NCBI GenBank assembly: GCA_008923285.1
Contig: WBSG01000005.1
Coordinates: forward strand, 62,001-126,000
Direction: 5' to 3'
Length of the DNA: 64,000 nucleotides
Source: Betaproteobacteria bacterium SCN2
GTDB lineage: Bacteria > Pseudomonadota > Gammaproteobacteria > Burkholderiales > Thiobacillaceae
Of this stretch, positions 1 to 64,000 are shown one piece after another. The position numbers were made by a program, and so were the translations under genes. The notes under the pieces were generated by a model. The model was given only the letters and a program-made list of their open reading frames with translations, made no database searches and was not told the origin of the DNA. Numbering within the stretch: the first letter of the stretch is position 1; each line of letters opens with the position of its first letter.

Positions 1-11
1 GCGCGCTTCAT
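1..11 (-). CDS. Start of next gene downstream of zapD, probably yacG (partial)
   Basis: An ATG on the minus strand at 11-9 overlaps the zapD stop codon in an ATGA junction, and only the first three codons (M-K-R) lie inside the window. In many betaproteobacteria the gene after zapD is yacG, a small zinc-binding DNA gyrase inhibitor. The overlap makes a translationally coupled gene likely, but its identity is inferred only from gene order. Confidence 0.35.
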
Positions 12-766
12 AAGGTGCAGAACGCAAGCTCAAAAGGCATGGAGTCAACGCACACCTTGGACTCGCCGGGCTGGCTGCGCACGAAGCGAATGTTGAGCAT
101 GTACTTGTTGGCGGAGATTTCCGGCACGCAGCAGAACTCCTCGTCCACGCCGACCCGGATCATCTGCGGCGGGCGGGCACTGGACTCCAGCATCTGCTGA
201 TACACGCCGTTGATCGCCTGCTGCATGCCCGGCCTGCAGCTATCGCGCATCAAACGCAGCACGATGTCCAGGCCCGAACGCACCGGCAGCATGGGGGCCA
301 GCCACAACCGCAGATTGCCGCGCCGCAATTCCGCCGGCTCGTGCTGCCAGCGGTGATACGCCGGGAGGTCGAACTCGCAGAGTCCGCCGGGGATGATGGC
401 GCGCTGCCTTACCGCAGTGAGCCACTCGTCTTCCTTCAGGTGCTGGCCGATACGGCCGGCCATGCGGTAGATGCCGGCATGCGCAGTATCGATTTCCTGC
501 AGCACGCCATCGAGGCGGGCCTGCTGCACATCCGGATTACCGCGCAGCACGGTCAGCGCTGAACGCTGGCGTTCCAGTTCCTGCAGCAGGTCGGTCTTCA
601 GGTCCCCCCGGGCGGCGACATCCGCGATTTCAAACAGCGTCACCAGCGCGGCGTGGTGGCTGTATGGATGCTCGCCATCTACATGCCAGTCCAGCCGGTC
701 GAACAGGTCCTCCAGTCGCAACAGGGTGCGGACACGTTCGTTGAGGGGGTATTCGTAGCGGATCAC
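8..766 (-). CDS. zapD: Cell division protein ZapD
   Basis: ZapD is a cytoplasmic protein that cross-links FtsZ filaments in the division ring. The 252-residue product has the family length and the characteristic opening [18 protein letters not shown], and it is mostly alpha-helical throughout, as expected for the DUF1342 fold. The start is GTG at 766; no in-frame ATG lies nearby. It follows coaE on the same strand after about 50 bases and overlaps a following gene by ATGA. The pilD-coaE-zapD-yacG order is a classic proteobacterial arrangement, which supports the call. Confidence 0.93.
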
Positions 767-817
767 GCGCGGCCCGAAAAAGGATTTGCCCCGATTTTCC
801 CCGATTGACGTGGAAAA

Positions 818-1423
818 TCAAAGTGCCTGGTCCGCCAGGCGCCGGTATTTTTGATCCAGCGCTGCCACGCGCACATTCAGTTCGGTCAGATCGCAGTCCG
901 TGTCGAGAACGTCATCGGCGCGTGCGCGCCTCTGCGCGCGGCTGGCCTGCCTCGCCATCATGGCGCGGACCTCCGTCTCGCTCCAGCCGCCGCGTGCGAG
1001 CGCCCTCTGCAACTGCGTCTCCTCGCTGCAATCCACCGCCAGCACAAGATCGAGCAGCCTGTCGTATGCGCCGGTCTCCACCAGCAGGGGGATGATGACC
1101 AGCACATAAGGGGCCTGCGCCAGGGCCAGCCGGCGCTCGACCTCGCCATGGATGCGCGGGTGCAGGATGTCTTCCAGACAGCGCTTGGCGGCCGCGTCGG
1201 CCAGTATGCGGGCGCGCAACGCCGCCCGGTCCAGCCGTCCGTCCGGCAGAAAAAACTCGTCGCCGAAACCCTCGCGTATGGCCGGCAAGGCCGCCCCTCC
1301 GATCGAAGTCAGTTCGCGCGAGATTTCATCCGTATCGATCACGGGCGCGCCGAGGCGGGCAAAGGCCTCGCTCACCGTGGTCTTGCCGCAAGCCAGGCCG
1401 CCGGTGACGCCGATTTTCAGCAT
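818..1423 (-). CDS. coaE: Dephospho-CoA kinase
   Basis: CoaE phosphorylates dephospho-CoA at the ribose 3' position, the last step of coenzyme A synthesis, in the cytoplasm. The 201-residue protein opens with LKIGVTGG and a P-loop GLACGKT (about residues 8-14), followed by the DTDEISREL segment typical of the family. The reading frame is open further upstream, but the ATG at 1423 is chosen because it overlaps the pilD stop codon (TGATG) and gives the usual family length. It is translationally coupled to the prepilin peptidase gene. Confidence 0.95.
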   Translation of the reverse strand: MLKIGVTGGLACGKTTVSEAFARLGAPVIDTDEISRELTSIGGAALPAIREGFGDEFFLPDGRLDRAALRARILADAAAKRCLEDILHPRIHGEVERRLALAQAPYVLVIIPLLVETGAYDRLLDLVLAVDCSEETQLQRALARGGWSETEVRAMMARQASRAQRRARADDVLDTDCDLTELNVRVAALDQKYRRLADQAL

Positions 1424-2274
1424 CAGAAACTGCCCAGATAGGCCCGCGTGATCGGCGCGCCATAGAACAGCGCGACCACCCCGCCACCGGCAAGGTAGGG
1501 GCCGAAGGGAATCGGAACCTGGCGGTCGTGCTTGATGAAGACCACCATGGCAATGCCCACGGCAGCACCGACCGCGGCGGACAGGAGTATGGTCACCGGC
1601 AGCATTTCCCAGCCCAGCCAGGCGCCGATGGCGGCCAGCAGCTTGAAATCGCCGTAGCCCATGCCTTCCTTGCCGGTAACCAGCTTGAACAGCCAGTAGA
1701 TGCTCCACAGCGTGAGATAGCCGGCCATGGCTCCGATCACGGCCGACTCCAGGCTGGTGTAGACGCCAAACAGGTTGAACAACAGGCCCAGCCACAACAG
1801 CGGCAAGGTGAGGTCATCGGGCAGCAGGGTAGTGTCGAAGTCGATGAAAGCCAGGACGATCAGTGTCCAGACGAACAGGATCGCCCCTGCCGTCAGCATC
1901 CCGAAGCCGAACTTCCAGGCGATCAGCGCGGACAAGGTCGCCGTCAGCAGTTCGACCAGCGGGTAACGTGCGCTGATGCGGCTGCCGCAGGCAGAGCAGC
2001 GGCCACGTAGCCCGAGCCAGGACAGCACCGGAATGTTTTCCAGCGCGGTGATCCGGTGGCCGCAGGACGGGCAGGCCGAACGCGGTGTCGAAAGGTTGTA
2101 GCGGGACGCCGCCGGCCCGGGCTCACCCCTGAGTTCGGCACACTGTTCCTGCCACTCCGTCTCCAGCATGCGCGGCAGGCGGTGGACCACCACGTTCAGG
2201 AAGCTGCCGACCGCCAACCCCAGCAGAAAAACCAGCCCGGTGAACAGGGCTGGCTCGTTCGCGAGGGCAATCAT
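1423..2274 (-). CDS. pilD: Type IV prepilin peptidase / N-methyltransferase PilD
   Basis: PilD is an inner-membrane aspartyl protease that removes the leader peptide of type IV pilins and related pseudopilins and methylates the new N-terminus. The 283-residue protein has an N-terminal membrane helix, a cytoplasmic loop with two zinc-binding CxxC pairs (CPSCGH and CSACGS), then several membrane helices. Both catalytic aspartates are recognisable, in FIDFDTTLLPDD and in GYGDFKLLAAIG. It starts four bases inside the end of pilC and ends overlapping coaE, so pilB-pilC-pilD-coaE reads as one unit. Confidence 0.96.
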   Translation of the reverse strand: MIALANEPALFTGLVFLLGLAVGSFLNVVVHRLPRMLETEWQEQCAELRGEPGPAASRYNLSTPRSACPSCGHRITALENIPVLSWLGLRGRCSACGSRISARYPLVELLTATLSALIAWKFGFGMLTAGAILFVWTLIVLAFIDFDTTLLPDDLTLPLLWLGLLFNLFGVYTSLESAVIGAMAGYLTLWSIYWLFKLVTGKEGMGYGDFKLLAAIGAWLGWEMLPVTILLSAAVGAAVGIAMVVFIKHDRQVPIPFGPYLAGGGVVALFYGAPITRAYLGSF

Positions 2275-3491
2275 CCGCCGACTGCTTCGCCCATCTTGAA
2301 GATGGGCAGATACATGGCGATCACCAGGCCGCCGATCAGGGTGCCCAGCACGACCATGATCATGGGCTCGATCAGGCTGGAAATCGCTTCTACCGCATCA
2401 TCGACCTCACGTTCGTAAAAGTCCGCCACCTTGGCGAGCATGGAATCGAGCGCGCCCGACTCTTCGCCGATCGACGTCATCTGCAGAACCATGTTCGGAA
2501 AGCGGTTGGTGCCCTGCATCGCGACGGTAAGCGAACTGCCGGTGGCGACCTCGGCACGGATTTTCTCCGTGGCCTCGACATACAGTTGGTTGCCGGCAGC
2601 GCCGCCGACAGAGTCGAGCGCTTCGACCAGCGGCACGCCTGCGGCGAACATGGTGGAGAGCGTGCGCGTCCAGCGCGCGATAGTGGCTTTTTCAATCACC
2701 GGGCCGAAAATGGGCAGCCTCAGCATGAGCCTGTCCATGATGCGCTGCACTTTTCGCGACCGCTTCCATAACTGCATGAAGCCATAGATGGCTGCACCGA
2801 TTCCGCCGAAGATGAGATACCAGTATTCGACGAAGAAGTCGGACATTTTCATAACCAGCAGGGTCGGCCCCGGCAGGTCCGCGCCGAAGCCGGTAAACAG
2901 TTCCTTGAACGCGGGAATGACAAAAATCATGATTGCCGCCGTGACGATGAACGCCACCACGAGCACCGCGGCCGGATAGAACAGGGCGGACTTGATCTTG
3001 CCCTTGATGGCGAGAATCTTTTCCTTGTAGGTCGCCAGCCGGTCCAGCACGTCTTCCAGAATGCCCGCTGCCTCGCCGGCCTCGACCAGGTTGACGAACA
3101 GCTTGTCGAAATGCTTGGGATGCTTGGAGAAGGCCACGTGCATGCTGTTGCCCTTCTCGATGTCTGCCTTCACTTCGGCCAGCAGGCGCTGCACCGCCGG
3201 GTTGGCCGCGCCTCGGCCAACGATGTCGAACGCCTGCAGCAAGGGCACGCCTGCCTTCATCATCACCGCCAGCTGGCGGGTGAACAGGGTGATGTCCTTT
3301 TCCCTGATCTTGCCGGTCTTGGCAAACAGCGCACTCTGCTTGCGCACCTTGGTCACGGTGATTCCCTGGCGGCGAAGCTGCGCCGACACCAGGGCCTCGC
3401 CCGGGGCCAGCATCTGGCCGCTCAGCTTCTTGCCCTTCTTGTCCTTCCCCTCCCAGATATAAGTGGCATCCTTGGTCGCTGCGACTGCCAT
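2271..3491 (-). CDS. pilC: Type IV pilus inner-membrane platform protein PilC
   Basis: PilC is the polytopic platform protein that links the cytoplasmic ATPases to pilus assembly. The 406-residue product has the two repeated T2SF domains of the family: the first begins near residue 70 (TRQLAVMMKAGVPLLQAFD) and the second near residue 272 (TRTLSTMFAAGVPLVEALD), each followed by hydrophobic helices. Length is typical. It lies 23 bases downstream of pilB and overlaps pilD by four bases. No pilin gene is present in the window. Confidence 0.96.
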   Translation of the reverse strand: MAVAATKDATYIWEGKDKKGKKLSGQMLAPGEALVSAQLRRQGITVTKVRKQSALFAKTGKIREKDITLFTRQLAVMMKAGVPLLQAFDIVGRGAANPAVQRLLAEVKADIEKGNSMHVAFSKHPKHFDKLFVNLVEAGEAAGILEDVLDRLATYKEKILAIKGKIKSALFYPAAVLVVAFIVTAAIMIFVIPAFKELFTGFGADLPGPTLLVMKMSDFFVEYWYLIFGGIGAAIYGFMQLWKRSRKVQRIMDRLMLRLPIFGPVIEKATIARWTRTLSTMFAAGVPLVEALDSVGGAAGNQLYVEATEKIRAEVATGSSLTVAMQGTNRFPNMVLQMTSIGEESGALDSMLAKVADFYEREVDDAVEAISSLIEPMIMVVLGTLIGGLVIAMYLPIFKMGEAVGG

Positions 3492-3514
3492 ATTCCTCTC
3501 CCCAATTGTTTACA

Positions 3515-5236
3515 TCACATGTTCGTGACCGCTTCCACTTCCTCGAGCGAAGTGATGCCGGCCTTGACCTTGAGCAGGCCGGCCTGGCGCAGGTCCAGCA
3601 CGCCTTCCCGCCGCGCCTGCTCGGCGATATCCATGGAAGTGCCGTTCTTCAGGATGATGCGCTGCATCTCTTCCGTGATCGCCATGACCTGGTAAATGCC
3701 GGTACGCCCCTTGTATCCCGAACCCTGGCAGATTTCGCAACCGACCGCATGATAAGGCTGCCAGCTGCCGTCCAGTTCCTGCTCCTTGAAGCCGGCGCGC
3801 AGCAGCGCCTCTCGGGGAATGTCGATCGGCTTTTTGCATGCGCAAAGCTTTCTCGCCAGACGCTGTGCGGTAATGCAGATCACCGAGGAGGCGACGTTGA
3901 ACGGTGCCACCCCCATGTTCAGCAAGCGGGTCAGGGTGCCCGGCGCATCGTTGGTATGCAGGGTGGACAGCACCATGTGGCCCGTTTGCGCAGCCTTGAT
4001 GGCGATGTCCGCCGTTTCCAGGTCGCGAATCTCGCCCACCATGATCACGTCCGGATCCTGGCGCAGGAAGGACTTGAGCGCGGCGGCAAAGGTCAGCCCC
4101 GCCTTGTCGTTGACGTTGACCTGGTTGACGCCCGGAAGCTGGATTTCGGCCGGGTCTTCCGCTGTCGAAATATTGACGCCCGGCTGATTGAGGATATTGA
4201 GGCAGGTATACAGCGACACCGTCTTGCCCGAACCGGTCGGTCCGGTTACCAGCACCATGCCGTAGGGCCGCTGCACCGCATTCAGCAGGATTTCCTTCTG
4301 CCACGTCTCGTAGCCAAGCGCCTCGATGCCCAGCTGCGCGCTGGTCGGATCGAGAATACGCATGACGATTTTCTCGCCGTACAGGGTCGGCAGCGTACTG
4401 ACCCGGAAGTCGATGGCACGGTTCTTGGTCAGCACCATCTTCAACCGGCCATCCTGGGGGATGCGCTTCTCGGAAATGTCGAGGCGCGAAATCACCTTGA
4501 TGCGCGAGGCGATCTTTTCCTTGATGGCCAGTGGCGGCTGGGCAACCTCGTACAGCACGCCATCCCGGCGGTAGCGAATGCGGTAGAACTTTTCGTAGGG
4601 CTCGAAGTGGATGTCGGAGGCACCGGTATTGATCGCATCCAGCATGATTTTCTGCAGATAGCGCACCACCGGCGCATCGTCGATCTCGATTCCACCCGTG
4701 GTTTCGGTCGAGTCAGCCGCCTCTTCATCGGCGAATTCGAGATTGAGGTCCTCGGCCTGCAGCACCGCCATGGTGTTGTCCGCAGCATCGGCCACCTTGT
4801 CGACCAGCCTGCCCAGCTTGTCGTCCTCGACCACCACCGGCTCAACGGTGAGCCCGGTCTGGAACTTGATTTCATCCAGCGCCTGCAGGTTGGTGGGGTC
4901 GGAAGTGCCAACGAACAGCTTGTTGCCGCGCTTGTAGAGCGCCACCATGCGTCGCTTCTGGGCCAGTTTGGCATCCACCACCCCTTGCGGGAGGGATTCC
5001 GGGTCGACTGCATTCAGATCGAACAAGGGGTAACCGAAAGCGCTGGCGGCGAACTCGGCAATCTGGATTGCCCTGAAGCGGCGCCCCTTCAGCAACTCGG
5101 TCACGAAGCTTTCACCGCTGCTGCTCGCCTTGCTCCATATGCTTTCCGCGTCCGGCTCGCTCAGCAGCCCCTGCGCGACCAGGGTTCTGGCCAGGCCGGT
5201 GAGGGGTGAGTGGGTGGGATTGGTAACGGCAGCCAT
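3515..5236 (-). CDS. pilB: Type IV pilus extension ATPase PilB
   Basis: PilB is the cytoplasmic hexameric ATPase that powers pilus extension. The 573-residue protein has the GspE/MshEN N-terminal domain, a Walker A motif GPTGSGKT near residue 330, the Asp and Walker B boxes (DPDVIMVGEIRDLETA), the His box and the zinc-binding tetracysteine C-terminus (CACKKP, then CEICQGSGYKGR). This arrangement distinguishes PilB from the retraction ATPase PilT. It is the first gene of the pilBCD-coaE-zapD cluster. Confidence 0.97.
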   Translation of the reverse strand: MAAVTNPTHSPLTGLARTLVAQGLLSEPDAESIWSKASSSGESFVTELLKGRRFRAIQIAEFAASAFGYPLFDLNAVDPESLPQGVVDAKLAQKRRMVALYKRGNKLFVGTSDPTNLQALDEIKFQTGLTVEPVVVEDDKLGRLVDKVADAADNTMAVLQAEDLNLEFADEEAADSTETTGGIEIDDAPVVRYLQKIMLDAINTGASDIHFEPYEKFYRIRYRRDGVLYEVAQPPLAIKEKIASRIKVISRLDISEKRIPQDGRLKMVLTKNRAIDFRVSTLPTLYGEKIVMRILDPTSAQLGIEALGYETWQKEILLNAVQRPYGMVLVTGPTGSGKTVSLYTCLNILNQPGVNISTAEDPAEIQLPGVNQVNVNDKAGLTFAAALKSFLRQDPDVIMVGEIRDLETADIAIKAAQTGHMVLSTLHTNDAPGTLTRLLNMGVAPFNVASSVICITAQRLARKLCACKKPIDIPREALLRAGFKEQELDGSWQPYHAVGCEICQGSGYKGRTGIYQVMAITEEMQRIILKNGTSMDIAEQARREGVLDLRQAGLLKVKAGITSLEEVEAVTNM

Positions 5237-5285
5237 GGTTGTTTATCTGTTCAGACAGGCTGTTATCGGCTTCAGCCTGCAAAAA

Positions 5286-6584
5286 TTAAGGATACGGGCC
5301 TGCATCGCCCGCCGCCGGCGCCGCAAGCGCCCCGATGCGGGCAACCTTGACCGCCCGATCCTGCGTTTGCACGATTTCGATCGGGATGTTGCCGATTTTA
5401 ACGCTCACGCCGGCTTCTGGAATGTCTTCCAGGTATTCAAGCAGCAGGCCATTGAGCGTTTTGGGCCCGTCCAGGGGAAAGTCCAGTCCCAGCTTGCGGT
5501 TGACATGCCTTACCAGGGCCGAGCCTTCGACCAGCCAGCTGCCGTCTTCCATCTGCCGCAGCCAGCCGGTCTGGGCAGGCGCCTGGGTGGTGAATTCGCC
5601 GACCATTTCCTCCAGCAGATCTTCCATGGTGACCAGCCCCTGCAACTCGCCGTATTCATCCACCACCAGGGCAAGACGCTTCTGGTTCTCCTGAAACTGG
5701 CGCAACTGCTTGAACAGCGGCGTGCCGGCCGGCACGAAATAGGGTTCCTGCAGGATCTCGCGCACGGCCTCGTGGGTGAACTCATCGCTGGCCATGGCAT
5801 GCAATATCCGCCGCACGTGCAGGATGCCGGTGATCCGGTCGAGCGAGTCCTCGTACACCAGCAGACGGGTGTGATGGCTGGTGGCAATCTGCCGGCTGAT
5901 TTTTTCCGGCTCGTCGGCAAGATCGATGGTCTCGATCTGATTGCGCGGCGTCATCACGTCATCTACCGTGATGCTTTCCAGCCCGAGGATGTTGAGGAGG
6001 ATGCGGCGGTGCTCCCTGGGCAACAGCTTGGCCGACTCCAGCACGACGGTGCGCAGTTCCTCCAGTCCGAGCATGTTGCCGCCCTCATCCTGGCGCGGCT
6101 TGATGCGCAGCAGCTTCAGCAGGCCCTGCACGAACAGATTGACGAACCACACCAGCGGATAGGCCAGCCTGAGCAGGGGCGTCAGCACGAAACTCGCCGG
6201 ATAGGCGATCCGTTCCGGATAGGAGGCGCCGATCACCTTGGGCGTCACTTCGCTGAACACGAGAATGAAGAAAGTCAGCAGCGAGGTGGCGGCAAACAGG
6301 ATGATCTCGCCCTGGCCGAACAGGCGGATGGCGATGAGGGTGGACAACGTGGCCGCCCCCGTGTTGACCAGATTGTTGCCCAGCAGGATCACCCCCAAGA
6401 GCTTGTCGGTCTGACTCAGCAGGGCAAGTGTCAGCCGCGCCCCCCTGAACCCCTGCTCTGCCTGGTGCTTGAGCCGGTAGCGGTTGATGGCCATCATGGC
6501 CGTCTCGCTGGCCGAGAAGAACCCCGAAAGCAGCAACAGGACGGCCAGAATGGAAAACAGCGTGCTTGTCGAGATCGAATCCAA
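5286..6584 (-). CDS. CNNM/CorC-type membrane protein with CBS pair
   Basis: This 432-residue inner-membrane protein belongs to the HlyC/CorC (CNNM) family linked to magnesium and cobalt handling. It has a DUF21 membrane domain in the first 170 residues with the ASETAMMAINRYRLKH signature, then two CBS domains (starting near MTPRNQIETIDL and LVVDEYGELQGLVTMEDLLEE) and a C-terminal CorC_HlyC domain. It resembles E. coli YfjD/CorB. The best start is TTG at 6584, since no in-frame ATG precedes the first membrane helix. It follows the ypjD-like gene in the same direction; transport substrate cannot be read from sequence. Confidence 0.85.
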   Translation of the reverse strand: MDSISTSTLFSILAVLLLLSGFFSASETAMMAINRYRLKHQAEQGFRGARLTLALLSQTDKLLGVILLGNNLVNTGAATLSTLIAIRLFGQGEIILFAATSLLTFFILVFSEVTPKVIGASYPERIAYPASFVLTPLLRLAYPLVWFVNLFVQGLLKLLRIKPRQDEGGNMLGLEELRTVVLESAKLLPREHRRILLNILGLESITVDDVMTPRNQIETIDLADEPEKISRQIATSHHTRLLVYEDSLDRITGILHVRRILHAMASDEFTHEAVREILQEPYFVPAGTPLFKQLRQFQENQKRLALVVDEYGELQGLVTMEDLLEEMVGEFTTQAPAQTGWLRQMEDGSWLVEGSALVRHVNRKLGLDFPLDGPKTLNGLLLEYLEDIPEAGVSVKIGNIPIEIVQTQDRAVKVARIGALAAPAAGDAGPYP

Positions 6585-6617
6585 AGGAAATGCGCCCTAT
6601 CTTCGGCCGGAAACGAA

Positions 6618-7421
6618 TCAGCGCTGCAGCAGGATTTCGAGCACGAACTTGCTGCCCACGTAGGCCAGCAGCAGCATCACGAAACCGATGATGGTCCAGC
6701 GCACGGCCAGCCGCCCGCGCCAGCCCCAGATCGTCCGCCCGGCCAGCAGGGCACCGAAGACCAGCCATGACAGCAGCGCGAAGAAGGTCTTGTGGGTGAG
6801 GCTCATGGCCATGCCGAAGATCTCCTCGGAAAACAGCACGCCGCTGGCCAGGGCCAGGCTGAGCAGGATGAAGCCGGCCCAGATCAGCTTGAACAGCAGC
6901 GACTCCAGCGTCAGCAGCGGCGGCATGCCCTGCATGCTCGCCGCCGCAGCGCCTTTGTGCAGCCTCTTCTCGAACGCCGACATCAAGACCGCCTGCAGCG
7001 CGGCGATGAACAGCAGGCAATAGGCCAGCAGCGACAGCACCAGGTGCACGCGAAAGCCGAAGGTGTGCGAAAAGGGCACGGCACGGGCATCCGGCAAAAC
7101 CAGGGGAAACAGGACACCGACAGCGGCAGCGGCAGCCACCCAGCCCTGAATGCCGGGCAGCGGCACCTTGAGCGCAGTCAGGGCGTAAACCGATACGGAC
7201 AGCCAGGCAATCAGGGAGACGGCGTTGGCGAAGCCCAGATGCACGGCATCCTGCTGAAACACGCTTGCCCCCAGCAGCGCCGCATGGATCACGATGCCAG
7301 CCAGCAGCAGGGCCGAGGCCCACAGCGGGCCGCGCGGCCGCGCAGCGGGCCGCAGGAACTGCCAGGCGGAAACTGCATAGAGCCCCGCGACCAAAAAGGA
7401 TGAGAGCACGAAAACCGGCAT
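6618..7421 (-). CDS. CcsA/YpjD-family inner membrane protein
   Basis: A 267-residue polytopic protein with about eight hydrophobic helices, matching the cytochrome c assembly (CcsA/CcmC-like) fold of E. coli YpjD. The paired histidines expected for this family appear in FSHTFGFRVHLVLSLLAYC and in SLTHKTFFALLSW. It lies just downstream of a divergent intergenic region opposite ffh, a conserved arrangement (ypjD-ffh) in proteobacteria. Some members take part in haem export or cytochrome c maturation, but the YpjD branch has no firmly established role, so no function is assigned. Confidence 0.82.
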   Translation of the reverse strand: MPVFVLSSFLVAGLYAVSAWQFLRPAARPRGPLWASALLLAGIVIHAALLGASVFQQDAVHLGFANAVSLIAWLSVSVYALTALKVPLPGIQGWVAAAAAVGVLFPLVLPDARAVPFSHTFGFRVHLVLSLLAYCLLFIAALQAVLMSAFEKRLHKGAAAASMQGMPPLLTLESLLFKLIWAGFILLSLALASGVLFSEEIFGMAMSLTHKTFFALLSWLVFGALLAGRTIWGWRGRLAVRWTIIGFVMLLLAYVGSKFVLEILLQR

Positions 7422-7591
7422 TGGTAGAATAGTCGTTTAGTTAAGTTCCATTTCGCGGATCGGCTGATCATGCGAGGGCGGGCCGCAAACAGTATGCACT
7501 ATACGACTAGGCGACGCCGCCCAAGTCAGCCTGAACTACGAAACGGGATTATGGATTATCCATGCCTGCCGGCGTGGTAACAAGGAATGCC

Positions 7592-8932
7592 ATGTTTGAA
7601 AGCCTCTCCGGCCGCCTTGGCGGCATCGTCAAGACCCTGCGCGGCCAGGCCCGCATCACCGAAGAAAATGTCCAGGACACCCTGCGCCAGGTACGCATGG
7701 CGCTGCTGGAAGCCGACGTCGCCCTGCCCGTGGTCAAGCAGTTCACCGAGGACGTCAAGGGCAAGGCCGTGGGCGCGGAGGTGCTGCAAAGCCTGACCCC
7801 CGGCCAGGCGCTGATCGGCATCGTCCACGACGAACTCGCCAAGCTGATGGGCGGGGCGGCCGCCGAACTCAATCTCGCCGCGCAGCCCCCGGCCGTCATC
7901 CTCATGGCCGGCCTGCAGGGCTCGGGCAAGACCACCAGCAGCGGCAAACTCGCACGCCTGCTGAAATCGCGCAAGAAAAAGGTCCTGCTCGCCTCCTGCG
8001 ACGTCTACCGTCCTGCCGCCATCGACCAGTTGCGGCAACTGGGCAGGCAACTGGAAGTGGATTTCTTCGAAGCCGACGCCAATGACCCGGTCACCATCGC
8101 CAGGACCGCGCAGGAACACGCGCGCAAGCAGTTCTACGACGTGCTGATCGTCGACACTGCCGGCCGGCTCGCCATCGACGAAGCCATGATGGCGGAGATC
8201 CAGGCCCTGCACGCCGCCGTGAAGCCGGTGGAAACCCTGTTCGTGGTCGATGCCATGCAGGGCCAGGACGCCGTCAATACCGCCAAGGCTTTCAACGAGG
8301 CGCTGCCGCTCACCGGCGTCATCCTCACCAAACTGGACGGTGACGCCCGCGGCGGCGCGGCGCTGTCGGTGCGCCACATTACCGGCAAGCCGATCAAGTT
8401 CGTCGGCGTCGGCGAGAAGCCCGACGGCCTCGAAGCCTTCCACCCCGAGCGCATGGCCTCGCGCATCCTCGGCATGGGCGATGTGCTGTCGCTGATCGAG
8501 CAGGCGCAGACTTCGGTCGACATCGCCGAGGCCAAGAAACTGGCGGAAAAGGTCAAGAAGGGCAAGAACTTCGACCTCGAGGATTTCAAGTCGCAAATCA
8601 CGCAAATGCGCAAGATGGGCGGACTCTCCGCCCTCATGGACAAGCTGCCGGGCATGGGCCAGATGCCGCAGATGACCGGCCAGGAAGACAAGGCCATCAA
8701 CCGCGTGGAAGGCATCATCAACTCCATGACCCCGCAGGAGCGGCGCCACCCGGAGCTCCTCAAGGCCTCCAGGAAGCGCCGCATCGCCGCCGGCGCCGGG
8801 GTCCAGGTCCAGGAAGTCAACCGCCTGCTGAACCAGTTCGAACAGGCTCAGAAAATGATGAAAATGATGGGCAAGGGCGGCCTCGGCAAGCTGATGCGCG
8901 GCATGAAAGGCGGCCTGCCGGGAATGAAATGA
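7592..8932 (+). CDS. ffh: Signal recognition particle GTPase Ffh
   Basis: Ffh binds 4.5S RNA to form the signal recognition particle and targets nascent inner-membrane proteins to FtsY and the Sec translocon. The N-domain (MFESLSGRLGG) is followed by the GTPase domain with GLQGSGKTTSSGKLA (G1), DTAGRL (G3) and TKLDGD (G4), and by a methionine-rich M-domain ending in a Met/Gly tail. The ATG at 7592 is preferred over an upstream in-frame ATG at 7562 because it gives the conserved N-terminus. Product is 446 residues, normal for the family. Confidence 0.97.
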   Translation: MFESLSGRLGGIVKTLRGQARITEENVQDTLRQVRMALLEADVALPVVKQFTEDVKGKAVGAEVLQSLTPGQALIGIVHDELAKLMGGAAAELNLAAQPPAVILMAGLQGSGKTTSSGKLARLLKSRKKKVLLASCDVYRPAAIDQLRQLGRQLEVDFFEADANDPVTIARTAQEHARKQFYDVLIVDTAGRLAIDEAMMAEIQALHAAVKPVETLFVVDAMQGQDAVNTAKAFNEALPLTGVILTKLDGDARGGAALSVRHITGKPIKFVGVGEKPDGLEAFHPERMASRILGMGDVLSLIEQAQTSVDIAEAKKLAEKVKKGKNFDLEDFKSQITQMRKMGGLSALMDKLPGMGQMPQMTGQEDKAINRVEGIINSMTPQERRHPELLKASRKRRIAAGAGVQVQEVNRLLNQFEQAQKMMKMMGKGGLGKLMRGMKGGLPGMK

Positions 8933-8991
8933 GCCCAGGCCGCCTCCCGGGCGGCCCCGCCGCGCCGGCGCCGCGTCCGCGCACTAAACCC

Positions 8992-9021
8992 TTGGCAAAC
9001 AACCTGTTTTCGGCATAGAAT
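8992..9021 (+). promoter_or_regulatory. Sigma70 promoter of the rpsP-rimM-trmD-rplS operon
   Basis: TTGGCA at 8992-8997 and TAGAAT at 9016-9021 are separated by 18 bases, close to the sigma70 consensus. The predicted start would fall near 9028, about 30 bases before rpsP. It is the clearest promoter in the window. Confidence 0.65.
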
Positions 9022-9056
9022 TCGCGGTTTTCCGATTTCCAAACTGGATAGAGACC

Positions 9057-9305
9057 ATGGTAGTCATTCGTCTTTCCCGTGGCGGCTCCAAGAACCGCCC
9101 CTATTACAACGTGGTGGTGGCCGATTCCCGCAGCCGCCGCGACGGCCGTTTCATCGAGCGCCTTGGCTTCCATAACCCCGTCGCCCCCGAAGGCGTCGAA
9201 GCCACCCGCATCGACATGGCCCGCGTGGAACACTGGGTGAAGAACGGCGCCAAGCTGTCCGACACCGTGTCGCGCCTGGTCAAGCAGGGCAAAGCCGCTG
9301 CCTAA
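9057..9305 (+). CDS. rpsP: 30S ribosomal protein S16
   Basis: S16 is a small-subunit protein needed for early 30S assembly. The 82-residue product begins [37 protein letters not shown], the standard family signature, and has the normal length. It is the first gene of the conserved rpsP-rimM-trmD-rplS operon, behind a good sigma70 promoter. Confidence 0.98.
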
Positions 9306-9315
9306 GCAAGTTGTC

Positions 9316-9813
9316 ATGGGGCGTATCAACGCCCCGTTCGGCGTAAAGGGCTGGGTCAAGATCAAGCCTTTTACCGAAACCCTGGACGCCCTGCTCGATT
9401 ACCCCGAGTGGCAGATCGGCAAAGACGGCCAGTGGCGCAAGGCTGAGGTGGAAGATGCCACCCTGCACGGCGACTTCGTCGTCGCCAAGCTGGCCGGCTG
9501 CGATGACAGGGACGCGGCCTTTGCCCTGCGCGGTCAGGAAATCGCGGTTTACCGCGAGGAATTGCCCGACACCGAGGAAGGCGAGTTCTACTGGGAAGAC
9601 CTCATCGGTCTTGCCGTCGTCAACCGCGACGGCGTGGAACTGGGCAAGGTGGCCTCACTGATGGAAACCGGCGCGCACGACGTGCTGGTAGTGAAGGGCG
9701 AGAAGGAAATCAGTAAAGAAATACTGATCCCCTTCGTTGAGGTCTATGTGCTGAACGTGGATTTGGCGCAGGGCCGCATCGAAGTGGATTGGGGTCTGGA
9801 TTACCAGGATTGA
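9316..9813 (+). CDS. rimM: Ribosome maturation factor RimM
   Basis: RimM binds S19 and helps maturation of the 30S head. The 165-residue protein has the RimM beta-barrel (GRINAPFGVKGWVKIKPFTE) and the C-terminal PRC-barrel (EGEFYWEDLIGLAVVNRDG). The ATG at 9316 gives a product that begins MGRI. Most homologues carry three or four more residues, and the upstream codons read Q-V-V, so the native start could be a rare codon a little upstream. It begins 10 bases after rpsP, with no clear Shine-Dalgarno of its own, and overlaps trmD. Confidence 0.95.
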   Translation: MGRINAPFGVKGWVKIKPFTETLDALLDYPEWQIGKDGQWRKAEVEDATLHGDFVVAKLAGCDDRDAAFALRGQEIAVYREELPDTEEGEFYWEDLIGLAVVNRDGVELGKVASLMETGAHDVLVVKGEKEISKEILIPFVEVYVLNVDLAQGRIEVDWGLDYQD

Positions 9814-10550
9814 TGATGCGTTTCGACGTTGTCACCCTGTTTCCGGGCCTGTTCGATGCACTGCTGGATTTCGGCATTTCCGGGCGGGCCTTGGACCGTG
9901 GACTGTTCCGCTTCAAGGCCTGGAACCCGCGCGACTTCGCCACGGACAACTACCGCACCGTGGACGACCGACCCTACGGCGGCGGCCCCGGCATGGTGAT
10001 GCTGGCCGAGCCGCTGGATGCGGCGATGGACGCCATCGAAGCCGAACTGCAGCAGGACAATATCGAAGCGCACGTGATTTATTTCACGCCGCGCGGCCGC
10101 GCGCTCGATCACGCAAAAGTCGTCGAGCTGGCGAAGCGACCGCAGCTGACCCTGATCGCAGGGCGCTACGAAGGCGTGGACGAGCGTTTTTTGCAGCGCC
10201 GGGTGCACGAGGAAATTTCGCTGGGCGATTTCGTCCTCTCCGGAGGAGAAATCCCGGCGCTGGCGGTGATGGATGCGGTGATCCGGCAATTGCCGGGCAG
10301 TTTGAACAATGCCGAATCGGCGCTGCAGGAATCGTTTGTCGACGGCCTGCTGGATGCGCCCTGCTACACCCGGCCCGAGGTTTACCGGGGCGAGACGGTG
10401 CCGGACGTGCTGATGTCCGGCAACCACAAGGCGATCGAGCGCTGGCGGCTGCAGCAGCGTTTGAAACTGACCGCGAAGCGGCGGCCGGACTTGCTGGACA
10501 AACGCGGCATGAGCCGCGCAGAAAAGGATTTGCTCGACGGCAAGGATTGA
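9813..10550 (+). CDS. trmD: tRNA (guanine-37-N1)-methyltransferase TrmD
   Basis: TrmD uses S-adenosylmethionine to methylate G37 next to the anticodon, preventing +1 frameshifts. The 245-residue protein shows the SPOUT trefoil-knot elements: RFDVVTLFPGLFD at the start, PYGGGPGMVM, GRYEGVDERF and the SAM-binding LGDFVLSGGEIPALAVMDA. Either of two consecutive ATG codons (9813 or 9816) could be the start; 9813 overlaps the rimM stop (TGATG). Confidence 0.97.
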   Translation: MMRFDVVTLFPGLFDALLDFGISGRALDRGLFRFKAWNPRDFATDNYRTVDDRPYGGGPGMVMLAEPLDAAMDAIEAELQQDNIEAHVIYFTPRGRALDHAKVVELAKRPQLTLIAGRYEGVDERFLQRRVHEEISLGDFVLSGGEIPALAVMDAVIRQLPGSLNNAESALQESFVDGLLDAPCYTRPEVYRGETVPDVLMSGNHKAIERWRLQQRLKLTAKRRPDLLDKRGMSRAEKDLLDGKD

Positions 10551-10573
10551 AACCCGCCGTCGGGACGAAAAGG

Positions 10574-10593
10574 AAGCCCGCAAGGGCTGTTTT
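10574..10593 (+). terminator. Small hairpin with U-tract between trmD and rplS
   Basis: AGCCC at 10574-10578 and GGGCT at 10583-10587 form a five-base stem with a GCAA loop, followed by GTTTTT. The stem is short, so it may be an attenuator or partial terminator inside the operon rather than a full stop. Confidence 0.4.
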
Positions 10594-10652
10594 TAACCGC
10601 GCAATGTTCGCTATCAGAACGAACCAATTCGCGAATTAGCAAGGAAGATGAC

Positions 10653-11030
10653 ATGAACATCATCGAACAACTGGAACAGGAAGAAATCGCCCGCCTGGGC
10701 AAGACCATCCCCGACTTCGCCCCCGGCGACACCGTGGTGGTGCAGGTCAAGGTCAAGGAAGGCGACAAGGAACGTCTGCAGGCCTACGAAGGCGTGGTGA
10801 TCGGCAAGCGCAATCGCGGCCTCAACTCCGCGTTCACGGTGCGCAAGATTTCCGCCGGCGAAGGCGTCGAGCGCACTTTCCAGACCTACTCCCCGCTGGT
10901 CGCCAAAATCGAAGTCAAGCGCCGCGGCGACGTACGTCGCGCCAAGCTGTACTACCTGCGCGAGCGTTCCGGCAAGTCCGCCCGCATCAAGGAAAAGCTG
11001 CCCAACCGCGCCAAGGCCTCTGCCCAATAA
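10653..11030 (+). CDS. rplS: 50S ribosomal protein L19
   Basis: L19 lies at the interface of the two ribosomal subunits. The 125-residue protein shows the family pattern [30 protein letters not shown] and the basic C-terminal stretch [17 protein letters not shown] good Shine-Dalgarno (AAGGAAG) precedes the ATG. A perfect 12-bp palindrome, AATTCGCGAATT at 10626-10637, lies just before the ribosome site. This is the last gene of the rpsP operon. Confidence 0.98.
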
Positions 11031-11050
11031 GCAAAGGCTTTCGCCAAACA

Positions 11051-11078
11051 AAAAGCCCTCCTCGCGAGGGCTTTTTTG
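11051..11078 (+). terminator. Rho-independent terminator after rplS
   Basis: GCCCTC at 11055-11060 pairs with GAGGGC at 11066-11071, flanked by AAAA upstream and TTTTTT downstream. It closes the rpsP-rimM-trmD-rplS operon 20 bases after the stop codon. Confidence 0.9.
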
Positions 11079-11108
11079 TTGTTCCCGTTACGGCGTTAGA
11101 ATGACTTC

Positions 11109-11567
11109 ATGGAACACGCCGTCATCGATGCCCCTTTCGGCCAACTGAGATTGATCGCCGATCACGATATCCTCGCCGGAATCGATTTTCTGCTCGAACC
11201 CGAACCGGCAAAGCAGCCGGCCACCCCGGTGCTCAAGGAGACCGTGGCACAACTCGCCGCCTATTTCAAAGACCCGCATTTCCGCTTCGACCTGCCCATG
11301 CGCCTCGATGGCACGCCCTTCCAGCTGAAGGTGTGGCAGGCCTTGTGCGACATTCCGCCCGGCGCGCCGCTGACCTATGGACAACTGGCGAAGAAACTCG
11401 CCACCGCCCCGCGCGCGGTGGGCGGCGCCTGCGGCGCCAATCCCATCCCCGTGATCGTGCCCTGCCATCGCGTGGTGTCGGCGGGCGGGCTCGGCGGCTT
11501 CATGGGCACCCGCTACCTCGGCCCGCTCAACATCAAATCCTGGCTGCTCGCGCATGAGCGGCAATGA
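11109..11567 (+). CDS. ogt: Methylated-DNA--protein-cysteine methyltransferase
   Basis: This suicide repair enzyme transfers the alkyl group from O6-alkylguanine or O4-alkylthymine to its own cysteine. The 152-residue product has the C-terminal DNA-binding domain with the active-site motif PCHRVV (Cys119) and the arginine-finger region TAPRAVGGACGANP. It lacks the N-terminal Ada regulatory domain, so it is an Ogt/MGMT-type enzyme. Its last 14 bases overlap xerD, so the two are probably co-transcribed. Confidence 0.93.
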   Translation: MEHAVIDAPFGQLRLIADHDILAGIDFLLEPEPAKQPATPVLKETVAQLAAYFKDPHFRFDLPMRLDGTPFQLKVWQALCDIPPGAPLTYGQLAKKLATAPRAVGGACGANPIPVIVPCHRVVSAGGLGGFMGTRYLGPLNIKSWLLAHERQ

Positions 11568-12450
11568 GGACGTGATCGACCGCTTCTGCGACCGACTGTG
11601 GCTGGAGGACGGGCTGTCGCAGAACACGCTGGCAGCCTACCGCCGCGACCTTGCCGGCTTCGCCGCCTGGCTGAAGGAGGCACGCAGCCGCGAACTGACG
11701 CAGGCAGAGTCCCCCGACATCGACGCCTACCTCGCCCATCGCTTCGCCACCCGCGCCAAGCCGCGCACGGCCGCACGTTACACCGCGAGCCTCAGGCGCT
11801 TTTACCGCTTCCTCGCGCGCGATAACCTGATCGGCGCAGACCCCACGCTCTATCTCGACACCCCCAAGCTGCCGCGGCCGCTACCCAAGGTGCTGTCGGA
11901 GGCCGACGTGGAATCCCTGCTCGCCGCGCCCGACATCGACACCGTGGCTGGCCTGCGCGACCGCGCCATGATCGAGACCTTGTACGCCACCGGCCTGCGT
12001 GTCTCCGAACTGGTCGGGCTGAAATTATTGAACCTGGATTTGAACGCCGCCGTGCTGCGCGTCACCGGCAAGGGCGGCAAGGACCGCCTGGTGCCGCTGG
12101 GCGAGGAAGCGCTTCACTGGCTGTCGCGCTATCTGAAGGAATCGCGCCCGCGCATGCTGGACGGCAGGCAGTGCGCCGAGGTCTTCGTCACTGCGCGCGG
12201 CGCCGGCATGACGCGGCAGGCCTTCTGGCATCTGCTCAAGCGCGGCGCACTGAAAGCCGGCATCGACAAGCCGCTGTCGCCGCATACGCTCAGGCATGCT
12301 TTTGCCACGCATCTTCTGGCCCATGGCGCCGACCTGCGCGCGGTGCAGATGCTGCTGGGACATGCCGACATTTCCACCACGCAGATCTACACCCACGTCG
12401 CGCGCGAGCGACTGAAGCAGTTGCACAGCCGCCACCACCCAAGGGGCTAG
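11554..12450 (+). CDS. xerD: Site-specific tyrosine recombinase XerD
   Basis: XerD acts with XerC at dif, activated by FtsK, to resolve chromosome dimers. The 298-residue protein has an N-terminal SAM-like core-binding domain ([25 protein letters not shown]) and a C-terminal catalytic domain with the family residues: Arg in [11 protein letters not shown], Lys in [31 protein letters not shown] and the nucleophile Tyr in TTQIYTHV. It is more like XerD than XerC by sequence impression. It overlaps ogt and faces the TSUP gene. Confidence 0.93.
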
Positions 12451-12453
12451 GCA

Positions 12454-12519
12454 GGGGGTCTCTGATTAAGTCCCGCATGGCCGCGCCGCAGCTCATGGAG
12501 GTCTTAATCAGAGACCCCC
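12454..12519. repeat. Perfect 17-bp inverted repeat between convergent xerD and TSUP gene
   Basis: The left arm at 12454-12470 (GGGGGTCTCTGATTAAG) and its exact reverse complement at 12503-12519 enclose a 32-base loop. The right arm contains the last codons and the stop codon of the minus-strand TSUP gene. The stem is strong enough to act as a bidirectional terminator, but no T-tract follows on either side. Confidence 0.75.
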
Positions 12520-13247
12520 AAGGCCTTCACGAAGACCGAAAGACCGCTCAACAGCAGCAGGGTGCCGATCACCCGCACCATCTGCGCCTGGCTGAGTCCC
12601 GTATGCACGTGGCTTCCGCCGTAAAGCCCTGCAAACACGATCGGCAGACCGAGCAGAAAGCCCAGCCAGACCTCAGACTGCACCAGCAATCCTGCGGCGA
12701 CGAAGCTGCCGATACGAAACAGGCCTTCGAGGAAAAACACGCCGGACAAGGTCGCACGCAATTCGCCCTTGTCCTGCAAGCGATGTTGCAGATAGATGAC
12801 GTATGGCGGTCCGCCGGTGCCGAACATGCCGCCGACGGTGCCGCCGGCGAGACTGGCCGGCGCCGCCCATTTGCGCGACACCGGCTTGTCGCCATGCAGG
12901 TTGAGCAGGCTGCGCAGCGCGAAAATGAGGATGAAGATGCCGAGGGCGATCAGCAGCGGCTCCCTGGGCAGGCTGACCAGCAGCGTGGTGCCGAGCGCCA
13001 CGCCGATCATGCCGAAGGGCACCAGCGGCTTCACCTCGTCCCAGCGCACCTGCCTGAAGTTGACCCCGCCCAGCACCAGCGAGGCGGTGAAATCGAGCAG
13101 CAGGATCGCGGGCACGACCAGCGACAGCGGAAACACCAGCGCCAGCAATGGTACCGATACCAACCCCGAACCAAAACCGCTGATGCCGCGGATAAAATAC
13201 GCCAGCAGCAGCACGCCAACGGCGTAGATGATCTCGAAAGCGGTCAA
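12504..13247 (-). CDS. TSUP (TauE/SafE) family membrane permease
   Basis: A 247-residue polytopic inner-membrane protein with seven to eight hydrophobic helices and the duplicated TSUP signature (GISGFGSGLVSVPLLALVFP near the start and GGTVGGMFGTGGPPYVIYL in the middle). TSUP proteins export or import small anions such as sulfite, sulfoacetate or taurine-derived compounds, but substrates differ and cannot be told here. Its start overlaps the folB stop by four bases. Its stop codon lies in one arm of the 17-bp inverted repeat shared with the end of xerD. Confidence 0.85.
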   Translation of the reverse strand: MTAFEIIYAVGVLLLAYFIRGISGFGSGLVSVPLLALVFPLSLVVPAILLLDFTASLVLGGVNFRQVRWDEVKPLVPFGMIGVALGTTLLVSLPREPLLIALGIFILIFALRSLLNLHGDKPVSRKWAAPASLAGGTVGGMFGTGGPPYVIYLQHRLQDKGELRATLSGVFFLEGLFRIGSFVAAGLLVQSEVWLGFLLGLPIVFAGLYGGSHVHTGLSQAQMVRVIGTLLLLSGLSVFVKALGVSD

Positions 13248-13606
13248 GCTCTCTTGCCGCGCTCGATGGTGATGCCGAGTTCCTTCACCCCGCGCACGAT
13301 GGCGAACTTGGTGACGCTGACCTTGACCCAGGGCGCGCCGAACTCGCCGAGGATGATCTGCGCCACGTGTTCGGCCACCGCCTCCACCAGGGCGATCGGC
13401 TGCGGGCGGTTGACGAGGCTGTCCTTGACCCTGAGTGCAACGGCGCCGTAGTCGATGGTGTCCGCCACGTCATCGCTCGCACCCGCCTTGTGCTCAGGCA
13501 GGCCGATTTCCAGGTCGAGCCTCACCGACTGCGGGATTTTGCGTTCCCACTCGTATATGCCGATAATGAGTTCGAGGCGGAAGTCCCGCAAAAACAAGAT
13601 ATCCAT
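13244..13606 (-). CDS. folB: Dihydroneopterin aldolase
   Basis: FolB cleaves 7,8-dihydroneopterin to 6-hydroxymethyl-7,8-dihydropterin and glycolaldehyde in folate synthesis. The 120-residue protein has the T-fold signature DILFLRDFRLELIIGIYEWER, the catalytic-region TIDYGAV and the C-terminal KFAIVRGVKELGITIERGKR. The ATG at 13606 is chosen; an in-frame TTG seven codons upstream gives a less typical N-terminus. It is divergent from plsY, 36 bases away, a conserved folB/plsY arrangement in proteobacteria. Confidence 0.94.
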   Translation of the reverse strand: MDILFLRDFRLELIIGIYEWERKIPQSVRLDLEIGLPEHKAGASDDVADTIDYGAVALRVKDSLVNRPQPIALVEAVAEHVAQIILGEFGAPWVKVSVTKFAIVRGVKELGITIERGKRA

Positions 13607-13642
13607 AGGGGAAGTCCCCGTACGCAAAAGGAAGCGATTTTA

Positions 13643-14260
13643 ATGCAAAGCCTCATCCCCGCCCTCATGATTGCGCTGGGCGCCTATCTCATCGGTTCGC
13701 TGTCGTTCGCCGTCATCGTCGCGCGCGCCATGGGCCTGCCCGATCCGCGCACTTTCGGTTCGGGCAACCCCGGCGCCACCAACGTACTGCGCACCGGCAA
13801 GAAAGCCGCCGCCGCACTGACACTTCTGGGCGATGCCGCCAAGGGCTGGCTGGCGGTGTGGCTCGCCGGCATCGTCGGCGCGCATTTCGGCGCGCAGATC
13901 CTGGCCGTGCATCTCGCCGCCATCGCCGTGTTCCTCGGCCACCTGTTCCCGGTGTTCTTCGGCTTCAAGGGCGGCAAGGGCGTAGCCACCGCGCTCGGCA
14001 TCATGCTTGCGCTCGACCCCTGGATGGGCCTCGCGGTATTCGCCACCTGGCTGATTGTTTTCGTGGTTTCGCGCATTTCCTCGCTGTCCGCACTGACCGC
14101 CGCCGTGCTCGCGCCGGTTTATGGCGCCTATTTCACCGCCAGCCGCGCTACCGTCATCACGCTTTGCGTCCTCACTGTCTTGCTGCTTTGGCGTCACCGG
14201 GCCAACATCCAGCGCCTGCTGGCTGGCGAGGAAGGGCGTTTCGCCAAACCCAAGCAATAG
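13643..14260 (+). CDS. plsY: Glycerol-3-phosphate acyltransferase PlsY
   Basis: PlsY transfers the acyl group from acyl-phosphate to glycerol-3-phosphate, the first step of membrane phospholipid synthesis. The 205-residue integral membrane protein has the conserved motifs: GSLSFAVIVAR, GSGNPGATNVLR, LGHLFPVFFGFKGGKGVAT and the C-terminal RHRANIQRLLAGEE. The frame is open far upstream, but the ATG at 13643 gives the family N-terminus. It precedes a membrane protein of unknown function by 12 bases. Confidence 0.96.
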   Translation: MQSLIPALMIALGAYLIGSLSFAVIVARAMGLPDPRTFGSGNPGATNVLRTGKKAAAALTLLGDAAKGWLAVWLAGIVGAHFGAQILAVHLAAIAVFLGHLFPVFFGFKGGKGVATALGIMLALDPWMGLAVFATWLIVFVVSRISSLSALTAAVLAPVYGAYFTASRATVITLCVLTVLLLWRHRANIQRLLAGEEGRFAKPKQ

Positions 14261-14272
14261 GAAGGGTATCCG

Positions 14273-15067
14273 ATGGCCTGGTTCGAAAAGGAAATGAATT
14301 ACGCCAAGGACAGCCTGGCGCAGGTCTCCGAGCAGGCCATCGACCGCGCCGGCGAGCGTCTTTCCGACGTGGTCAAAGACGGCGTTTCCGAGGCCGGCAA
14401 GGAACTGCGCGACGTCATCCTGCACGCCAGCGAGGAAATCGACGCCAAGCTCGACAAGATTTCGCAGGAATTGCACAACCAGCGCCAGTTCACCAAGGAC
14501 GACGTCAAGGAAATGGTGGATTACGCTGCCGACAAACTGTCCGTCGTGCTGGACGAGCGCGTGGCCGTGGCCAAGCGCGAAATCTCCAGCCTGGTGCAGG
14601 AAAAGGTCGAATACTTCAAGCTGGAGATCGACGACTTCTTCATCCGCCGCCAGCAGGACCTGGCGCGCGAACGCCGCCGCCTGTTCATCAACGTGCTGAT
14701 CGCGGTCGGCGCCTCGCTGCTGCTGGGCGCGGTATCCTGGATGTACCACCGCTGGATGGGCGGTGTGCTCGACATCTTCGGCGTGTTCCGCATCCTGTTC
14801 GCCTCGCTGACCGGCGGCTACCTGGTGTACCTCGCCATCTCGCTGGTGCGCCGCTGGCTCACCATGAGCGAGCACAAGAAGGACGCCATGTATCTCACCA
14901 TGCGCTACTGGGGCGCGTTGCGGCCGGAAAGCGTGTTCTTCAACCTGGTGCTGATCTGCGTGCTGGCCCTGCTGCTCGGCCTGCTGCTGTTCCCGGACGT
15001 GCTGGCGGTTCTGCCCGGCGGCAAGGCGCTGCTCGAACTGGTGCGCGGCGCGCTGCCCGGGCTATAA
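14273..15067 (+). CDS. Membrane protein with long helical N-terminus (unknown function)
   Basis: I do not recognise this 264-residue protein. Residues 1-135 look like a continuous amphipathic helix rich in Glu, Lys and Asp, with short heptad-like patterns (ASEEIDAKLDKISQELHNQ), that is, a soluble coiled-coil or apolipophorin-like segment. It is followed by three or four hydrophobic helices from residue 141 to the C-terminus, giving a holin-like tail. It probably sits in the inner membrane with a long cytoplasmic helical arm. It follows plsY closely with a reasonable ribosome site, so a membrane or envelope role is plausible but unproven. Confidence 0.7.
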   Translation: MAWFEKEMNYAKDSLAQVSEQAIDRAGERLSDVVKDGVSEAGKELRDVILHASEEIDAKLDKISQELHNQRQFTKDDVKEMVDYAADKLSVVLDERVAVAKREISSLVQEKVEYFKLEIDDFFIRRQQDLARERRRLFINVLIAVGASLLLGAVSWMYHRWMGGVLDIFGVFRILFASLTGGYLVYLAISLVRRWLTMSEHKKDAMYLTMRYWGALRPESVFFNLVLICVLALLLGLLLFPDVLAVLPGGKALLELVRGALPGL

Positions 15068-15082
15068 AGCCAAACTTCTTTC

Positions 15083-15141
15083 ACAAAGAGGCCAGGAGGG
15101 CAAGAGCAAACAGAGAACTCCTGTCCTTCTGTCCTCCTTGT
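15083..15141. repeat. Hairpin repeat, GAGGACA type, copy 1
   Basis: A 59-base imperfect palindrome between the convergent genes ending at 15067 and 15168. The left arm runs ACAAAGAGGCCAGGAGGGCA and onward; it matches the reverse complement of the right arm at about 19 of 24 positions. Each arm is made of roughly 9-nt purine-rich units ending in GAGG. Related copies lie at 38452, 39509 and 60185. Confidence 0.75.
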
Positions 15142-15167
15142 TCAGGTTTTATTCCGTCTCCGGGATT

Positions 15168-15929
15168 CTAGAACCGCTCGTTCTCGCCCAAAAAGCGCCA
15201 TTTGCCCACCGGCAAGTCGCCCAGCCTCACCCCGCCCATGCGCACGCGCTTCAACGCAGTCACTTTCAGCCCGACCAGTTCGCACATGCGGCGGATCTGG
15301 CGCTTCTTGCCTTCCTTCAGCACGAAACGCAACTGCTCGGGATTTTGCCAGTCGACCCCGGCCGGTTTGAGCGGCTTGCCATCGAGACTCAATCCGTGCC
15401 GCAGCCGGGCCAACTGCGCAGCAGGAAAGGCGTCGCGCACATTCGCCGTGATCTTGCCGTAGCTCACCCGGACGAGATACTCCTTCTCGATGTCGCTATC
15501 CTCGCCAATCAGCTGACGCGCGATGCGACCATCCTGGGTTAGCACCAGCAGGCCGGTGGAGTCGATGTCGAGGCGTCCGGCCGGCGCCAGTCCGCGCAGC
15601 ATGGCCGGTGAAAAACGACGGCCGCTGGCGTCGCCAATCCACTGGCTTGCCGCCTGCATGAGGGTGATCGCAGGCTGGTAGCCATCCTCGGCCTGGCCGG
15701 AGACATAGCCGATTGGCTTGTTGAGCAGGATGGTGGCCAGTTTTTGCTGGCTGGCTTGCGCTTGTCTGTCCAGCGTGATTTCTGCGTCCGGCCCGACCTT
15801 GCTGCCGAGTACATTCACTACCACGCCATTGACCTTGACCCAGCCCCTGGCGATGAACTCATCGGCTTCGCGGCGTGAGCACAGGCCGAGTTCGGCCATG
15901 CGTTTGGAAAGACGAACGGGTTCGGTCAT
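15168..15929 (-). CDS. RluF-like 23S rRNA pseudouridine synthase
   Basis: The 253-residue protein has an N-terminal S4 RNA-binding domain ([31 protein letters not shown] begins it) and a RsuA-type catalytic domain with [17 protein letters not shown], whose Asp is the family nucleophile. A C-terminal [17 protein letters not shown] motif is typical of the RsuA/RluB/E/F branch. The EKEYLVRV context and the size fit RluF best (23S pseudouridine 2604), but RluB or RluE-type specificity cannot be excluded. The ATG at 15929 overlaps the tsaD stop by four bases; upstream in-frame sequence belongs to tsaD. Confidence 0.85.
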
Positions 15930-16936
15930 GCGTGCGGCAGCGATTGAAGATCCCAGCGCGGCTTCACGCTGAAGGGCTGCGCCCCGCCCTGCGCCTGCTG
16001 CAGGCGCAGGGCGCCGGCAAAGGCGATCATGGCGCCGTTGTCGGTACAAAGGTCCAGCGGCGGGAAATACACCTGCGCGCCCAGCTTCGCCGTTTCTGCC
16101 AAAAGTCGCTGGCGCAGCTGCTTGTTGGCACCCACCCCGCCCGCTACCACCAGTCGCTGGCTGCCCGTCTGCTTCAGCGCCTGCATGGATTTTTCCGAGA
16201 GCACCTCGGCCATCACGCCCTGGAAGGCGGCGGCGATGTCGGCGCGCGCAGCGTCCTCGGGATGCTTGTTGCGCAGGGTCAGCACCGCGGTCTTGAGACC
16301 GCTGAAACTGAAATTGAGATCGCCCGAATTGAGCATGGGCCGCGGCAATTTGAAACGCGCAGGATCGCCGCTTTCGGCGAGCTTCGACACCGCCGGCCCG
16401 CCCGGATATCCCAGGCCCAGGAGTTGCGCGGTCTTGTCGAAAGCCTCGCCGGCGGCATCGTCCAGGGTGTCGCCCAGGGTTTCGTAAACGCCGACCCGAG
16501 TCACATGCATGAGTTGGGTGTGACCACCGGACACCAGCAGGGCCACGAAGGGGAATTCAGGTCGCGGCTCAGCCAGCAACGGCGACAGCAGATGGCCCTC
16601 CAGATGGTGCACGCCCACGGCCGGGATGCCCAGCGCATAGGCCAGCGAGCGCGCGAAGCCGGCACCCACCAGCAATGCGCCGGCAAGGCCCGGACCCTGG
16701 GTATAGGCAATGCCATCCAGCGATCCAAGCGTAAGCGAACGCTCACTTAAAGTCTCGCGCACGAGCGGCAGCACACGCTGGATATGATCGCGCGAAGCCA
16801 GTTCCGGCACCACGCCGCCGTAGTCGCGGTGCATGGCGACCTGGGAATGCAGGCGGTGGGCCAGCAGACCCATTTCAGTGTCGTACAGGGCGACTCCGGT
16901 TTCGTCGCAGGAGGATTCGATGCCAAGAACCAGCAT
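15926..16936 (-). CDS. tsaD: tRNA N6-threonylcarbamoyladenosine transferase TsaD
   Basis: TsaD, with TsaB and TsaE, transfers the threonylcarbamoyl group made by TsaC onto A37 of ANN-decoding tRNAs. The 336-residue protein begins [19 protein letters not shown] and carries the metal-binding [16 protein letters not shown] and the late [13 protein letters not shown] and [12 protein letters not shown] motifs. The partner tsaC is also in the window (56685-57224). It is divergent from rpsU, a widely conserved pairing. Confidence 0.97.
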
Positions 16937-16941
16937 GGGGG

Positions 16942-16970
16942 TGGAAAGACTCGAAAAAGACTGCTATTAT
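16942..16970 (+). promoter_or_regulatory. Probable extended -10 promoter of rpsU
   Basis: TATTAT at 16965-16970 is preceded by TG one base upstream (TGCTATTAT), an extended -10 element. A weak -35 (TGGAAA, 16942-16947) lies 17 bases upstream. It sits 36 bases before the rpsU start in the tsaD/rpsU divergent gap. Confidence 0.45.
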
Positions 16971-17005
16971 TTGCGTTTTTTCCCGGTCAAGGAAGCATTT
17001 AAAAC

Positions 17006-17218
17006 ATGCCGCACATCAAAGTCAAAGAAAACGAGCCGTTCGACGTCGCCCTGCGCCGCTTCAAACGCGCTGTTGAAAAAACCGGTCTGCTCACCGAACT
17101 GCGCGCCCGCGAGTTCTACGAAAAACCCACCGCCGAAAGAAAGCGCAAGCTGGCTGCCGCCGTGAAGCGCACCCACAAGCGCCTGCGCAGCCAGATGCTG
17201 CCGCCCAAGATGTACTGA
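17006..17218 (+). CDS. rpsU: 30S ribosomal protein S21
   Basis: S21 is a small basic protein of the 30S platform that aids initiation. The 70-residue product begins [27 protein letters not shown] and ends in a Lys/Arg-rich tail, as usual. It is the first gene of the macromolecular-synthesis operon rpsU-yqeY-dnaG-rpoD. A set of terminator-like hairpins follows immediately and would limit read-through into dnaG. Confidence 0.97.
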
Positions 17219-17243
17219 ATGAAACATTCTTGACCGGATGTAG

Positions 17244-17340
17244 CAAAAAAGGCGGCTTGTCCGCCTTTTTCATTTAGCCTTGGCGGCGGCTTGTCCGCCT
17301 TTATTCATTTAGTCTCGGCGGCGGCCTGTCGCTGTTCATT
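17244..17340 (+). terminator. Tandemly repeated terminator hairpins between rpsU and yqeY
   Basis: GGCGGCTTGTCCGCC followed by a T-run occurs at 17251-17265 and again at 17285-17299, exactly 34 bases apart, each followed by TTCATTTAG-like sequence. A third, degraded unit lies near 17319-17340. The first copy, with AAAAAA before and TTTTT after, is a convincing rho-independent terminator; the second is weaker and the third has lost its stem. Confidence 0.75.
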
Positions 17341-17374
17341 TAGCCCGTCCCGACTGCAAACTACGGAGCCCGCC

Positions 17375-17818
17375 ATGAGCCTCAAAGCCCAGATCCTGGA
17401 AGACATCAAAGTCGCCATGAAGGCCAAGGAATCCTTCAGGCTTGCCACCCTGCGCCTGCTGTCCGCCGCCATCAAACAGAAGGAAGTGGACGAGCGCGTG
17501 GAACTGGACGATGCCGCCGTGCTCGCCATCCTCGACAAGCTCATCAAGCAGCGCAAGGACTCCATCAACCAGTTCGAAAAGGGCGGGCGCCAGGACCTGG
17601 CCGACGCGGAGAAGGCCGAAGTCGAGGTGCTGTCGGTCTACCTGCCGGCACAGATGTCCGAGGCCGAGATCACCGCCGCCATCGATGCCGCCATTGCCGC
17701 GACGGGTGCTGTCGGCCCCAAGGACATGGGCAAGCTGATGGGCGTCCTGAAGCCGCAACTTGCCGGCAAGGCTGACATGGGCAAAGTCTCCGCTCTGGTG
17801 AAAAGCAAGCTCGGTTAA
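17375..17818 (+). CDS. yqeY: GatB/YqeY domain protein
   Basis: A 147-residue, mostly helical cytoplasmic protein of the YqeY family, related to the tail domain of GatB (amidotransferase subunit). It may bind tRNA, but its role is not established. Characteristic segments are SLKAQILEDIKVAMKAKE, RLLSAAIKQKEVDER and GPKDMGKLMGVLKPQLAGKADM. The ATG at 17375 is preferred over an upstream in-frame codon because of the GGAG ribosome site and normal length. It lies between rpsU and dnaG, its usual place. Confidence 0.93.
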   Translation: MSLKAQILEDIKVAMKAKESFRLATLRLLSAAIKQKEVDERVELDDAAVLAILDKLIKQRKDSINQFEKGGRQDLADAEKAEVEVLSVYLPAQMSEAEITAAIDAAIAATGAVGPKDMGKLMGVLKPQLAGKADMGKVSALVKSKLG

Positions 17819-17837
17819 TCCGCTGTAACATCCGGGG

Positions 17838-19550
17838 ATGATCCCCCGCGACTTCATCGACCAGCTGCTGTCACGCGTCGACATCGTCGACGTCATCGAC
17901 CGGCGCGTGCCGCTGAAGAAGGCCGGGCAGAATTACCAGGCCTGCTGTCCCTTCCACGGCGAAAAGACTCCCTCCTTCACGGTCAGCCCGGTCAAGCAGT
18001 TCTACCATTGCTTCGGCTGCGGCGCGCACGGTTCCGCCATCGGCTTCCTCATGGAATATGGCGGCATGAGCTTCGTCGACGCGGTGAAAAGCCTGGCCGA
18101 CGAAGCCGGCCTCAAGGTGCCGGAGGACGCGAGCTTCCAGCCCAAGGCGAAGACCGGCCCGGACCTCACCGAACACATGGCCAAGGCAGCCAGCTTCTAC
18201 AAGGAACAACTGAAGGGCAGCGAACGCGCCATCGGCTACCTGAAAAAGCGCGGTCTCACCGGCCAGATCGCCGCGCGCTTCGGCCTCGGCTATGCGCCCG
18301 CCCAATCCGCTGCGCTAAAGCAGGTCTTCCCGAACTACGATGCGCCCGAGCTCGCCGCCGCTGGCCTGGTGATCGACAATGAGCGCGGCCGCTACGATCG
18401 CTTCCGCGACCGCATCATGTTTCCCATCCGCAACACCAAGGGCCAGGTCATCGCCTTCGGCGGCCGCATCCTCGACCAGGGTGAGCCGAAATACCTGAAC
18501 TCGCCGGAAACCCCCATTTTCCACAAGGGTTCGGAAGTCTACGGCCTGTTCGAAGGCCGCCAGGCCATCCGCGAGGCCGGCAAAATCCTGGTGGTGGAAG
18601 GCTACATGGACGTGGTGGCGCTGGCCCAGTACGACATCCATTACGCCGTCGCCACGTTGGGCACCGCCACCACCCCGATCCACGCCCGCACCCTTTTGCG
18701 GCAAACCGACAAACTGTACTACTGCTTCGACGGCGACAACGCCGGACGCAAGGCGGCCTGGCGCGCGCTGGAAAACACCCTGGAGGCACTGGCCGACGGC
18801 AAGGAGGTGTTTTTCCTGTTCCTGCCCGAAGGCGAAGACCCTGACACCTGGGTGCGCACCCACGGCAAGGTAGCCTTCGAAGCTTTCCTGCAGCGCGAGG
18901 CGGTGCCGCTGTCCGGTTTCCTGATCCGTGAACTGTCGCGCGAAGCCGACCTCTCCACCCAGGAAGGTCGCGCCAAACTGCTGAAGAATGCCACGCCCCT
19001 GCTGCAGAAAATCGCCGCGCCCCTGCTGGCCGCGCTGATTCGTCGACAGCTGGGAGAAACCCTGAACATGGGTGGCGACGAGGTGGGTGAATTCACCGGC
19101 GCCAGACGCACAGCCAGTTCCCGTTCGCCCCGGATGCCGGCCACTGCCCGTGCCAGACCTTCCATTTGCCGCACGCTCGCCCGCGCACTGCTTGCCAGGC
19201 CCGAGTTTTCCCGCAGGCTCGAAACCGACAAACTGCCGACGAACGACCCCCATGCCCCCCTGCTCGCCCGTCTGGTGGAATGGCTGAATTCTTTCGATAC
19301 ATTTCCCTCGCCAGCAGCTATGCTGGAAGACCCGGGCGCGCAATCGCTGCCCGAACTGGGCGAATTGCAGGGGGAAGCTGAAATGCTTGAACAAAGGGGC
19401 AGTTGGGATCCGGAAGCGGAATTGCTGGGGGGAATCCGGCAAATCAACTCCAGTTGGGAACGTCATCGCCGCGAAGAACTGGCCAGACGCGACTTCAATT
19501 CCCTCAGCCCGTCCGAGCGCGCGGAACTTCTCACCCTCAGCAAAACCTAA
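17838..19550 (+). CDS. dnaG: DNA primase DnaG
   Basis: DnaG makes RNA primers at the replication fork. The 570-residue protein has the N-terminal CHC2 zinc finger ([12 protein letters not shown], then [11 protein letters not shown]), the catalytic core with the TOPRIM motifs [11 protein letters not shown] (near residue 255) and [10 protein letters not shown] (near 300), and a C-terminal helicase-binding domain. The linker around residues 415-440 is rich in Arg, Ser and Pro and poorly conserved. It follows yqeY by 19 bases. Confidence 0.97.
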
Positions 19551-19592
19551 TCTGGCCCGGAATTTGCCCGTCCCTCAAAAAGGGAAAATCGG

Positions 19593-19598
19593 TATAAT
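19593..19598 (+). promoter_or_regulatory. Perfect -10 hexamer upstream of rpoD
   Basis: TATAAT occurs 35 bases before the rpoD start, in the short dnaG-rpoD gap, where an internal promoter is expected from other proteobacteria. No good -35 is present at 16-18 bases spacing (the sequence there is GTCCCT), so this is only a candidate. Confidence 0.4.
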
Positions 19599-19632
19599 TC
19601 CCTGTTTTGCAAAATTTTTCTGGACAGGACCC

Positions 19633-21573
<1,941 letters not shown>

Positions 21574-21612
21574 CCGGCCCCCGCTTGCTGGCGGCAGAAT
21601 TTAAGTAGAATC

Positions 21613-21689
21613 GGGCCTGTAGCTCAGTCGGTTAGAGCAGAGGACTCATAATCCTTTGGTCGTGGGTTCGAGTCCCACCGGGCCCACCA
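21613..21689 (+). tRNA. tRNA with CAU anticodon, probably tRNA-Ile2 (k2C)
   Basis: A complete 77-base cloverleaf with encoded CCA: acceptor GGGCCTG pairs with CGGGCCC (one G-U pair), D-arm AGCTC...GAGC, anticodon loop CTCATAA with CAT, and T-arm GTGGGTTCGAGTCCCAC. CAU tRNAs can be initiator Met, elongator Met or Ile2 with lysidine at C34. The first acceptor pair G1-C72 argues against the initiator. C4-G69 and C5-G68 in the acceptor stem, and the similarity of the anticodon arm to E. coli ileX, favour Ile2. It follows rpoD by 39 bases. Confidence 0.9.
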
Positions 21690-21718
21690 TAAACCTCAAC
21701 AAAGAAGAGGGGATATAA

Positions 21719-22318
21719 ATGGGAGGAGACAACAAGAGGACGGGCGAAAAGCGCCTGCAGATCCTGCAGACGCTTGCCGCCATGCTGGAGGAACCCAACC
21801 CGGAAAAGATCACCACCGCCGCACTGGCACGGCGGCTGGATGTTTCGGAGGCGGCGCTTTACCGTCATTTCGCCAGCAAGGCCCAGATGTATGAAGGCCT
21901 CATAGAGTTCATCGAAGACACGCTGTTCGGACTGATTGCGCGACTCACCACGGACACTGCCGACCCGGTGCAGCAGGTCGAAAGCATCCTGTCCATGCTG
22001 CTCGGATTCGCCCAGAAAAACCGCGGCATGACTCGCGTACTGATCGGCGAAGTCCTGGTCAACGAGGACCCACGCCTGCAAAAGCGCATCAACCAGCTGC
22101 ACGACCGCCTTGAAGCCCAGTTGCGCCAATGTCTGCGCTTCATGGATACCGGCCATGCCGGCAAGGACCCGAAAATGCTGGCCAACCTTTATCTGGCCCA
22201 GGTCGTCGGACGCTGGCACCAGTTCGCCAAGAGCGGTTTTGAACGCGACCCGGCCGCTGACTGGCCCTTGCTGTGGCGCGAGTTGTCGCTGCCGCTGGAA
22301 AGAAAAATCCCGGCCTAG
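21719..22318 (+). CDS. slmA: Nucleoid occlusion factor SlmA
   Basis: SlmA is a TetR-family DNA-binding protein that blocks FtsZ ring assembly over the nucleoid. The 199-residue protein has an N-terminal helix-turn-helix (ITTAALARRLDVSEAALYRHFASKAQMYEGLIEFIEDTLF), nearly identical in pattern to the E. coli protein, and a helical C-terminal domain with QKRINQLHDRLEAQLRQ. A GAGGGG ribosome site precedes the ATG. Its stop codon overlaps that of the convergent moeB in the palindrome CTAG. A second division regulator, zapD, lies at the other end of the window. Confidence 0.92.
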   Translation: MGGDNKRTGEKRLQILQTLAAMLEEPNPEKITTAALARRLDVSEAALYRHFASKAQMYEGLIEFIEDTLFGLIARLTTDTADPVQQVESILSMLLGFAQKNRGMTRVLIGEVLVNEDPRLQKRINQLHDRLEAQLRQCLRFMDTGHAGKDPKMLANLYLAQVVGRWHQFAKSGFERDPAADWPLLWRELSLPLERKIPA

Positions 22319-23061
22319 CGCTGCGCGCAGACCGGGCAGGCCGGATCGCGCGGCACCCGCACTTCGCGCCATTCGCCGCCGAGCGCATCGTACAGGCTCA
22401 GCCTGCCCACCGCCGCGCGGCCGCTTCCGCTGATCAGCTTGATCGCCTCCACCGCCTGCATCGCACCCACCACCCCTACCAGCGGTGACAGTACGCCGGC
22501 CTCGCTGCAGCGTGGCCCTTCCTCCACGGTTTCCGGAAACAGACAGTGGTAACAGGGCGAGTCCGTCTGGCGCACATCGAACACGGACAACTGTCCCGAG
22601 AACCCCAGGGCAGCCCCGCTCACCAGCGGCTTCCCCAGACTCGCGCAGGCGCGGTTGACGGCGTGGCGGGTGGCGAAATTGTCGGAACAGTCGAGCACCA
22701 CGTCTGCGCCTGCGACCGCATTCTTGAGTTGCCCGTTTTGCAGCCGCTGCTGCAGCGCCTCGACCCGGATGCCGGGATTGACCGCATGAATGCTGTCACG
22801 CAGGGACAGCGCCTTGTTGCTGCCGACGGCTGCAGTATGGTGGCCGATCTGGCGCTGCAGGTTGGTGAGGTCGACCGTGTCGGCATCGGCGATCACCAGC
22901 CTGCCGATGCCTGCAGCGCCAAGATAAAGCGCGGCAGGACAGCCGAGACCACCGGCGCCGACGATCAGCACCGTGCCGGCCTGAAGCTTTTCCTGTCCTT
23001 CGATGCCAATCTGCGGCAGCAGGATATGGCGGCTGTAGCGCAGCAGGTCGTTGTCATTCAT
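22315..23061 (-). CDS. moeB: HesA/MoeB/ThiF-family adenylyltransferase
   Basis: This E1-like enzyme adenylates the C-terminal Gly-Gly of a sulfur-carrier protein (MoaD or ThiS). The 248-residue product has the nucleotide-binding VGAGGLGCPAALYLGAAGIG, DADTVDLTNLQRQ, the zinc-binding pairs CYHC and CPVC, and the region RCSEAGVLSPLVGV that holds the conserved cysteine. It resembles MoeB, but ThiF is close and the same gene often serves both pathways, so the symbol is tentative. It follows the unknown gene 23091-23489 on the same strand. Confidence 0.88.
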   Translation of the reverse strand: MNDNDLLRYSRHILLPQIGIEGQEKLQAGTVLIVGAGGLGCPAALYLGAAGIGRLVIADADTVDLTNLQRQIGHHTAAVGSNKALSLRDSIHAVNPGIRVEALQQRLQNGQLKNAVAGADVVLDCSDNFATRHAVNRACASLGKPLVSGAALGFSGQLSVFDVRQTDSPCYHCLFPETVEEGPRCSEAGVLSPLVGVVGAMQAVEAIKLISGSGRAAVGRLSLYDALGGEWREVRVPRDPACPVCAQR

Positions 23062-23090
23062 GGATCATGGGAGCGGCGAGGCCGCCTGTT

Positions 23091-23489
23091 CTATTTGTAT
23101 TCGCGCCACTCTTCCGGCGTCTCATCCTTGTCGCCGTGCGGGTGCAGTTCGTACACCCGGGCAAAGACCTGCTGGGATTTGACATCCGGCGCATTGATGA
23201 CCATGTTCTCGCGCTGCACGTTCTCGCAGAAATAGATCAAGGCGCGCCTGACCTTCTGCAGCAGGCTGTTGTCGAGATGGAAGCCCTGGGCTTCAAGCGC
23301 CCGCTCCAGGCCCTGCATGGTGTAGTGGGTGACCTTGTACTGAACAACCAGGGTCCGGGGGCAATCTTCCTTGAGGCTGGCCTGGATGCTGTCGAGGCCG
23401 TCCAGCAGTTCCCGCGCACGTGCGGCCTGGTCGGCGGGCAGCGTGTGAAAGACGATTTCCCTTATCTTGTCCAGGTCGGTAGGCTGCAT
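23091..23489 (-). CDS. Conserved-looking small protein of unknown function
   Basis: I do not recognise this 132-residue protein. It is soluble, without membrane helices or signal peptide, and looks mixed alpha/beta, with an acidic, charged C-terminus (HGDKDETPEEWREYK) and one cysteine (FCENVQ). It is flanked by ctpA upstream and moeB downstream on the same strand, so it may be co-transcribed with either. Codon use is like that of its neighbours. It is treated as real because of its length, the ATG start and its place between two known genes. Confidence 0.65.
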   Translation of the reverse strand: MQPTDLDKIREIVFHTLPADQAARARELLDGLDSIQASLKEDCPRTLVVQYKVTHYTMQGLERALEAQGFHLDNSLLQKVRRALIYFCENVQRENMVINAPDVKSQQVFARVYELHPHGDKDETPEEWREYK

Positions 23490-23569
23490 GGCATGGGTGC
23501 GAACTGAATACGATTCCAGTATCGCCCCGACTCAGCCGCAAAGCAAGTGCTGGCCTTGCGGCCGGCGGC

Positions 23570-24985
23570 TCACTTGCCCTGGATGATGGTAAGGCCCTTG
23601 AGCAGGTTCAGTGCCTGGTTGACCTGATAGTCGTTCTTGGAAACCACCTCGCCCGGTTCGAGCGGCTTGGCTTCCGGCCGCCTGCTGTCCTGGTCGTCCT
23701 TGCCGCCCTTTTCGGGAGCCTTCCTGGCCGGATCGGCGGGCCTGGACTCTTCGCCCTGGGTGTTTTCCAGATGCTTCGCCAGATCGGCCTCGCGCACGCC
23801 GAAATCCTCCTCGGTCGGATTGTCCGGATCCTCGACCTTGATGTCGGGCTCGATTCCCTTGGCCTGGATCGAGCGCCCGGCCGGCGTGTAATAGCGTGCC
23901 GTAGTGAGCTTGATCGCAGTTTCGTTGCCCAGCGGCAGGATGGTCTGCACCGAGCCCTTGCCGAAAGTCTGCGTGCCCATGATGACCGCGCGCTTGTGGT
24001 CCTGCAGCGCACCGGCCACGATTTCCGAGGCCGAAGCCGAACCGCCGTTGACCAGCACCACCATCGGCACGGTCTTTACGCCATCAGGCAGGTTTTTCAG
24101 ATAATCGACTTGCATGGGGCGCAGATAATTCTCGCGGCTGGCCGTGAGGCGCATTTTCGAATCCTCGGCGCGGCCATCGGTATACACCACCAGCGAATCC
24201 GGCTTGAGGAAAGCCGCGCTCACCGCCACCGCACCGTTGAGCAGACCACCGGGGTCGTTGCGCAAATCCAGCACCAGTCCCTTGAGCGGCGCCTTGTTTT
24301 CCTTGTACAGTTTTTGCAGGGCCTCGACCAGCAGTTCGCCGGTATGCTCCTGGAACTGGGTGACGCGCACATAGCCATAGCCCGGTTCAACCAGCTTGAA
24401 CTTGACGCTGCGAATCTTGATGACAGCGCGAGTGAGCGTGACGACAAACGGCTTTGCGTCGCCCTTGCGCATGATGGTCAGCTTGATCTGCGTGCCAGGC
24501 TTGCCGCGCATGCGCTTGACGGCGTCATTGAGATTCATGCCCTTGACCGGGGTGTCGTCGAGCTTGATGACGAGATCGCCGCTCTTGAGCCCGGCCTTGT
24601 ATGCCGGCGTATCCTCGATGGGCGAGACGACCTTGACGAAACCGTCCTCCATGCCCACTTCGATGCCCAGCCCGCCGAATTCGCCCTGGGTGCCGACCTG
24701 CAGGTCCTTGAACGCTTCCGCATCCAGGTAGGCGGAGTGCGGGTCGAGTCCGGACAGCATGCCGTTGATGGCCTCGGTGATGAGCTTCTTGTCTTCCACC
24801 GGCTCGACGTAGTCGCTCTTGATGCGGGCGAACACGTCGGTAAAGGCGCGCAGTTCCTTGACCGGCAAGGGTGCCGCAGCCTCCTTGTCAGCCTGCGCGG
24901 AGAAATTCAGTGTCAGCGCAAAGCCCGCCAGCAAACCAGCGAAGCCCGCCAATGCCATCTTGCCGTATTGACCTGCCATACTCAT
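23570..24985 (-). CDS. ctpA: S41-family C-terminal processing protease CtpA
   Basis: CtpA is a periplasmic serine protease that trims or degrades proteins from their C-termini. The 471-residue protein has an N-terminal signal anchor (FAGLLAGFALTLNF), a PDZ domain (about residues 95-180) and the S41 catalytic domain with GSASASEIVAGALQDHKRA, where the Ser acts with the Lys of TFGKGSVQT. The C-terminus is charged and disordered, rich in Lys, Pro and Asp. It begins one base after envC ends, forming the operon gpmI-envC-ctpA seen in many betaproteobacteria. Confidence 0.94.
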   Translation of the reverse strand: MSMAGQYGKMALAGFAGLLAGFALTLNFSAQADKEAAAPLPVKELRAFTDVFARIKSDYVEPVEDKKLITEAINGMLSGLDPHSAYLDAEAFKDLQVGTQGEFGGLGIEVGMEDGFVKVVSPIEDTPAYKAGLKSGDLVIKLDDTPVKGMNLNDAVKRMRGKPGTQIKLTIMRKGDAKPFVVTLTRAVIKIRSVKFKLVEPGYGYVRVTQFQEHTGELLVEALQKLYKENKAPLKGLVLDLRNDPGGLLNGAVAVSAAFLKPDSLVVYTDGRAEDSKMRLTASRENYLRPMQVDYLKNLPDGVKTVPMVVLVNGGSASASEIVAGALQDHKRAVIMGTQTFGKGSVQTILPLGNETAIKLTTARYYTPAGRSIQAKGIEPDIKVEDPDNPTEEDFGVREADLAKHLENTQGEESRPADPARKAPEKGGKDDQDSRRPEAKPLEPGEVVSKNDYQVNQALNLLKGLTIIQGK

Positions 24986-24986
24986 C

Positions 24987-26198
24987 TCACTTGATCCATG
25001 CCATCGGATTGATCGGGCGGCTCTGGTGCCTCAACTCAAAATAGACACCCGGGCTTTCCTGGCCGCCGCTGTTGCCCACTGACGCGATCGGCTCGCCCAT
25101 CTTTACGCGGTCTCCCGCCTGCTTATACAGACTTTCATTGTTGCTGTACAGGCTCATGTAGCCCTCGCCGTGATCGACTATCACGAGGTTGCCGAAGCCG
25201 CGCAGCCAGTCAGCGAACGCCACCGTGCCCCCTGCCACCGCGCGCACCTCGGCACCTTCCGCGGCGCGGATGAAGAGGCCTCTCCAGCTCACGCCACCGC
25301 CTTCTCTGGGAGTGCCGAACCTGTTCATGAGTTCCCCCGCCACCGGCAGGCGCAACAGGCCTTTCAGGCGCGAAAAAGGGGTGTTGTCGCGGCCCGGCTC
25401 CGGCACTGCGGTATTCACTGCCAGGGGCTTGTCGCCGGTCGCACCCTTTTTGCTTGCAGGCGTCTGCTGCTTGGCCGGCGGCCTGGGCTTGGGTTTGGCC
25501 GCAAGTTTTGCCAGGCGCGCCACCAGTTCGGACAGGCGCTGTTCATCGCGCTTGAGCGTGGCAATTTCCTTCCGCTGCTTCCTGATCTCGCCGGCAAGCT
25601 GATTCAGCATTTTCTGGCGCGCCTGCTTTTCCTTGAGCAGGTTCTCGCGCTCCTTGAGCTGGGCCTCGCGAATCTCGGCCAGCACACGGTCCTTCTCGGC
25701 AGCTGATTCCTTCAGTTCCGCCAGACGCGCAAGACCCTGGCGCATCTCCTCGATCAACTGCATCTGCGCGCGCGAGAGGTAGGACAGGTAGTGCAGGTCG
25801 CGGGCTGCCTGGCTGGGATTTTCTCCGTTCAGCATCAGCTTCAGCGCGTCGCCGCCGCCGCGCATGTAAGCCTGCCGGATCATCTCGCCCAGCCGCGTCT
25901 GGCGCTCGCGGATTTCCGCATCGGTCTGCGCCGCCTCAGCCGTTGCCGCCTTGATGGCTGCCTGGACTTCACGCTGCTCGCGTTCCAGCTGATGCAGCTT
26001 GCGCCCGGTTTCACTGATGGCGCGCTCGGACTGCTTCAGCGCATCCGTCGCCTCGGCACTGGATTCGCGCGTGCGCTGGTACTCCTGCTGCAACTTCTGC
26101 AAGCGTTCGCGCAGCGAATCAAGATCGGCCTTGTTGTCCGCCCAGGCCGGCTGGGCGAGTAATACGGAAAGGAGCAGGAGCGAGAAGCGGCGTTTCAC
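24987..26198 (-). CDS. envC: EnvC-like murein hydrolase activator
   Basis: EnvC is a periplasmic protein that activates amidases AmiA/AmiB during cell separation. The 403-residue protein has a signal peptide (RRFSLLLLSVLLAQPAWA), a long coiled coil (residues 20-230) and a C-terminal LytM/M23 domain (about 285-403). The zinc ligands are degenerate: the usual HxH and HxxxD are replaced by ELRH and WRGLFIRA, so it is an activator, not an active peptidase, as in known EnvC. The start is GTG at 26198, overlapping the gpmI stop. Confidence 0.93.
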   Translation of the reverse strand: MKRRFSLLLLSVLLAQPAWADNKADLDSLRERLQKLQQEYQRTRESSAEATDALKQSERAISETGRKLHQLEREQREVQAAIKAATAEAAQTDAEIRERQTRLGEMIRQAYMRGGGDALKLMLNGENPSQAARDLHYLSYLSRAQMQLIEEMRQGLARLAELKESAAEKDRVLAEIREAQLKERENLLKEKQARQKMLNQLAGEIRKQRKEIATLKRDEQRLSELVARLAKLAAKPKPRPPAKQQTPASKKGATGDKPLAVNTAVPEPGRDNTPFSRLKGLLRLPVAGELMNRFGTPREGGGVSWRGLFIRAAEGAEVRAVAGGTVAFADWLRGFGNLVIVDHGEGYMSLYSNNESLYKQAGDRVKMGEPIASVGNSGGQESPGVYFELRHQSRPINPMAWIK

Positions 26199-27736
26199 TC
26201 GAAACTGATCAGCGGCTCGCCGCGCATTTCCGCCGGCTGCGCCAAGCCCATCATTTTCAGCAGAGTCGGGCTGATGTCTTCCAGCGCCCCGGTGCCGGCA
26301 AGTTCGGCGCGCCGCTTGCCGACATACAGCAGCGGCACGAGATTGGTGGTATGGGCCGTGTGCGCCTGACCGCTGGTTACGTCCAGCATGGATTCGGCGT
26401 TGCCATGGTCGGCGGTGACAAGCACTTCACCACCGCGCGCAAGCTGGGCTTCCACCACCCGGCCAAGGCACACATCGATCACCTCGATTGCGCGCTTCGC
26501 CGCCTCGACATTGCCGGTGTGCCCCACCATGTCGGCATTGGCGTAATTGCAGACGATGGCGTCGTACTGCTGGCTGTTGATGGCGGCAACCAGCTTGTCA
26601 GTCACTTCGAATGCGCTCATCTCCGGCTTGAGATCGTAGGTTGCCACGTCCGGCGAAGGCACCAGAATGCGATCCTCGCCCGGATAGGAGACTTCCTCGC
26701 CGCCGTTGAAGAAGAAAGTCACGTGCGGATACTTTTCCGTTTCCGCAATGCGCAACTGGTGCAGGCCCAGATTGGCGATGTATTCGCCAAAGCCGTTCCT
26801 GATGCGCTCGGGCGGGAATGCGACCAGCACATCGAACTCGTCGCTGTAGCCGGTCAGCGTGCAATAGGCGGAAAGCTTGGGCACCACCTCGCGATCGAAC
26901 TCGCTGAAATCCGGCTCGATGAACGGGCGCGACAACTGGCGTGCGCGGTCGGAACGGAAGTTCATGAAAATGATGGCATCGCCATCCTTCATGCGCACCG
27001 GGCTTTCGCCTTTCGGCACAATGGCGGTGGCTTTCACGAACTCGTCGGACTCTCCGCGCGCATAGGCCATCGCCAGTCCCTCCTGCGCGGATGCCGCGGT
27101 GTACTCGGCCTTGCCCTGGGTCAGGAGGTCGTAGGCCGACTTCACGCGCTGCCAGCGGCGGTCACGGTCCATCGCAAAGTAGCGGCCGATGATGCTGGCA
27201 ATCCTGCCCTTGCCGACTTCCGTGATTTTTTCCTGCATGCGCGCGATGCTGATTTCCGCGCTTTTCGGCGGCGTATCACGGCCATCGAGGAAGGCGTGGA
27301 TATGGATTTCGTCCATGCCTTCGTCTGCCGCCATCTGCAGCATGGCATGGATGTGGCGCTCGTGGCTGTGCACTCCACCGTCCGAAAGCAGGCCCAGAAT
27401 ATGCAGCGCGCCATTGTTGTCCCGGGCGGATTTCATCGCGGACTTGAGCATGGGGTTGGCGAAAAACGCGCCGGACTCGATGGCATGGTCGATGCGAGTG
27501 TACTCCTGGTACACGACGCGGCCGGCACCGATATTGAGATGCCCGACTTCGGAATTGCCCATCTGCCCCTTGGGCAGGCCGACCTCGCCTTCGGAGGCAT
27601 GGATCAGCGTGTGCGGATACTGGTTCCAGAGACTGTCCCAGTTGGGCTTGGCAGCCATCGCGATGGCGTTGTGCGCGCTTTCCGAGCGGCAGCCAAAGCC
27701 GTCAAGTATGATGAGCAGTACCGGATTTACTTTCAT
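26195..27736 (-). CDS. gpmI: 2,3-bisphosphoglycerate-independent phosphoglycerate mutase
   Basis: This manganese enzyme interconverts 3- and 2-phosphoglycerate in glycolysis and gluconeogenesis. The 513-residue protein shows LLIILDGFGCRSES with metal-binding residues at the start, the phosphoserine motif GQMGNSEVGHLNIGAGR, and the late DHGNAESM metal motif. It belongs to the alkaline phosphatase superfamily. It is the first gene of gpmI-envC-ctpA, and its start faces the ArsR-like gene across an AT-rich 107-base gap. Confidence 0.97.
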   Translation of the reverse strand: MKVNPVLLIILDGFGCRSESAHNAIAMAAKPNWDSLWNQYPHTLIHASEGEVGLPKGQMGNSEVGHLNIGAGRVVYQEYTRIDHAIESGAFFANPMLKSAMKSARDNNGALHILGLLSDGGVHSHERHIHAMLQMAADEGMDEIHIHAFLDGRDTPPKSAEISIARMQEKITEVGKGRIASIIGRYFAMDRDRRWQRVKSAYDLLTQGKAEYTAASAQEGLAMAYARGESDEFVKATAIVPKGESPVRMKDGDAIIFMNFRSDRARQLSRPFIEPDFSEFDREVVPKLSAYCTLTGYSDEFDVLVAFPPERIRNGFGEYIANLGLHQLRIAETEKYPHVTFFFNGGEEVSYPGEDRILVPSPDVATYDLKPEMSAFEVTDKLVAAINSQQYDAIVCNYANADMVGHTGNVEAAKRAIEVIDVCLGRVVEAQLARGGEVLVTADHGNAESMLDVTSGQAHTAHTTNLVPLLYVGKRRAELAGTGALEDISPTLLKMMGLAQPAEMRGEPLISFE

Positions 27737-27764
27737 TAAAAAAACAGTTCACAAATAATATTTT

Positions 27765-27794
27765 TTGGCTTAACTTAAGGTTAATCGCTATATA
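27765..27794 (+). promoter_or_regulatory. Candidate promoter of the ArsR-family gene
   Basis: TTGGCT at 27765-27770 and TATATA at 27789-27794 are 18 bases apart in a markedly AT-rich gap. A small palindrome CTTAACTTAAG (27769-27779) lies in the spacer. A direct repeat of ATATACC follows at the -10. The start would be about 45 bases before the gene. Confidence 0.5.
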
Positions 27795-27805
27795 CCGATA
27801 TACCT

Positions 27806-27825
27806 TATCTAGACTTATTCTAAAT
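27806..27825 (+). promoter_or_regulatory. Candidate operator box upstream of the ArsR-family gene
   Basis: TATCTAGACTTATTCTAAAT contains the octamer TATTCTAA (27816-27823), which recurs at 28268-28275 upstream of the efflux gene. It sits downstream of the promoter, where a repressor could block initiation. Imperfect symmetry makes this only a candidate autoregulatory site. Confidence 0.35.
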
Positions 27826-27843
27826 TTTACACGAGGGAAGACC

Positions 27844-28176
27844 ATGGCGCGAGCGCTGGAAACCGAAGAGATCGAATTGATGGACAAGGAAGACGACATC
27901 GAGCGCGCTTCCCGTGCCATGAAAGCGATGTCGCATCCGCTGCGCCTGAAAATCCTTTGCGTCCTCGGCGACAAGGAAGTCAGCGTCCAGGACATCGTGG
28001 ACCGTGTCGGCACTTCACAAAGCAACATTTCCCAGCACCTTGCCATCCTGCGCGACAAGGGCGTGCTGAAAACCCGCAAGGATGCCAACCGGGTCTACTA
28101 CCGCGTCGGCGACACCCGCACCCTGCGCCTGATCGGCATGATGCGCGAAGTGTTCTGCGGCTTCATTACCAAGTAA
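27844..28176 (+). CDS. ArsR-family repressor of SqrR/BigR persulfide-sensor type
   Basis: A 110-residue winged-helix repressor with the ArsR core PLRLKILCVLGDKEVSVQDI, the recognition helix SQSNISQHLAILRDKG and the wing TRKDANRVYYRVG. It has exactly two cysteines, Cys39 in helix 2 and Cys105 near the C-terminus, 66 residues apart, the spacing of the dithiol pair in Rhodobacter SqrR (41/107) and Xylella BigR (42/108). The usual metal-ligand CxC motifs are absent. It probably senses persulfide by forming a tetrasulfide bridge and controls the adjacent efflux genes. The function is inferred from residues and neighbours. Confidence 0.85.
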   Translation: MARALETEEIELMDKEDDIERASRAMKAMSHPLRLKILCVLGDKEVSVQDIVDRVGTSQSNISQHLAILRDKGVLKTRKDANRVYYRVGDTRTLRLIGMMREVFCGFITK

Positions 28177-28197
28177 CTTACCCCCCTCGATCAACAG

Positions 28198-28222
28198 AAG
28201 CCCGGTCCGCCCGGGCTTTTTT
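28198..28222 (+). terminator. Rho-independent terminator after the ArsR-family gene
   Basis: AAGCCCGG at 28198-28205 pairs with CCGGGCTT at 28211-28218 around a five-base loop, followed by a run of T. The regulator thus forms its own transcript, separate from the RND genes, which need their own promoter. Confidence 0.85.
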
Positions 28223-28255
28223 GCTGTAAAGTTGGCCTAAAGACTTGAAAAATAA

Positions 28256-28281
28256 AGTCTATTAGCATATTCTAATGGACT
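28256..28281 (+). promoter_or_regulatory. Candidate operator upstream of the RND genes
   Basis: AGTCTATTAG (28256-28265) and CTAATGGACT (28272-28281) are inverted repeats matching at 9 of 10 positions with a six-base spacer. The right arm ends four bases before the AGGAGG ribosome site of the membrane-fusion gene. A second shorter pair, AGACTT/AAGTCT, lies at 28241-28260. The symmetry and place suit a dimeric winged-helix repressor. Confidence 0.6.
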
Positions 28282-28298
28282 ATTCAGGAGGCTCCGCC

Positions 28299-29330
28299 AT
28301 GCGTTTTATAGTCCTGTCCGTCGTATTCGCGACCTGTCTGCCCGCCTGGGCCGCCCTGCCCTTCCCGACCGCCAAGGTCGCCTATCAGAACATCGACAAG
28401 TCCTATTCGACCGAGGCCACCGTCGAAGCCGTACGCCAATCCACCGTCTCGGCCCAGGTTTCCGGCCGCATCACTGCGGTCAATTTCGATGTGGGCGATG
28501 CCGTCAAGGCGGGCCAGGTCATCGTGCGCATCGATCCCTCCGAACTCAGCCAGGCCGTCGCCGGCAGCCGCGCCCAGGTCGCACAGGCCGAGGCCCAGCT
28601 TGCCAACGCCAAGGCCAACTACGATCGCCAGGTGCAGTTGTTCCAGCAGAAATTCATCTCCCAGGCCGCACTCGACCGCGCCACCTCCGAATACCGCGCG
28701 GCCCAGGCCGCCGCCCAGGCCGCAAAGGCCGGCGTGGGTCAAACTTCGGCGGTGCGCTCCTACACCACCCTCACCGCACCGTTCTCCGGCGTGGTCATGG
28801 CACGTCATGTGGAGGTCGGCGAAATGGCCACGCCCGGCAAGCCGCTGATGACCGGCTTCGATCCCGATGACCTGCGCGTGGTCGCCAACATTCCGCAATA
28901 TAAGCTGGCCGAGATCCAGAAATCGCCCAAGGCCTCGGTCGAGATCCCCTCGCTCGACAAGTGGATCGAAGCTCGGGGCATTACCGTTCTGCCTTCCGCC
29001 GATACCGCCACCCACACCATCAAGGTGCGCATCGACCTGCCGGAAGAACTGGGCAGCGGCGTGATCCCCGGCATCTACGCCCGCGCCTATTTCGCCACCG
29101 GCGAGGCGCGCAAGCTGGTGATTCCCGGTTCCGCCGTGCTGCGTCGTTCGGAAATCACCGGCGTCTACGTGGTCGACGCCAAGAATCGCGTGAGCCTGCG
29201 CCAGGTACGCCTCGGCGATCCCACGCCCAGGGGCGAGGTCGAAGTGCTGGCCGGACTCAATCCGGGCGAAGTCATCGCGCTCGACCCGGTCAAGGCCGGC
29301 ATCTACGCCAAGAGCAGAACCAGCAAATAA
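28299..29330 (+). CDS. RND efflux periplasmic adaptor (membrane fusion protein)
   Basis: This 343-residue protein links the inner-membrane RND pump to an outer-membrane channel. It has a signal peptide (MRFIVLSVVFATCLPAWA), a lipoyl/barrel-sandwich region (VSAQVSGRITAVNFDVGDAVKAGQ), a helical hairpin (about residues 85-145) and the beta-barrel. The ATG at 28299 is chosen because AGGAGG lies seven bases upstream. The permease starts 24 bases after it, so the two are one unit. No outer-membrane factor gene is next to them, so a shared TolC-like channel would be needed. Confidence 0.93.
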   Translation: MRFIVLSVVFATCLPAWAALPFPTAKVAYQNIDKSYSTEATVEAVRQSTVSAQVSGRITAVNFDVGDAVKAGQVIVRIDPSELSQAVAGSRAQVAQAEAQLANAKANYDRQVQLFQQKFISQAALDRATSEYRAAQAAAQAAKAGVGQTSAVRSYTTLTAPFSGVVMARHVEVGEMATPGKPLMTGFDPDDLRVVANIPQYKLAEIQKSPKASVEIPSLDKWIEARGITVLPSADTATHTIKVRIDLPEELGSGVIPGIYARAYFATGEARKLVIPGSAVLRRSEITGVYVVDAKNRVSLRQVRLGDPTPRGEVEVLAGLNPGEVIALDPVKAGIYAKSRTSK

Positions 29331-29354
29331 CAAGCCACGGGGACGGGCACGCAC

Positions 29355-32300
29355 ATGGGCATTTCAGGCCGCATCGCCAGATTCTTCCTGCATTCGCAGT
29401 TGACGCCGCTGATCGCGCTGATGGCGGCGATTCTTGGACTGTTCGCCATCTCGGTGACGCCGCGCGAGGAAGAACCGCAGATCAACGTCACCATGGCCAA
29501 CGTGTTCATCCCCTTCGCCGGCGCGTCCGCCAGGGACGTCGAACAGCTGGTGGCAACACCCGCCGAGCAGGTGCTGTCGCAAATCGCCGGCATCGAGCAC
29601 GTGTATTCCGTGTCGAAGCCCGGCATGGCCATCCTCACCGTGCAGTATGAAGTGGGCGAAGACCGCACCCAGGCGCTGGTGCGGCTGTATGACACCATCC
29701 AGGCCAACCGCGACTGGGTCTCGCCCAATCTCGGCGTGGGCGAACCCATCATCAAGCCGACCGGCATCGACGATGTGCCCATCGTCACGCTCACGCTGTG
29801 GACGCATGACGAAACGCGCGGCGCCTACGAATTGCAGCAGATCGCGCATGCCGCCGAAATCGAACTCAAGCGCATCGCCGGCACGCGCGAGGTCTACACC
29901 ATCGGCGGACCGGACAACGTCGTACGGGTCATCATGGACCCCGAACGCATGGCCGCCTTCCGCGTCTCCGCGCAGGACATCCGTGATGCGCTGCAGGTGT
30001 CCAACGCCTCGCAGCCTTCCGGCACGCTGACTTCCGACAACCAGGAAATCCTGGTCCAGACCGGCACCTTCCTCACCGGCCCGGCCGATGTGAAACAGCT
30101 GGTGGCCGGCGTATACCAGGGACGTCCTGTGTTCCTCAGCGACGTTGCCAACGTCGTCGCCGGCCCCGACCAGCCTTCGAATTACGTGTGGTTCGGCGCG
30201 GGCCAGGGCGGCCAGCACGCCAAGCTCGCCGGACAGGGCTTCCCTGCCGTCACCTTGGCGGTGTCCAAGAAACCGGGCGAGAACGCGGTCGACATCGCGG
30301 AAAAGGTCATCGAGCGCATGGAGTCACTGAAGGGCGCCATTGTCCCCGAAGGGGTAGAAGTCAGCATCACCCGCGACTATGGCGCCACCGCCGACGACAA
30401 GGCGAAGAAGCTCATCCAGAAGCTGATTTTCGCCACCGCCTCGGTGGTGCTGCTGGTGCTGTGGGCGCTGGGCCGCCGCGAAGCCGTCATCGTCGGCGCC
30501 GCCGTGCTGCTCACGCTCGCCGCCACGCTGTTCGCGTCATGGGCCTGGGGCTTCACGCTCAATCGCGTATCGCTGTTCGCGCTGATCTTCTCCATCGGCA
30601 TCCTCGTCGACGACGCCATCGTCGTGGTGGAGAACATCCACCGCCGCACCGCGCTCGACCACGACGGCATGGAAGCCATCATCCCGCGCGCGGTGGACGA
30701 AGTCGGCGGCCCCACCATCCTCGCCACCCTCACCGTGATCGCGGCGCTCTTGCCGATGGCCTTCGTCACCGGCCTCATGGGCCCGTACATGAGCCCGATC
30801 CCGATCAATGCCTCGATCGGCATGCTGATCTCTCTCGCCATCGCCTTCATCGTCACCCCCTGGCTCGCCTTCAAGCTGCTGAAGAACCTCCAGCATCATG
30901 AGGCCGGCAACGACAAGCTGCTCGGCCTGTTCCGCAAGTGGCTCACGCCCTATCTCGGCGGCGATGCCGGCAAGGCCATGCGCAGGAAGCTGTGGCTCGG
31001 CATTGGCATCGCAATCCTCCTCTCCGTGTCGCTTGCCGCAGTCAAGCTGGTGATCCTGAAAATGCTGCCTTTCGACAACAAGTCGGAATTCCAGGTAGTG
31101 GTCGACATGCCGGTCGGCACGCCGCTGGAGAAGACCGCGCAGGTGCTGCAGGAAATGGGCCAGGTGCTGAGCGAAGTCGAGGAAGTGGCCGACTACCAGG
31201 CCTACGCCGGCAACGCCTCGCCCATCAACTTCAACGGCCTGGTGCGCCAGTACTACCTGCGCAACGGCCCGGAAATCGGCGACATCCAGGTCAACCTGGT
31301 CGACAAGCACGCGCGCGACCGCAAGAGCCACGAAATCGCCCAGGCTGTGCGCCCGGCGCTGGAAGAAGTCGCCAAGCGCCACGGCGCCGACGTCAAGGTG
31401 GTGGAAGTGCCGCCCGGACCACCGGTGATGTCGCCCATCGTCGCTGAGGTCTACGGCCCGGACTACGAAGCGCAGATGCAGGTCGCCAAGGAAGTGCGCG
31501 CGGTGTTCGAGAAGACCGAAGGCATCGTCGCCATCGACGACAGCATCGAGGACGACGCCCAGCGCTTCGTCCTGAAGGTGCTGCAGAACAAGGCGGCGCT
31601 CGCTGGCGTCTCGCAGAAGGACATCGTCGCCGTCATGAAGATGGGCCTCTCGGGCGAGGATGTCACGCCCATCCATGGCGGCAGTTCCAAGTACGAGGTC
31701 CCGGTGCGCATCACACTGGCGCCCGAGCGCCAGAACAGCCTGAACGAACTGCTGAAACTCAACGTGCGCGGTTCGAACGGCAACCTCGTGCCCTTGTCCG
31801 AGCTGGTCGAGGTGGTGCCCTCGGAGCGCGAGAAGACCATCTATCACAAGAACCTGCTGCCGGTGGTATTCGTCATGGGCGACATGGGCGGCGAACTCGA
31901 CTCGCCGCTGTATGGCCTGTTCGGCATGCGCGGCGAGTTGTCCGGCCGCGAACTGAAACAAGGCGGCACGCTGGGCGAATACTTCATCAGGCAGCCTGCC
32001 GACCCCTACGCCGGCTTCAGCATCAAATGGGACGGCGAGTGGCAGGTCACTTACGAAACCTTCCGCGACATGGGCATCGCCTACGCTGTCGGACTGATCC
32101 TCATCTACCTGCTGGTGGTGGCGCAGTTTGGCTCCTACCTCACGCCGCTGATCATCATGGCGCCGATCCCGCTCACCATCATCGGTGTCATGCCCGGCCA
32201 TGCGCTGCTGGGTGCGCAGTTCACCGCCACTTCGATGATCGGCATGATCGCGCTGGCCGGCATCATCGTGCGTAACTCTATCCTGCTGGTGGACTTCGTC

Positions 32301-32549
32301 AATCAGCAGGTTGCGGAAGGCATGGATTTCCAGGAGGCGGTGATCCAGGCCGGCGCCACCCGCGCCAAGCCCATCGTGCTGACCGGTGTCGCCGCCATGA
32401 TGGGGGCCTTCTTCATCCTCGACGACCCGATTTTCTCGGGCCTCGCGGTATCGCTGATTTTCGGCATTTTCGTATCCACCCTGCTCACCCTGGTGGTGAT
32501 TCCCGTGTTGTACTACGCCGCGAACTTCCGCAAGTTCGCAAAAACCTAA
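29355..32549 (+). CDS. RND family efflux permease
   Basis: A 1064-residue inner-membrane pump of the AcrB/MexB superfamily. It has 12 predicted helices, two large periplasmic loops and the fourth-helix SIGILVDDAIVVVENIHRR, whose Asp pair carries protons. It opens with SGRIARFFLHSQLTPLIALMAAILGLFAI. The sequence lacks typical heavy-metal efflux signatures, and the substrate is unknown. Position behind the two-cysteine repressor suggests export of a reactive sulfur or thiol-linked compound. It is followed by the DUF2892 gene after 10 bases. Confidence 0.95.
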   Translation: MGISGRIARFFLHSQLTPLIALMAAILGLFAISVTPREEEPQINVTMANVFIPFAGASARDVEQLVATPAEQVLSQIAGIEHVYSVSKPGMAILTVQYEVGEDRTQALVRLYDTIQANRDWVSPNLGVGEPIIKPTGIDDVPIVTLTLWTHDETRGAYELQQIAHAAEIELKRIAGTREVYTIGGPDNVVRVIMDPERMAAFRVSAQDIRDALQVSNASQPSGTLTSDNQEILVQTGTFLTGPADVKQLVAGVYQGRPVFLSDVANVVAGPDQPSNYVWFGAGQGGQHAKLAGQGFPAVTLAVSKKPGENAVDIAEKVIERMESLKGAIVPEGVEVSITRDYGATADDKAKKLIQKLIFATASVVLLVLWALGRREAVIVGAAVLLTLAATLFASWAWGFTLNRVSLFALIFSIGILVDDAIVVVENIHRRTALDHDGMEAIIPRAVDEVGGPTILATLTVIAALLPMAFVTGLMGPYMSPIPINASIGMLISLAIAFIVTPWLAFKLLKNLQHHEAGNDKLLGLFRKWLTPYLGGDAGKAMRRKLWLGIGIAILLSVSLAAVKLVILKMLPFDNKSEFQVVVDMPVGTPLEKTAQVLQEMGQVLSEVEEVADYQAYAGNASPINFNGLVRQYYLRNGPEIGDIQVNLVDKHARDRKSHEIAQAVRPALEEVAKRHGADVKVVEVPPGPPVMSPIVAEVYGPDYEAQMQVAKEVRAVFEKTEGIVAIDDSIEDDAQRFVLKVLQNKAALAGVSQKDIVAVMKMGLSGEDVTPIHGGSSKYEVPVRITLAPERQNSLNELLKLNVRGSNGNLVPLSELVEVVPSEREKTIYHKNLLPVVFVMGDMGGELDSPLYGLFGMRGELSGRELKQGGTLGEYFIRQPADPYAGFSIKWDGEWQVTYETFRDMGIAYAVGLILIYLLVVAQFGSYLTPLIIMAPIPLTIIGVMPGHALLGAQFTATSMIGMIALAGIIVRNSILLVDFVNQQVAEGMDFQEAVIQAGATRAKPIVLTGVAAMMGAFFILDDPIFSGLAVSLIFGIFVSTLLTLVVIPVLYYAANFRKFAKT

Positions 32550-32559
32550 GGAGCTCTGC

Positions 32560-32784
32560 ATGACCGTCGAACGCATCGTCCGCATCGTTGCCGGATTTTT
32601 CATCCTGTTGTCGCTGGCCCTGGCGCATTTCGCCGGCACCGCCGACCTGTCCCAGCTTTCCTGGCTGTGGTTCACCGCCTTCGTCGGCCTCAACCTGTTC
32701 CAGTCCGGCTTCACCCGCTTCTGCCCGCTCGAGCTCATGCTGAAGAAGGCCGGCGTCAAGGAAGGCGGCAGCTGCTGCTCCTGA
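32560..32784 (+). CDS. DUF2892 small inner-membrane protein
   Basis: A 74-residue protein with two membrane helices (residues 6-24 and 33-50) and the DUF2892 motif FTRFCPLELMLKKAG. The same domain forms the membrane part of E. coli YgaP, a rhodanese that handles persulfide sulfur. The C-terminus is GGSCCS, with Cys72 and Cys73 added to Cys55. A good AAGGAG ribosome site precedes it, and it closes the regulator-RND locus. Its role is unknown; a link to sulfane-sulfur chemistry is suggested by the family and context. Confidence 0.85.
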   Translation: MTVERIVRIVAGFFILLSLALAHFAGTADLSQLSWLWFTAFVGLNLFQSGFTRFCPLELMLKKAGVKEGGSCCS

Positions 32785-32809
32785 CCCTGTTCGCGGGCCA
32801 TCGAACTCG

Positions 32810-32846
32810 ACAGGGGCTGATATAGAATAAGTCCCTGTTTTCTTTT
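32810..32846 (+). terminator. Weak terminator-like hairpin after the DUF2892 gene
   Basis: ACAGGG (32810-32815) and CCCTGT (32833-32838) could pair across a 17-base loop, followed by TTTTCTTTT. The loop also holds TAGAAT (32823-32828), a possible -10 for the rhodanese gene. The stem is short, so this may be only a promoter. Confidence 0.35.
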
Positions 32847-32862
32847 ATCCCCACTGACTTCG

Positions 32863-33273
32863 ATGGAATTCGTTCAAGACAATCTTCTGCTCGTCATCGC
32901 CGCCGGCGCCAGCGGCGCCATGCTGCTGTGGTCCTTTTTCGGCAACCGTGTTTCCGGCATCAGCGAGGTCAACACCATGGAAGCGACCCGGCTGATGAAC
33001 GAGGAGGCGCTGCTGCTGGACGTGCGCGACGATAACGAATGGGCGGCAGGCCGCCTGCCCAATGCCAGGCACATCCGCCTCGCCGAGTTGTCCAAGCGCC
33101 TGTCCGAACTGGAGAAATACAAGGACAAGCCTATCGTGGTCTACTGCCGCTCCGGCCACCGCTCTGCCCGCGCCTGTGCGTTGCTGAAGAAATCCGGCTT
33201 TGCCAACCCCAACAATCTCGTCGGCGGGATCATGGCCTGGCAGCAGGCCAACCTTCCCGTCACCCGCAAGTAG
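32863..33273 (+). CDS. Membrane-anchored rhodanese
   Basis: A 136-residue single-domain rhodanese, or sulfurtransferase, anchored by an N-terminal helix (NLLLVIAAGASGAMLLWSFF). The active-site loop CRSGHRS carries Cys95, which accepts sulfane sulfur; the second conserved motif is LLLDVRDDNEWAAGRLPNARHI. It precedes grxC by eight bases, an arrangement common in betaproteobacteria upstream of secB. The nearby SqrR-like locus makes a role in sulfane-sulfur handling plausible. Confidence 0.92.
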   Translation: MEFVQDNLLLVIAAGASGAMLLWSFFGNRVSGISEVNTMEATRLMNEEALLLDVRDDNEWAAGRLPNARHIRLAELSKRLSELEKYKDKPIVVYCRSGHRSARACALLKKSGFANPNNLVGGIMAWQQANLPVTRK

Positions 33274-33281
33274 GTCCCGAT

Positions 33282-33542
33282 ATGCAAAAAGTCGTCATGT
33301 ACTGCACCGCCGTGTGCCCCTATTGTGTTGCCGCCGAGCGCCTGCTCCAATCCAGGGGCGTGGACGCCATCGAGAAAATCCGCGTCGACGTGGAACCCCA
33401 CCTGCGCGAGGAAATGATGAACAAGACCGGCCGTCGCACCGTGCCGCAGATCTACATCGGCGAAACCCACGTCGGCGGCTTCGACGACCTGTCCGCCCTG
33501 GACAAGGCCGGCGGCCTCATGCCGCTGCTGGACGCCGCTTGA
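33282..33542 (+). CDS. grxC: Glutaredoxin 3
   Basis: GrxC reduces disulfides and protein-glutathione mixed disulfides using glutathione. The 86-residue protein has the dithiol active site CPYC near residue 14 and the GSH-binding RTVPQIYIGETHVGGFDDL. The ATG at 33282 gives the normal length; longer in-frame starts lie inside the rhodanese gene. It is part of rhodanese-grxC, followed by trxC after a hairpin. Confidence 0.95.
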   Translation: MQKVVMYCTAVCPYCVAAERLLQSRGVDAIEKIRVDVEPHLREEMMNKTGRRTVPQIYIGETHVGGFDDLSALDKAGGLMPLLDAA

Positions 33543-33562
33543 GTCAGGCGCATTCGCCCGCA

Positions 33563-33588
33563 TCTCCAGAACAATATCGTTCTGGAGA
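33563..33588 (+). promoter_or_regulatory. Hairpin sequestering the trxC ribosome site
   Basis: TCTCCAGAAC (33563-33572) and GTTCTGGAGA (33579-33588) are perfect 10-bp inverted repeats around a six-base AATATC loop. The right arm contains the Shine-Dalgarno TGGAG, seven bases before the trxC ATG, so the folded RNA would hide the ribosome site. It could also be a protein operator. Confidence 0.6.
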
Positions 33589-33594
33589 CATGAC

Positions 33595-34017
33595 ATGGAA
33601 CTCGTCTGCCCCGACTGCGGCGCAGTCAATCGCGTACCCGACGATCGCCTGGGCGAACGTCCCAAATGCGGCAAATGCGGCGCCGATCTGCTGCCCGGCA
33701 AGCCCGTCGACCTGAACGGCGCCACTTTCCAGAAATTCGTCAGCCGCTCCGGTCTGCCGGTTGTAGTGGATTTCTGGGCCCCGTGGTGCGGGCCGTGCAA
33801 GATGTTCGCCCCCGTTTTCAGCCAGGCGGCGGCCGAACTCAATGCCCGCTACCGCTTCGCCAAGGTGAATACCGAAGCGGAGCAGGGGCTGGCGGCGCAA
33901 CATGGCATCCGCAGCATCCCCACCCTGGCCATTTTCAGGAACGGCCAGGAAATCACGCGGGTGTCGGGGGCGCTCGACGCGGCCAATCTCAAAAGATGGC
34001 TCGCGCAAAGCGCCTGA
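33595..34017 (+). CDS. trxC: Thioredoxin 2 (zinc-binding) TrxC
   Basis: TrxC is a cytoplasmic thioredoxin with an extra N-terminal zinc domain. The 140-residue protein has Cys5, Cys8, Cys25 and Cys28 in CPDCG and CGKCG, then the thioredoxin fold with WCGPC and the cis-proline SIPTLAIF. E. coli trxC is controlled by OxyR; no OxyR site is evident here. The perfect inverted repeat at 33563-33588 overlaps its ribosome site and probably affects expression. Confidence 0.94.
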   Translation: MELVCPDCGAVNRVPDDRLGERPKCGKCGADLLPGKPVDLNGATFQKFVSRSGLPVVVDFWAPWCGPCKMFAPVFSQAAAELNARYRFAKVNTEAEQGLAAQHGIRSIPTLAIFRNGQEITRVSGALDAANLKRWLAQSA

Positions 34018-34037
34018 CAAACCAACAGCAAGCACAG

Positions 34038-34069
34038 ACAGGCGGGTAAAATACCGCCTGTTTTTAATT
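34038..34069 (+). terminator. Rho-independent terminator after trxC
   Basis: ACAGGCGG (34038-34045) pairs with CCGCCTGT (34054-34061) and is followed by TTTTAATTTT. It separates trxC from secB, which starts 22 bases further on. Confidence 0.75.
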
Positions 34070-34090
34070 TTAGAAGCATGGAGCGCCGAT

Positions 34091-34555
34091 ATGGCCGAAG
34101 AACAGCAAGCCCCGCAAATGGCCTTTCACGTCGAAAAAATCTACGTCAAGGATCTTTCCCTGGAAGTGCCGAATGCGCCCGCCATCTTTCTCGAGCGTGA
34201 AATGCCGCAGGTCAGCGTCGAACTGGGCACGCAAAGCAATGCCGTTGGCGAGGATGCCTACGAAAGCTTGATCAAGGTGACAGTCACCGCCTCGCTGGGT
34301 GAAAAAACCATGTACCTGGTCGAATGCGAGCAGGCCGGGATTTTCCGCATCGTCGGCCTGTCGCAGGACCAGCTGGCGCTGGCGCTGGGGATCGGCTGCC
34401 CCAACATCCTCTTCCCCTATGCGCGCGAAGCCGTGGCCAGCACCATCATGCGCGCCGGCTTCCCGCCGCTGCAGCTCGATCCGGTCAACTTCGAAGCCGA
34501 ATTCATGCTGCGCCAGCAGCAGGCGGCGGCCGAGGCCCAAGGCGGCACCCACTGA
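34091..34555 (+). CDS. secB: Protein-export chaperone SecB
   Basis: SecB is a cytoplasmic tetramer that keeps precursors unfolded and delivers them to SecA. The 154-residue product shows FHVEKIYVKDLSLEVPNAP, VVECEQAGIFRIVGL-like and CPNILFPYAREAVAS segments and matches the family length. The ATG at 34091 is the first suitable start after the trxC terminator. It overlaps the SH3-domain gene at its stop codon. Confidence 0.97.
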   Translation: MAEEQQAPQMAFHVEKIYVKDLSLEVPNAPAIFLEREMPQVSVELGTQSNAVGEDAYESLIKVTVTASLGEKTMYLVECEQAGIFRIVGLSQDQLALALGIGCPNILFPYAREAVASTIMRAGFPPLQLDPVNFEAEFMLRQQQAAAEAQGGTH

Positions 34556-34986
34556 TGATGCGTGCGGCCGTCGGCCTCATGCTGCTGCTGGGCGCGCCCG
34601 CCTGGGCGCTGGATTTCGTTTCCACCCAGCGGCCCGCCATCCTCTACGACGCGCCCTCTTCCGCTGCGGACAAGATCGCCGTCATCAGCGCCGGCTACCC
34701 GCTGGAAAAGCTGGTCGCGGCCGCGGGCTGGACCAAAGTCCGGGACGACAGCGGCCAGCTCGCCTGGATCGAAGACTCCGCATTGAGCGACAAGCGCACC
34801 CTGCTGGTCACCGCCGCGGCGGCACCGATCACGGAAAGCCCCAGCGAGGGTGCGCCAGTCCGTTTCCGCGCGGCCCAGGGCGTCATCCTCGAACTCCTGC
34901 CCGGCCAGGAGCCCGGCTGGGCCAAAGTGCGCCACGCCAGCGGCCAGCAGGGCTACATCCGCCTGCGCGACGTCTGGGGTCTGTGA
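34555..34986 (+). CDS. Periplasmic SH3-domain protein
   Basis: A 143-residue secreted protein with a signal peptide (AAVGLMLLLGAPAWA) and two bacterial SH3 (SH3_3-like) repeats: STQRPAILYDAPSSAADKIA...WTKVRDDSGQLAWIED and a second ending WAKVRHASGQQGYIRLRDVWGL. Such domains bind peptidoglycan peptides or proteins. Two tandem ATG codons (34555 and 34558) are possible starts; 34555 overlaps the secB stop. It lies between secB and gpsA, its usual place in betaproteobacteria. Confidence 0.88.
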   Translation: MMRAAVGLMLLLGAPAWALDFVSTQRPAILYDAPSSAADKIAVISAGYPLEKLVAAAGWTKVRDDSGQLAWIEDSALSDKRTLLVTAAAAPITESPSEGAPVRFRAAQGVILELLPGQEPGWAKVRHASGQQGYIRLRDVWGL

Positions 34987-35008
34987 CATGGCGGCAACGG
35001 GCCCGCGC

Positions 35009-36001
35009 ATGAAAATCGCCGTGCTCGGCGCCGGCGCCTGGGGCAGCGCGCTGGCCGTGCATTTCGCCGCGCGCCACGACGTTACCCTGTGGACCCGCAG
35101 CGAAGCACACGCCCAGGCCATGGCCGGCGCGCGCGAAAATGCGCGCTACCTGCCCGGGGTGCCCCTTCCCGCAAACCTGCGTCTCAGCCACCGCCTCGAT
35201 GAAGCGACACAGGGCGCCGACCTGCTGCTGGTCGCCGTGCCGAGCGGCGGCCTGCGCAGCCTGCTCGGCTTGCTGGCGGAACAAGCCATCAACTGCCCGC
35301 TGATCTGGGTCTGCAAGGGCTTCGAGGCCGGCACCGGCAAACTGCCGCACGAAATCGTCGCGGAACTGCTGCCCGGCATCCCCGGCGGCGTGCTGTCGGG
35401 CCCCAGCTTCGCCATCGAAGTCGCGAAAGGCCTGCCCACCGCGATGACCCTGGCCTCGCACCACGCCGAAATCACGCATGTCATCGCCCCGCGCCTGCAC
35501 GGCGGCACCCTGCGCATCTACACCTCGCGTGACGTGGTGGGCATCGAACTGGGCGGCGCGATCAAGAACGTCATCGCCATTGCCGCCGGCATTTCCGACG
35601 GCCTGGGCTTCGGCCACAACGCACGCGCCGCGCTGATCACCCGCAGCCTCGCCGAAATTACCCGCCTCGGCCTGACTCTGGGCGGCCACATGGAAACCTT
35701 CATGGGCCTCTCCGGCATGGGCGACCTCATCCTCACCTGCACCGGCGACCTGTCGCGCAACCGCCAGGTCGGCCTGCATCTCGCCAGGGGCGAATCGCTG
35801 CAGGACATCATCAAAAGCCTCGGCCACGTCGCCGAAGGCGTCACCACCGCGCCGGAAGTGCTGCGCCTGGCCGAGCGCCACGGCGTCGACATGCCCATCA
35901 CCCAGGCGGTGAACCGCGTGCTGTACGAGCAGCTTTCCCCGCGCCGGGCGGTGGAAGAACTGCTGCACCGCAACCAGAAAGCGGAAGACCCGCGCCAGTG
36001 A
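35009..36001 (+). CDS. gpsA: Glycerol-3-phosphate dehydrogenase [NAD(P)+]
   Basis: GpsA makes sn-glycerol-3-phosphate from dihydroxyacetone phosphate for phospholipid synthesis, supplying PlsY. The 330-residue protein begins MKIAVLGAGAWGSALA with the Rossmann fold, followed by VCKGFEAGTGKLPHE, LSGPSFAIEVAKGLP, and NVIAIAAGISDGLGFGHNARAALITR. An in-frame ATG at 34988 adds seven residues (MAATGPR); 35009 is preferred because it gives the family N-terminus. Neither start has a strong Shine-Dalgarno. Confidence 0.94.
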   Translation: MKIAVLGAGAWGSALAVHFAARHDVTLWTRSEAHAQAMAGARENARYLPGVPLPANLRLSHRLDEATQGADLLLVAVPSGGLRSLLGLLAEQAINCPLIWVCKGFEAGTGKLPHEIVAELLPGIPGGVLSGPSFAIEVAKGLPTAMTLASHHAEITHVIAPRLHGGTLRIYTSRDVVGIELGGAIKNVIAIAAGISDGLGFGHNARAALITRSLAEITRLGLTLGGHMETFMGLSGMGDLILTCTGDLSRNRQVGLHLARGESLQDIIKSLGHVAEGVTTAPEVLRLAERHGVDMPITQAVNRVLYEQLSPRRAVEELLHRNQKAEDPRQ

Positions 36002-36597
36002 TCGACGCGGCAGTACAGCAGCTCGCGGAAAAGGGATGGTGCGCCCTGCGCGGATTTCTTTCCGGTGAACTCGTGCAGCGCCTGGCCGAGGATGCGCGCA
36101 GGCTCCACGCAACCGGCCAGATGCGTCCCGCCGCCACCGGCCAGGGCGCGCAGCGCGAAGTGCGCGCCGGCCTGCGCGACGACGCCATCGCCTGGCTGGA
36201 GGAAAGTCCCGCCAGTCCCGCCCAGCTGGAATACCTTTCACGCATGGAAGCACTGCGGCTGGCGGCGAACCGCGAACTGCAGCTCGGCCTGTTCGACCTG
36301 GAAACGCACTTCGCCCGCTATCCGGCCGGTGCACGCTACCAGAAGCACCTCGACACCTTCCAGCAGGACGGGCGGCGCACCTTGTCGGTGATCTGTTATC
36401 TGAATGCCGGCTGGCAGGAAAGCGACGGCGGGCAGCTCCGGATCTATCTCGACGAGGACAACGCCAGCCGCCACGCTGACATCCTGCCCGAAGGCGGCAC
36501 CCTCGCCTGCTTTCTCAGCCACCGCTTTCCGCACGAAGTGCTGCCCGCAAGCCGGGAGCGGCTGAGCCTCACCGGCTGGTTCAGGCGCCGCGCCTGA
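35998..36597 (+). CDS. 2-oxoglutarate/Fe(II)-dependent oxygenase
   Basis: A 199-residue prolyl-4-hydroxylase-like oxygenase. The iron-binding HxD is seen in KHLDTFQ, the distal His in SHRFPHEVLP and the 2-oxoglutarate-binding Arg follows (SRERLSLTGWFR). The domain has the RYPAGARYQKHLDTF and LSVICYLNAGW strands of the P4Hc family. The start is GTG at 35998, overlapping the gpsA stop by four bases. The substrate is unknown; related bacterial enzymes hydroxylate proline in elongation factor Tu or other proteins. Confidence 0.88.
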   Translation: MIDAAVQQLAEKGWCALRGFLSGELVQRLAEDARRLHATGQMRPAATGQGAQREVRAGLRDDAIAWLEESPASPAQLEYLSRMEALRLAANRELQLGLFDLETHFARYPAGARYQKHLDTFQQDGRRTLSVICYLNAGWQESDGGQLRIYLDEDNASRHADILPEGGTLACFLSHRFPHEVLPASRERLSLTGWFRRRA

Positions 36598-36600
36598 AAC

Positions 36601-37059
36601 TCAGCCGCCAAAAGCGTTCTGGCGCCAGGCCTCGTACACCGCCACGCTCACCGCATTGGACAGATTCAGGCTGCGGCAGTCCGGCTGCATGGGCAGTTTC
36701 AGCCGCTGCGCGGCATCGAATTCATGCAAGATCTCGACAGGCAGGCCGCGGCTTTCCGGGCCGAACACCAGCACGTCGCCGGGCATGAAACTCGCCTCGG
36801 CATACAGTCGGCTGGCCTTGGTGGTAAAGGCAAACCAGTTGCCGCCCGCCAGCGCCGCGCGCACCGCCTGCCAGTTCTCGTGCACGCTGAGATCGGCCAG
36901 CTCGTGATAGTCGAGCCCCGAGCGGCGCACGGATTTTTCGTCCAGCGAAAAACCCAGCGGCCTGACCAGGTGCAGTCGGCTGCCGGTATTGGCGGCAAGA
37001 CGGATGATGTTGCCGGTATTACCGGGAATTTCCGGCTCAAAAAGAACAATGTGGAACAT
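36601..37059 (-). CDS. trmL: tRNA (cytidine/uridine-34-2'-O)-methyltransferase TrmL
   Basis: TrmL methylates the wobble ribose in tRNA-Leu species using S-adenosylmethionine. The 152-residue SpoU-family protein begins MFHIVLFEPEIPGNTGNIIRLAANTG and has the knot motifs LVFGPESRGLP and LPMQPDCRSLNLSNAVSVAVYE. Length is typical for the minimal family member. It converges with the 2OG oxygenase gene, three bases apart, and is divergent from gshA. Confidence 0.93.
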   Translation of the reverse strand: MFHIVLFEPEIPGNTGNIIRLAANTGSRLHLVRPLGFSLDEKSVRRSGLDYHELADLSVHENWQAVRAALAGGNWFAFTTKASRLYAEASFMPGDVLVFGPESRGLPVEILHEFDAAQRLKLPMQPDCRSLNLSNAVSVAVYEAWRQNAFGG

Positions 37060-37146
37060 GCGCTAGAGTTAGAATACCCGTCACCTTGAAGCCGAAAAGA
37101 ACGACACAAATGCGCGCCGCGCCTGCGCGTTCGCGAATCTGAAAAC

Positions 37147-38445
37147 ATGGTACCCCATCTGACCACCGCCCTCACCGGCCCGCTGCTGGAGCTGGAAAAG
37201 CGCATCATGGATGCGCAGCCGACCATCGAGTACTGGTTCCGCCAGCAGTGGAAGGAGCAGCGAGCGCCGTTCTACACCTCGGTGGACCTGCGCAATGCCG
37301 GCTTCAAGCTGGCGCCGGTCGACACCAACCTGTTTCCCGGCGGCTTCAACAACCTCAATCCCGACTTCATGGCGCTGTGCGTGCATGCGGCCATGGGCGC
37401 GGTCGAGCATATCTGCGTCAATGCGCAGAAACTACTGCTGATCCCCGAAAGCCACACGCGCAACACCTTCTACCTGCAGAACGTTGCGGTGCTGGCCAAC
37501 ATCCTGCGCCAGGCCGGCCTGATCGTGCGCATCGGCACGCTGATCCCGGAAATCACCGAGCCCGCCACGCTGGAACTGCCGGGCGGCGGCCGCCTCACCC
37601 TGGAGCCGCTGGTGCGCAAGGGGCGTCGCGTCGGCCTCAAGGACTTCGACCCCTGCGCGATTCTGCTCAACAACGACCTCTCCGGCGGCACCCCCGACAT
37701 CCTCAAGGACGTCGAGCAAACCATCATGCCGCCGCTGCATGCCGGCTGGGCCACGCGCAGAAAATCACAGCATTTCACTGCCTACCAGAACCTGGCGCGC
37801 GAGTTCTCCGAGCTCGTCGGCATCGACCCCTGGCTGATCGACCCGATGTTCGGGCGCTGCGGCAAGATCGACTTCAACGCACGCCAGGGCGAGGAATGCC
37901 TCGCCGGCAAGGTCAGCGACCTGCTCGAGGACATCAGCGACAAGTACCGCGAGTACGGCATCACCCAGGAGCCCTTCATCATCGTCAAGGCCGACGCCGG
38001 CACCTACGGCATGGGCATCATGACCGTGAAAGGCCCTGACGACGTCAAGGACCTCAACCGCAAGGCGCGCAACAAGATGTCGACCATCAAGGAAGGCGCG
38101 CCGGTCACCGAGGTGCTGATCCAGGAAGGCGTCTACACTTTCGAGAGCATCAACGGCGCGGTAGCCGAGCCGGTGGTGTACATGCTCGACCATTTCGTGG
38201 TCGGCGGCTTCTACCGCGTCCATACCGGGCGCGGCACGGACGAGAACCTCAACTCGCCCGGCATGCATTTCGTGCCGCTCGCCTTCGATTCCGCCTGCCA
38301 TCTGCCCGATCGTCGCCTCAACCCCGACGCCACCCCCAACCGCTTCTATGCCTACGGCGTGATTGCGCGCCTGGCCATGCTGGCCGCCAGCGTGGAGCTG
38401 GAGGAGATTCAAAAGGAAATAAATGGGCAATCGGCATCAAGTTGA
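37147..38445 (+). CDS. gshA: Glutamate--cysteine ligase (Acidithiobacillus-type)
   Basis: The first enzyme of glutathione synthesis, joining glutamate and cysteine with ATP. The 432-residue protein resembles the proteobacterial family represented by Acidithiobacillus and betaproteobacterial enzymes (TIGR02049), with segments FAPVDTNLFPGGFNNLNPDF-like and IIVKADAGTYGMGIMTVKGPDD, an ATP-binding region. It differs from the E. coli-type GshA and the plant-like type. It precedes gshB, separated by a 118-base gap that holds a hairpin repeat. Confidence 0.9.
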   Translation: MVPHLTTALTGPLLELEKRIMDAQPTIEYWFRQQWKEQRAPFYTSVDLRNAGFKLAPVDTNLFPGGFNNLNPDFMALCVHAAMGAVEHICVNAQKLLLIPESHTRNTFYLQNVAVLANILRQAGLIVRIGTLIPEITEPATLELPGGGRLTLEPLVRKGRRVGLKDFDPCAILLNNDLSGGTPDILKDVEQTIMPPLHAGWATRRKSQHFTAYQNLAREFSELVGIDPWLIDPMFGRCGKIDFNARQGEECLAGKVSDLLEDISDKYREYGITQEPFIIVKADAGTYGMGIMTVKGPDDVKDLNRKARNKMSTIKEGAPVTEVLIQEGVYTFESINGAVAEPVVYMLDHFVVGGFYRVHTGRGTDENLNSPGMHFVPLAFDSACHLPDRRLNPDATPNRFYAYGVIARLAMLAASVELEEIQKEINGQSASS

Positions 38446-38451
38446 AATCAT

Positions 38452-38517
38452 GAACAAAGAGGACAGGAGGAAAGGAGGAAAATCCAAGAAACTCTTGCCC
38501 TCTTGTCCTCCTTGTTC
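38452..38517. repeat. Hairpin repeat, GAGGACA type, copy 2
   Basis: A 66-base imperfect palindrome in the gshA-gshB gap. The left arm begins GAACAAAGAGGACAGGAGGA; the right arm ends CCTCCTTGTTC. The gene order suggests it lies inside the gshA-gshB transcript. It is built of the same roughly 9-nt GAGG-containing units as the copies at 15083, 39509 and 60185. Confidence 0.8.
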
Positions 38518-38563
38518 AAGCTTTATTCATAATGGAACCTGTCAGGCAGCAGGCTGAACACCC

Positions 38564-39508
38564 ATGGAAATCCTGTTCATCGTCGACCCGCCGGAAACCC
38601 TCAAGGAATACAAGGATTCTTCCATCGCCATGATGCGCGCAGCGCAGGGGCGCGGCCACGCCGTCTGGGTCTGCCAGCAGCGCGACCTGCACCTGTGGGA
38701 AGGCCGCGTGGTGGCCTTCGCCACGCAGGTCACGGTAAAACCGGGGGTGGACTGGTTCGGCGAAGCCGGCACGCGCGTGCGCCTGCTCACGGACTTCTCC
38801 GCCGTGCTGATGCGCAAGGACCCGCCGGTCGACCAGGACTACCTCGCCGCCACGCATCTGCTGGGCCTGGCCGAGGAGCACGGCGCGCGGGTATTCAACC
38901 GCCCCGCCGCCCTGCGCGACTGGAACGAGAAGCTGTCGATCTTTCGTTTCCCCCAGTTCATCGCGCCGACGCTGGTGAGTGCGCGCGCCGAACTGATCGA
39001 TGGTTTCCTCGCCGAGCACGGCGACATCATCGTCAAGCCGCTGCATGCCATGGGCGGACAGGGCGTGTTCCGCCTCAGCCCCGCCGACCCCAACCGCAAC
39101 GCCATCGTGGAAACGCTGACGGAACACGGCCGCCATGCCGTCATGGCGCAGCGCTACCTGCCCGAAATCAGCGAGGGCGACAAGCGCATCCTGCTGATCG
39201 ATGGCGAACCAGTGCCCTATGCCCTGGCACGCATCCCGCTGGCGGGCGAAACCCGCGGCAACCTTGCCGCCGGCGGCAGCGCGCGCGCCCAGCCGCTCAC
39301 CGAGCGTGACGAGGAAATCGCCCGCACCGTGGGCCGCGTCGTGCGCGAAGCCGGCCTGTTCCTGGTGGGGCTCGACGTGATCGGCGAGTGCCTCACCGAA
39401 GTCAACGTCACCAGCCCCACCTGCTTCGTCGAAATCGCCGAGCAGACCGGCTTTGATGTGGCCGATACATTCATTGCCACGCTGGAAACCTCCGTTGCCC
39501 AAGTTTGA
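38564..39508 (+). CDS. gshB: Glutathione synthetase
   Basis: GshB joins gamma-glutamylcysteine and glycine with ATP to make glutathione. The 314-residue ATP-grasp enzyme has the N-terminal VDPPETLKEYKDSS, the ATP-loop KPLHAMGGQGVFR and the metal-binding DVIGECLTEVNVTSPT near the C-terminus. It matches the E. coli family length. With gshA upstream it gives a complete glutathione pathway. Its stop codon lies just before the next hairpin repeat, and the apbE frame overlaps its 3' end. Confidence 0.96.
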   Translation: MEILFIVDPPETLKEYKDSSIAMMRAAQGRGHAVWVCQQRDLHLWEGRVVAFATQVTVKPGVDWFGEAGTRVRLLTDFSAVLMRKDPPVDQDYLAATHLLGLAEEHGARVFNRPAALRDWNEKLSIFRFPQFIAPTLVSARAELIDGFLAEHGDIIVKPLHAMGGQGVFRLSPADPNRNAIVETLTEHGRHAVMAQRYLPEISEGDKRILLIDGEPVPYALARIPLAGETRGNLAAGGSARAQPLTERDEEIARTVGRVVREAGLFLVGLDVIGECLTEVNVTSPTCFVEIAEQTGFDVADTFIATLETSVAQV

Positions 39509-40607
39509 ACAAAGAGGACAGGAGGACAAGAGGAGAAGCCCCAAAAAGGGGTCCTCCCGTCCTCCTGTCCTCTTTGTAAAAAGATTTTTCTGGCTGCTTG
39601 CGCTTGTGCTGCCGCTTGTCGCCTGCTCAAACAAGGACGACGTCTTTCGCCAGGAAAGCTTCGTCTTCGGCACGCGCGTGGAAATCAGCATCTACGGCGA
39701 AGAACCCGGCAAGGCCGAGGCCGCCGCGCAGGCGGTGCTGGCGCGCTTCGACGAGCTGCACCGCAAGCTGCATGCCTGGCAACCCTCCGACCTGGAGCGG
39801 CTGAATGCCGCGTTTGCCGCCGGCGCCAGGGCAGAAATCGACGCGGAACTCGCCGCCATCCTGCAGGACGCCCGCGACTACTCGCTGCAAAGCGGCGAGC
39901 TGTTCAATCCCGCCATCGGCAAGCTCATCCGCCTGTGGGGTTTCCATGCCGATCTGCCGCAATCGGCCGTACCCGGTGACGAGGCCATCGCCAGGGAAGT
40001 GCGGGCCGCGCCTTCCATGCGCGACGTACATGTCGAAAACGGCGCGGCCTGGAGCGACAACCCGGCGGTGCGCATCGACCTCGGCGGCTACGCCAAGGGC
40101 TACGCGCTCGACGGTGCGGCCGCGATTCTCAGACAGCGCGCAGTGCGCAATGCGCTGGTCAACATCGGCGGCAACGTCATGGCCCTGGGCATGCGCGGCG
40201 AACGGCCGTGGAAGGTCGGCATCCAGCATCCACGCACGGCCGGCGTCATCGCCAGCCTGGAACTGCACGATGGCGAAGCCATCGGCACCTCGGGCGACTA
40301 CCAGCGCTATTTCGAGGCGGGCGGGCGCCGCTACTGCCATCTCATCGACCCGCGCAGCGGCCGCCCCGCCGACGGCATGCAGGCCGTCACCGTGCTCGTG
40401 TCCGGCGAACATGCCGGCACCCGTTCCGACGTGCTGAGCAAACCCCTGTTCATTGCAGGGTCTGAGCGCCTGGCCGAGGCGGCGAGTCAAGCAAAACTTG
40501 CCGGGGTACTGGCTGTCTCAGCAGATGGCGAGGTCCTGGTAACGCCCGGATTGCAGCAGCGTCTGCAATGGGGCGAGCCCGGGCAAGCCTTCCGGCTGTT
40601 AAGATAA
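39456..40607 (+). CDS. apbE: FAD:protein FMN transferase ApbE (lipoprotein), start uncertain
   Basis: ApbE attaches FMN to threonine in electron-transfer subunits such as RnfG or NqrC, in the periplasm. The core has GTRVEISIYGEE, LGGYAKGYALDGAAAIL and GTSGDYQRYFEAGGRRYCHLIDPRSGRP, all typical. A lipobox LVAC with Cys57 suits a lipoprotein whose normal start would be about 16 residues before it, at the Val of VKRFFWLLALVLPL. That codon is GTA, not a start, and it lies at the end of a hairpin repeat. The only ATG is inside gshB, giving an odd 40-residue extension. The true start is unclear. Confidence 0.85.
   Translation: MWPIHSLPRWKPPLPKFEQRGQEDKRRSPKKGSSRPPVLFVKRFFWLLALVLPLVACSNKDDVFRQESFVFGTRVEISIYGEEPGKAEAAAQAVLARFDELHRKLHAWQPSDLERLNAAFAAGARAEIDAELAAILQDARDYSLQSGELFNPAIGKLIRLWGFHADLPQSAVPGDEAIAREVRAAPSMRDVHVENGAAWSDNPAVRIDLGGYAKGYALDGAAAILRQRAVRNALVNIGGNVMALGMRGERPWKVGIQHPRTAGVIASLELHDGEAIGTSGDYQRYFEAGGRRYCHLIDPRSGRPADGMQAVTVLVSGEHAGTRSDVLSKPLFIAGSERLAEAASQAKLAGVLAVSADGEVLVTPGLQQRLQWGEPGQAFRLLR
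39509..39577. repeat. Hairpin repeat, GAGGACA type, copy 3 (most perfect)
   Basis: Arms of 19 bases match exactly: ACAAAGAGGACAGGAGGAC at 39509-39527 and its complement at 39559-39577. The inner part also pairs partly (CCCCAAAAAGGGG). It starts right after the gshB stop and ends two bases into the codon where the apbE start would be expected. Confidence 0.9.
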
Positions 40608-40644
40608 TCCCTGCAAGCAACACTTTTTCGAAGAAGAATTCATC

Positions 40645-41058
40645 ATGATTGGCGTACTGCTCGTAACCCACGGTCCGCTCGGTGAGAACCTCATCGATGC
40701 CGCCGTACATGTACTCGGCTCCAGGCCGCAGTTGCTGGAAGCGCTGGATGTTTCCTCGCGCGCCGAACCCAGGGAGGTCGAAGCCATGATCACGCTGCGC
40801 ATGCAGTCGCTCGACAAGGGCGACGGCGTGCTGGTGCTGACCGATGTCTACGGCGCCACGCCGAGCAACTGCATGTGCCGTGCCCTGGCGCCCGGCCATG
40901 CCGCCGGCGTTTCCGGCGTCAACCTGCCGATGCTGCTGAAGATGCTCAACTACCGCGACCTGCCGCTGGATCAGCTCGCCGCCAAGGCGGCCCTTGGCGG
41001 CCAGGAAGGCATTTCCATCATTTCCCAGGACATGTGCGATGCAGCAGCAGGACATTGA
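40645..41058 (+). CDS. PTS system EIIA component (mannose-type)
   Basis: A 137-residue EIIA of the mannose/fructose superfamily. The phosphorylated histidine is His9 in LLVTHGPLGENL. The remainder (VLVLTDVYGATPSN, GVNLPMLLKMLNYR) fits the family. It precedes ptsH, which it overlaps by 20 bases, and ptsI. No IIB, IIC or IID permease gene is present here, so this set probably regulates metabolism or signalling rather than sugar uptake. Confidence 0.9.
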   Translation: MIGVLLVTHGPLGENLIDAAVHVLGSRPQLLEALDVSSRAEPREVEAMITLRMQSLDKGDGVLVLTDVYGATPSNCMCRALAPGHAAGVSGVNLPMLLKMLNYRDLPLDQLAAKAALGGQEGISIISQDMCDAAAGH

Positions 41059-41308
41059 AGTCACCAACAAACTCGGCCTGCATGCGCGCGCCTCGGCCAA
41101 GCTCACGCAGCTCGCCTCCCGCTTCAAGAGCGACGTGCACCTTTCGCGCAACGGCCGTCGCGTCAACGCCAAGAGCATCATGGGCGTGATGATGCTGGCC
41201 GCGGCCAAGGGCACGACCGTGACCCTGGAAACCGACGGCCCCGACGAAGGCGAGGCGCTGAGCGCGATCAGCGCATTGTTTGCCGACAAGTTCGGCGAGG
41301 GCGAATGA
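41039..41308 (+). CDS. ptsH: Phosphocarrier protein HPr
   Basis: HPr passes phosphate from EI to EIIA. The 89-residue protein has the active His15 in GLHARASAKL and the regulatory-site region NAKSIMGVMMLAA, where Ser46 would be the HPr kinase target. The start at 41039 lies within the EIIA gene (20-base overlap), and the stop is 14 bases before the ptsI ATG. Confidence 0.95.
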   Translation: MQQQDIEVTNKLGLHARASAKLTQLASRFKSDVHLSRNGRRVNAKSIMGVMMLAAAKGTTVTLETDGPDEGEALSAISALFADKFGEGE

Positions 41309-41321
41309 GGATGGCGCGCGC

Positions 41322-43043
41322 ATGAGTTTCACCCTACACGGCATCGGCGCCTCTTCCGGCATCGCCATCGGCCGCGCTCACCTCGCCACCCCCTCGCGCG
41401 TGGAAGTGGCGCACTACGTGCTGCCGGAACACCTGATCGACTCCGAACTCGAGCGCTTCGAAAATGCCGTCGAGCAGACGCGCGAGGAACTGCGCATCGT
41501 GCGCTCGCAGATTCCTGCGCACGCGCCGGCCGAGCTGCCCGCCTTCCTCGACATGCACCTCCTGATCCTCGACGACAACATGATCGACGAGGAGCCCAAG
41601 CGCCTGATCCGCGAACAGCGCTGCAACGCCGAGTGGGCGCTGACCCAGCAGATGGAAGCGCTGGTGGCGCGCTTCAACGAGATCGAGGACCCCTACCTGC
41701 GCTCGCGCCAGGAAGACGTGGTGCAGGTGGTGCAGCGCGTGCTGAAGACCCTGGTCGGCCACCCCGGCACGGCGGTGCCGCAGACCGAGGAAGAGGAATG
41801 CGTGCTGGTGGCGCACGAGCTGACGCCGGCGGACATGATCCTGTTCAAGAACACCAAGTTCGCCGCTTTCATCACCGACCTCGGCGGCGCCACTTCGCAT
41901 ACCGCCATTCTCGCGCGCAGCCTCGCCATCCCGTCGGTAATGGCCCTGCACCAGGCACGCAGCCTCATCCGCGACCACGAGTGGCTGATCGTCGACGGCC
42001 GCGAAGGCGTGGTCATCGTCGACCCCGACGAAACGGTGCTGGAGGAGTACCGCGCCAAGCAGGCCAAATGGCGGCAGGCCACCGAAAAGCTCAAGAAGCT
42101 CAAGTCCAGCCGCGCCGTCACGCTCGACGGCACTACCGTCGAAATCTATGCCAACATCGAACTGCAGGACGACATGCCTGCGGTGAAGGAAGCCGGCGCC
42201 CAGGGCATCGGCCTGTTCCGCAGCGAGTTCCTGTTCCTCAACCGCGACGACCTGCCCACCGAGGAAGAACAGTTCGAAGCCTACCGCGCCGTGGTCGCGG
42301 CCATGGACGGCAAGCCCGTCACCATCCGCACCCTCGACCTGGGTGCGGACAAGCAGGCACCCTGGGGCCACACCGTGGCCGACAATCCCGCGCTGGGCCT
42401 GCGCGCCATCCGCCTGTGCCTGGCCGAGCCCAAGCTGTTCGAAACCCAGTTGCGCGCCATCCTGCGCGCGTCGGCCCACGGCAAGGCCCGCATTCTCCTG
42501 CCCATGCTGGGCAACTTCAGCGAGCTGCGCACCACGCTGCAGATGATCGATGGCGTCAAGAAGGACCTGCGCGCGCAGCAAATCAAATTTGACGACGGCA
42601 TTGAGGTCGGCGGCATGATCGAAGTGCCGGCCGCCGCCCTGCTCGCCGACCATTTCGCCAGGCACCTGGACTTCATGTCGATCGGCACCAACGACCTCAT
42701 CCAGTACACGCTGGCCATCGACCGCGCCGACGACGCCGTGGCGCACCTGTACGACCCGCTGCATCCGGCGGTGCTCCACCTCATCCAGCACACCATCAAG
42801 TGCGGCAACAAGGCCGGCAAGCCGGTGGCGGTGTGCGGCGAGATGGCGGGTGACCCGCGCCTCACCCGCCTGCTGCTGGGCCTCGGCCTGCGCCACTTTT
42901 CCATGCAGCCGGCCAGCATCCTCGCCGTCAAGCAGCAGGTCATGCGCAGCATGATCAGCGAAGTCACCGAGTTTGCCCAGCGCATGGCGAAGAACACCGA
43001 CCCGGACAAGACCGCCAGCCTGCTCGACAAGCTCAACGCCTGA
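41322..43043 (+). CDS. ptsI: PTS enzyme I
   Basis: EI autophosphorylates with phosphoenolpyruvate and passes phosphate to HPr. The 573-residue protein has the active-site region GGATSHTAILARSLAIPSV (His near 190), the PEP-binding domain with GIGLFRSEFLFL, and the C-terminal signature DFMSIGTNDLIQYTLAIDRAD. The ATG at 41322 gives the typical N-terminus FTLHGIGASSGIAIG. It completes the three-gene PTS. Confidence 0.96.
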   Translation: MSFTLHGIGASSGIAIGRAHLATPSRVEVAHYVLPEHLIDSELERFENAVEQTREELRIVRSQIPAHAPAELPAFLDMHLLILDDNMIDEEPKRLIREQRCNAEWALTQQMEALVARFNEIEDPYLRSRQEDVVQVVQRVLKTLVGHPGTAVPQTEEEECVLVAHELTPADMILFKNTKFAAFITDLGGATSHTAILARSLAIPSVMALHQARSLIRDHEWLIVDGREGVVIVDPDETVLEEYRAKQAKWRQATEKLKKLKSSRAVTLDGTTVEIYANIELQDDMPAVKEAGAQGIGLFRSEFLFLNRDDLPTEEEQFEAYRAVVAAMDGKPVTIRTLDLGADKQAPWGHTVADNPALGLRAIRLCLAEPKLFETQLRAILRASAHGKARILLPMLGNFSELRTTLQMIDGVKKDLRAQQIKFDDGIEVGGMIEVPAAALLADHFARHLDFMSIGTNDLIQYTLAIDRADDAVAHLYDPLHPAVLHLIQHTIKCGNKAGKPVAVCGEMAGDPRLTRLLLGLGLRHFSMQPASILAVKQQVMRSMISEVTEFAQRMAKNTDPDKTASLLDKLNA

Positions 43044-43049
43044 AAAAAC

Positions 43050-43172
43050 TTAAGCACGGGGGCACGGGAGGCACGGGGGAAGGTGCAAATCAATAAAGCG
43101 GGAATTTGGTAATACGGGCTGAAATACAGTGGACACAAATAATATTGGGCTTCCCTGTGCCTCCGTGGTTAA
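43050..43172. repeat. Hairpin repeat, GGCACGG type
   Basis: The left arm TTAAGCACGGGGGCACGGGA (43050-43069, continuing to about 43083) pairs with the right arm ending GTGCCTCCGTGGTTAA at 43172, across a loop of about 66 bases. The left arm holds three roughly 8-9-nt GCACGGGGG units. It lies between ptsI and the AlkA-like gene. Architecture resembles the GAGGACA-type hairpins, with another sequence. Confidence 0.7.
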
Positions 43173-43187
43173 CCAGCATTTTTCGGA

Positions 43188-43805
43188 ATGAAAAAGCCGG
43201 ACTACTGGCAACAAGCCTGCCGTGCGCTGTCGCGCGCCGACCCGGTCATGGCGCAGCTCATCCGCGCCTATCCCGATGTCGCGCTGAAAAGCCGCGGCAA
43301 CGCCTTCGAGACCCTGCTGCGCGCCATCGTCGGCCAGCAGATCTCGGTCAAGGCCGCCGATGCCGTGTGGGCGAGAGTATGCGCCGCCACGCCCCTGCAG
43401 CCCGAAGTCATCGCCGCTCTGGACATTGAGGATTTGCGCACCTGCGGCCTGTCGCGCATGAAGGCCGGCTACGCCATCGACCTCGCATCGCACTTCGCCC
43501 AAGGCCGCATCAAGCCGCGGCGCTGGGCACGCATGGACGACGAAGCCATCATCGCTGAACTGGTCGACGTGCGCGGCATCGGCCGCTGGACCGCCGAGAT
43601 GTTCCTGATCTTCCATCTCTTGCGCCCCAACGTCTGGCCGGTGGACGACCTCGGCCTCTTAAAGGCAATCAGCTTGCACTATCGAGACGGAGAAAAAATC
43701 AGCCCCAAAGGGGCGCGGGAGATCGGCGAAGCCTGGCAACCCTGGCGCACCGTCGCCACCTGGTATCTGTGGCGCAGCCTGGACCCGATTGCGGTAGAGT
43801 ACTGA
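43188..43805 (+). CDS. AlkA-like DNA-3-methyladenine glycosylase
   Basis: A 205-residue HhH-GPD base-excision glycosylase. It has the helix-hairpin-helix VDVRGIGRWTAEMFLIFHL followed by the catalytic Asp in WPVDDLGLLKAI. The domain order and short length fit the AlkA/Mag branch, which removes N3-methyladenine and related alkylated bases; no iron-sulfur cluster is present. The nearby ogt gene gives another alkylation-repair activity, though they are 30 kb apart. The ATG at 43188 is the first after the repeat. Confidence 0.9.
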   Translation: MKKPDYWQQACRALSRADPVMAQLIRAYPDVALKSRGNAFETLLRAIVGQQISVKAADAVWARVCAATPLQPEVIAALDIEDLRTCGLSRMKAGYAIDLASHFAQGRIKPRRWARMDDEAIIAELVDVRGIGRWTAEMFLIFHLLRPNVWPVDDLGLLKAISLHYRDGEKISPKGAREIGEAWQPWRTVATWYLWRSLDPIAVEY

Positions 43806-43905
43806 CATGCCTCCCCTCACGCCTCGGTCCAATGCCTGCGTTCCTGCATGTAGCCTCGTGCTGCCTGTCGCCGCACTCCGCTAGAACTGCCAGAAACTGC
43901 ACGCC

Positions 43906-45252
43906 ATGGGACTGCTGAGATTGTCGGAACTGATGGGTGCACTGAGCCACGCCCTGGACATCACGGAAGGCCAGCCGGAAGGGCATTGCGTTCGCTGCTG
44001 CTGGATCGGCATGAACATCGCCCAGCGGCTTGGCCTGTCCGAAGCGCAAAGCTGGGAGCTGTACTACACCCTGCTGCTCAAAGACCTGGGCTGCAGCAGC
44101 AATGCCGCAAGAATCTGCGAGCTCTATGCCACCGACGACCTTGCCTTCAAGCGCGACTTCAAGTGGGTGGACGGCAGCCTGCCGCAGGTCCTGCGCTTTG
44201 TCCTGCAGCACACCGGCACATCGGCCGAACTGAGCGGACGTCTCAAGGCCCTGCTGGGAATTCTTTCCAATGGCGACCGGATCGCCAACGAACTGATCCA
44301 GACGCGATGCACGCGCGGCGCCGACATCGCCCGCCAGCTGCGCTTTCCCGAAGGCGTTGCGCAAGGCATACATTCGCTCGACGAGCACTGGGACGGCAGC
44401 GGCAGGCCGCAGGGACTGGCGCGTGGCGACATCCCGCTTTATTCACGCATCGCGCTGCTGGCCCAGGTGGTCGATGTTTTTCATTGCGCCGAAGGCCGCC
44501 ACGCAGCCGAAGCCGAAATCCGCAAGCGCCGCGGCGGCTGGTTCGACCCCGAGCTGGCCGATGCCTTCTTCTCGTCAGCCGCAACCCCGGGATTCTGGAA
44601 GGCGCTGCAAGCGCCGGGACCGGAGCAGAAAGTGTTCTCCATGGAACCGGGAAACCATGAAAGAGTGGTGGATGAGGACTACCTCGACGACATCGCCGAG
44701 GCATTCGGGCAGGTAGTGGATGCGAAAAGCCCCTACACCGCGGGCCACAGCACCCGTGTCGCGCTATACACCGCGCTGCTGGGCGAATCCCTCGACATAC
44801 ACTCTGCCCGCCGACGCTGGCTCAGGCGTGGCGCACTGCTGCACGATGTCGGCAAGCTGGGGGTCAGCAACTCGATTCTGGACAAGCCCGGCAAACTGGA
44901 TGAGAACGAGTGGGAACTGGTGAAGCGGCATGCCGCCTACACGGGCACGATCCTCGGGCGGATCGGCATATTCGACGAACTGGCCCGCGTTTCCAGCGCC
45001 CACCACGAGCGCCTGGACGGCGGAGGCTATCCCCTTGGCCTCAAATCTCACGAAATCACTCTTGAAACCCGCATCATCACGACAGCCGACATCTTCGACG
45101 CGATCACCGCCGAGCGCCCCTATCGCAGCGCCGTACCCGTCGAGAAAACCCTGCACATCATGGCCGAGCATGTCGGAACGGCCATTGACCCGCAGTGCTT
45201 CGATCATCTGTGCACGCTGGTTCGCGTGCACGCTGAATTGTTTCCGGATTAG
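43906..45252 (+). CDS. Tandem HD-GYP domain protein
   Basis: A 448-residue protein with two HD/HD-GYP-like halves. The second half is canonical, with GHSTRVALYTALLG, LLHDVGKLGVSNSILDKPGKL and HHERLDGGGYPLGL, so it probably hydrolyses cyclic di-GMP. In the first half the HD motif reads LLKDLGCS, losing the His, and GYP is HWDGSGRPQGL, so that half is degenerate and may be regulatory. No receiver domain or membrane helix is seen. It converges with the DUF302 gene. Confidence 0.9.
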   Translation: MGLLRLSELMGALSHALDITEGQPEGHCVRCCWIGMNIAQRLGLSEAQSWELYYTLLLKDLGCSSNAARICELYATDDLAFKRDFKWVDGSLPQVLRFVLQHTGTSAELSGRLKALLGILSNGDRIANELIQTRCTRGADIARQLRFPEGVAQGIHSLDEHWDGSGRPQGLARGDIPLYSRIALLAQVVDVFHCAEGRHAAEAEIRKRRGGWFDPELADAFFSSAATPGFWKALQAPGPEQKVFSMEPGNHERVVDEDYLDDIAEAFGQVVDAKSPYTAGHSTRVALYTALLGESLDIHSARRRWLRRGALLHDVGKLGVSNSILDKPGKLDENEWELVKRHAAYTGTILGRIGIFDELARVSSAHHERLDGGGYPLGLKSHEITLETRIITTADIFDAITAERPYRSAVPVEKTLHIMAEHVGTAIDPQCFDHLCTLVRVHAELFPD

Positions 45253-45282
45253 CGGGCGCAGCGTCCGGCCTTCCGGTTCGAC

Positions 45283-45305
45283 AAAAAGGCGCATGCCACC
45301 TTTTT
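45283..45305. terminator. Bidirectional terminator-like hairpin
   Basis: AAAAAGG at 45283-45289 pairs with CCTTTTT at 45299-45305 around GC-rich loop sequence. It lies between two convergent genes (HD-GYP and DUF302) and has a T-run on both strands. Confidence 0.5.
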
Positions 45306-45318
45306 ACCGGTAGCCCCC

Positions 45319-45837
45319 TTACAGATCCCCCGCCGCGCCTGCCTGCATGATGTTGACGAGCATGCCACGCACCTCCTCGATCTTTTTCTGGAGTTCGGGC
45401 GTCAGACGTTTCTCCCTGGCAATGTCATCCGTATTCACGTCCATCATGACCAGCCAGGCCTTGCCCGAGTCTTCCTCGATAAGGGCGATGCGGCAGGGCA
45501 TGAACACGGCGAAGTCGACGTTGACGTCGATCAGCTGCTTGGCAATCACGGCGTCGCAGAACTGGAAGATGATGATGGTCTTCTGCGGCTTGCCGGTCAC
45601 GGCCTCGACCTGCTTGGACAGCGGCAACTCGGCCACCAGCTTGAGGTTCAGGGCATTGGCGCGCAGCCGCATGGACTCGGCGGCATCGTCGACGCTGACG
45701 CCGGACTGGACGGAGAGCTTGTACACGCCGGGGGCTGACTGGATCGGCTGGGCGGCGAAGGCGGCGGCGCCGAACATGCAAAGGGCGGCAAAGGCAAGGA
45801 GACGCGACAGCAGCTTGTGCACGAGAGGTGTTTCCAC
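45319..45837 (-). CDS. Secreted DUF302 protein
   Basis: A 172-residue exported protein with a signal peptide (LLSRLLAFAALCMFGAAAFA) and a DUF302 domain (about residues 45-150) with YKLSVQSGVSVDDAAESM and FCDAVIAKQLIDVNVDFAVFMPCRIALIEEDSG. DUF302 proteins have no proven function and often occur near sulfur-oxidation genes. The start is GTG at 45837; another GTG at 45822 is possible. Upstream AT-rich sequence shares a box with the efflux operator (45841-45865). Confidence 0.85.
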   Translation of the reverse strand: METPLVHKLLSRLLAFAALCMFGAAAFAAQPIQSAPGVYKLSVQSGVSVDDAAESMRLRANALNLKLVAELPLSKQVEAVTGKPQKTIIIFQFCDAVIAKQLIDVNVDFAVFMPCRIALIEEDSGKAWLVMMDVNTDDIAREKRLTPELQKKIEEVRGMLVNIMQAGAAGDL

Positions 45838-45840
45838 TAA

Positions 45841-45865
45841 ATATCAAAGAATGCTAATATATCAT
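45841..45865 (-). promoter_or_regulatory. AT-rich region with a possible SqrR-type box upstream of DUF302 gene
   Basis: On the minus strand the sequence reads ATATTAGCATTCTTTGATAT, which shares TATTAGCAT with the efflux operator at 28256-28281 (TATTAGCATATTCTAATG). No clear symmetry is present. A short AT-rich -10-like TATATT overlaps it. Confidence 0.3.
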
Positions 45866-45996
45866 AAAAATCCTGTACTTAGCCACAAAAACCCCTGATT
45901 GGCTCATCGCCGTGCCCGGCCATCGGCCTGCCCGCGCCGCACAGTACCGGTACAATACGCGGTTTGCCTGTACCCACAATTTCCCGGATTCCAGAA

Positions 45997-47592
45997 GTGC
46001 TCATCAGTAACAACATCACCATGCAGTTCGGCGCCAAGCCGCTGTTCGAGAACGTCTCCGTCAAGTTCGGCGACGGCAACCGCTACGGCCTGATCGGCGC
46101 CAACGGCTGCGGCAAGTCCACGTTCATGAAAATCCTCGCCGGCGTGCTGGAGCCTTCCGCCGGCAACGTCAGCATCGACAAGAACGAACGCATGGCCTGG
46201 CTGCGCCAGGACCAGTTCGCCTACGAGGACCAGCGCGTGCTCGACGTGGTGATGATGGGCCACGAGGACATGTGGCGCGTGAGCGCCGAGAAGGACGCCA
46301 TCTACGCCAACCCCGAGGCCACCGAGGACGACTACATGCGCGCCGCCGAACTGGAAAGCCAGTTCGCCGAGTACGACGGCTACACCGCCGAGGCGCGCGC
46401 GGGCGAACTCTTGCTGGGCGTGGGCATTCCGCAGGAACAGCACGACGGCCCCATGAGCGCGGTGGCGCCGGGCTGGAAGCTGCGCGTGCTGCTGGCGCAG
46501 GCGCTGTTCGCAAAGCCCGACATCCTGCTCCTGGACGAGCCGACCAACAACCTCGACATCCACACCATCCAGTGGCTGGAAAACGTGCTCAACGACTACG
46601 TCGGCACCATGATCATCATTTCCCACGACCGCCATTTCTTGAACCAGGTGTGCACGCACATGGCGGACATGGACTACGGCAAGCTGACCATCTACCCCGG
46701 CAACTACGATGACTACATGGAAGCCTCGATGATGGCGCGCCAGCAGCAGCAGCGCGACGCCGCCAAGGCCAAGCAGCAGATCGCCGACCTGCAGGAATTC
46801 GTGCGCCGCTTCTCCGCCAACGCCTCCAAGGCGCGCCAGGCCACCAGCCGCGCGCGCCAGATCGAGAAAATCAAGGTCGAGGACATCAAGCCTTCCAGCC
46901 GCCAGTACCCCTTCATCCGCTTCGAATATGACGAGCGCGAGAAGCTGCACCGCCAGGCGGTGGAAGTCGAGCACCTCGGCCACGGTTTCGACAAGCCACT
47001 GTTCAGCGACTTCAGCATGCGCGTGGAAGCCGGCGAAAAGATCGCCATCATCGGCGAGAACGGCGTCGGCAAGACCACGCTGCTGCGCTGCCTGGCCGGC
47101 GACCTCGAACCGCAGCACGGCAAGATCAAGTGGGCGGAAAAGGCCAACCTCGGCTATTTCGCCCAGGACCACGCGGCGGATTTCGCGGCGGACATGAACC
47201 TGTTCGACTGGATGCAGCAATGGGGCCGCCCCAGCGACGACGACCAGGTGATGCGCGGCACGCTGGGGCGTTTATTGTTCTCCGGCGACGAGATCGGCAA
47301 GCCGGTAAAGGTGCTGTCCGGCGGCGAACAGGGCCGCATGCTGTTCGGCAAGCTGATGCTGGGCCGCCACAACGTGCTGCTGCTGGACGAGCCCACCAAC
47401 CACATGGACATGGAATCGATCGAGTCGCTCAACACCGCGCTCGACAAGTACAAGGGCACGCTGTTCTTCGTCAGCCACGACCGCGAGTTCGTCAGCTCCT
47501 TGGCCACCCGCATCCTGGAAATCCGCAACGGCGGTATCGTCGACTTCCACGGCAACTACGAAGACTACCTCGCCAGCCAGGGCCTCGCCTGA
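45997..47592 (+). CDS. ybiT: ABC-F ATPase, YbiT type
   Basis: A 531-residue duplicated ABC ATPase without membrane domains; ABC-F proteins act on the ribosome. It has two Walker A motifs (GANGCGKST and GENGVGKTT) and Walker B regions ([24 protein letters not shown]). In the first half the LSGG signature is replaced by [14 protein letters not shown], as in E. coli YbiT; the second has [11 protein letters not shown]. The start is GTG at 45997, matching the E. coli N-terminus. The GTACCGGTAC palindrome and a TACAAT -10-like box lie upstream. Confidence 0.92.
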
Positions 47593-47822
47593 TGAACCAG
47601 ACCGAATTCCAGCTGCGCGGCGAGCACGTGGCCCTGTGCGATCTGCTCAAGCTCGCCGGCGTGGTCGACAGCGGCGGCCAGGGCAAGCTCATGATCGCCA
47701 ACGGCGACGTCACCGTCGACGGCCAGACCGAATTGCGCAAGACCGCGAAAATCCGCGCCGGCCAGGTGGTGCGCTGTGCGGGCTGGGAAATTCGCGTCGA
47801 CCCTGCTTCCGATCAACAATAA
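47592..47822 (+). CDS. ybcJ: S4-domain RNA-binding protein (YbcJ-like)
   Basis: A 76-residue protein made of a single S4-like RNA-binding domain (LCDLLKLAGVVDSGGQGKLMIANGDVTVDGQTELRKTAKIRAGQ). It resembles E. coli YbcJ, which binds RNA but has no firm function. It overlaps the ybiT stop by one base (TGATG), so the two are coupled and may share a ribosome-related role. Confidence 0.88.
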   Translation: MNQTEFQLRGEHVALCDLLKLAGVVDSGGQGKLMIANGDVTVDGQTELRKTAKIRAGQVVRCAGWEIRVDPASDQQ

Positions 47823-47980
47823 ACTCGAAACAGCCTGAAATTTTGTCCACGAACTCGGGTTTACCTAAACCAGAAACAACGCAAAACTTATTACGGAAAT
47901 GACGGTTTGCCGTAAAGGCGTTGATTTAGGCAGCCGAGTGAGTTAAATTTTTTGCTGTCTAAATTACATTAGCCATTCAT

Positions 47981-48406
47981 ATGGCAATCCTCGTCCGTGA
48001 GTTCGAAGAGGCCGACCGAACTGCCCTTCGCAGCTTGTACCTTGCATCCCGAAACGCCACCTTCACCTGGAAAGCAGCCGAACGACATCAGGCTCTCGAC
48101 TTTGATGCTCACACGGAAGGCGAGAAAATCTTGGTTGCAGTGGTCGATGGACAAGTTCTTGGCTTCGCTTCCATCTGGGAGCCAGACAGTTTCTTGCATA
48201 ACCTCTTCGTCCATCCATCTGCAATGCGAAAAGGTATAGGCCAAGCCTTGTTGATGAATTGCTCAAGGTATTTTTCCAAGCCACCAACTCTAAAATGCTT
48301 GAAGGCAAACGTTAATGCGGCCCAGTTTTATGCCGCGCAAGGCTGGAGAACCCTGCGAGAGGAAGTCGACGCTGAGGGACCATACCTGCTCATGACGAAG
48401 GCATGA
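47981..48406 (+). CDS. GNAT-family acetyltransferase (atypical composition)
   Basis: A 141-residue N-acetyltransferase with the GNAT fold: VAVVDGQVLGFASIWEPD, the acetyl-CoA-binding VHPSAMRKGIGQALL and NVNAAQFYAAQGWRTLREE. The substrate is unknown. Its codons use more A/T than its neighbours, and it lies between a high-GC gene and a cluster of inverted repeats that resemble an integron attC site (48465-48522). This suggests horizontal transfer. It is not in an operon with the upstream ybcJ gene. Confidence 0.85.
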   Translation: MAILVREFEEADRTALRSLYLASRNATFTWKAAERHQALDFDAHTEGEKILVAVVDGQVLGFASIWEPDSFLHNLFVHPSAMRKGIGQALLMNCSRYFSKPPTLKCLKANVNAAQFYAAQGWRTLREEVDAEGPYLLMTKA

Positions 48407-48452
48407 CGCCCATGTGCAAATGACAAGCGCGCCTTCATGCACTCGCTTTCCA

Positions 48453-48542
48453 GCTCAATTGAGCGCTCAACTTGAATGACAGATTGAGCCACCCTTCGGT
48501 ACTGTCATGGCTTGTGTTGGGAACCTCCACCCTTCAGGTTCC
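48453..48542. repeat. Cluster of inverted repeats after the acetyltransferase gene
   Basis: Two overlapping 12-bp palindromes (GCTCAATTGAGC at 48453-48464 and TTGAGCGCTCAA at 48459-48470), a 7-bp pair ATGACAG/CTGTCAT (48476-48482 and 48502-48508) and a 7-bp pair GGAACCT/AGGTTCC (48520-48526 and 48536-48542). The stretch 48465-48522 has attC-like features. Confidence 0.65.
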
Positions 48543-48571
48543 GGCGCCCCTTAACTAGCCATCAACCAAAC

Positions 48572-48618
48572 AAAAAAATCCCCGCGCCGCTTTAATCAAG
48601 GCAGCGCGGGGCTTTTTT
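48572..48618 (-). terminator. Bidirectional terminator downstream of grxD
   Basis: CCCCGCGC (48580-48587) pairs with GCGCGGGG (48604-48611), with a T-run after it and an A-run before it. On the minus strand it closes grxD; on the plus strand it ends the acetyltransferase region. Confidence 0.85.
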
Positions 48619-48632
48619 GCGGGCTTTAAACC

Positions 48633-48941
48633 TCAGGTGCCCAGCAGCTTCTGCAGTTCGCCCTTCTGGTACAGGTCAGTCATGATGTCGGAGCCGCCGA
48701 CGAACTGGCCGTTGACGTAGAGCTGGGGGATGGTGGGCCAGCTGGAGAATTCCTTGATGCCCTGGCGGATTTCGGGGTCGGCCAGCACGTTCACGGCCAG
48801 GTAGTCGCTGACGCCGCAGGCCTTGAGCATGCCGGCGGCGTTGGCGGAAAAACCGCACTGCGGGAACTGCGGCGTGCCCTTCATGTACAGCACGACCTTG
48901 TTGTTGGCGACCTGGTCGCGGATGGTGTCCTGAATGCTCAT
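48633..48941 (-). CDS. grxD: Monothiol glutaredoxin GrxD
   Basis: GrxD carries iron-sulfur clusters with glutathione and BolA partners. The 102-residue protein has the monothiol active site CGFS in PQFPQCGFSANAAG, the GSH-binding WPTIPQLYVNGQFVGGSDIM and the typical N-terminus MSIQDTIRDQV. The ATG at 48941 is preferred; longer in-frame extensions run into the prmC gene. It is the last gene of a minus-strand run and ends at a terminator. Confidence 0.95.
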   Translation of the reverse strand: MSIQDTIRDQVANNKVVLYMKGTPQFPQCGFSANAAGMLKACGVSDYLAVNVLADPEIRQGIKEFSSWPTIPQLYVNGQFVGGSDIMTDLYQKGELQKLLGT

Positions 48942-49048
48942 CAAAATGCTCCTGGAAAATCCTGTCGGTTGTTCAAATTCGGGTTGGCTGGCAGGCGCGC
49001 GTACTGCATTCAAACGCCTCGTTAGCCATATAAGGGCGTCCGGAAGAA

Positions 49049-49897
49049 TTACAAGCGGGCGCAAACATGCCCCAGCGTAACACGGCCGATGCCAGCGAGA
49101 TCGGCGCGCGTTTCCACATCGCAAAAACCGGCCTGTTTCAGCAGATCGCGACAGGCCTCGCCGTGGTCCCAGCCATGCTCGAACAGCAGCCAGCCGCCGG
49201 GCTTGAGCCAGGCCGGCGCGCCCTGCACGATGAGGCGGATGTCGTCCATCCCGTCGGCTCCGGAGGCCAGCGCCTCGGCCGGCTCCTGCGCCAGCGCGGC
49301 GAGATGGGAGTCGCCCTCGGCCACATAGGGCGGATTGCTGACGATGAGGTCGAATTTTTCCGTGTCGGCAGGCAGCGCCTGAAACCAGCTGCCCGGGTAG
49401 AAACCCAGCCTGGCGCCCAGGCGCACGGCATTCTGCTTGGCCACCGACAAGGCTTCTGCGCTCTGCTCGACGGCAAGAATGCCGCAGTCCGGTCGCTCCA
49501 GCGCGAGCGTGATGGCGATGCAACCGGAGCCGGTGCCGAGGTCGAGCGCGCGCCCGGCGGGGGGCAGCTTCTCCAGCGCCAGCTCGACCAGCAGTTCGGT
49601 TTCCGGGCGCGGCACCAGCACCGCCGGCGTGACGTGGAAGCTGCGGCCGAAGAATTCCTTCTCGCCCAGGAGGTAGGCCACCGGCTCGCCGGCCAGGCGG
49701 CGCGCGAGCAGGGCCTGGTATTTTTCCAGCGGCGCGGCGGGCAGTTCGTCATGCTCGTGGGCGATCAGCCAGGCGCGATTGACGCCCAGCGCATGACCGA
49801 GCAGCACGCGGATTTCCAGCCGCGCCCCGGCGGGCTCCAGACTCAGCGCAGCGGACAAGGTAGCGAGATCGCGGCGGAGGATTTCAGCGGGCGTCAT
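49049..49897 (-). CDS. prmC: Peptide chain release factor N5-glutamine methyltransferase PrmC
   Basis: PrmC methylates the glutamine of the GGQ motif in release factors RF1 and RF2. The 282-residue protein has an N-terminal helical domain and a Rossmann SAM-binding domain with DLGTGSGCIAITLALE and the catalytic NPPY in VSNPPYVAEGD. Start: the ATG at 49897; an upstream GTG adds five residues. It follows prfA after a 179-base gap holding REP-like modules. Confidence 0.94.
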   Translation of the reverse strand: MTPAEILRRDLATLSAALSLEPAGARLEIRVLLGHALGVNRAWLIAHEHDELPAAPLEKYQALLARRLAGEPVAYLLGEKEFFGRSFHVTPAVLVPRPETELLVELALEKLPPAGRALDLGTGSGCIAITLALERPDCGILAVEQSAEALSVAKQNAVRLGARLGFYPGSWFQALPADTEKFDLIVSNPPYVAEGDSHLAALAQEPAEALASGADGMDDIRLIVQGAPAWLKPGGWLLFEHGWDHGEACRDLLKQAGFCDVETRADLAGIGRVTLGHVCARL

Positions 49898-49927
49898 GTT
49901 CGCGAACGGCACAGAATTGGCAATCCA

Positions 49928-50066
49928 TGGATTGCCGCGTCGGCTCGGCCTCCCCGCAATGACACTCCATCGTCATCGCGAGGCCCGCAGGGTTGTGGCG
50001 ATCCAGGGGTTTGGCCAGGCCGTTTTTGACTGGGCTGCCGCGTCGCTGCGCTCCTCGCAGTGACGG
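49928..50066. repeat. Three REP-like palindromic modules between prmC and prfA
   Basis: Module 1 (about 49928-49963) begins TGGATTGCCGCGTCGGCTCG and ends CGCAATGAC; module 2 (about 49972-50005) is a diverged copy in reverse orientation, beginning GTCATCGCGAGG and ending GCGATCCA; module 3 (about 50031-50066) is TGGGCTGCCGCGTCGCTGCG ending CGCAGTGACGG. They are of the widespread bacterial REP type (GTCATTGCGAGG...AGCAATCC). Confidence 0.8.
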
Positions 50067-50076
50067 GCTTGATCGA

Positions 50077-51156
50077 TCAGGCCTCACCGAGTTCCGCCAT
50101 CTGCTCGGCGTGGTATTCGGTGGAGAGGGCGTCGAGCAGTTCGGTGAGTTCGCCGTCCATGATGAAGTCGATCTTGTAGAGCGTCAGGTTGATGCGGTGG
50201 TCGGTGACGCGGCCCTGCGGGAAGTTGTAGGTGCGGATGCGCTCGGAACGATCGCCGCTGCCGATCAGCGATTTGCGCGTGCTGGCGATTTTCTGCTGCT
50301 GCGCGCGCTCCTGCGCGTCCTTGATGCGCGCCGCCAGCACCGACATGGCCTGCGCCTTGTTTTTGTGCTGCGAGCGGTCGTCCTGGCATTCCACCACGAT
50401 GCCGGTGGGCAGGTGGGTGATGCGCACGGCGGAATCGGTCTTGTTGATGTGCTGTCCGCCGGCGCCGCTGGCACGGAAGGTGTCGATGCGGATCTCGGCG
50501 GGATTGATGACGACGTCGGCGAGTTCGTCCGCTTCCGGCATCACCGCCACGGTGCAGGCCGAGGTGTGGATGCGGCCCTGGGTCTCGGTGGCCGGCACGC
50601 GCTGCACGCGATGGCCGCCGGACTCGAACTTGAGCCGCGAATATACGCCCTGGCCGCTGACACGGGCGATGATCTCGCGGTAACCGCCCAGTTCCGACTC
50701 GTTGGCGGAAACCACTTCCACCCGCCAGCCCTGGCGCTCGGCATAACGCGAATACATGCGAAACAGATCACCGGCGAACAACGCCGACTCGTCGCCGCCG
50801 GTGCCGGCGCGGATTTCCAGGAAGACGTTCTTGTCGTCGTTGGGGTCACGGGGCAAAAGCGCGATCTGCAGATCGGCTTCCAGCCTGTCCATGTTTTCGC
50901 GCGCGGCCTCGATCTCGGCCTGGGCGAATTCCTTCATCTCCGGATCGCCCAGCAATCCCTGCGCAGTAGCTGCGTCCTGCTCCGCCTGCTGCCAGGCGCG
51001 GAACAGCTCCACCACCGGCGTGATCTCTGCATGCTCGCGCGTGAGCTTGCGGTACTGCTCCATGTCGGACGTGGCGTTTTCCTGCGACAGCAGGCGGTCG
51101 AGTTCCACCAGGCGTTCGGCAAGCTGCGTGAGTTTGTTGGAGAGAGAAGGTTTCAT
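50077..51156 (-). CDS. prfA: Peptide chain release factor 1
   Basis: RF1 recognises UAA and UAG stop codons and triggers peptide release. The 359-residue protein has the universal GGQ in [26 protein letters not shown] and the RF1 anticodon-like region ([18 protein letters not shown]). Length is normal. It lies between hemA and prmC, the standard hemA-prfA-prmC order. Confidence 0.97.
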
Positions 51157-51173
51157 GACAAAAAGAAATATAC

Positions 51174-51238
51174 ACAGGGAGAGAGGAGAGGTTCAGGGAG
51201 GAAACGATTTTCTCCCATTACTCCCTTAACCTCCCTGT
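51174..51238. repeat. Hairpin repeat, CAGGGAG type
   Basis: ACAGGGAGAGAGGAGAGGTT (51174-51193) and its right arm ending CCTCCCTGT at 51238 form an imperfect hairpin in the hemA-prfA gap. The arms are purine-rich with internal repetition, like the GAGGACA type but of another sequence. Confidence 0.7.
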
Positions 51239-51258
51239 TGTCGAAGTGCTTGTGGCCC

Positions 51259-52509
51259 CTAATCCTTGGGCAAGTCGTAGATGCGGCTCATGAGCCGCGC
51301 GAGGGAGTCGCGCTCGTCGTCGGAGATGTGGTGCATGACGTGCGTGGGCGCGTGCAGCAGCTTGTTGGTCAGCGCGCGCGACATCTGCTCGATCACTTTT
51401 TCCGGGTCTTCGCCCTTTCCCAGCAGTTTTCTGGCGCGCTCGATCTCGTTGCGGCGGTAGCGTTCGGCATGATCGCGCAGGCCGCGGATCATGGGCACCA
51501 TTTCGCGCGTATCCATCCAGTGCAGGAAGTCCTGCACGCTGGTCTCGATGATGGCCTCGGCCTGTGCAACCTGCGCCACGCGCTGGCCCTGGCCCTGGCG
51601 CACCACTTCACCCAGATCGTCCACGGTATAGAGGAAGACGTCGTCGAGTTCGCCGACTTCCTCTTCGACGTCGCGCGGCACCGCCAGGTCGACCATGAAG
51701 AAGGGCTTGTGGCGGCGCAGCTTGAGCGCGCTTTCCACCATGCCCTTGCCGAGGATGGGCAGGGGGCTGGCAGTCGAGGTGACGATGATGTCGTAGTGCA
51801 CGAGGTGCTCGGGCAGATCGTTCAGCGCGATGACGCCGGCATTGAAGCGATCGGCCAGCGGGCGGGCGCGTTCGGTGGTGCGGTTGGCGACCAGGATGTG
51901 CTTCGGGTGCTGCGCGGCGAAGTGGGTCATGCACAGCTCGATCATTTCGCCGGCGCCGATGAACAGCACGTTCTGCTCGCGAATGCTGGGGAAGATGCGC
52001 TCGGCCATGCGCACGGCGGCGGCGGCCATGGATACCGAGGCGGCGCCGATGTCGGTGGCGGTGCGCACTTCCTTGGCCACCGAGAAGGTGCGCTGGAACA
52101 GCTTGTGCAGCAGCAGGCCGAGGGTGCCGGCTTCTTCCGCGGTCTTCACTGCGCTCTTGATCTGGCCGAGGATCTGCGTCTCGCCCAGCACCATGGAATC
52201 GAGTCCCGAGGCCACGCGGAAGGCGTGGCGCGCGGCCTCGCCCTGCGGCAGGCGATAGAGGTAGGGCTCGACTTCGGCACGCGGCAGGCTGTGATAGCCG
52301 GTCAGCCAGGTCACCGGGGCGTCGGGGTCTGGCGTGTGGCAATAAATCTCGGTGCGATTGCAGGTGGAGAGGATGGCCGCTTCCTTCACCTGCGGCTGGC
52401 GCGTGAGGTCGTGCAGCGCGTCGTTCATGCGCTCGGCGGCAAACGCCACCCGTTCCCGGATCGAAACCGGGGCGGTATGGTGGTTGATGCCAAAGGCGAA
52501 AAGCTGCAT
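51259..52509 (-). CDS. hemA: Glutamyl-tRNA reductase
   Basis: HemA reduces glutamyl-tRNA to glutamate-1-semialdehyde, the first committed step of haem synthesis by the C5 route. The 416-residue protein begins [23 protein letters not shown], with the catalytic cysteine in [10 protein letters not shown], and has a Rossmann domain ([17 protein letters not shown]). The ATG at 52509 is chosen over an upstream in-frame codon to fit the family N-terminus. hemF also lies in the window. Confidence 0.96.
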
Positions 52510-52575
52510 GTCAGTTTCGAGCGCGAACATTCGGAACGCTATTTTAGCTTATCGGCCAGCCGGCCCGCTCGCGGC

Positions 52576-55500
52576 CTACTGGACCGGCGCCGGGGCAGGC
52601 GGCAGCACCGGATCCAGGCTGTCCGGGAAACCGCCAGGCTGGGCGGGCTGGGCTTCGCGCGTGGTGCCCTCGCGCACTTCGGCCGGGCGCTTCGGCGGGG
52701 CCGGCGGCGGCACGGCTGCTTCCGCAGGCGCCTCGACCTCGGCCTCCGCTTCGCCCGGAGCCGTCGCGGCAACGGCAGGCGCGGCTTTCAGGGTTTCCGG
52801 GAACACCGAGTTCTGCAGGCGCGGCAGCAGGTTCTTGAGGATCTGCGCGATCAGCGAGCTGGTGAACCCGTACTGCCCCGCCTGCGAGCCCTGCACCAGC
52901 GCGGTAAACGTGCCGAAATGGCGCTCGCCGAGGTAGAACACCAGGGTGGCGGTGCGGTTCATCACGCGCGACTCCAGCACCTGGCCGCCGGGACCGATGC
53001 GCTCGAAGCGATGATCGCCGGTGCCGGTTTTGCCCCCCATCGGCACCGGCGTGCCGTCGGCATGCCGGATGGCGCCGTGCAGGCGCACGGCAGTGCCGGT
53101 TTCCACCACCATGCCGAGGGCATTGCGCAGGGTCTGCGCCACTTCCCGGGGAAACAGCACCTCGGCTTGCGGCACGCGCGGGCGCAGGTGGGTTTCGTAA
53201 GGGGTATCGACCGCGAAATGCAGCCGTTTCAGGCTGGCGACCGGCAGCCGCACGCCATCGTTGACGATGATGCCCATCAGTTCGGCCAGCGCAGCCGGGC
53301 GGTCGCCCGAACTGCCGATGGATGTGGCATAGGACGGCGTCAGGGTCTCGAAGGGATAGCCGAGGCGCTGCCAGTCCTTGTGCAGGGCATCGAAGGCCTC
53401 CATTTCGAGCAGACTCCTGATGCGGATATCCTGCGCGTCGGTGCGGCTGGTCGCCAGCAGCCAGTTGTAGACCTCGACCCGTTCCTTGGCGCTGGCCGCG
53501 AGCATGTCCTCGAAGCTCGCTCCCGGCTGGCTGCGCAGGTGGCCGACCACCCAGATCTCCAGCGGGTGGACCTGGGTAATGTAGCCGCGGTCGGCAAGAT
53601 TGTAGGCATCCGGCGCATTCTGGTCGTACAGCTTCTTCAGCGCGGATGCGCCCAGGCCCGCGCTGGTGGGAATGCGGTCCTTCAGGGCGACGGTGAAATC
53701 TTCCAGGGTGGCGCGCGGCTCCACGTAGCGATAGAGCGCGGCAAACTTGCGCGGATTCTGGCGCGCACGCTGATACAGCTCCACGGTCATGGCCTCGGCG
53801 CTCATCTTCGCGTAGCGCTGGTAGAAGCGGCGCATGAACACGCCGGATTCCTTGTCGATGAACTTGAGCAGGTAGAGCTGGCGCGCCGGGCTGCCGCTGT
53901 CCTCCAGCACCCTGGCCGCCGCGCCCGGGGAACGCTCCATGTAATGCATGACGATGTCGCGCATCAGGCGGATATAGACCAGGTTGACCGAGTTGCGCGT
54001 GGCCTCCCAAACATCCATCACGCGGCCGTTGTCATCCTTGTTGAAGTTGGCGAACATGTGCTGGCCGCCGCCGGTAAAGAACACTTCCGGCGCAGCCGAA
54101 TAGTGGCGGCCCATGGCGGCCGCCAGGATGGCCGACAGGCTCTTGTCGTCGGCGGTCAGCAGATAGCCCGCCACCCACTGCGCCAGCACGTCGCGCCGCG
54201 GCCGCACATGCTCCTGCAGCCCGGCCGGAGGCAGGCCGGCATATTCCTTGTGCAGGCGCGCGATGATCTCGAGATAGGTGACCAGGGTACGCAGCTTCGC
54301 GGTCGAGCCTAGATCGAGCTTGGTCTGCTGGTTGATGTCGAAAGGCTGGTTGAGGTTGTCGGCCTGCACCCTCAGCAGCATGCCCTCGGGACTCTTTTCG
54401 TACAGGGTGAAGCTGTAGATCACCTTGGACAGGTCGTTCGCCGGCGAAAGCAGGCGGCTGCCATACAACCCCAGCGCCGCGGCCTGCTCGGGCCTGGACA
54501 GGCTCAGCAGGAAATCGGTGATTTCGCGCTGCGCCTCGCCGTTAAGCGTGCTTTGCGCGACCAGGTCGAGCCGGTCGAGATCGTACAGGCGCGGCTCGCC
54601 CAGCAGGTTGGCAATGCGCACGCGCTGGCTGTTGGCGGCTTTCTGCAGGACGAAGGCCGCTGGCGGCGGATTGACGCGCTGCGCGGGACCGCGCAGCTTG
54701 ACCCTGAGCGCGGCGTCGCGCAGCTCGGGCCCGATCAGGCCGGCCTCGGCCAGTAGATCGAGATGCACGTTGGTGTAGCGTTCGAGCACCGCGCGCTCCC
54801 TGGCCAGGTAATAGGACGGCTTGCGCTCGGCCACCAGCAGCGACAGCGCGTGCTTGAACACCATGGCGCCCTCGGCGTCCTTCTGATTCTTTTCCAGCCG
54901 CCACAGCGCCTCGTTCGCCTGCTTGAAATCCAGCCCGTACCAGGCCCACAGGCCGTCGCCCACGCCATTGACCTCGCCGAAGCGCGGCGCCGCCGACAGC
55001 GGCACGGTATTGAGGTAGTCGCGCACGATGCGCTGACGCGTGGGCAGGGTGTTCTTGCCGTCGAGATAGGCGCGCAGGCTGGCCGAGCCCATCTGCTTCA
55101 GCTTGTCGGTCATGGTCAGGGTAAGACCGTCCGGCGAATGGCGGTATTTCTCGATCTGCGTCGGCAGCGTGCTGCCGCCGGGCACGTTGTGCGCCGGATT
55201 GATCAGGGAGTAGAACTTGTCGAGCACCGCCTGGCCGAGACGGTCCCATTCCACGGCCGGGTTCTTGCTGGGAAATTTTTCGGTCAGCAGTTCGCGATTC
55301 TCGATGAACAGCAGGGCATTGCGCAGGACTGGCGGCGTGTCGGCAAAGTCGGCATAGACGCGCTCGGGATGCAGCGACTGGTAAAGCACCCTGCCGGTGT
55401 CGTCGAGCAGCGTGAGGCCGCCCTGGTTCTTTTCGCGATAAGGCAGATTCAGGCCCAGACCATGGGCGCGCTCCATCTGGATGCTGATCTTGGCCTGGCG

Positions 55501-55779
55501 CTCGACGTCCCACCCCATTACCGACATCCGCTGGACGTACTCGGGAAGCTTGCTGTAGCCCAGGCGCTGGTCGTAAGGCCCGCCCTGCGGGAAACGGATG
55601 CGCTCGGAGGGGCCCGACTGCACCTTCCAGGTCATCTTGGCGGCGGTCTTGGCCAGATAGCGCGCCTGCAGGTCGGAGGACATCAGTTCCCACACCAGCA
55701 GGCCGACGAGGAGCAGCGGGAGGAGGATGAGCGCCAGCAGTACCCACCAGCGCAGACGCAGACCGAGAAGTTTGCCCAT
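52576..55779 (-). CDS. Unusual class A penicillin-binding protein (glycosyltransferase/transpeptidase)
   Basis: A 1067-residue inner-membrane protein with an N-terminal helix (residues 10-32), a GT51-like peptidoglycan glycosyltransferase region (PGGSTLPTQIEKYRHSPDG, where typical class A PBPs have GGSTITQQLAKN) and a transpeptidase region with S-x-x-K in LDLGSTAKLRTLVTY, SVN and the KTG motif in GGKTGTGDHRFE. It is 200-300 residues longer than PBP1A or PBP1B. A Pro/Ala-rich tail ends it. It probably builds cell wall, but the glycosyltransferase motif is divergent enough to doubt its activity. It is downstream of hemF. Confidence 0.85.
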   Translation of the reverse strand: MGKLLGLRLRWWVLLALILLPLLLVGLLVWELMSSDLQARYLAKTAAKMTWKVQSGPSERIRFPQGGPYDQRLGYSKLPEYVQRMSVMGWDVERQAKISIQMERAHGLGLNLPYREKNQGGLTLLDDTGRVLYQSLHPERVYADFADTPPVLRNALLFIENRELLTEKFPSKNPAVEWDRLGQAVLDKFYSLINPAHNVPGGSTLPTQIEKYRHSPDGLTLTMTDKLKQMGSASLRAYLDGKNTLPTRQRIVRDYLNTVPLSAAPRFGEVNGVGDGLWAWYGLDFKQANEALWRLEKNQKDAEGAMVFKHALSLLVAERKPSYYLARERAVLERYTNVHLDLLAEAGLIGPELRDAALRVKLRGPAQRVNPPPAAFVLQKAANSQRVRIANLLGEPRLYDLDRLDLVAQSTLNGEAQREITDFLLSLSRPEQAAALGLYGSRLLSPANDLSKVIYSFTLYEKSPEGMLLRVQADNLNQPFDINQQTKLDLGSTAKLRTLVTYLEIIARLHKEYAGLPPAGLQEHVRPRRDVLAQWVAGYLLTADDKSLSAILAAAMGRHYSAAPEVFFTGGGQHMFANFNKDDNGRVMDVWEATRNSVNLVYIRLMRDIVMHYMERSPGAAARVLEDSGSPARQLYLLKFIDKESGVFMRRFYQRYAKMSAEAMTVELYQRARQNPRKFAALYRYVEPRATLEDFTVALKDRIPTSAGLGASALKKLYDQNAPDAYNLADRGYITQVHPLEIWVVGHLRSQPGASFEDMLAASAKERVEVYNWLLATSRTDAQDIRIRSLLEMEAFDALHKDWQRLGYPFETLTPSYATSIGSSGDRPAALAELMGIIVNDGVRLPVASLKRLHFAVDTPYETHLRPRVPQAEVLFPREVAQTLRNALGMVVETGTAVRLHGAIRHADGTPVPMGGKTGTGDHRFERIGPGGQVLESRVMNRTATLVFYLGERHFGTFTALVQGSQAGQYGFTSSLIAQILKNLLPRLQNSVFPETLKAAPAVAATAPGEAEAEVEAPAEAAVPPPAPPKRPAEVREGTTREAQPAQPGGFPDSLDPVLPPAPAPVQ

Positions 55780-55788
55780 TGAGTTGCG

Positions 55789-56688
55789 TTAGACCCAGTC
55801 CCTGGCGACCAGGAAATCGGAATACAGCTTCGCCTCCGGCGTACCTGCCTCGGGCTTCCAGTCATAGCGCCACTTCACGACAGGCGGCATGGACATGAGA
55901 ATGGACTCGGTGCGCCCGCCCGATTGCAGGCCGAACAGGGTGCCGCGGTCGAATACCAGGTTGAACTCCACGTAGCGTCCGCGCCGGTAAGCCTGGAAAT
56001 CGCGCTCGCGCTCGCCGTAAGGCAGTTCCTTGCGGCGCTCCAGAATCGGCACGTAGGCCGGCAGGAAATGATCACCCACCGACTGCGTGAGATTGAAGCA
56101 GGTGTCGAAGTCCGCGCCGTTCAAGTCGTCGAAGAAAATGCCGCCAACGCCCCTGGGCTCGTTGCGGTGCCTGAGGAAGAAATACTCGTCGCACCACTTC
56201 TTGAAGCGTGGATGCCAGTCGGCGCCGAAGGGATCGAGCGCCTTCCTGCAGGTGGCATGGAAGTGCACGGCGTCTTCTTCGAAACCATAGTAGGGCGTGA
56301 GGTCCATGCCGCCGCCAAACCACCAGACCGGCGCCTCGCCCGGCTTTTCCGCGACGAAGCAGCGCACGTTCATGTGCACGGTGGGAATGTAGGGATTGCG
56401 CGGGTGGAACACCAGCGACACGCCCATCGCCTCCCAGCGGCGTCCGGCGAGCTCCGGGCGGTGCGCGGTGGCCGAAGGCGGCAGCTTGTCGCCCATGACA
56501 TGGGAGAAATTGACCCCGGCGCGTTCAAGCACATTGCCCTCTTCCACCAGCCGCGAAATGCCGCCGCCGCCCTCGGGACGATCCCAGGCATCGCGGCGGA
56601 AGGGCTTGCCGTCGAGGGTCTCCATGCGCGAAACGATGAGTTCCTGAAGATTCAGGAAATAGGACTTGATCTGGTCTTTCGGAATCAT
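55789..56688 (-). CDS. hemF: Oxygen-dependent coproporphyrinogen III oxidase
   Basis: HemF converts coproporphyrinogen III to protoporphyrinogen IX using oxygen, for haem synthesis. The 299-residue protein has the family segments [35 protein letters not shown] and [29 protein letters not shown]. It overlaps the tsaC stop by four bases. The presence of the oxygen-dependent enzyme indicates aerobic or microaerobic growth. Confidence 0.96.
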
Positions 56689-57224
56689 TTTCTCAGCACC
56701 TTGCCGCTGGCCAAGTCTATCAGGGTAGAAGGCCGCTTGCGCATGCCGATTTTGCCTTCCAGCACGCTTACGCGCCTGCCGAACACGGCCTCACATTCCG
56801 CCGCGGTCCTGGCCGGGCTGTCGCCGCTCTTGTTGGCGCTGGTGGAAACCAGCGCCATGCCGGCTTTCTCGCACAGGGCGGCCGCGCCGGCGTGCGCGGT
56901 GATGCGCACGGCCACGGTGCCACGGCCGCCTGTAAGCCAGTCGGGGCAGGATTTCGTCGCCGGCAGCACCCAGGTCACCGGGCCGGGCCAGCGGCCCCTG
57001 GCCCAGGCCGCTTCGATGGCCGAACGGGTGGCATAAGGGCGCAGTTGATTGCGATTGGCGGCGATGAGGATGAGCCCCTTGGCCGCCCCGCGTCCTTTCA
57101 GTTTGAAGATTTTTTCCACGGCAGTTCGATTCATGGGATCGCAGCCGAGGCCAAAGCAGGATTCGGTGGCATAGGCGATGACGCCGCCCTGCTTGAGAAT
57201 TGCGCGCAGCGCCTCACGCTTCAC
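56685..57224 (-). CDS. tsaC: L-threonylcarbamoyladenylate synthase TsaC
   Basis: TsaC makes threonylcarbamoyl-AMP from threonine, bicarbonate and ATP; TsaD (also here) uses it for tRNA t6A. The 179-residue YrdC-domain protein has [37 protein letters not shown] and the nucleotide-binding STSANKSG. The start is GTG at 57224. It is short, so it is TsaC rather than the longer TsaC2/Sua5. It follows purD by 10 bases. Confidence 0.94.
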
Positions 57225-57234
57225 GCCGCTCTCC

Positions 57235-58509
57235 TCACGCCTTGCGGTTCAAGGCCCGGTAGCCGATGTCCCTGCGATACTGCATGCCGTCGAAGCGGAT
57301 CTGCGCCACCGCCTCGTAGGCGCGCTTCTGCGCCATTTTCACGCTGTCGCCCAGCGCGGTCACGGCCAGTACGCGGCCGCCGCTGGTGAGCAGTTTGCCA
57401 TCGGTCAATTGCGTGCCGGCGTGGAACACATGCAGGTCCTCGGCATCCTTGGGCAGGCCTTCGATGACATCGCCCTTCCGTGGCAACTCGGGATAGTTGG
57501 CCGCGGCCAGCACCACGGCCAGCGCAGTGCGGCGATCCCATTCCGCCTCGATCTTGTCGAGCCTGCCGTCGGCGGCATGCTCGACCAGCGTCACCAGATC
57601 GGACTTCAGCCGCATCATGATGGGCTGGGTTTCCGGATCGCCCATGCGGCAGTTGAATTCGAGCACCTTGATCCTGCCGTCGTCGCCGATCATGACGCCG
57701 GCATAAAGGAAGCCGGTATAGGGAATGCCGTCTTTCGCCATGCCGGTCACAGTGGGATTGATCACTTCGCGCATGATCCGGGCATGCATCTGCGGCGTCA
57801 CCACGGGCGCCGGCGAATAGGCGCCCATGCCGCCGGTGTTGGGGCCGGCGTCGCCGTCCTGCAGCCGCTTGTGGTCCTGGCTGGAAGCCAGCGCCAGCAC
57901 ATGCTCGCCATCAACCATGACGATGAAGCTGGCTTCCTCGCCAAGCAGGCACTCCTCGATCACCACGCGCGCGCCGGCCGAGCCGAGCTTGTTGCCGGAC
58001 AGCATGTCGTCGATGGTCGCATGCGCTTCGGCCAGGGTCTGCGCCACCACCACGCCCTTGCCGGCGGCGAGGCCGTCGGCCTTGATGACGATGGGCGCGC
58101 CTTCGGCATCGACATAGGCATGCGCTGCGGCCACGTCGGTGAAAGTCCGGTATTTGGCAGTGGGAATGTTGTGCCGCACCATGAAGGCCTTGGCGAAATC
58201 CTTGGACGACTCCAGCTGCGCCGCAGCTTGCGTCGGCCCGAAAATCTTCAGCCCGGCCGCGCGGAAGGCATCGACCACGCCCTCCGCAAGCGGCGCCTCG
58301 GGGCCGACCACGGTGAGCTGGATGTTCTCGCGCCTGGCGAATTCCACCATTTCAGGCACGCCGGCGAGCGGCACATTCTCGACCTCGGGCTCAAGCGCGG
58401 TGCCGCCGTTGCCGGGTGCGACGAAAACTTTCTGCATGCGCGGCGACCGCGCCAGCTTCCACGCCAGGGCATGCTCGCGGCCGCCGGATCCGATTACCAA
58501 TATCTTCAT
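57235..58509 (-). CDS. purD: Phosphoribosylamine--glycine ligase
   Basis: PurD, an ATP-grasp enzyme, joins phosphoribosylamine and glycine, the second step of purine synthesis. The 424-residue protein begins MKILVIGSGGREHALAWKLA and has the ATP-binding VIKADGLAAGKGVVVA and metal-binding region LEFNCRMGDPETQ. Usually RMGDPE reads RFGDPE; the change is seen in other members. It is downstream of purH, separated by a hairpin repeat. Confidence 0.96.
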   Translation of the reverse strand: MKILVIGSGGREHALAWKLARSPRMQKVFVAPGNGGTALEPEVENVPLAGVPEMVEFARRENIQLTVVGPEAPLAEGVVDAFRAAGLKIFGPTQAAAQLESSKDFAKAFMVRHNIPTAKYRTFTDVAAAHAYVDAEGAPIVIKADGLAAGKGVVVAQTLAEAHATIDDMLSGNKLGSAGARVVIEECLLGEEASFIVMVDGEHVLALASSQDHKRLQDGDAGPNTGGMGAYSPAPVVTPQMHARIMREVINPTVTGMAKDGIPYTGFLYAGVMIGDDGRIKVLEFNCRMGDPETQPIMMRLKSDLVTLVEHAADGRLDKIEAEWDRRTALAVVLAAANYPELPRKGDVIEGLPKDAEDLHVFHAGTQLTDGKLLTSGGRVLAVTALGDSVKMAQKRAYEAVAQIRFDGMQYRRDIGYRALNRKA

Positions 58510-58524
58510 GTAAGAACCTCGTTT

Positions 58525-58597
58525 AACCGCTGAGGCCGCAGAGTTCGCGGAGAGTGCCTAAAGGTTTTCCTCGGCGTTCTCCGCGTCTTCAGCGGTT
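58525..58597. repeat. Hairpin repeat, CGCNGAG type
   Basis: Left arm AACCGCTGAGGCCGCAGAGT (58525-58544, continuing to 58558) and right arm ending TCTTCAGCGGTT at 58597 form an imperfect palindrome in the purD-purH gap. Each arm contains about three 9-nt units of the CCGC-NGAG kind. The type is widespread in bacterial genomes as CTCTGCGGT-like repeats. Confidence 0.75.
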
Positions 58598-58604
58598 CAA
58601 GCCT

Positions 58605-60155
58605 TTAATGCCGGAAGTGCCGCATGCCGGTGAACACCATGGCCATGCCGTGCTCGTCGGCGGCGGCGATGACTTCCTCGTCGCGCATCGAGCCGCCGGG
58701 CTGGATCACCGCGGCGATGCCGGCCTGGGCGGCGGAGTCGATGCCATCGCGGAACGGGAAGAAGGCGTCGGAAGCCATCACCGAGCCCTTCACTTCCAGC
58801 CCGGCATGCTCGGCCTTGATGGCGGCGATGCGCGCGGAGTTGACGCGGCTCATCTGGCCGGCGCCGACGCCGACGGTCATGCTGTCTTTCGCATAGACGA
58901 TGGCATTGGACTTGACGTACTTGGCCACGCGCCAGGCGAACAGCAGGTCGCGCATTTCGGCCTCGGTCGGCGCGCGCCTGGTCACCACTCTGATCTCGCC
59001 GGTGAGGGCGAGATCAGCATCCTGCACCAGCAGACCGCCGGTCACGCGCTTGAAGTCGAGGCGCTTGCCGGGCTCGGCAGGCCACTGGCCGCATTCGAGC
59101 ACGCGCACGTTCTTCTTTGCCGCCGCTACTTCCACCGCCGCCGCCGCCACTTTCGGCGCGATGATGACTTCGACGAACTGGCGCTCGACGATGACCTTCA
59201 TGGTCTCGGCGTCGAGTTCGCCGTTGAAGGCGATGATGCCGCCGAAGGCCGATTCCGGATCGGTCTTGTAGGCGCGATCGTAGGCGTCCAGCAGGCTGGC
59301 GCCGTAGGCCACACCGCAGGGGTTGGCGTGCTTGACGATGACGCAGGCGGGGGCGGCGTCGAATTGCTTGACGCATTCCAGCGCGGCATCGGCGTCGCCG
59401 ATGTTGTTGTAGGACAGCTCCTTGCCCTGCAGCTGCTTTGCAGTGGCGATGCTGGCTTCCCCGGCACTGGCCTCGACGTAGAAAGCCGCGTTCTGATGAG
59501 GGTTCTCGCCGTAGCGCATGGCCTGTGTCTTCCTGAATTGCAGGTTGATGGTGCGCGGGAACTCGGACTGCTCGATGATGCCGCCGAAATAATTGGCGAT
59601 GGCGCCGTCGTAAGCGGCGGTGTGCTCGAAAGCCTTGATGGCGAGCGAAAAGCGCGTTTCCTGCGTCACGCCGCCGGCCTTCATTTCATTGAGCACCACG
59701 GCGTAATCCGCCGGATCGGTGACGATGGCGACGTGGGCGTGGTTCTTGGCCGAGGAGCGCACCATGGCAGGGCCGCCGATGTCGATGTTCTCGATCGCGT
59801 CTTCCAGCGTGCAGCCGGGCCTGGCGATGGTCTCGCGGAAAGGATAGAGGTTGACCACGACGAGATCGATGTTGCCGATGCCATGTTCGCGCATGGTCGC
59901 CACGTGCTCGGGCAGGTCGCGCCGGCCGAGGATGCCGCCGTGCACTTTCGGATGCAGCGTCTTCACGCGACCGTCGAGCATCTCGGGGAAGCCGGTGTAA
60001 TCGGAAATCTCCGTGACCTTGACGCCGTTGTCGGCGAGCAGTTTGGCAGTGCCGCCAGTGGAGATGATGTCGACGCCCAGGGCTGCGAGTTCGCGGGCGA
60101 ATTCCAGTATGCCGGACTTGTCCGACACGCTGATGAGTGCGCGTTCGATTTTCAT
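58605..60155 (-). CDS. purH: Bifunctional AICAR formyltransferase / IMP cyclohydrolase
   Basis: PurH carries out the last two steps of IMP synthesis. The 516-residue protein has the N-terminal IMP cyclohydrolase (MGS-like; [36 protein letters not shown]) and C-terminal AICAR formyltransferase with [11 protein letters not shown] and the [11 protein letters not shown] segment. Length and order are as expected. It follows the fis gene on the minus strand. Confidence 0.97.
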
Positions 60156-60184
60156 TTGCTAGTCAAAAGTTTGAAAAACCTTTA

Positions 60185-60255
60185 AACGAAGAGGACGTGA
60201 GTACAAGAGGAAGGCAAAACAAAGCGATTACTCCTGTCTTCTTGTCCTCCTTGTT
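60185..60255. repeat. Hairpin repeat, GAGGACA type, copy 4
   Basis: A 71-base palindrome between purH and fis. The left arm AACGAAGAGGACGTGAGTAC is more diverged; the right arm ends CTTGTCCTCCTTGTT. Arms match at about 18 of 25 positions. Same unit structure as copies at 15083, 38452 and 39509. Confidence 0.75.
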
Positions 60256-60276
60256 CATGTTCTGGTTCGTGATCGC

Positions 60277-60513
60277 TCAGTCGCTCAGCCCGTGCTGCTT
60301 GAGTTTCTTGCGCAGGGTATTGCGGTTGATGCCCAGCATTTCCGAAGCGCGGGTCTGGTTGCCCTCGGCGCGATCCATGATGTAGGTCAGCAGGGGCTTT
60401 TCCAGCGCCAGGATGGCCATTTCATAAATGCCGACCGGCTCTTCGCCGTCGAGGTCCTTGAAATAGCGGTTCAGTGACTTGCGTACACAAGCCGCAAGTT
60501 CGTTTTCTTCCAT
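60277..60513 (-). CDS. fis: DNA-binding protein Fis
   Basis: Fis is a nucleoid-associated activator abundant in fast growth. The 78-residue protein has an N-terminal helical dimer region and the C-terminal helix-turn-helix GNQTRASEMLGINRNTLRKKLKQHGL, characteristic of the Fis family. It lies 14 bases after dusB, the classical dusB-fis operon. The start is the ATG at 60513. Confidence 0.95.
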   Translation of the reverse strand: MEENELAACVRKSLNRYFKDLDGEEPVGIYEMAILALEKPLLTYIMDRAEGNQTRASEMLGINRNTLRKKLKQHGLSD

Positions 60514-60527
60514 CAAAGCACTTCTCC

Positions 60528-61547
60528 CTAAGCGGCCAGTTCGACTGGCTCGATTTCGTACTGCAGATAGTTGCTGGCGCGGGCGGCCTGGGAAAAGAAC
60601 TCGTCCACGCTGTCCAGTTGCTCCTGCACGCTTTCCAGATGATTCATGCGGTGGCGGAAGCTGCTGGCATTGACCAGTCCGCGCGTGTACCAGGAAATAT
60701 GCTTGCGCGCGACGCGCAGCCCGGTATGTTCGCCGTAGAACGCGTACAGGTCTTCCAGGTGCGCCTTCAGCACCTGGTGGATTTCGGAAACCTCCGGCGG
60801 CGGCAGGTGACGGCCGGTTTTCAGGTAATGGTCGATCTCGCGGAAAATCCACGGCCGGCCTTGTGCCGCGCGGCCGATCATCACGGCATCGGCGCGGGTG
60901 TAGTCGAGCACGTATTTGGCCTTCTCCGGCGTGGTGATGTCGCCGTTGGCGATGATCGGAATGCGGGCCTCGGCCTTGACCGCGGCGATGGTGTCGTATT
61001 CCGCATCCCCGGTATAGCCGCAGGCACGCGTGCGACCGTGGATGGCCAGCGCCTGAATGCCGGAACCTTCGGCGATTTTCAGGATGTTCAGCGCATTGCG
61101 GTGCGAACGGTCCCAACCGGTGCGAATCTTCAGCGTGACCGACACTTCCGGCACGGCCTTGACCACGGCATCGAGAATCTGCTCGACCAGCGCCTCGTTC
61201 TGCAACAGCGCCGAGCCGGCCATGACGTTGCACACCTTCTTGGCCGGGCAGCCCATGTTGATGTCGATGATCTGCGCGCCGCGCTCGACGTTGTAGCGCG
61301 CAGCTTCGGCCATCATCGCCGGGTCGGCGCCGGCGATCTGCACCGACTTGGGCTCGACCTCGCCTTCGTGGTTGGCGCGGCGCTGGGTCTTGCTGCTGCC
61401 GTAGAGCAGCGAATTCGAGGTCACCATCTCGGACACGGCCATGCCCGCGCCCAGCTGCTTGCACAGCTGGCGGAACGGGCGATCGGTCACGCCTGCCATG
61501 GGCGCAACGATCAGGTTGTTCTTGAGGAGATGAGGGCCGATACGCAT
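60528..61547 (-). CDS. dusB: tRNA-dihydrouridine synthase DusB
   Basis: DusB is an FMN enzyme that reduces uridine to dihydrouridine in tRNA. The 339-residue protein has the TIM barrel start NLIVAPMAGVTDRPFRQLCK, the active-site cysteine in DINMGCPAKKVCN and NGDITTPEKA and the C-terminal helical RNA-binding domain. The ATG at 61547 gives the family N-terminus. It is upstream of fis in an operon. Confidence 0.96.
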   Translation of the reverse strand: MRIGPHLLKNNLIVAPMAGVTDRPFRQLCKQLGAGMAVSEMVTSNSLLYGSSKTQRRANHEGEVEPKSVQIAGADPAMMAEAARYNVERGAQIIDINMGCPAKKVCNVMAGSALLQNEALVEQILDAVVKAVPEVSVTLKIRTGWDRSHRNALNILKIAEGSGIQALAIHGRTRACGYTGDAEYDTIAAVKAEARIPIIANGDITTPEKAKYVLDYTRADAVMIGRAAQGRPWIFREIDHYLKTGRHLPPPEVSEIHQVLKAHLEDLYAFYGEHTGLRVARKHISWYTRGLVNASSFRHRMNHLESVQEQLDSVDEFFSQAARASNYLQYEIEPVELAA

Positions 61548-61681
61548 AGGGGCTGCAATTTTACCCCGCCTGGCCGGCGATGGGGAACCGGTTGCGTAAT
61601 CTTTATGCAATCGGTTTTAGCAAATCGATTGGTTTCATGTTACAAAGTCGCGCATTCCATCAACAAATTGCAGGAGACAGC

Positions 61682-62104
61682 ATGAGCTTCATGTCCGAAT
61701 TCAAGGAGTTTGCCGTCAAGGGCAACGCCGTCGATCTCGCGATCGGCGTCATTATCGGCGCCGCGTTCGGCAAGATCGTGTCGTCCATCGTCGACGACCT
61801 GATCATGCCGCTCATCGGCGCGGTGTCCGGCGGCTTTGATTTCAGCAACCTGTTCATCGCCCTGAAAGACGTGCCGCCCGATGTCGTGATGACCCTGGCC
61901 GAGGTCAAGAAGGCCGGCATCCCCGTGTTCGCCTACGGCAGTTTCCTCACCATCCTGCTCAATTTCATCATTCTGGCCCTGGTGATCTTCGTCATGGTCA
62001 AGCAGATCAACCGGCTGAAAAAGGAAGCGCCGCCGCCCGAACCTGCGGCAACGCCGGAAGACATCGTGCTGCTGCGCGAAATCCGCGACAGCCTGAAAAA
62101 ATAG
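61682..62104 (+). CDS. mscL: Large-conductance mechanosensitive channel MscL
   Basis: MscL is an inner-membrane pentamer that opens under membrane tension during hypo-osmotic shock. The 140-residue protein has the N-terminal helix [32 protein letters not shown], a periplasmic loop, TM2 ([18 protein letters not shown]) and a charged C-terminal bundle. A GGAG ribosome site precedes the ATG at 61682. It is transcribed opposite to dusB and ends at a strong terminator. Confidence 0.96.
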
Positions 62105-62127
62105 GCGCAGCGGACCAGCAAAAAACC

Positions 62128-62154
62128 ACGGGGGCCTCGGCCCCCGTTTTTGTT
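62128..62154 (+). terminator. Rho-independent terminator after mscL
   Basis: ACGGGGGC (62128-62135) pairs with GCCCCCGT (62140-62147) with a TTTTTG tail. It lies between convergent mscL and polA and may serve both. Confidence 0.85.
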
Positions 62155-62158
62155 TGCG

Positions 62159-64000
62159 CTAGTGTGCGGCTTCCCAGTTGGGCCCGCTGCCCACTTCGGC
62201 CTTCAGCGGCACCTTCAATTGCGCCACGCCGGCCATCAGCTGCGGCAGGCGCGTGCGCACTTCATCCAGTTCGCTTTCCGGCACTTCCAGCACCAGTTCG
62301 TCGTGCACCTGCATGATCATCCTGCTCTGCCGCCCGTCGGCATCGAGCCAGGCCTGCACGGCGATCATGGACAGCTTGATGAGATCGGCCGCGGTGCCCT
62401 GCATGGGGGCGTTGATGGCGGCGCGCTCGGCGCCTTGGCGGCGAGCGGGATTCCGGGAGTTGATCTCGGGCAGGTACAGGCGGCGACCGAACACGGTTTC
62501 GACAAAGCCCTGCGACCTCGCCTGTTCGCGCGTGCGCTGCATGTAGTCGGCCACGCCAGGGTAGCGCGCGAAGTAGCGGTCGATGTAGGCCTGTGCCGCG
62601 CTGCGTTCGACATTCAGCTGGCTGGCGAGGCCGAAGGCCGACATGCCGTAGATCAGGCCGAAGTTGATGACCTTGGCCATGCGCCGCTGGTCCGAACTCA
62701 CTTCGTCCAGCGCCGCGCCGAACACTTCGGAGGCGGTGGCGGTATGAATGTCGCGGTCTTCGGCGAAAGCCTTGAGCAGGCCTTCGTCGCCGGACAGGTG
62801 CGCCATGATGCGCAACTCGATCTGGGAATAATCCGCTGACACGATGACCGAGCCTTGCGGCGCGATGAAGGCCTCGCGGATGCGGCGGCCCTCCTGGGTG
62901 CGCACCGGTATGTTCTGCAGATTGGGATCGGAACTCGACAGCCGGCCGGTGACCGCGGTGGCCTGCGAGTAGTTCGTATGCACGCGCCCGGTCTTCGGGT
63001 TGATCATCTGCGGCAGCTTGTCGGTGTAGGTGGACTTGAGCTTGGCCAGCCCGCGGTATTCGAGCAGGGTTTTCGGCAGCGGGTAGTCGGCGGCCAGGGT
63101 TTCCAGCACCTCTTCGTCGGTGGAAGGCTGGCCGCTCGGCGTTTTCTTGATCACCGGCAGCTTCATCTCGCCGAAGAAGATTTCCTGGATCTGCTTGGGC
63201 GAATTGAGGTTGAACGGGTGACCGGCAAGCTGATAGGCGCGCTCCTCCAGCTTGAGCATGGCCTCGCCCAGTTCGCGCCCCTGGGTGGCGAGCCTGTCGC
63301 GGTCGAGCAGCACGCCGTTGCGCTCCATGCGGAACAGGATATCGGCCACCGGCAGCTCGATGCTTTCGTACACCCGCTTCAGTCCTTCGATCGGTTCGAT
63401 CTGCGGATACAGCACCTCGTGCACGCGCAGGGTCACGTCGGCATCCTCGGCGGCGTACTGGGTGGCGGTATCGAGGTCGACCTGGTCGAAGCCGATCTGC
63501 TTTGCCCCCTTGCCGGCGACGTCCTGGTAGGTGATGACCGACAGCGAGGTGAAGCGCGCGGCCAGGCTGTCGAGGTCGTGCGGCATGTGCGACTCGGCGA
63601 CGTAGGACTCGAGCAGGGTGTCGTGCACGATGCCCTTGAGGCGGATGCCATGGTTGGCCAGCACGTGGCGGTCGAACTTGAGGTTCTGGCCGACTTTCTG
63701 CGGACGCTCGCTTTCCAGCCAGGATTGCAGTTTTGCCAGCGCGGCTTCGCGGTTCAACTGGTCGGGCGCGCCGGGATAACGGTGCGCGAGCGGCAGATAG
63801 GCCGCCTCGCCCGGGGCCACGGCGAAGGACATGCCGACGAGTTGCGCCGTCATCGGGTCGAGCGCGGTAGTTTCGGTGTCGAAGCCGACCCGCCCGGCGC
63901 GCGCGATTTTGTCCAGCCAGGCATCGAGCTCCGCTTCGCTCAGAATGCAGGCGTAGCTGGCGCGGTGGTCGGCATCGGCGGTCGCCGCCACGGTCGCGTT
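62159..64000 (-). CDS. polA: DNA polymerase I (5' part missing from window)
   Basis: PolA repairs DNA and processes Okazaki fragments. The visible 613 codons cover a 3'-5' exonuclease domain with the metal motif FDTETTALDP and the polymerase with SADYSQIELRIMAHLSG, YGMSAFGLA and the C-terminal QVHDELVLEVPE. The gene enters from beyond the window end at 64000; its 5' nuclease domain is missing. The exonuclease motif is intact, so proofreading is expected. Confidence 0.95.
   Translation of the reverse strand, partial: NATVAATADADHRASYACILSEAELDAWLDKIARAGRVGFDTETTALDPMTAQLVGMSFAVAPGEAAYLPLAHRYPGAPDQLNREAALAKLQSWLESERPQKVGQNLKFDRHVLANHGIRLKGIVHDTLLESYVAESHMPHDLDSLAARFTSLSVITYQDVAGKGAKQIGFDQVDLDTATQYAAEDADVTLRVHEVLYPQIEPIEGLKRVYESIELPVADILFRMERNGVLLDRDRLATQGRELGEAMLKLEERAYQLAGHPFNLNSPKQIQEIFFGEMKLPVIKKTPSGQPSTDEEVLETLAADYPLPKTLLEYRGLAKLKSTYTDKLPQMINPKTGRVHTNYSQATAVTGRLSSSDPNLQNIPVRTQEGRRIREAFIAPQGSVIVSADYSQIELRIMAHLSGDEGLLKAFAEDRDIHTATASEVFGAALDEVSSDQRRMAKVINFGLIYGMSAFGLASQLNVERSAAQAYIDRYFARYPGVADYMQRTREQARSQGFVETVFGRRLYLPEINSRNPARRQGAERAAINAPMQGTAADLIKLSMIAVQAWLDADGRQSRMIMQVHDELVLEVPESELDEVRTRLPQLMAGVAQLKVPLKAEVGSGPNWEAAH

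Follow-up and report, generated by a model that had tools for sequence, protein, structure and literature searches.

Within the window, a stretch of 64,000 nucleotides from Betaproteobacteria bacterium SCN2, the region from 27844 to 32784 encodes four proteins, all on the forward strand: an ArsR-family repressor of 110 aa with two cysteines (27844-28176), an RND periplasmic adaptor (MFP; 28299-29330), an RND permease (29355-32549; PF00873, E 6e-149) and a YgaP-like transmembrane protein with a conserved Cys55 (32560-32784; PF11127 (DUF2892), E 8e-16). Genes for a rhodanese-domain protein (32863-33273), a glutaredoxin (33282-33542; PF00462) and a thioredoxin-2-like protein (33595-34017) follow on the same strand. 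The listed open reading frame of the adaptor starts at 28275, but the ATG at 28299 is the likelier start, as it has an AGGAGG just ahead (28286-28291). Between arsR and the pump genes, a palindrome scan found a terminator-like hairpin with a T run (28198-28222, forward strand), and a consensus scan found a shorter stem inside it (28204-28217; 0.3 expected in shuffles); the two parts are thus probably separate transcription units. The pairing of an ACR_tran permease with an HlyD-type adaptor fits RND efflux. There is no outer-membrane channel gene within 28299-32784; the TolC-like gene of this genome sits on another contig (C6).

The open reading frames and domain matches bear out the initial annotation, which had described a two-cysteine ArsR next to an RND pair and a DUF2892 protein. 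The order arsR-MFP-RND-YgaP_TM is found again across genera, and the arsR-pump set is kept across related genomes, so that the loss of neighbourhood named there as a refuting outcome is absent. The only cysteines of the repressor are, as had been stated, C39 and C105; they are 66 residues apart and unchanged in 26 of 26 aligned regulators. Since the cysteines are invariant in these regulators and the gene order recurs across genera, both the cysteine pair and the order are beyond chance.

By sequence, predicted structure and cysteine positions, the repressor is of the SqrR/BigR/YgaV/HlyU kind. It matches the ArsR winged-helix family (PF01022, E 3e-12) and its top PDB sequence matches are BigR, HlyU, YgaV and SqrR. 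The AlphaFold model (pLDDT 86.5) has HlyU (Foldseek E 9e-9), NolR, SqrR, BigR and YgaV as top matches and places C39 inside helix 32-41 (alpha2) and C105 immediately past helix 91-104, at the end of alpha5. The cysteine pairs of SqrR (41/107) and BigR (42/108), in the numbering of the initial annotation, have the same spacing of 66 residues. In the accessible parts of the respective papers, this spacing also applies to HlyU (C38/C104; PMC4330345) and sHdrR (C50/C116; PMC12423496), and an alpha2/alpha5 cysteine pair is described for the known sensors of reactive sulfur species (RSS; PMC10509353). The proposed SqrR/BigR type therefore stands as a kind, but not as BigR proper: the score against the NCBIfam BigR equivalog NF040642 is 77.4 bits, under the cut-off of 155 bits.

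The promoter of the pump genes has a predicted -35 box (TTGAAA, 28245-28250; 0.1 expected in shuffles) and, 17 nucleotides downstream, a predicted -10 box (TATTCT, 28268-28273), both on the forward strand. The -10 box lies inside the palindromic sequence ATTAG-N6-CTAAT (28261-28276, no strand assigned), the core of a larger palindrome (28256-28281), and this sequence is likely the operator of the pump promoter. At up to one mismatch, the site lies ahead of the adaptor gene at 38 of the 73 related pump loci, where shuffles predict 0.7, and at none of 35 control RND loci, with a Fisher value of 4e-9 that overstates independence, as the genomes compared are related; these counts exclude 7 of 80 pump loci with no adaptor or less than 200 nucleotides before it, and 5 of 40 control loci with no adaptor match. 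The 35 pump loci without a site at this threshold include one (L060) with an adjacent arsR. Where arsR of the type found in the window is adjacent to the pump, 14 of 15 loci have the site; where the adjacent ArsR is a different, CxxxC-type protein, none of 11 has it. At five loci the same ArsR is kept and a 39%-identical OMF-MFP-RND set substitutes for the pump: three carry the site and two do not at this threshold, though arsR is adjacent. As for a possible autoregulation of arsR by this motif, the regions upstream of arsR itself have mostly matches with two to three mismatches, near the shuffle level. The genome of the window has only two exact sites. The second, between two convergent ORFs resembling dnaE and acylphosphatase by eye, was dismissed as chance, and sites with at most one mismatch (13) are hardly above a reversed-pattern control (10).

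Regulator and site also go together when their loci are apart. For the 58 usable loci with no adjacent arsR of the window type, such an arsR is encoded elsewhere in 22 of the 24 genomes with zero to one mismatches in the site, in 8 of 10 with two mismatches (a class separated post hoc, once the counts were known) and in 4 of 24 with three or more; for a cut at one mismatch p is 1e-5, a value likewise inflated by relatedness. The exceptions are thus two site-bearing genomes without such an arsR and the four site-less genomes that have it. Among named isolates, Thiocapsa marina and Denitromonas iodatirespirans combine the pump and a 1-mismatch site with an unlinked regulator, and in the latter a gene for sulfide:quinone reductase (SQR) lies between those for adaptor and permease; Thauera propionica and Aromatoleum toluvorans likewise have the pump and the regulator, but their site has two mismatches.

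SQR genes were found by tblastn within 4 kb of 15 of the 80 pump loci and of none of the 40 control RND loci, 8 of them between adaptor and permease and 7 beside the pump; the protein was identified as SQR by a score of 551 bits to PDB 3SZ0. As one pump locus (L058, as L034) was itself the source of the SQR, PDO, TauE and BigR-like seeds, 14 of the 15 loci with SQR count as seed-independent. Relaxing the threshold gives an SQR-like match in one control locus (L135). YgaP_TM is encoded at 53/80 pump loci and at 0/40 controls, at most 200 nucleotides downstream of the pump in 48 and upstream in 5. Pump loci are not clearly marked by rhodanese (16/80 versus 2/40 controls), thioredoxin (12 versus 4) or outer-membrane genes (5 versus 4). 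Within 4 kb, 65 of the 80 pump loci have no SQR and 52 no ArsR, with some loci ending at a contig edge. In the genome of the window, the best SQR homologue (47%) is unlinked to the pump.

The same sequence is also found ahead of other genes. Of 63 exact non-pump sites, 55 were examined, and 15 of these lie at most 105 nucleotides before genes for rhodanese (6), YgaP_TM (4), DUF302 (3) or thioredoxin (2), against a background of 1.0% of positions; the families were seeds fixed beforehand, and the test was framed after an early result of 3 out of 15 sites had been seen. Among sites retrieved after the idea arose, 12 of 40 are ahead of these families. Relatives also have sites ahead of TolC genes; sites of TolC, PCMT and peroxiredoxin genes stand outside the 15/55, as the seeds used to label them came from the same loci. 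The YgaP-TM genes behind a site in related genomes stand alone. In the genome of the window, a 1-mismatch site precedes rhd-tusA-dsrE2 by 24 nucleotides; its pcm-rhodanese-tolC operon has no site (best match with four mismatches). The link between regulator and pump, which the initial annotation had inferred, is strengthened by the conserved operator, the unlinked co-occurrence and the SQR neighbours; binding itself is predicted from the DNA sequence.

One of the closest known arrangements is E. coli ygaVP, where rhodanese and YgaP-type membrane domain are likewise linked to a two-cysteine ArsR. E. coli YgaP is a fusion of the two domains; here, they are separate ORFs, with the RND pump between them and arsR. 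With SqrR (Rhodobacter), BigR (Xylella, Acinetobacter), YgaV (E. coli) and HlyU (Vibrio), all ArsR-type sensors of reactive sulfur, the repressor has in common the fold, the alpha2/alpha5 cysteine pair with its spacing and the sulfur-gene neighbours; it differs in having an RND pump as target. The pump-promoter palindrome does not match the site given for SqrR (ATTC-N8-GAAT; PMC9774250) and is different from that given for HlyU (TAATTCAGACTAAATTA; PMC4330345), as far as the accessible text of these sources goes. The earlier statement that RND pumps are not among the known targets is contradicted by a 2025 survey, the accessible part of which lists RND efflux pumps among the neighbourhood-inferred targets, along with sqr, pdo, rhodanese and TauE (PMC12423496); unlike here, that part names neither an operator nor a regulon for them. 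The open-licence literature searched yielded no paper with the operator, the unlinked regulon, the exchange of the pump or the insertion of SQR.

The explanation we favour, with a probability of roughly 60%, is that, in sulfur-oxidising bacteria, the pump handles a sulfur species and is under the control of a thiol-based repressor that responds to reactive sulfur, as SqrR, BigR, YgaV and HlyU do. Judging from the position and conservation of the site, the reduced ArsR dimer would bind ATTAG-N6-CTAAT over the -10 box and keep the MFP-RND-YgaP_TM unit off. As in other members of the family, a bridge formed between C39 and C105 by persulfide or polysulfide would free the DNA of the repressor and so induce the pump. 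The pump, with TolC as its likely outer-membrane partner, would pick up a sulfane-sulfur species in the membrane or periplasm and export it: candidates are polysulfide, a sulfur chain or an organic persulfide, possibly made in some relatives by the SQR whose gene lies in the pump operon. YgaP-TM and the rhodaneses may deal with sulfane sulfur inside the cell. A more specific version, in which SQR feeds an RND-TolC machine dedicated to expelling zero-valent sulfur, under a reactive-sulfur-sensing repressor whose sites in relatives would extend its regulon to rhd-tusA-dsrE2 and to YgaP-TM, DUF302, thioredoxin and TolC genes, is tentative.

Alternatively, regulation is as proposed but reactive sulfur is only the signal and the cargo is something else that increases along with sulfur stress: hydrophobic compounds that damage membranes, quinone-like products or xenobiotics. 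Promiscuity is frequent among RND pumps, and those of such shape are usually multidrug pumps; the drug pumps MexK and CmeB are among the best PDB matches of the permease, and the aligned permeases have no invariant cysteine. The many pump loci with no SQR nearby would also fit another cargo. However, the SQR genes inside or beside pump loci, absent from all controls, the YgaP_TM gene mostly just downstream of the pump and the sulfur-transfer genes behind the same operator speak for sulfur. We consider a cargo other than sulfur rather unlikely. HAE-type multidrug pumps such as MexK and CmeB have the same ACR_tran permease and HlyD-type adaptor; this system differs from them in having no outer-membrane gene in the operon, a YgaP_TM partner, an association with SQR and a permease that matches 15 NCBIfam families, in every one under the curated cut-off.

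It is very improbable that the YgaP_TM-rhodanese genes next to arsR are its only targets and that the pump came to lie there by accident: the order gpm/envC-arsR-rhodanese-glutaredoxin-secB looks ancestral, and where arsR has no pump beside it a rhodanese gene adjoins it in 16 of 17 genomes, but the operator sits at the pump promoter, is retained when pump and arsR are apart and is carried by three of the five exchanged pumps. A sensor that detects a metal, metalloid or organotin via the two cysteines, with the pump expelling that compound, has an equally slim chance: there are many metal sensors in the ArsR family and a metal-exporting group among RND pumps, and E. coli ygaVP is reportedly tributyltin-inducible, according to the title of a 2008 paper by Gueune et al., but with only two cysteines in the protein there is no metal-binding CxC motif in alpha3, SmtB, CadC and CzrA come after the RSS sensors in both sequence and fold searches, the permease scores 239 bits against the 701-bit cut-off of the heavy-metal family CusA/CzcA (TIGR00914) and the genes that recur nearby belong to sulfur and redox metabolism; the heavy-metal reading was rejected on cysteine content, family scores and neighbours.

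The export of reactive or zero-valent sulfur by bacteria is poorly understood. If a dedicated machine of this kind exists, beta- and gammaproteobacteria would have in it a route by which reactive sulfur leaves the cell. Pump, sensor and 16-bp operator together make the question of sulfur export testable, and they caution against labelling these pumps simply as drug pumps.

The four genes described by the initial annotation were all found where it had placed them: an ArsR-family regulator (27844-28176), an MFP adaptor (28299-29330), an RND permease (29355-32549) and a DUF2892 protein (PF11127, here YgaP_TM; 32560-32784). C39 and C105 are, as it had claimed, the two cysteines of the ArsR. A terminator-like hairpin (28198-28222) separates arsR from the adaptor gene, whose likely start at 28299 has an AGGAGG just upstream. 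Between hairpin and start lies a 26 bp palindrome (28256-28281, 22/26 positions matching); its core ATTAGCATATTCTAAT (28261-28276), an ATTAG-N6-CTAAT sequence that we call the operator, overlaps the -10 element of the predicted pump promoter (TATTCT, 17 nt downstream of a TTGAAA box). As the gaps between MFP, RND and YgaP_TM genes are only 24 and 10 nt, the three probably share a single transcription unit. Next downstream are genes for rhodanese, glutaredoxin, thioredoxin and SecB proteins; a 2OG-Fe(II) oxygenase gene (PF13640, 35998-36597) has no relation to the pump finding.

By sequence, the closest solved relatives of the ArsR are BigR, HlyU, YgaV and SqrR, and the top structural matches of its AlphaFold model are HlyU, NolR, SqrR, BigR and YgaV. 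The model places C39 in helix alpha2 and C105 directly after alpha5; both are invariant in an alignment of 26 proteins, made up of 23 window-type sequences (orthologues of this ArsR) and 3 BigR-like ones. The protein scores 77.4 bits, below the BigR cut-off of 155 bits, and thus belongs to the broad class of reactive-sulfur sensors rather than being BigR itself. Two Thiocapsa genomes (G088, G089) and genome G117 have, besides the close orthologue, a second arsR, putatively of the two-Cys type and 57-59% identical.

Permeases with at least 60% identity, partial ones counted, are present in 20 of 61 surveyed genomes. Neighbours within 4 kb of the permease were tallied for the best 80 of 590 pump loci from a scan of genome contigs, and for 40 other RND pumps of the surveyed genomes as controls. 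Among these best 80 of 590, any ArsR was found at 28/80 loci versus 0/40 controls (Fisher p 2e-6), YgaP_TM at 53/80 versus 0/40 (p 4e-14) and sulfide:quinone reductase (SQR) at 15/80 versus 0/40 (p 0.002), all p values ignoring kinship. Rhodanese (16/80 versus 2/40), thioredoxin (12/80 versus 4/40) and outer-membrane genes (5/80 versus 4/40) discriminate little or not, and a dioxygenase-like MBL protein occurs at 3/80 versus 1/40. The SQR, identified by 551 bits to PDB 3SZ0, is encoded between adaptor and permease at eight loci, downstream at five, upstream at one and, at one further locus, immediately 5' of a permease whose adaptor lies beyond the contig end. One MBL protein (locus L034) reaches 311 bits to PDB 4YSK, which we take to be a persulfide dioxygenase, and 346 bits to the dioxygenase half of NCBIfam Blh (full-length cut-off 625). 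Cys55 of YgaP_TM is retained in 52 of 53 matches, the remaining one being truncated.

With up to one mismatch allowed, the operator precedes the adaptor in 38 of the 73 usable loci among the best 80 of 590, where dinucleotide shuffles predict 0.7; for control adaptor regions the count is 0/35 (0.2 expected). The 28 loci with ArsR carry the window type (15), a BigR-like two-Cys type (4) or a CxxxC type (11), L094 and L118 holding both of the latter. Operators were found at 14/15 loci with adjacent window-type arsR, at 0/11 with the CxxxC type and at 24/47 remaining pump loci; it is absent at L058 (2 mismatches) and L104 (5 mismatches), both BigR-like. At position 39 the CxxxC-type proteins carry N in ten cases and S in L106 instead of Cys, and their alpha5 holds a CxxxC pair; judged by these residues, they are another type of dithiol regulator for this pump. 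The genes of these divergent ArsR proteins stand before the pump (L114, 6433-6840; L094, L106, L111, L112, L118, L127, L128, L129, L130, L132).

Five same-family genomes (L048-L052) have a different, 39%-identical OMF-MFP-RND set, with an outer-membrane gene of its own (checked against PF02321 for L049), between the same ArsR (82-89% identity in the four loci where the gene was called) and YgaP_TM; the operator precedes the outer-membrane gene in 3/5. The pump was swapped here, and the regulator and the small membrane protein were retained.

Operator and window-type regulator also co-occur unlinked, and chance neighbourhood is no explanation. Among all 58 usable pump loci without adjacent window-type arsR, the genome encodes such an arsR in 22/24 cases with 0-1 mismatch, in 8/10 with two mismatches (several being the symmetric variant ATAAG-N6-CTTAT) and in 4/24 with at least three; site and regulator are therefore associated without linkage (p 1e-5 with the cut at one mismatch; p 5e-8 at two, a cut picked post hoc). 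In the 17 unlinked arsR loci fetched, both cysteines are retained by eye in 17/17; a rhodanese gene adjoins in 16 and YgaP_TM in three. The order at these loci (L186-L202, beta- and gammaproteobacteria), gpm/envC - arsR - (YgaP_TM) - rhodanese - glutaredoxin - secB, looks ancestral, and YgaP_TM with a separate rhodanese resembles a split YgaP.

In 18 genomes, most of them selected for having window-type arsR and a pump site, there are 78 exact sites and 16 matches to the reversed pattern. Pump sites make up 15 of the 78; 55 of the remaining 63 were fetched, and 15 of these 55 lie within 105 nt before a seed-family gene (rhodanese 6, YgaP_TM 4, DUF302 3, thioredoxin 2), compared with a background-locus rate of 1.0% of positions (binomial p 6e-18, with a shared genome for some of the sites). 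The seed families were already in use, and the test was framed after the first 15 sites (three hits); the 40 later sites gave 12. Post hoc, exact operators were also seen before TolC-like genes (L206, L224, L245), a candidate outer-membrane partner of the pump, before PCMT genes (L211, L227, L231, L233; at L211, ORFs for a rhodanese and a TolC-like protein come next) and closely upstream of peroxiredoxin-like genes (L215, L236; AhpC-TSA tested for L215). L213 and L225 have one upstream of the gene for a small protein that carries an ELDYGCCPQC motif and is alike in the two genomes. The window's own genome has one exact site at the pump and one between convergent ORFs, and a one-mismatch site 24 nt upstream of rhd-tusA-dsrE2; its support beyond the pump is thin, since sites with at most one mismatch barely exceed the control (13 versus 10).

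The initial annotation had held that RND pumps are no known targets of such regulators; as worded, this finds no support, as a 2025 paper (PMC12423496) names them among the neighbourhood-inferred targets of sulfane-sulfur ArsR regulators. For the operator, the unlinked regulon, the exchanged pump and the SQR-containing RND operon, no paper was found in the open-licence literature searched. From the site geometry and the reports on HlyU, SoxR and sHdrR (PMC10509353, PMC12423496, PMC10451225), we propose that ArsR on the operator would cover the -10 element and repress the pump promoter, and that a polysulfide bridge between C39 and C105 would make it leave the DNA, inducing the pump. Control of the pump by the two-Cys ArsR is very likely, and reactive sulfur is probably its signal. 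Relatives with SQR inside the pump operon, YgaP_TM as a partner with its Cys55, and the company of genes behind the operator suggest that the pump may move a sulfur compound; sulfur export itself is a tentative reading, at slightly under even odds. The joined statement, that a reactive-sulfur-sensing ArsR controls a pump that would expel sulfur species, we hold at a probability of about 0.6, resting more on its regulatory half.
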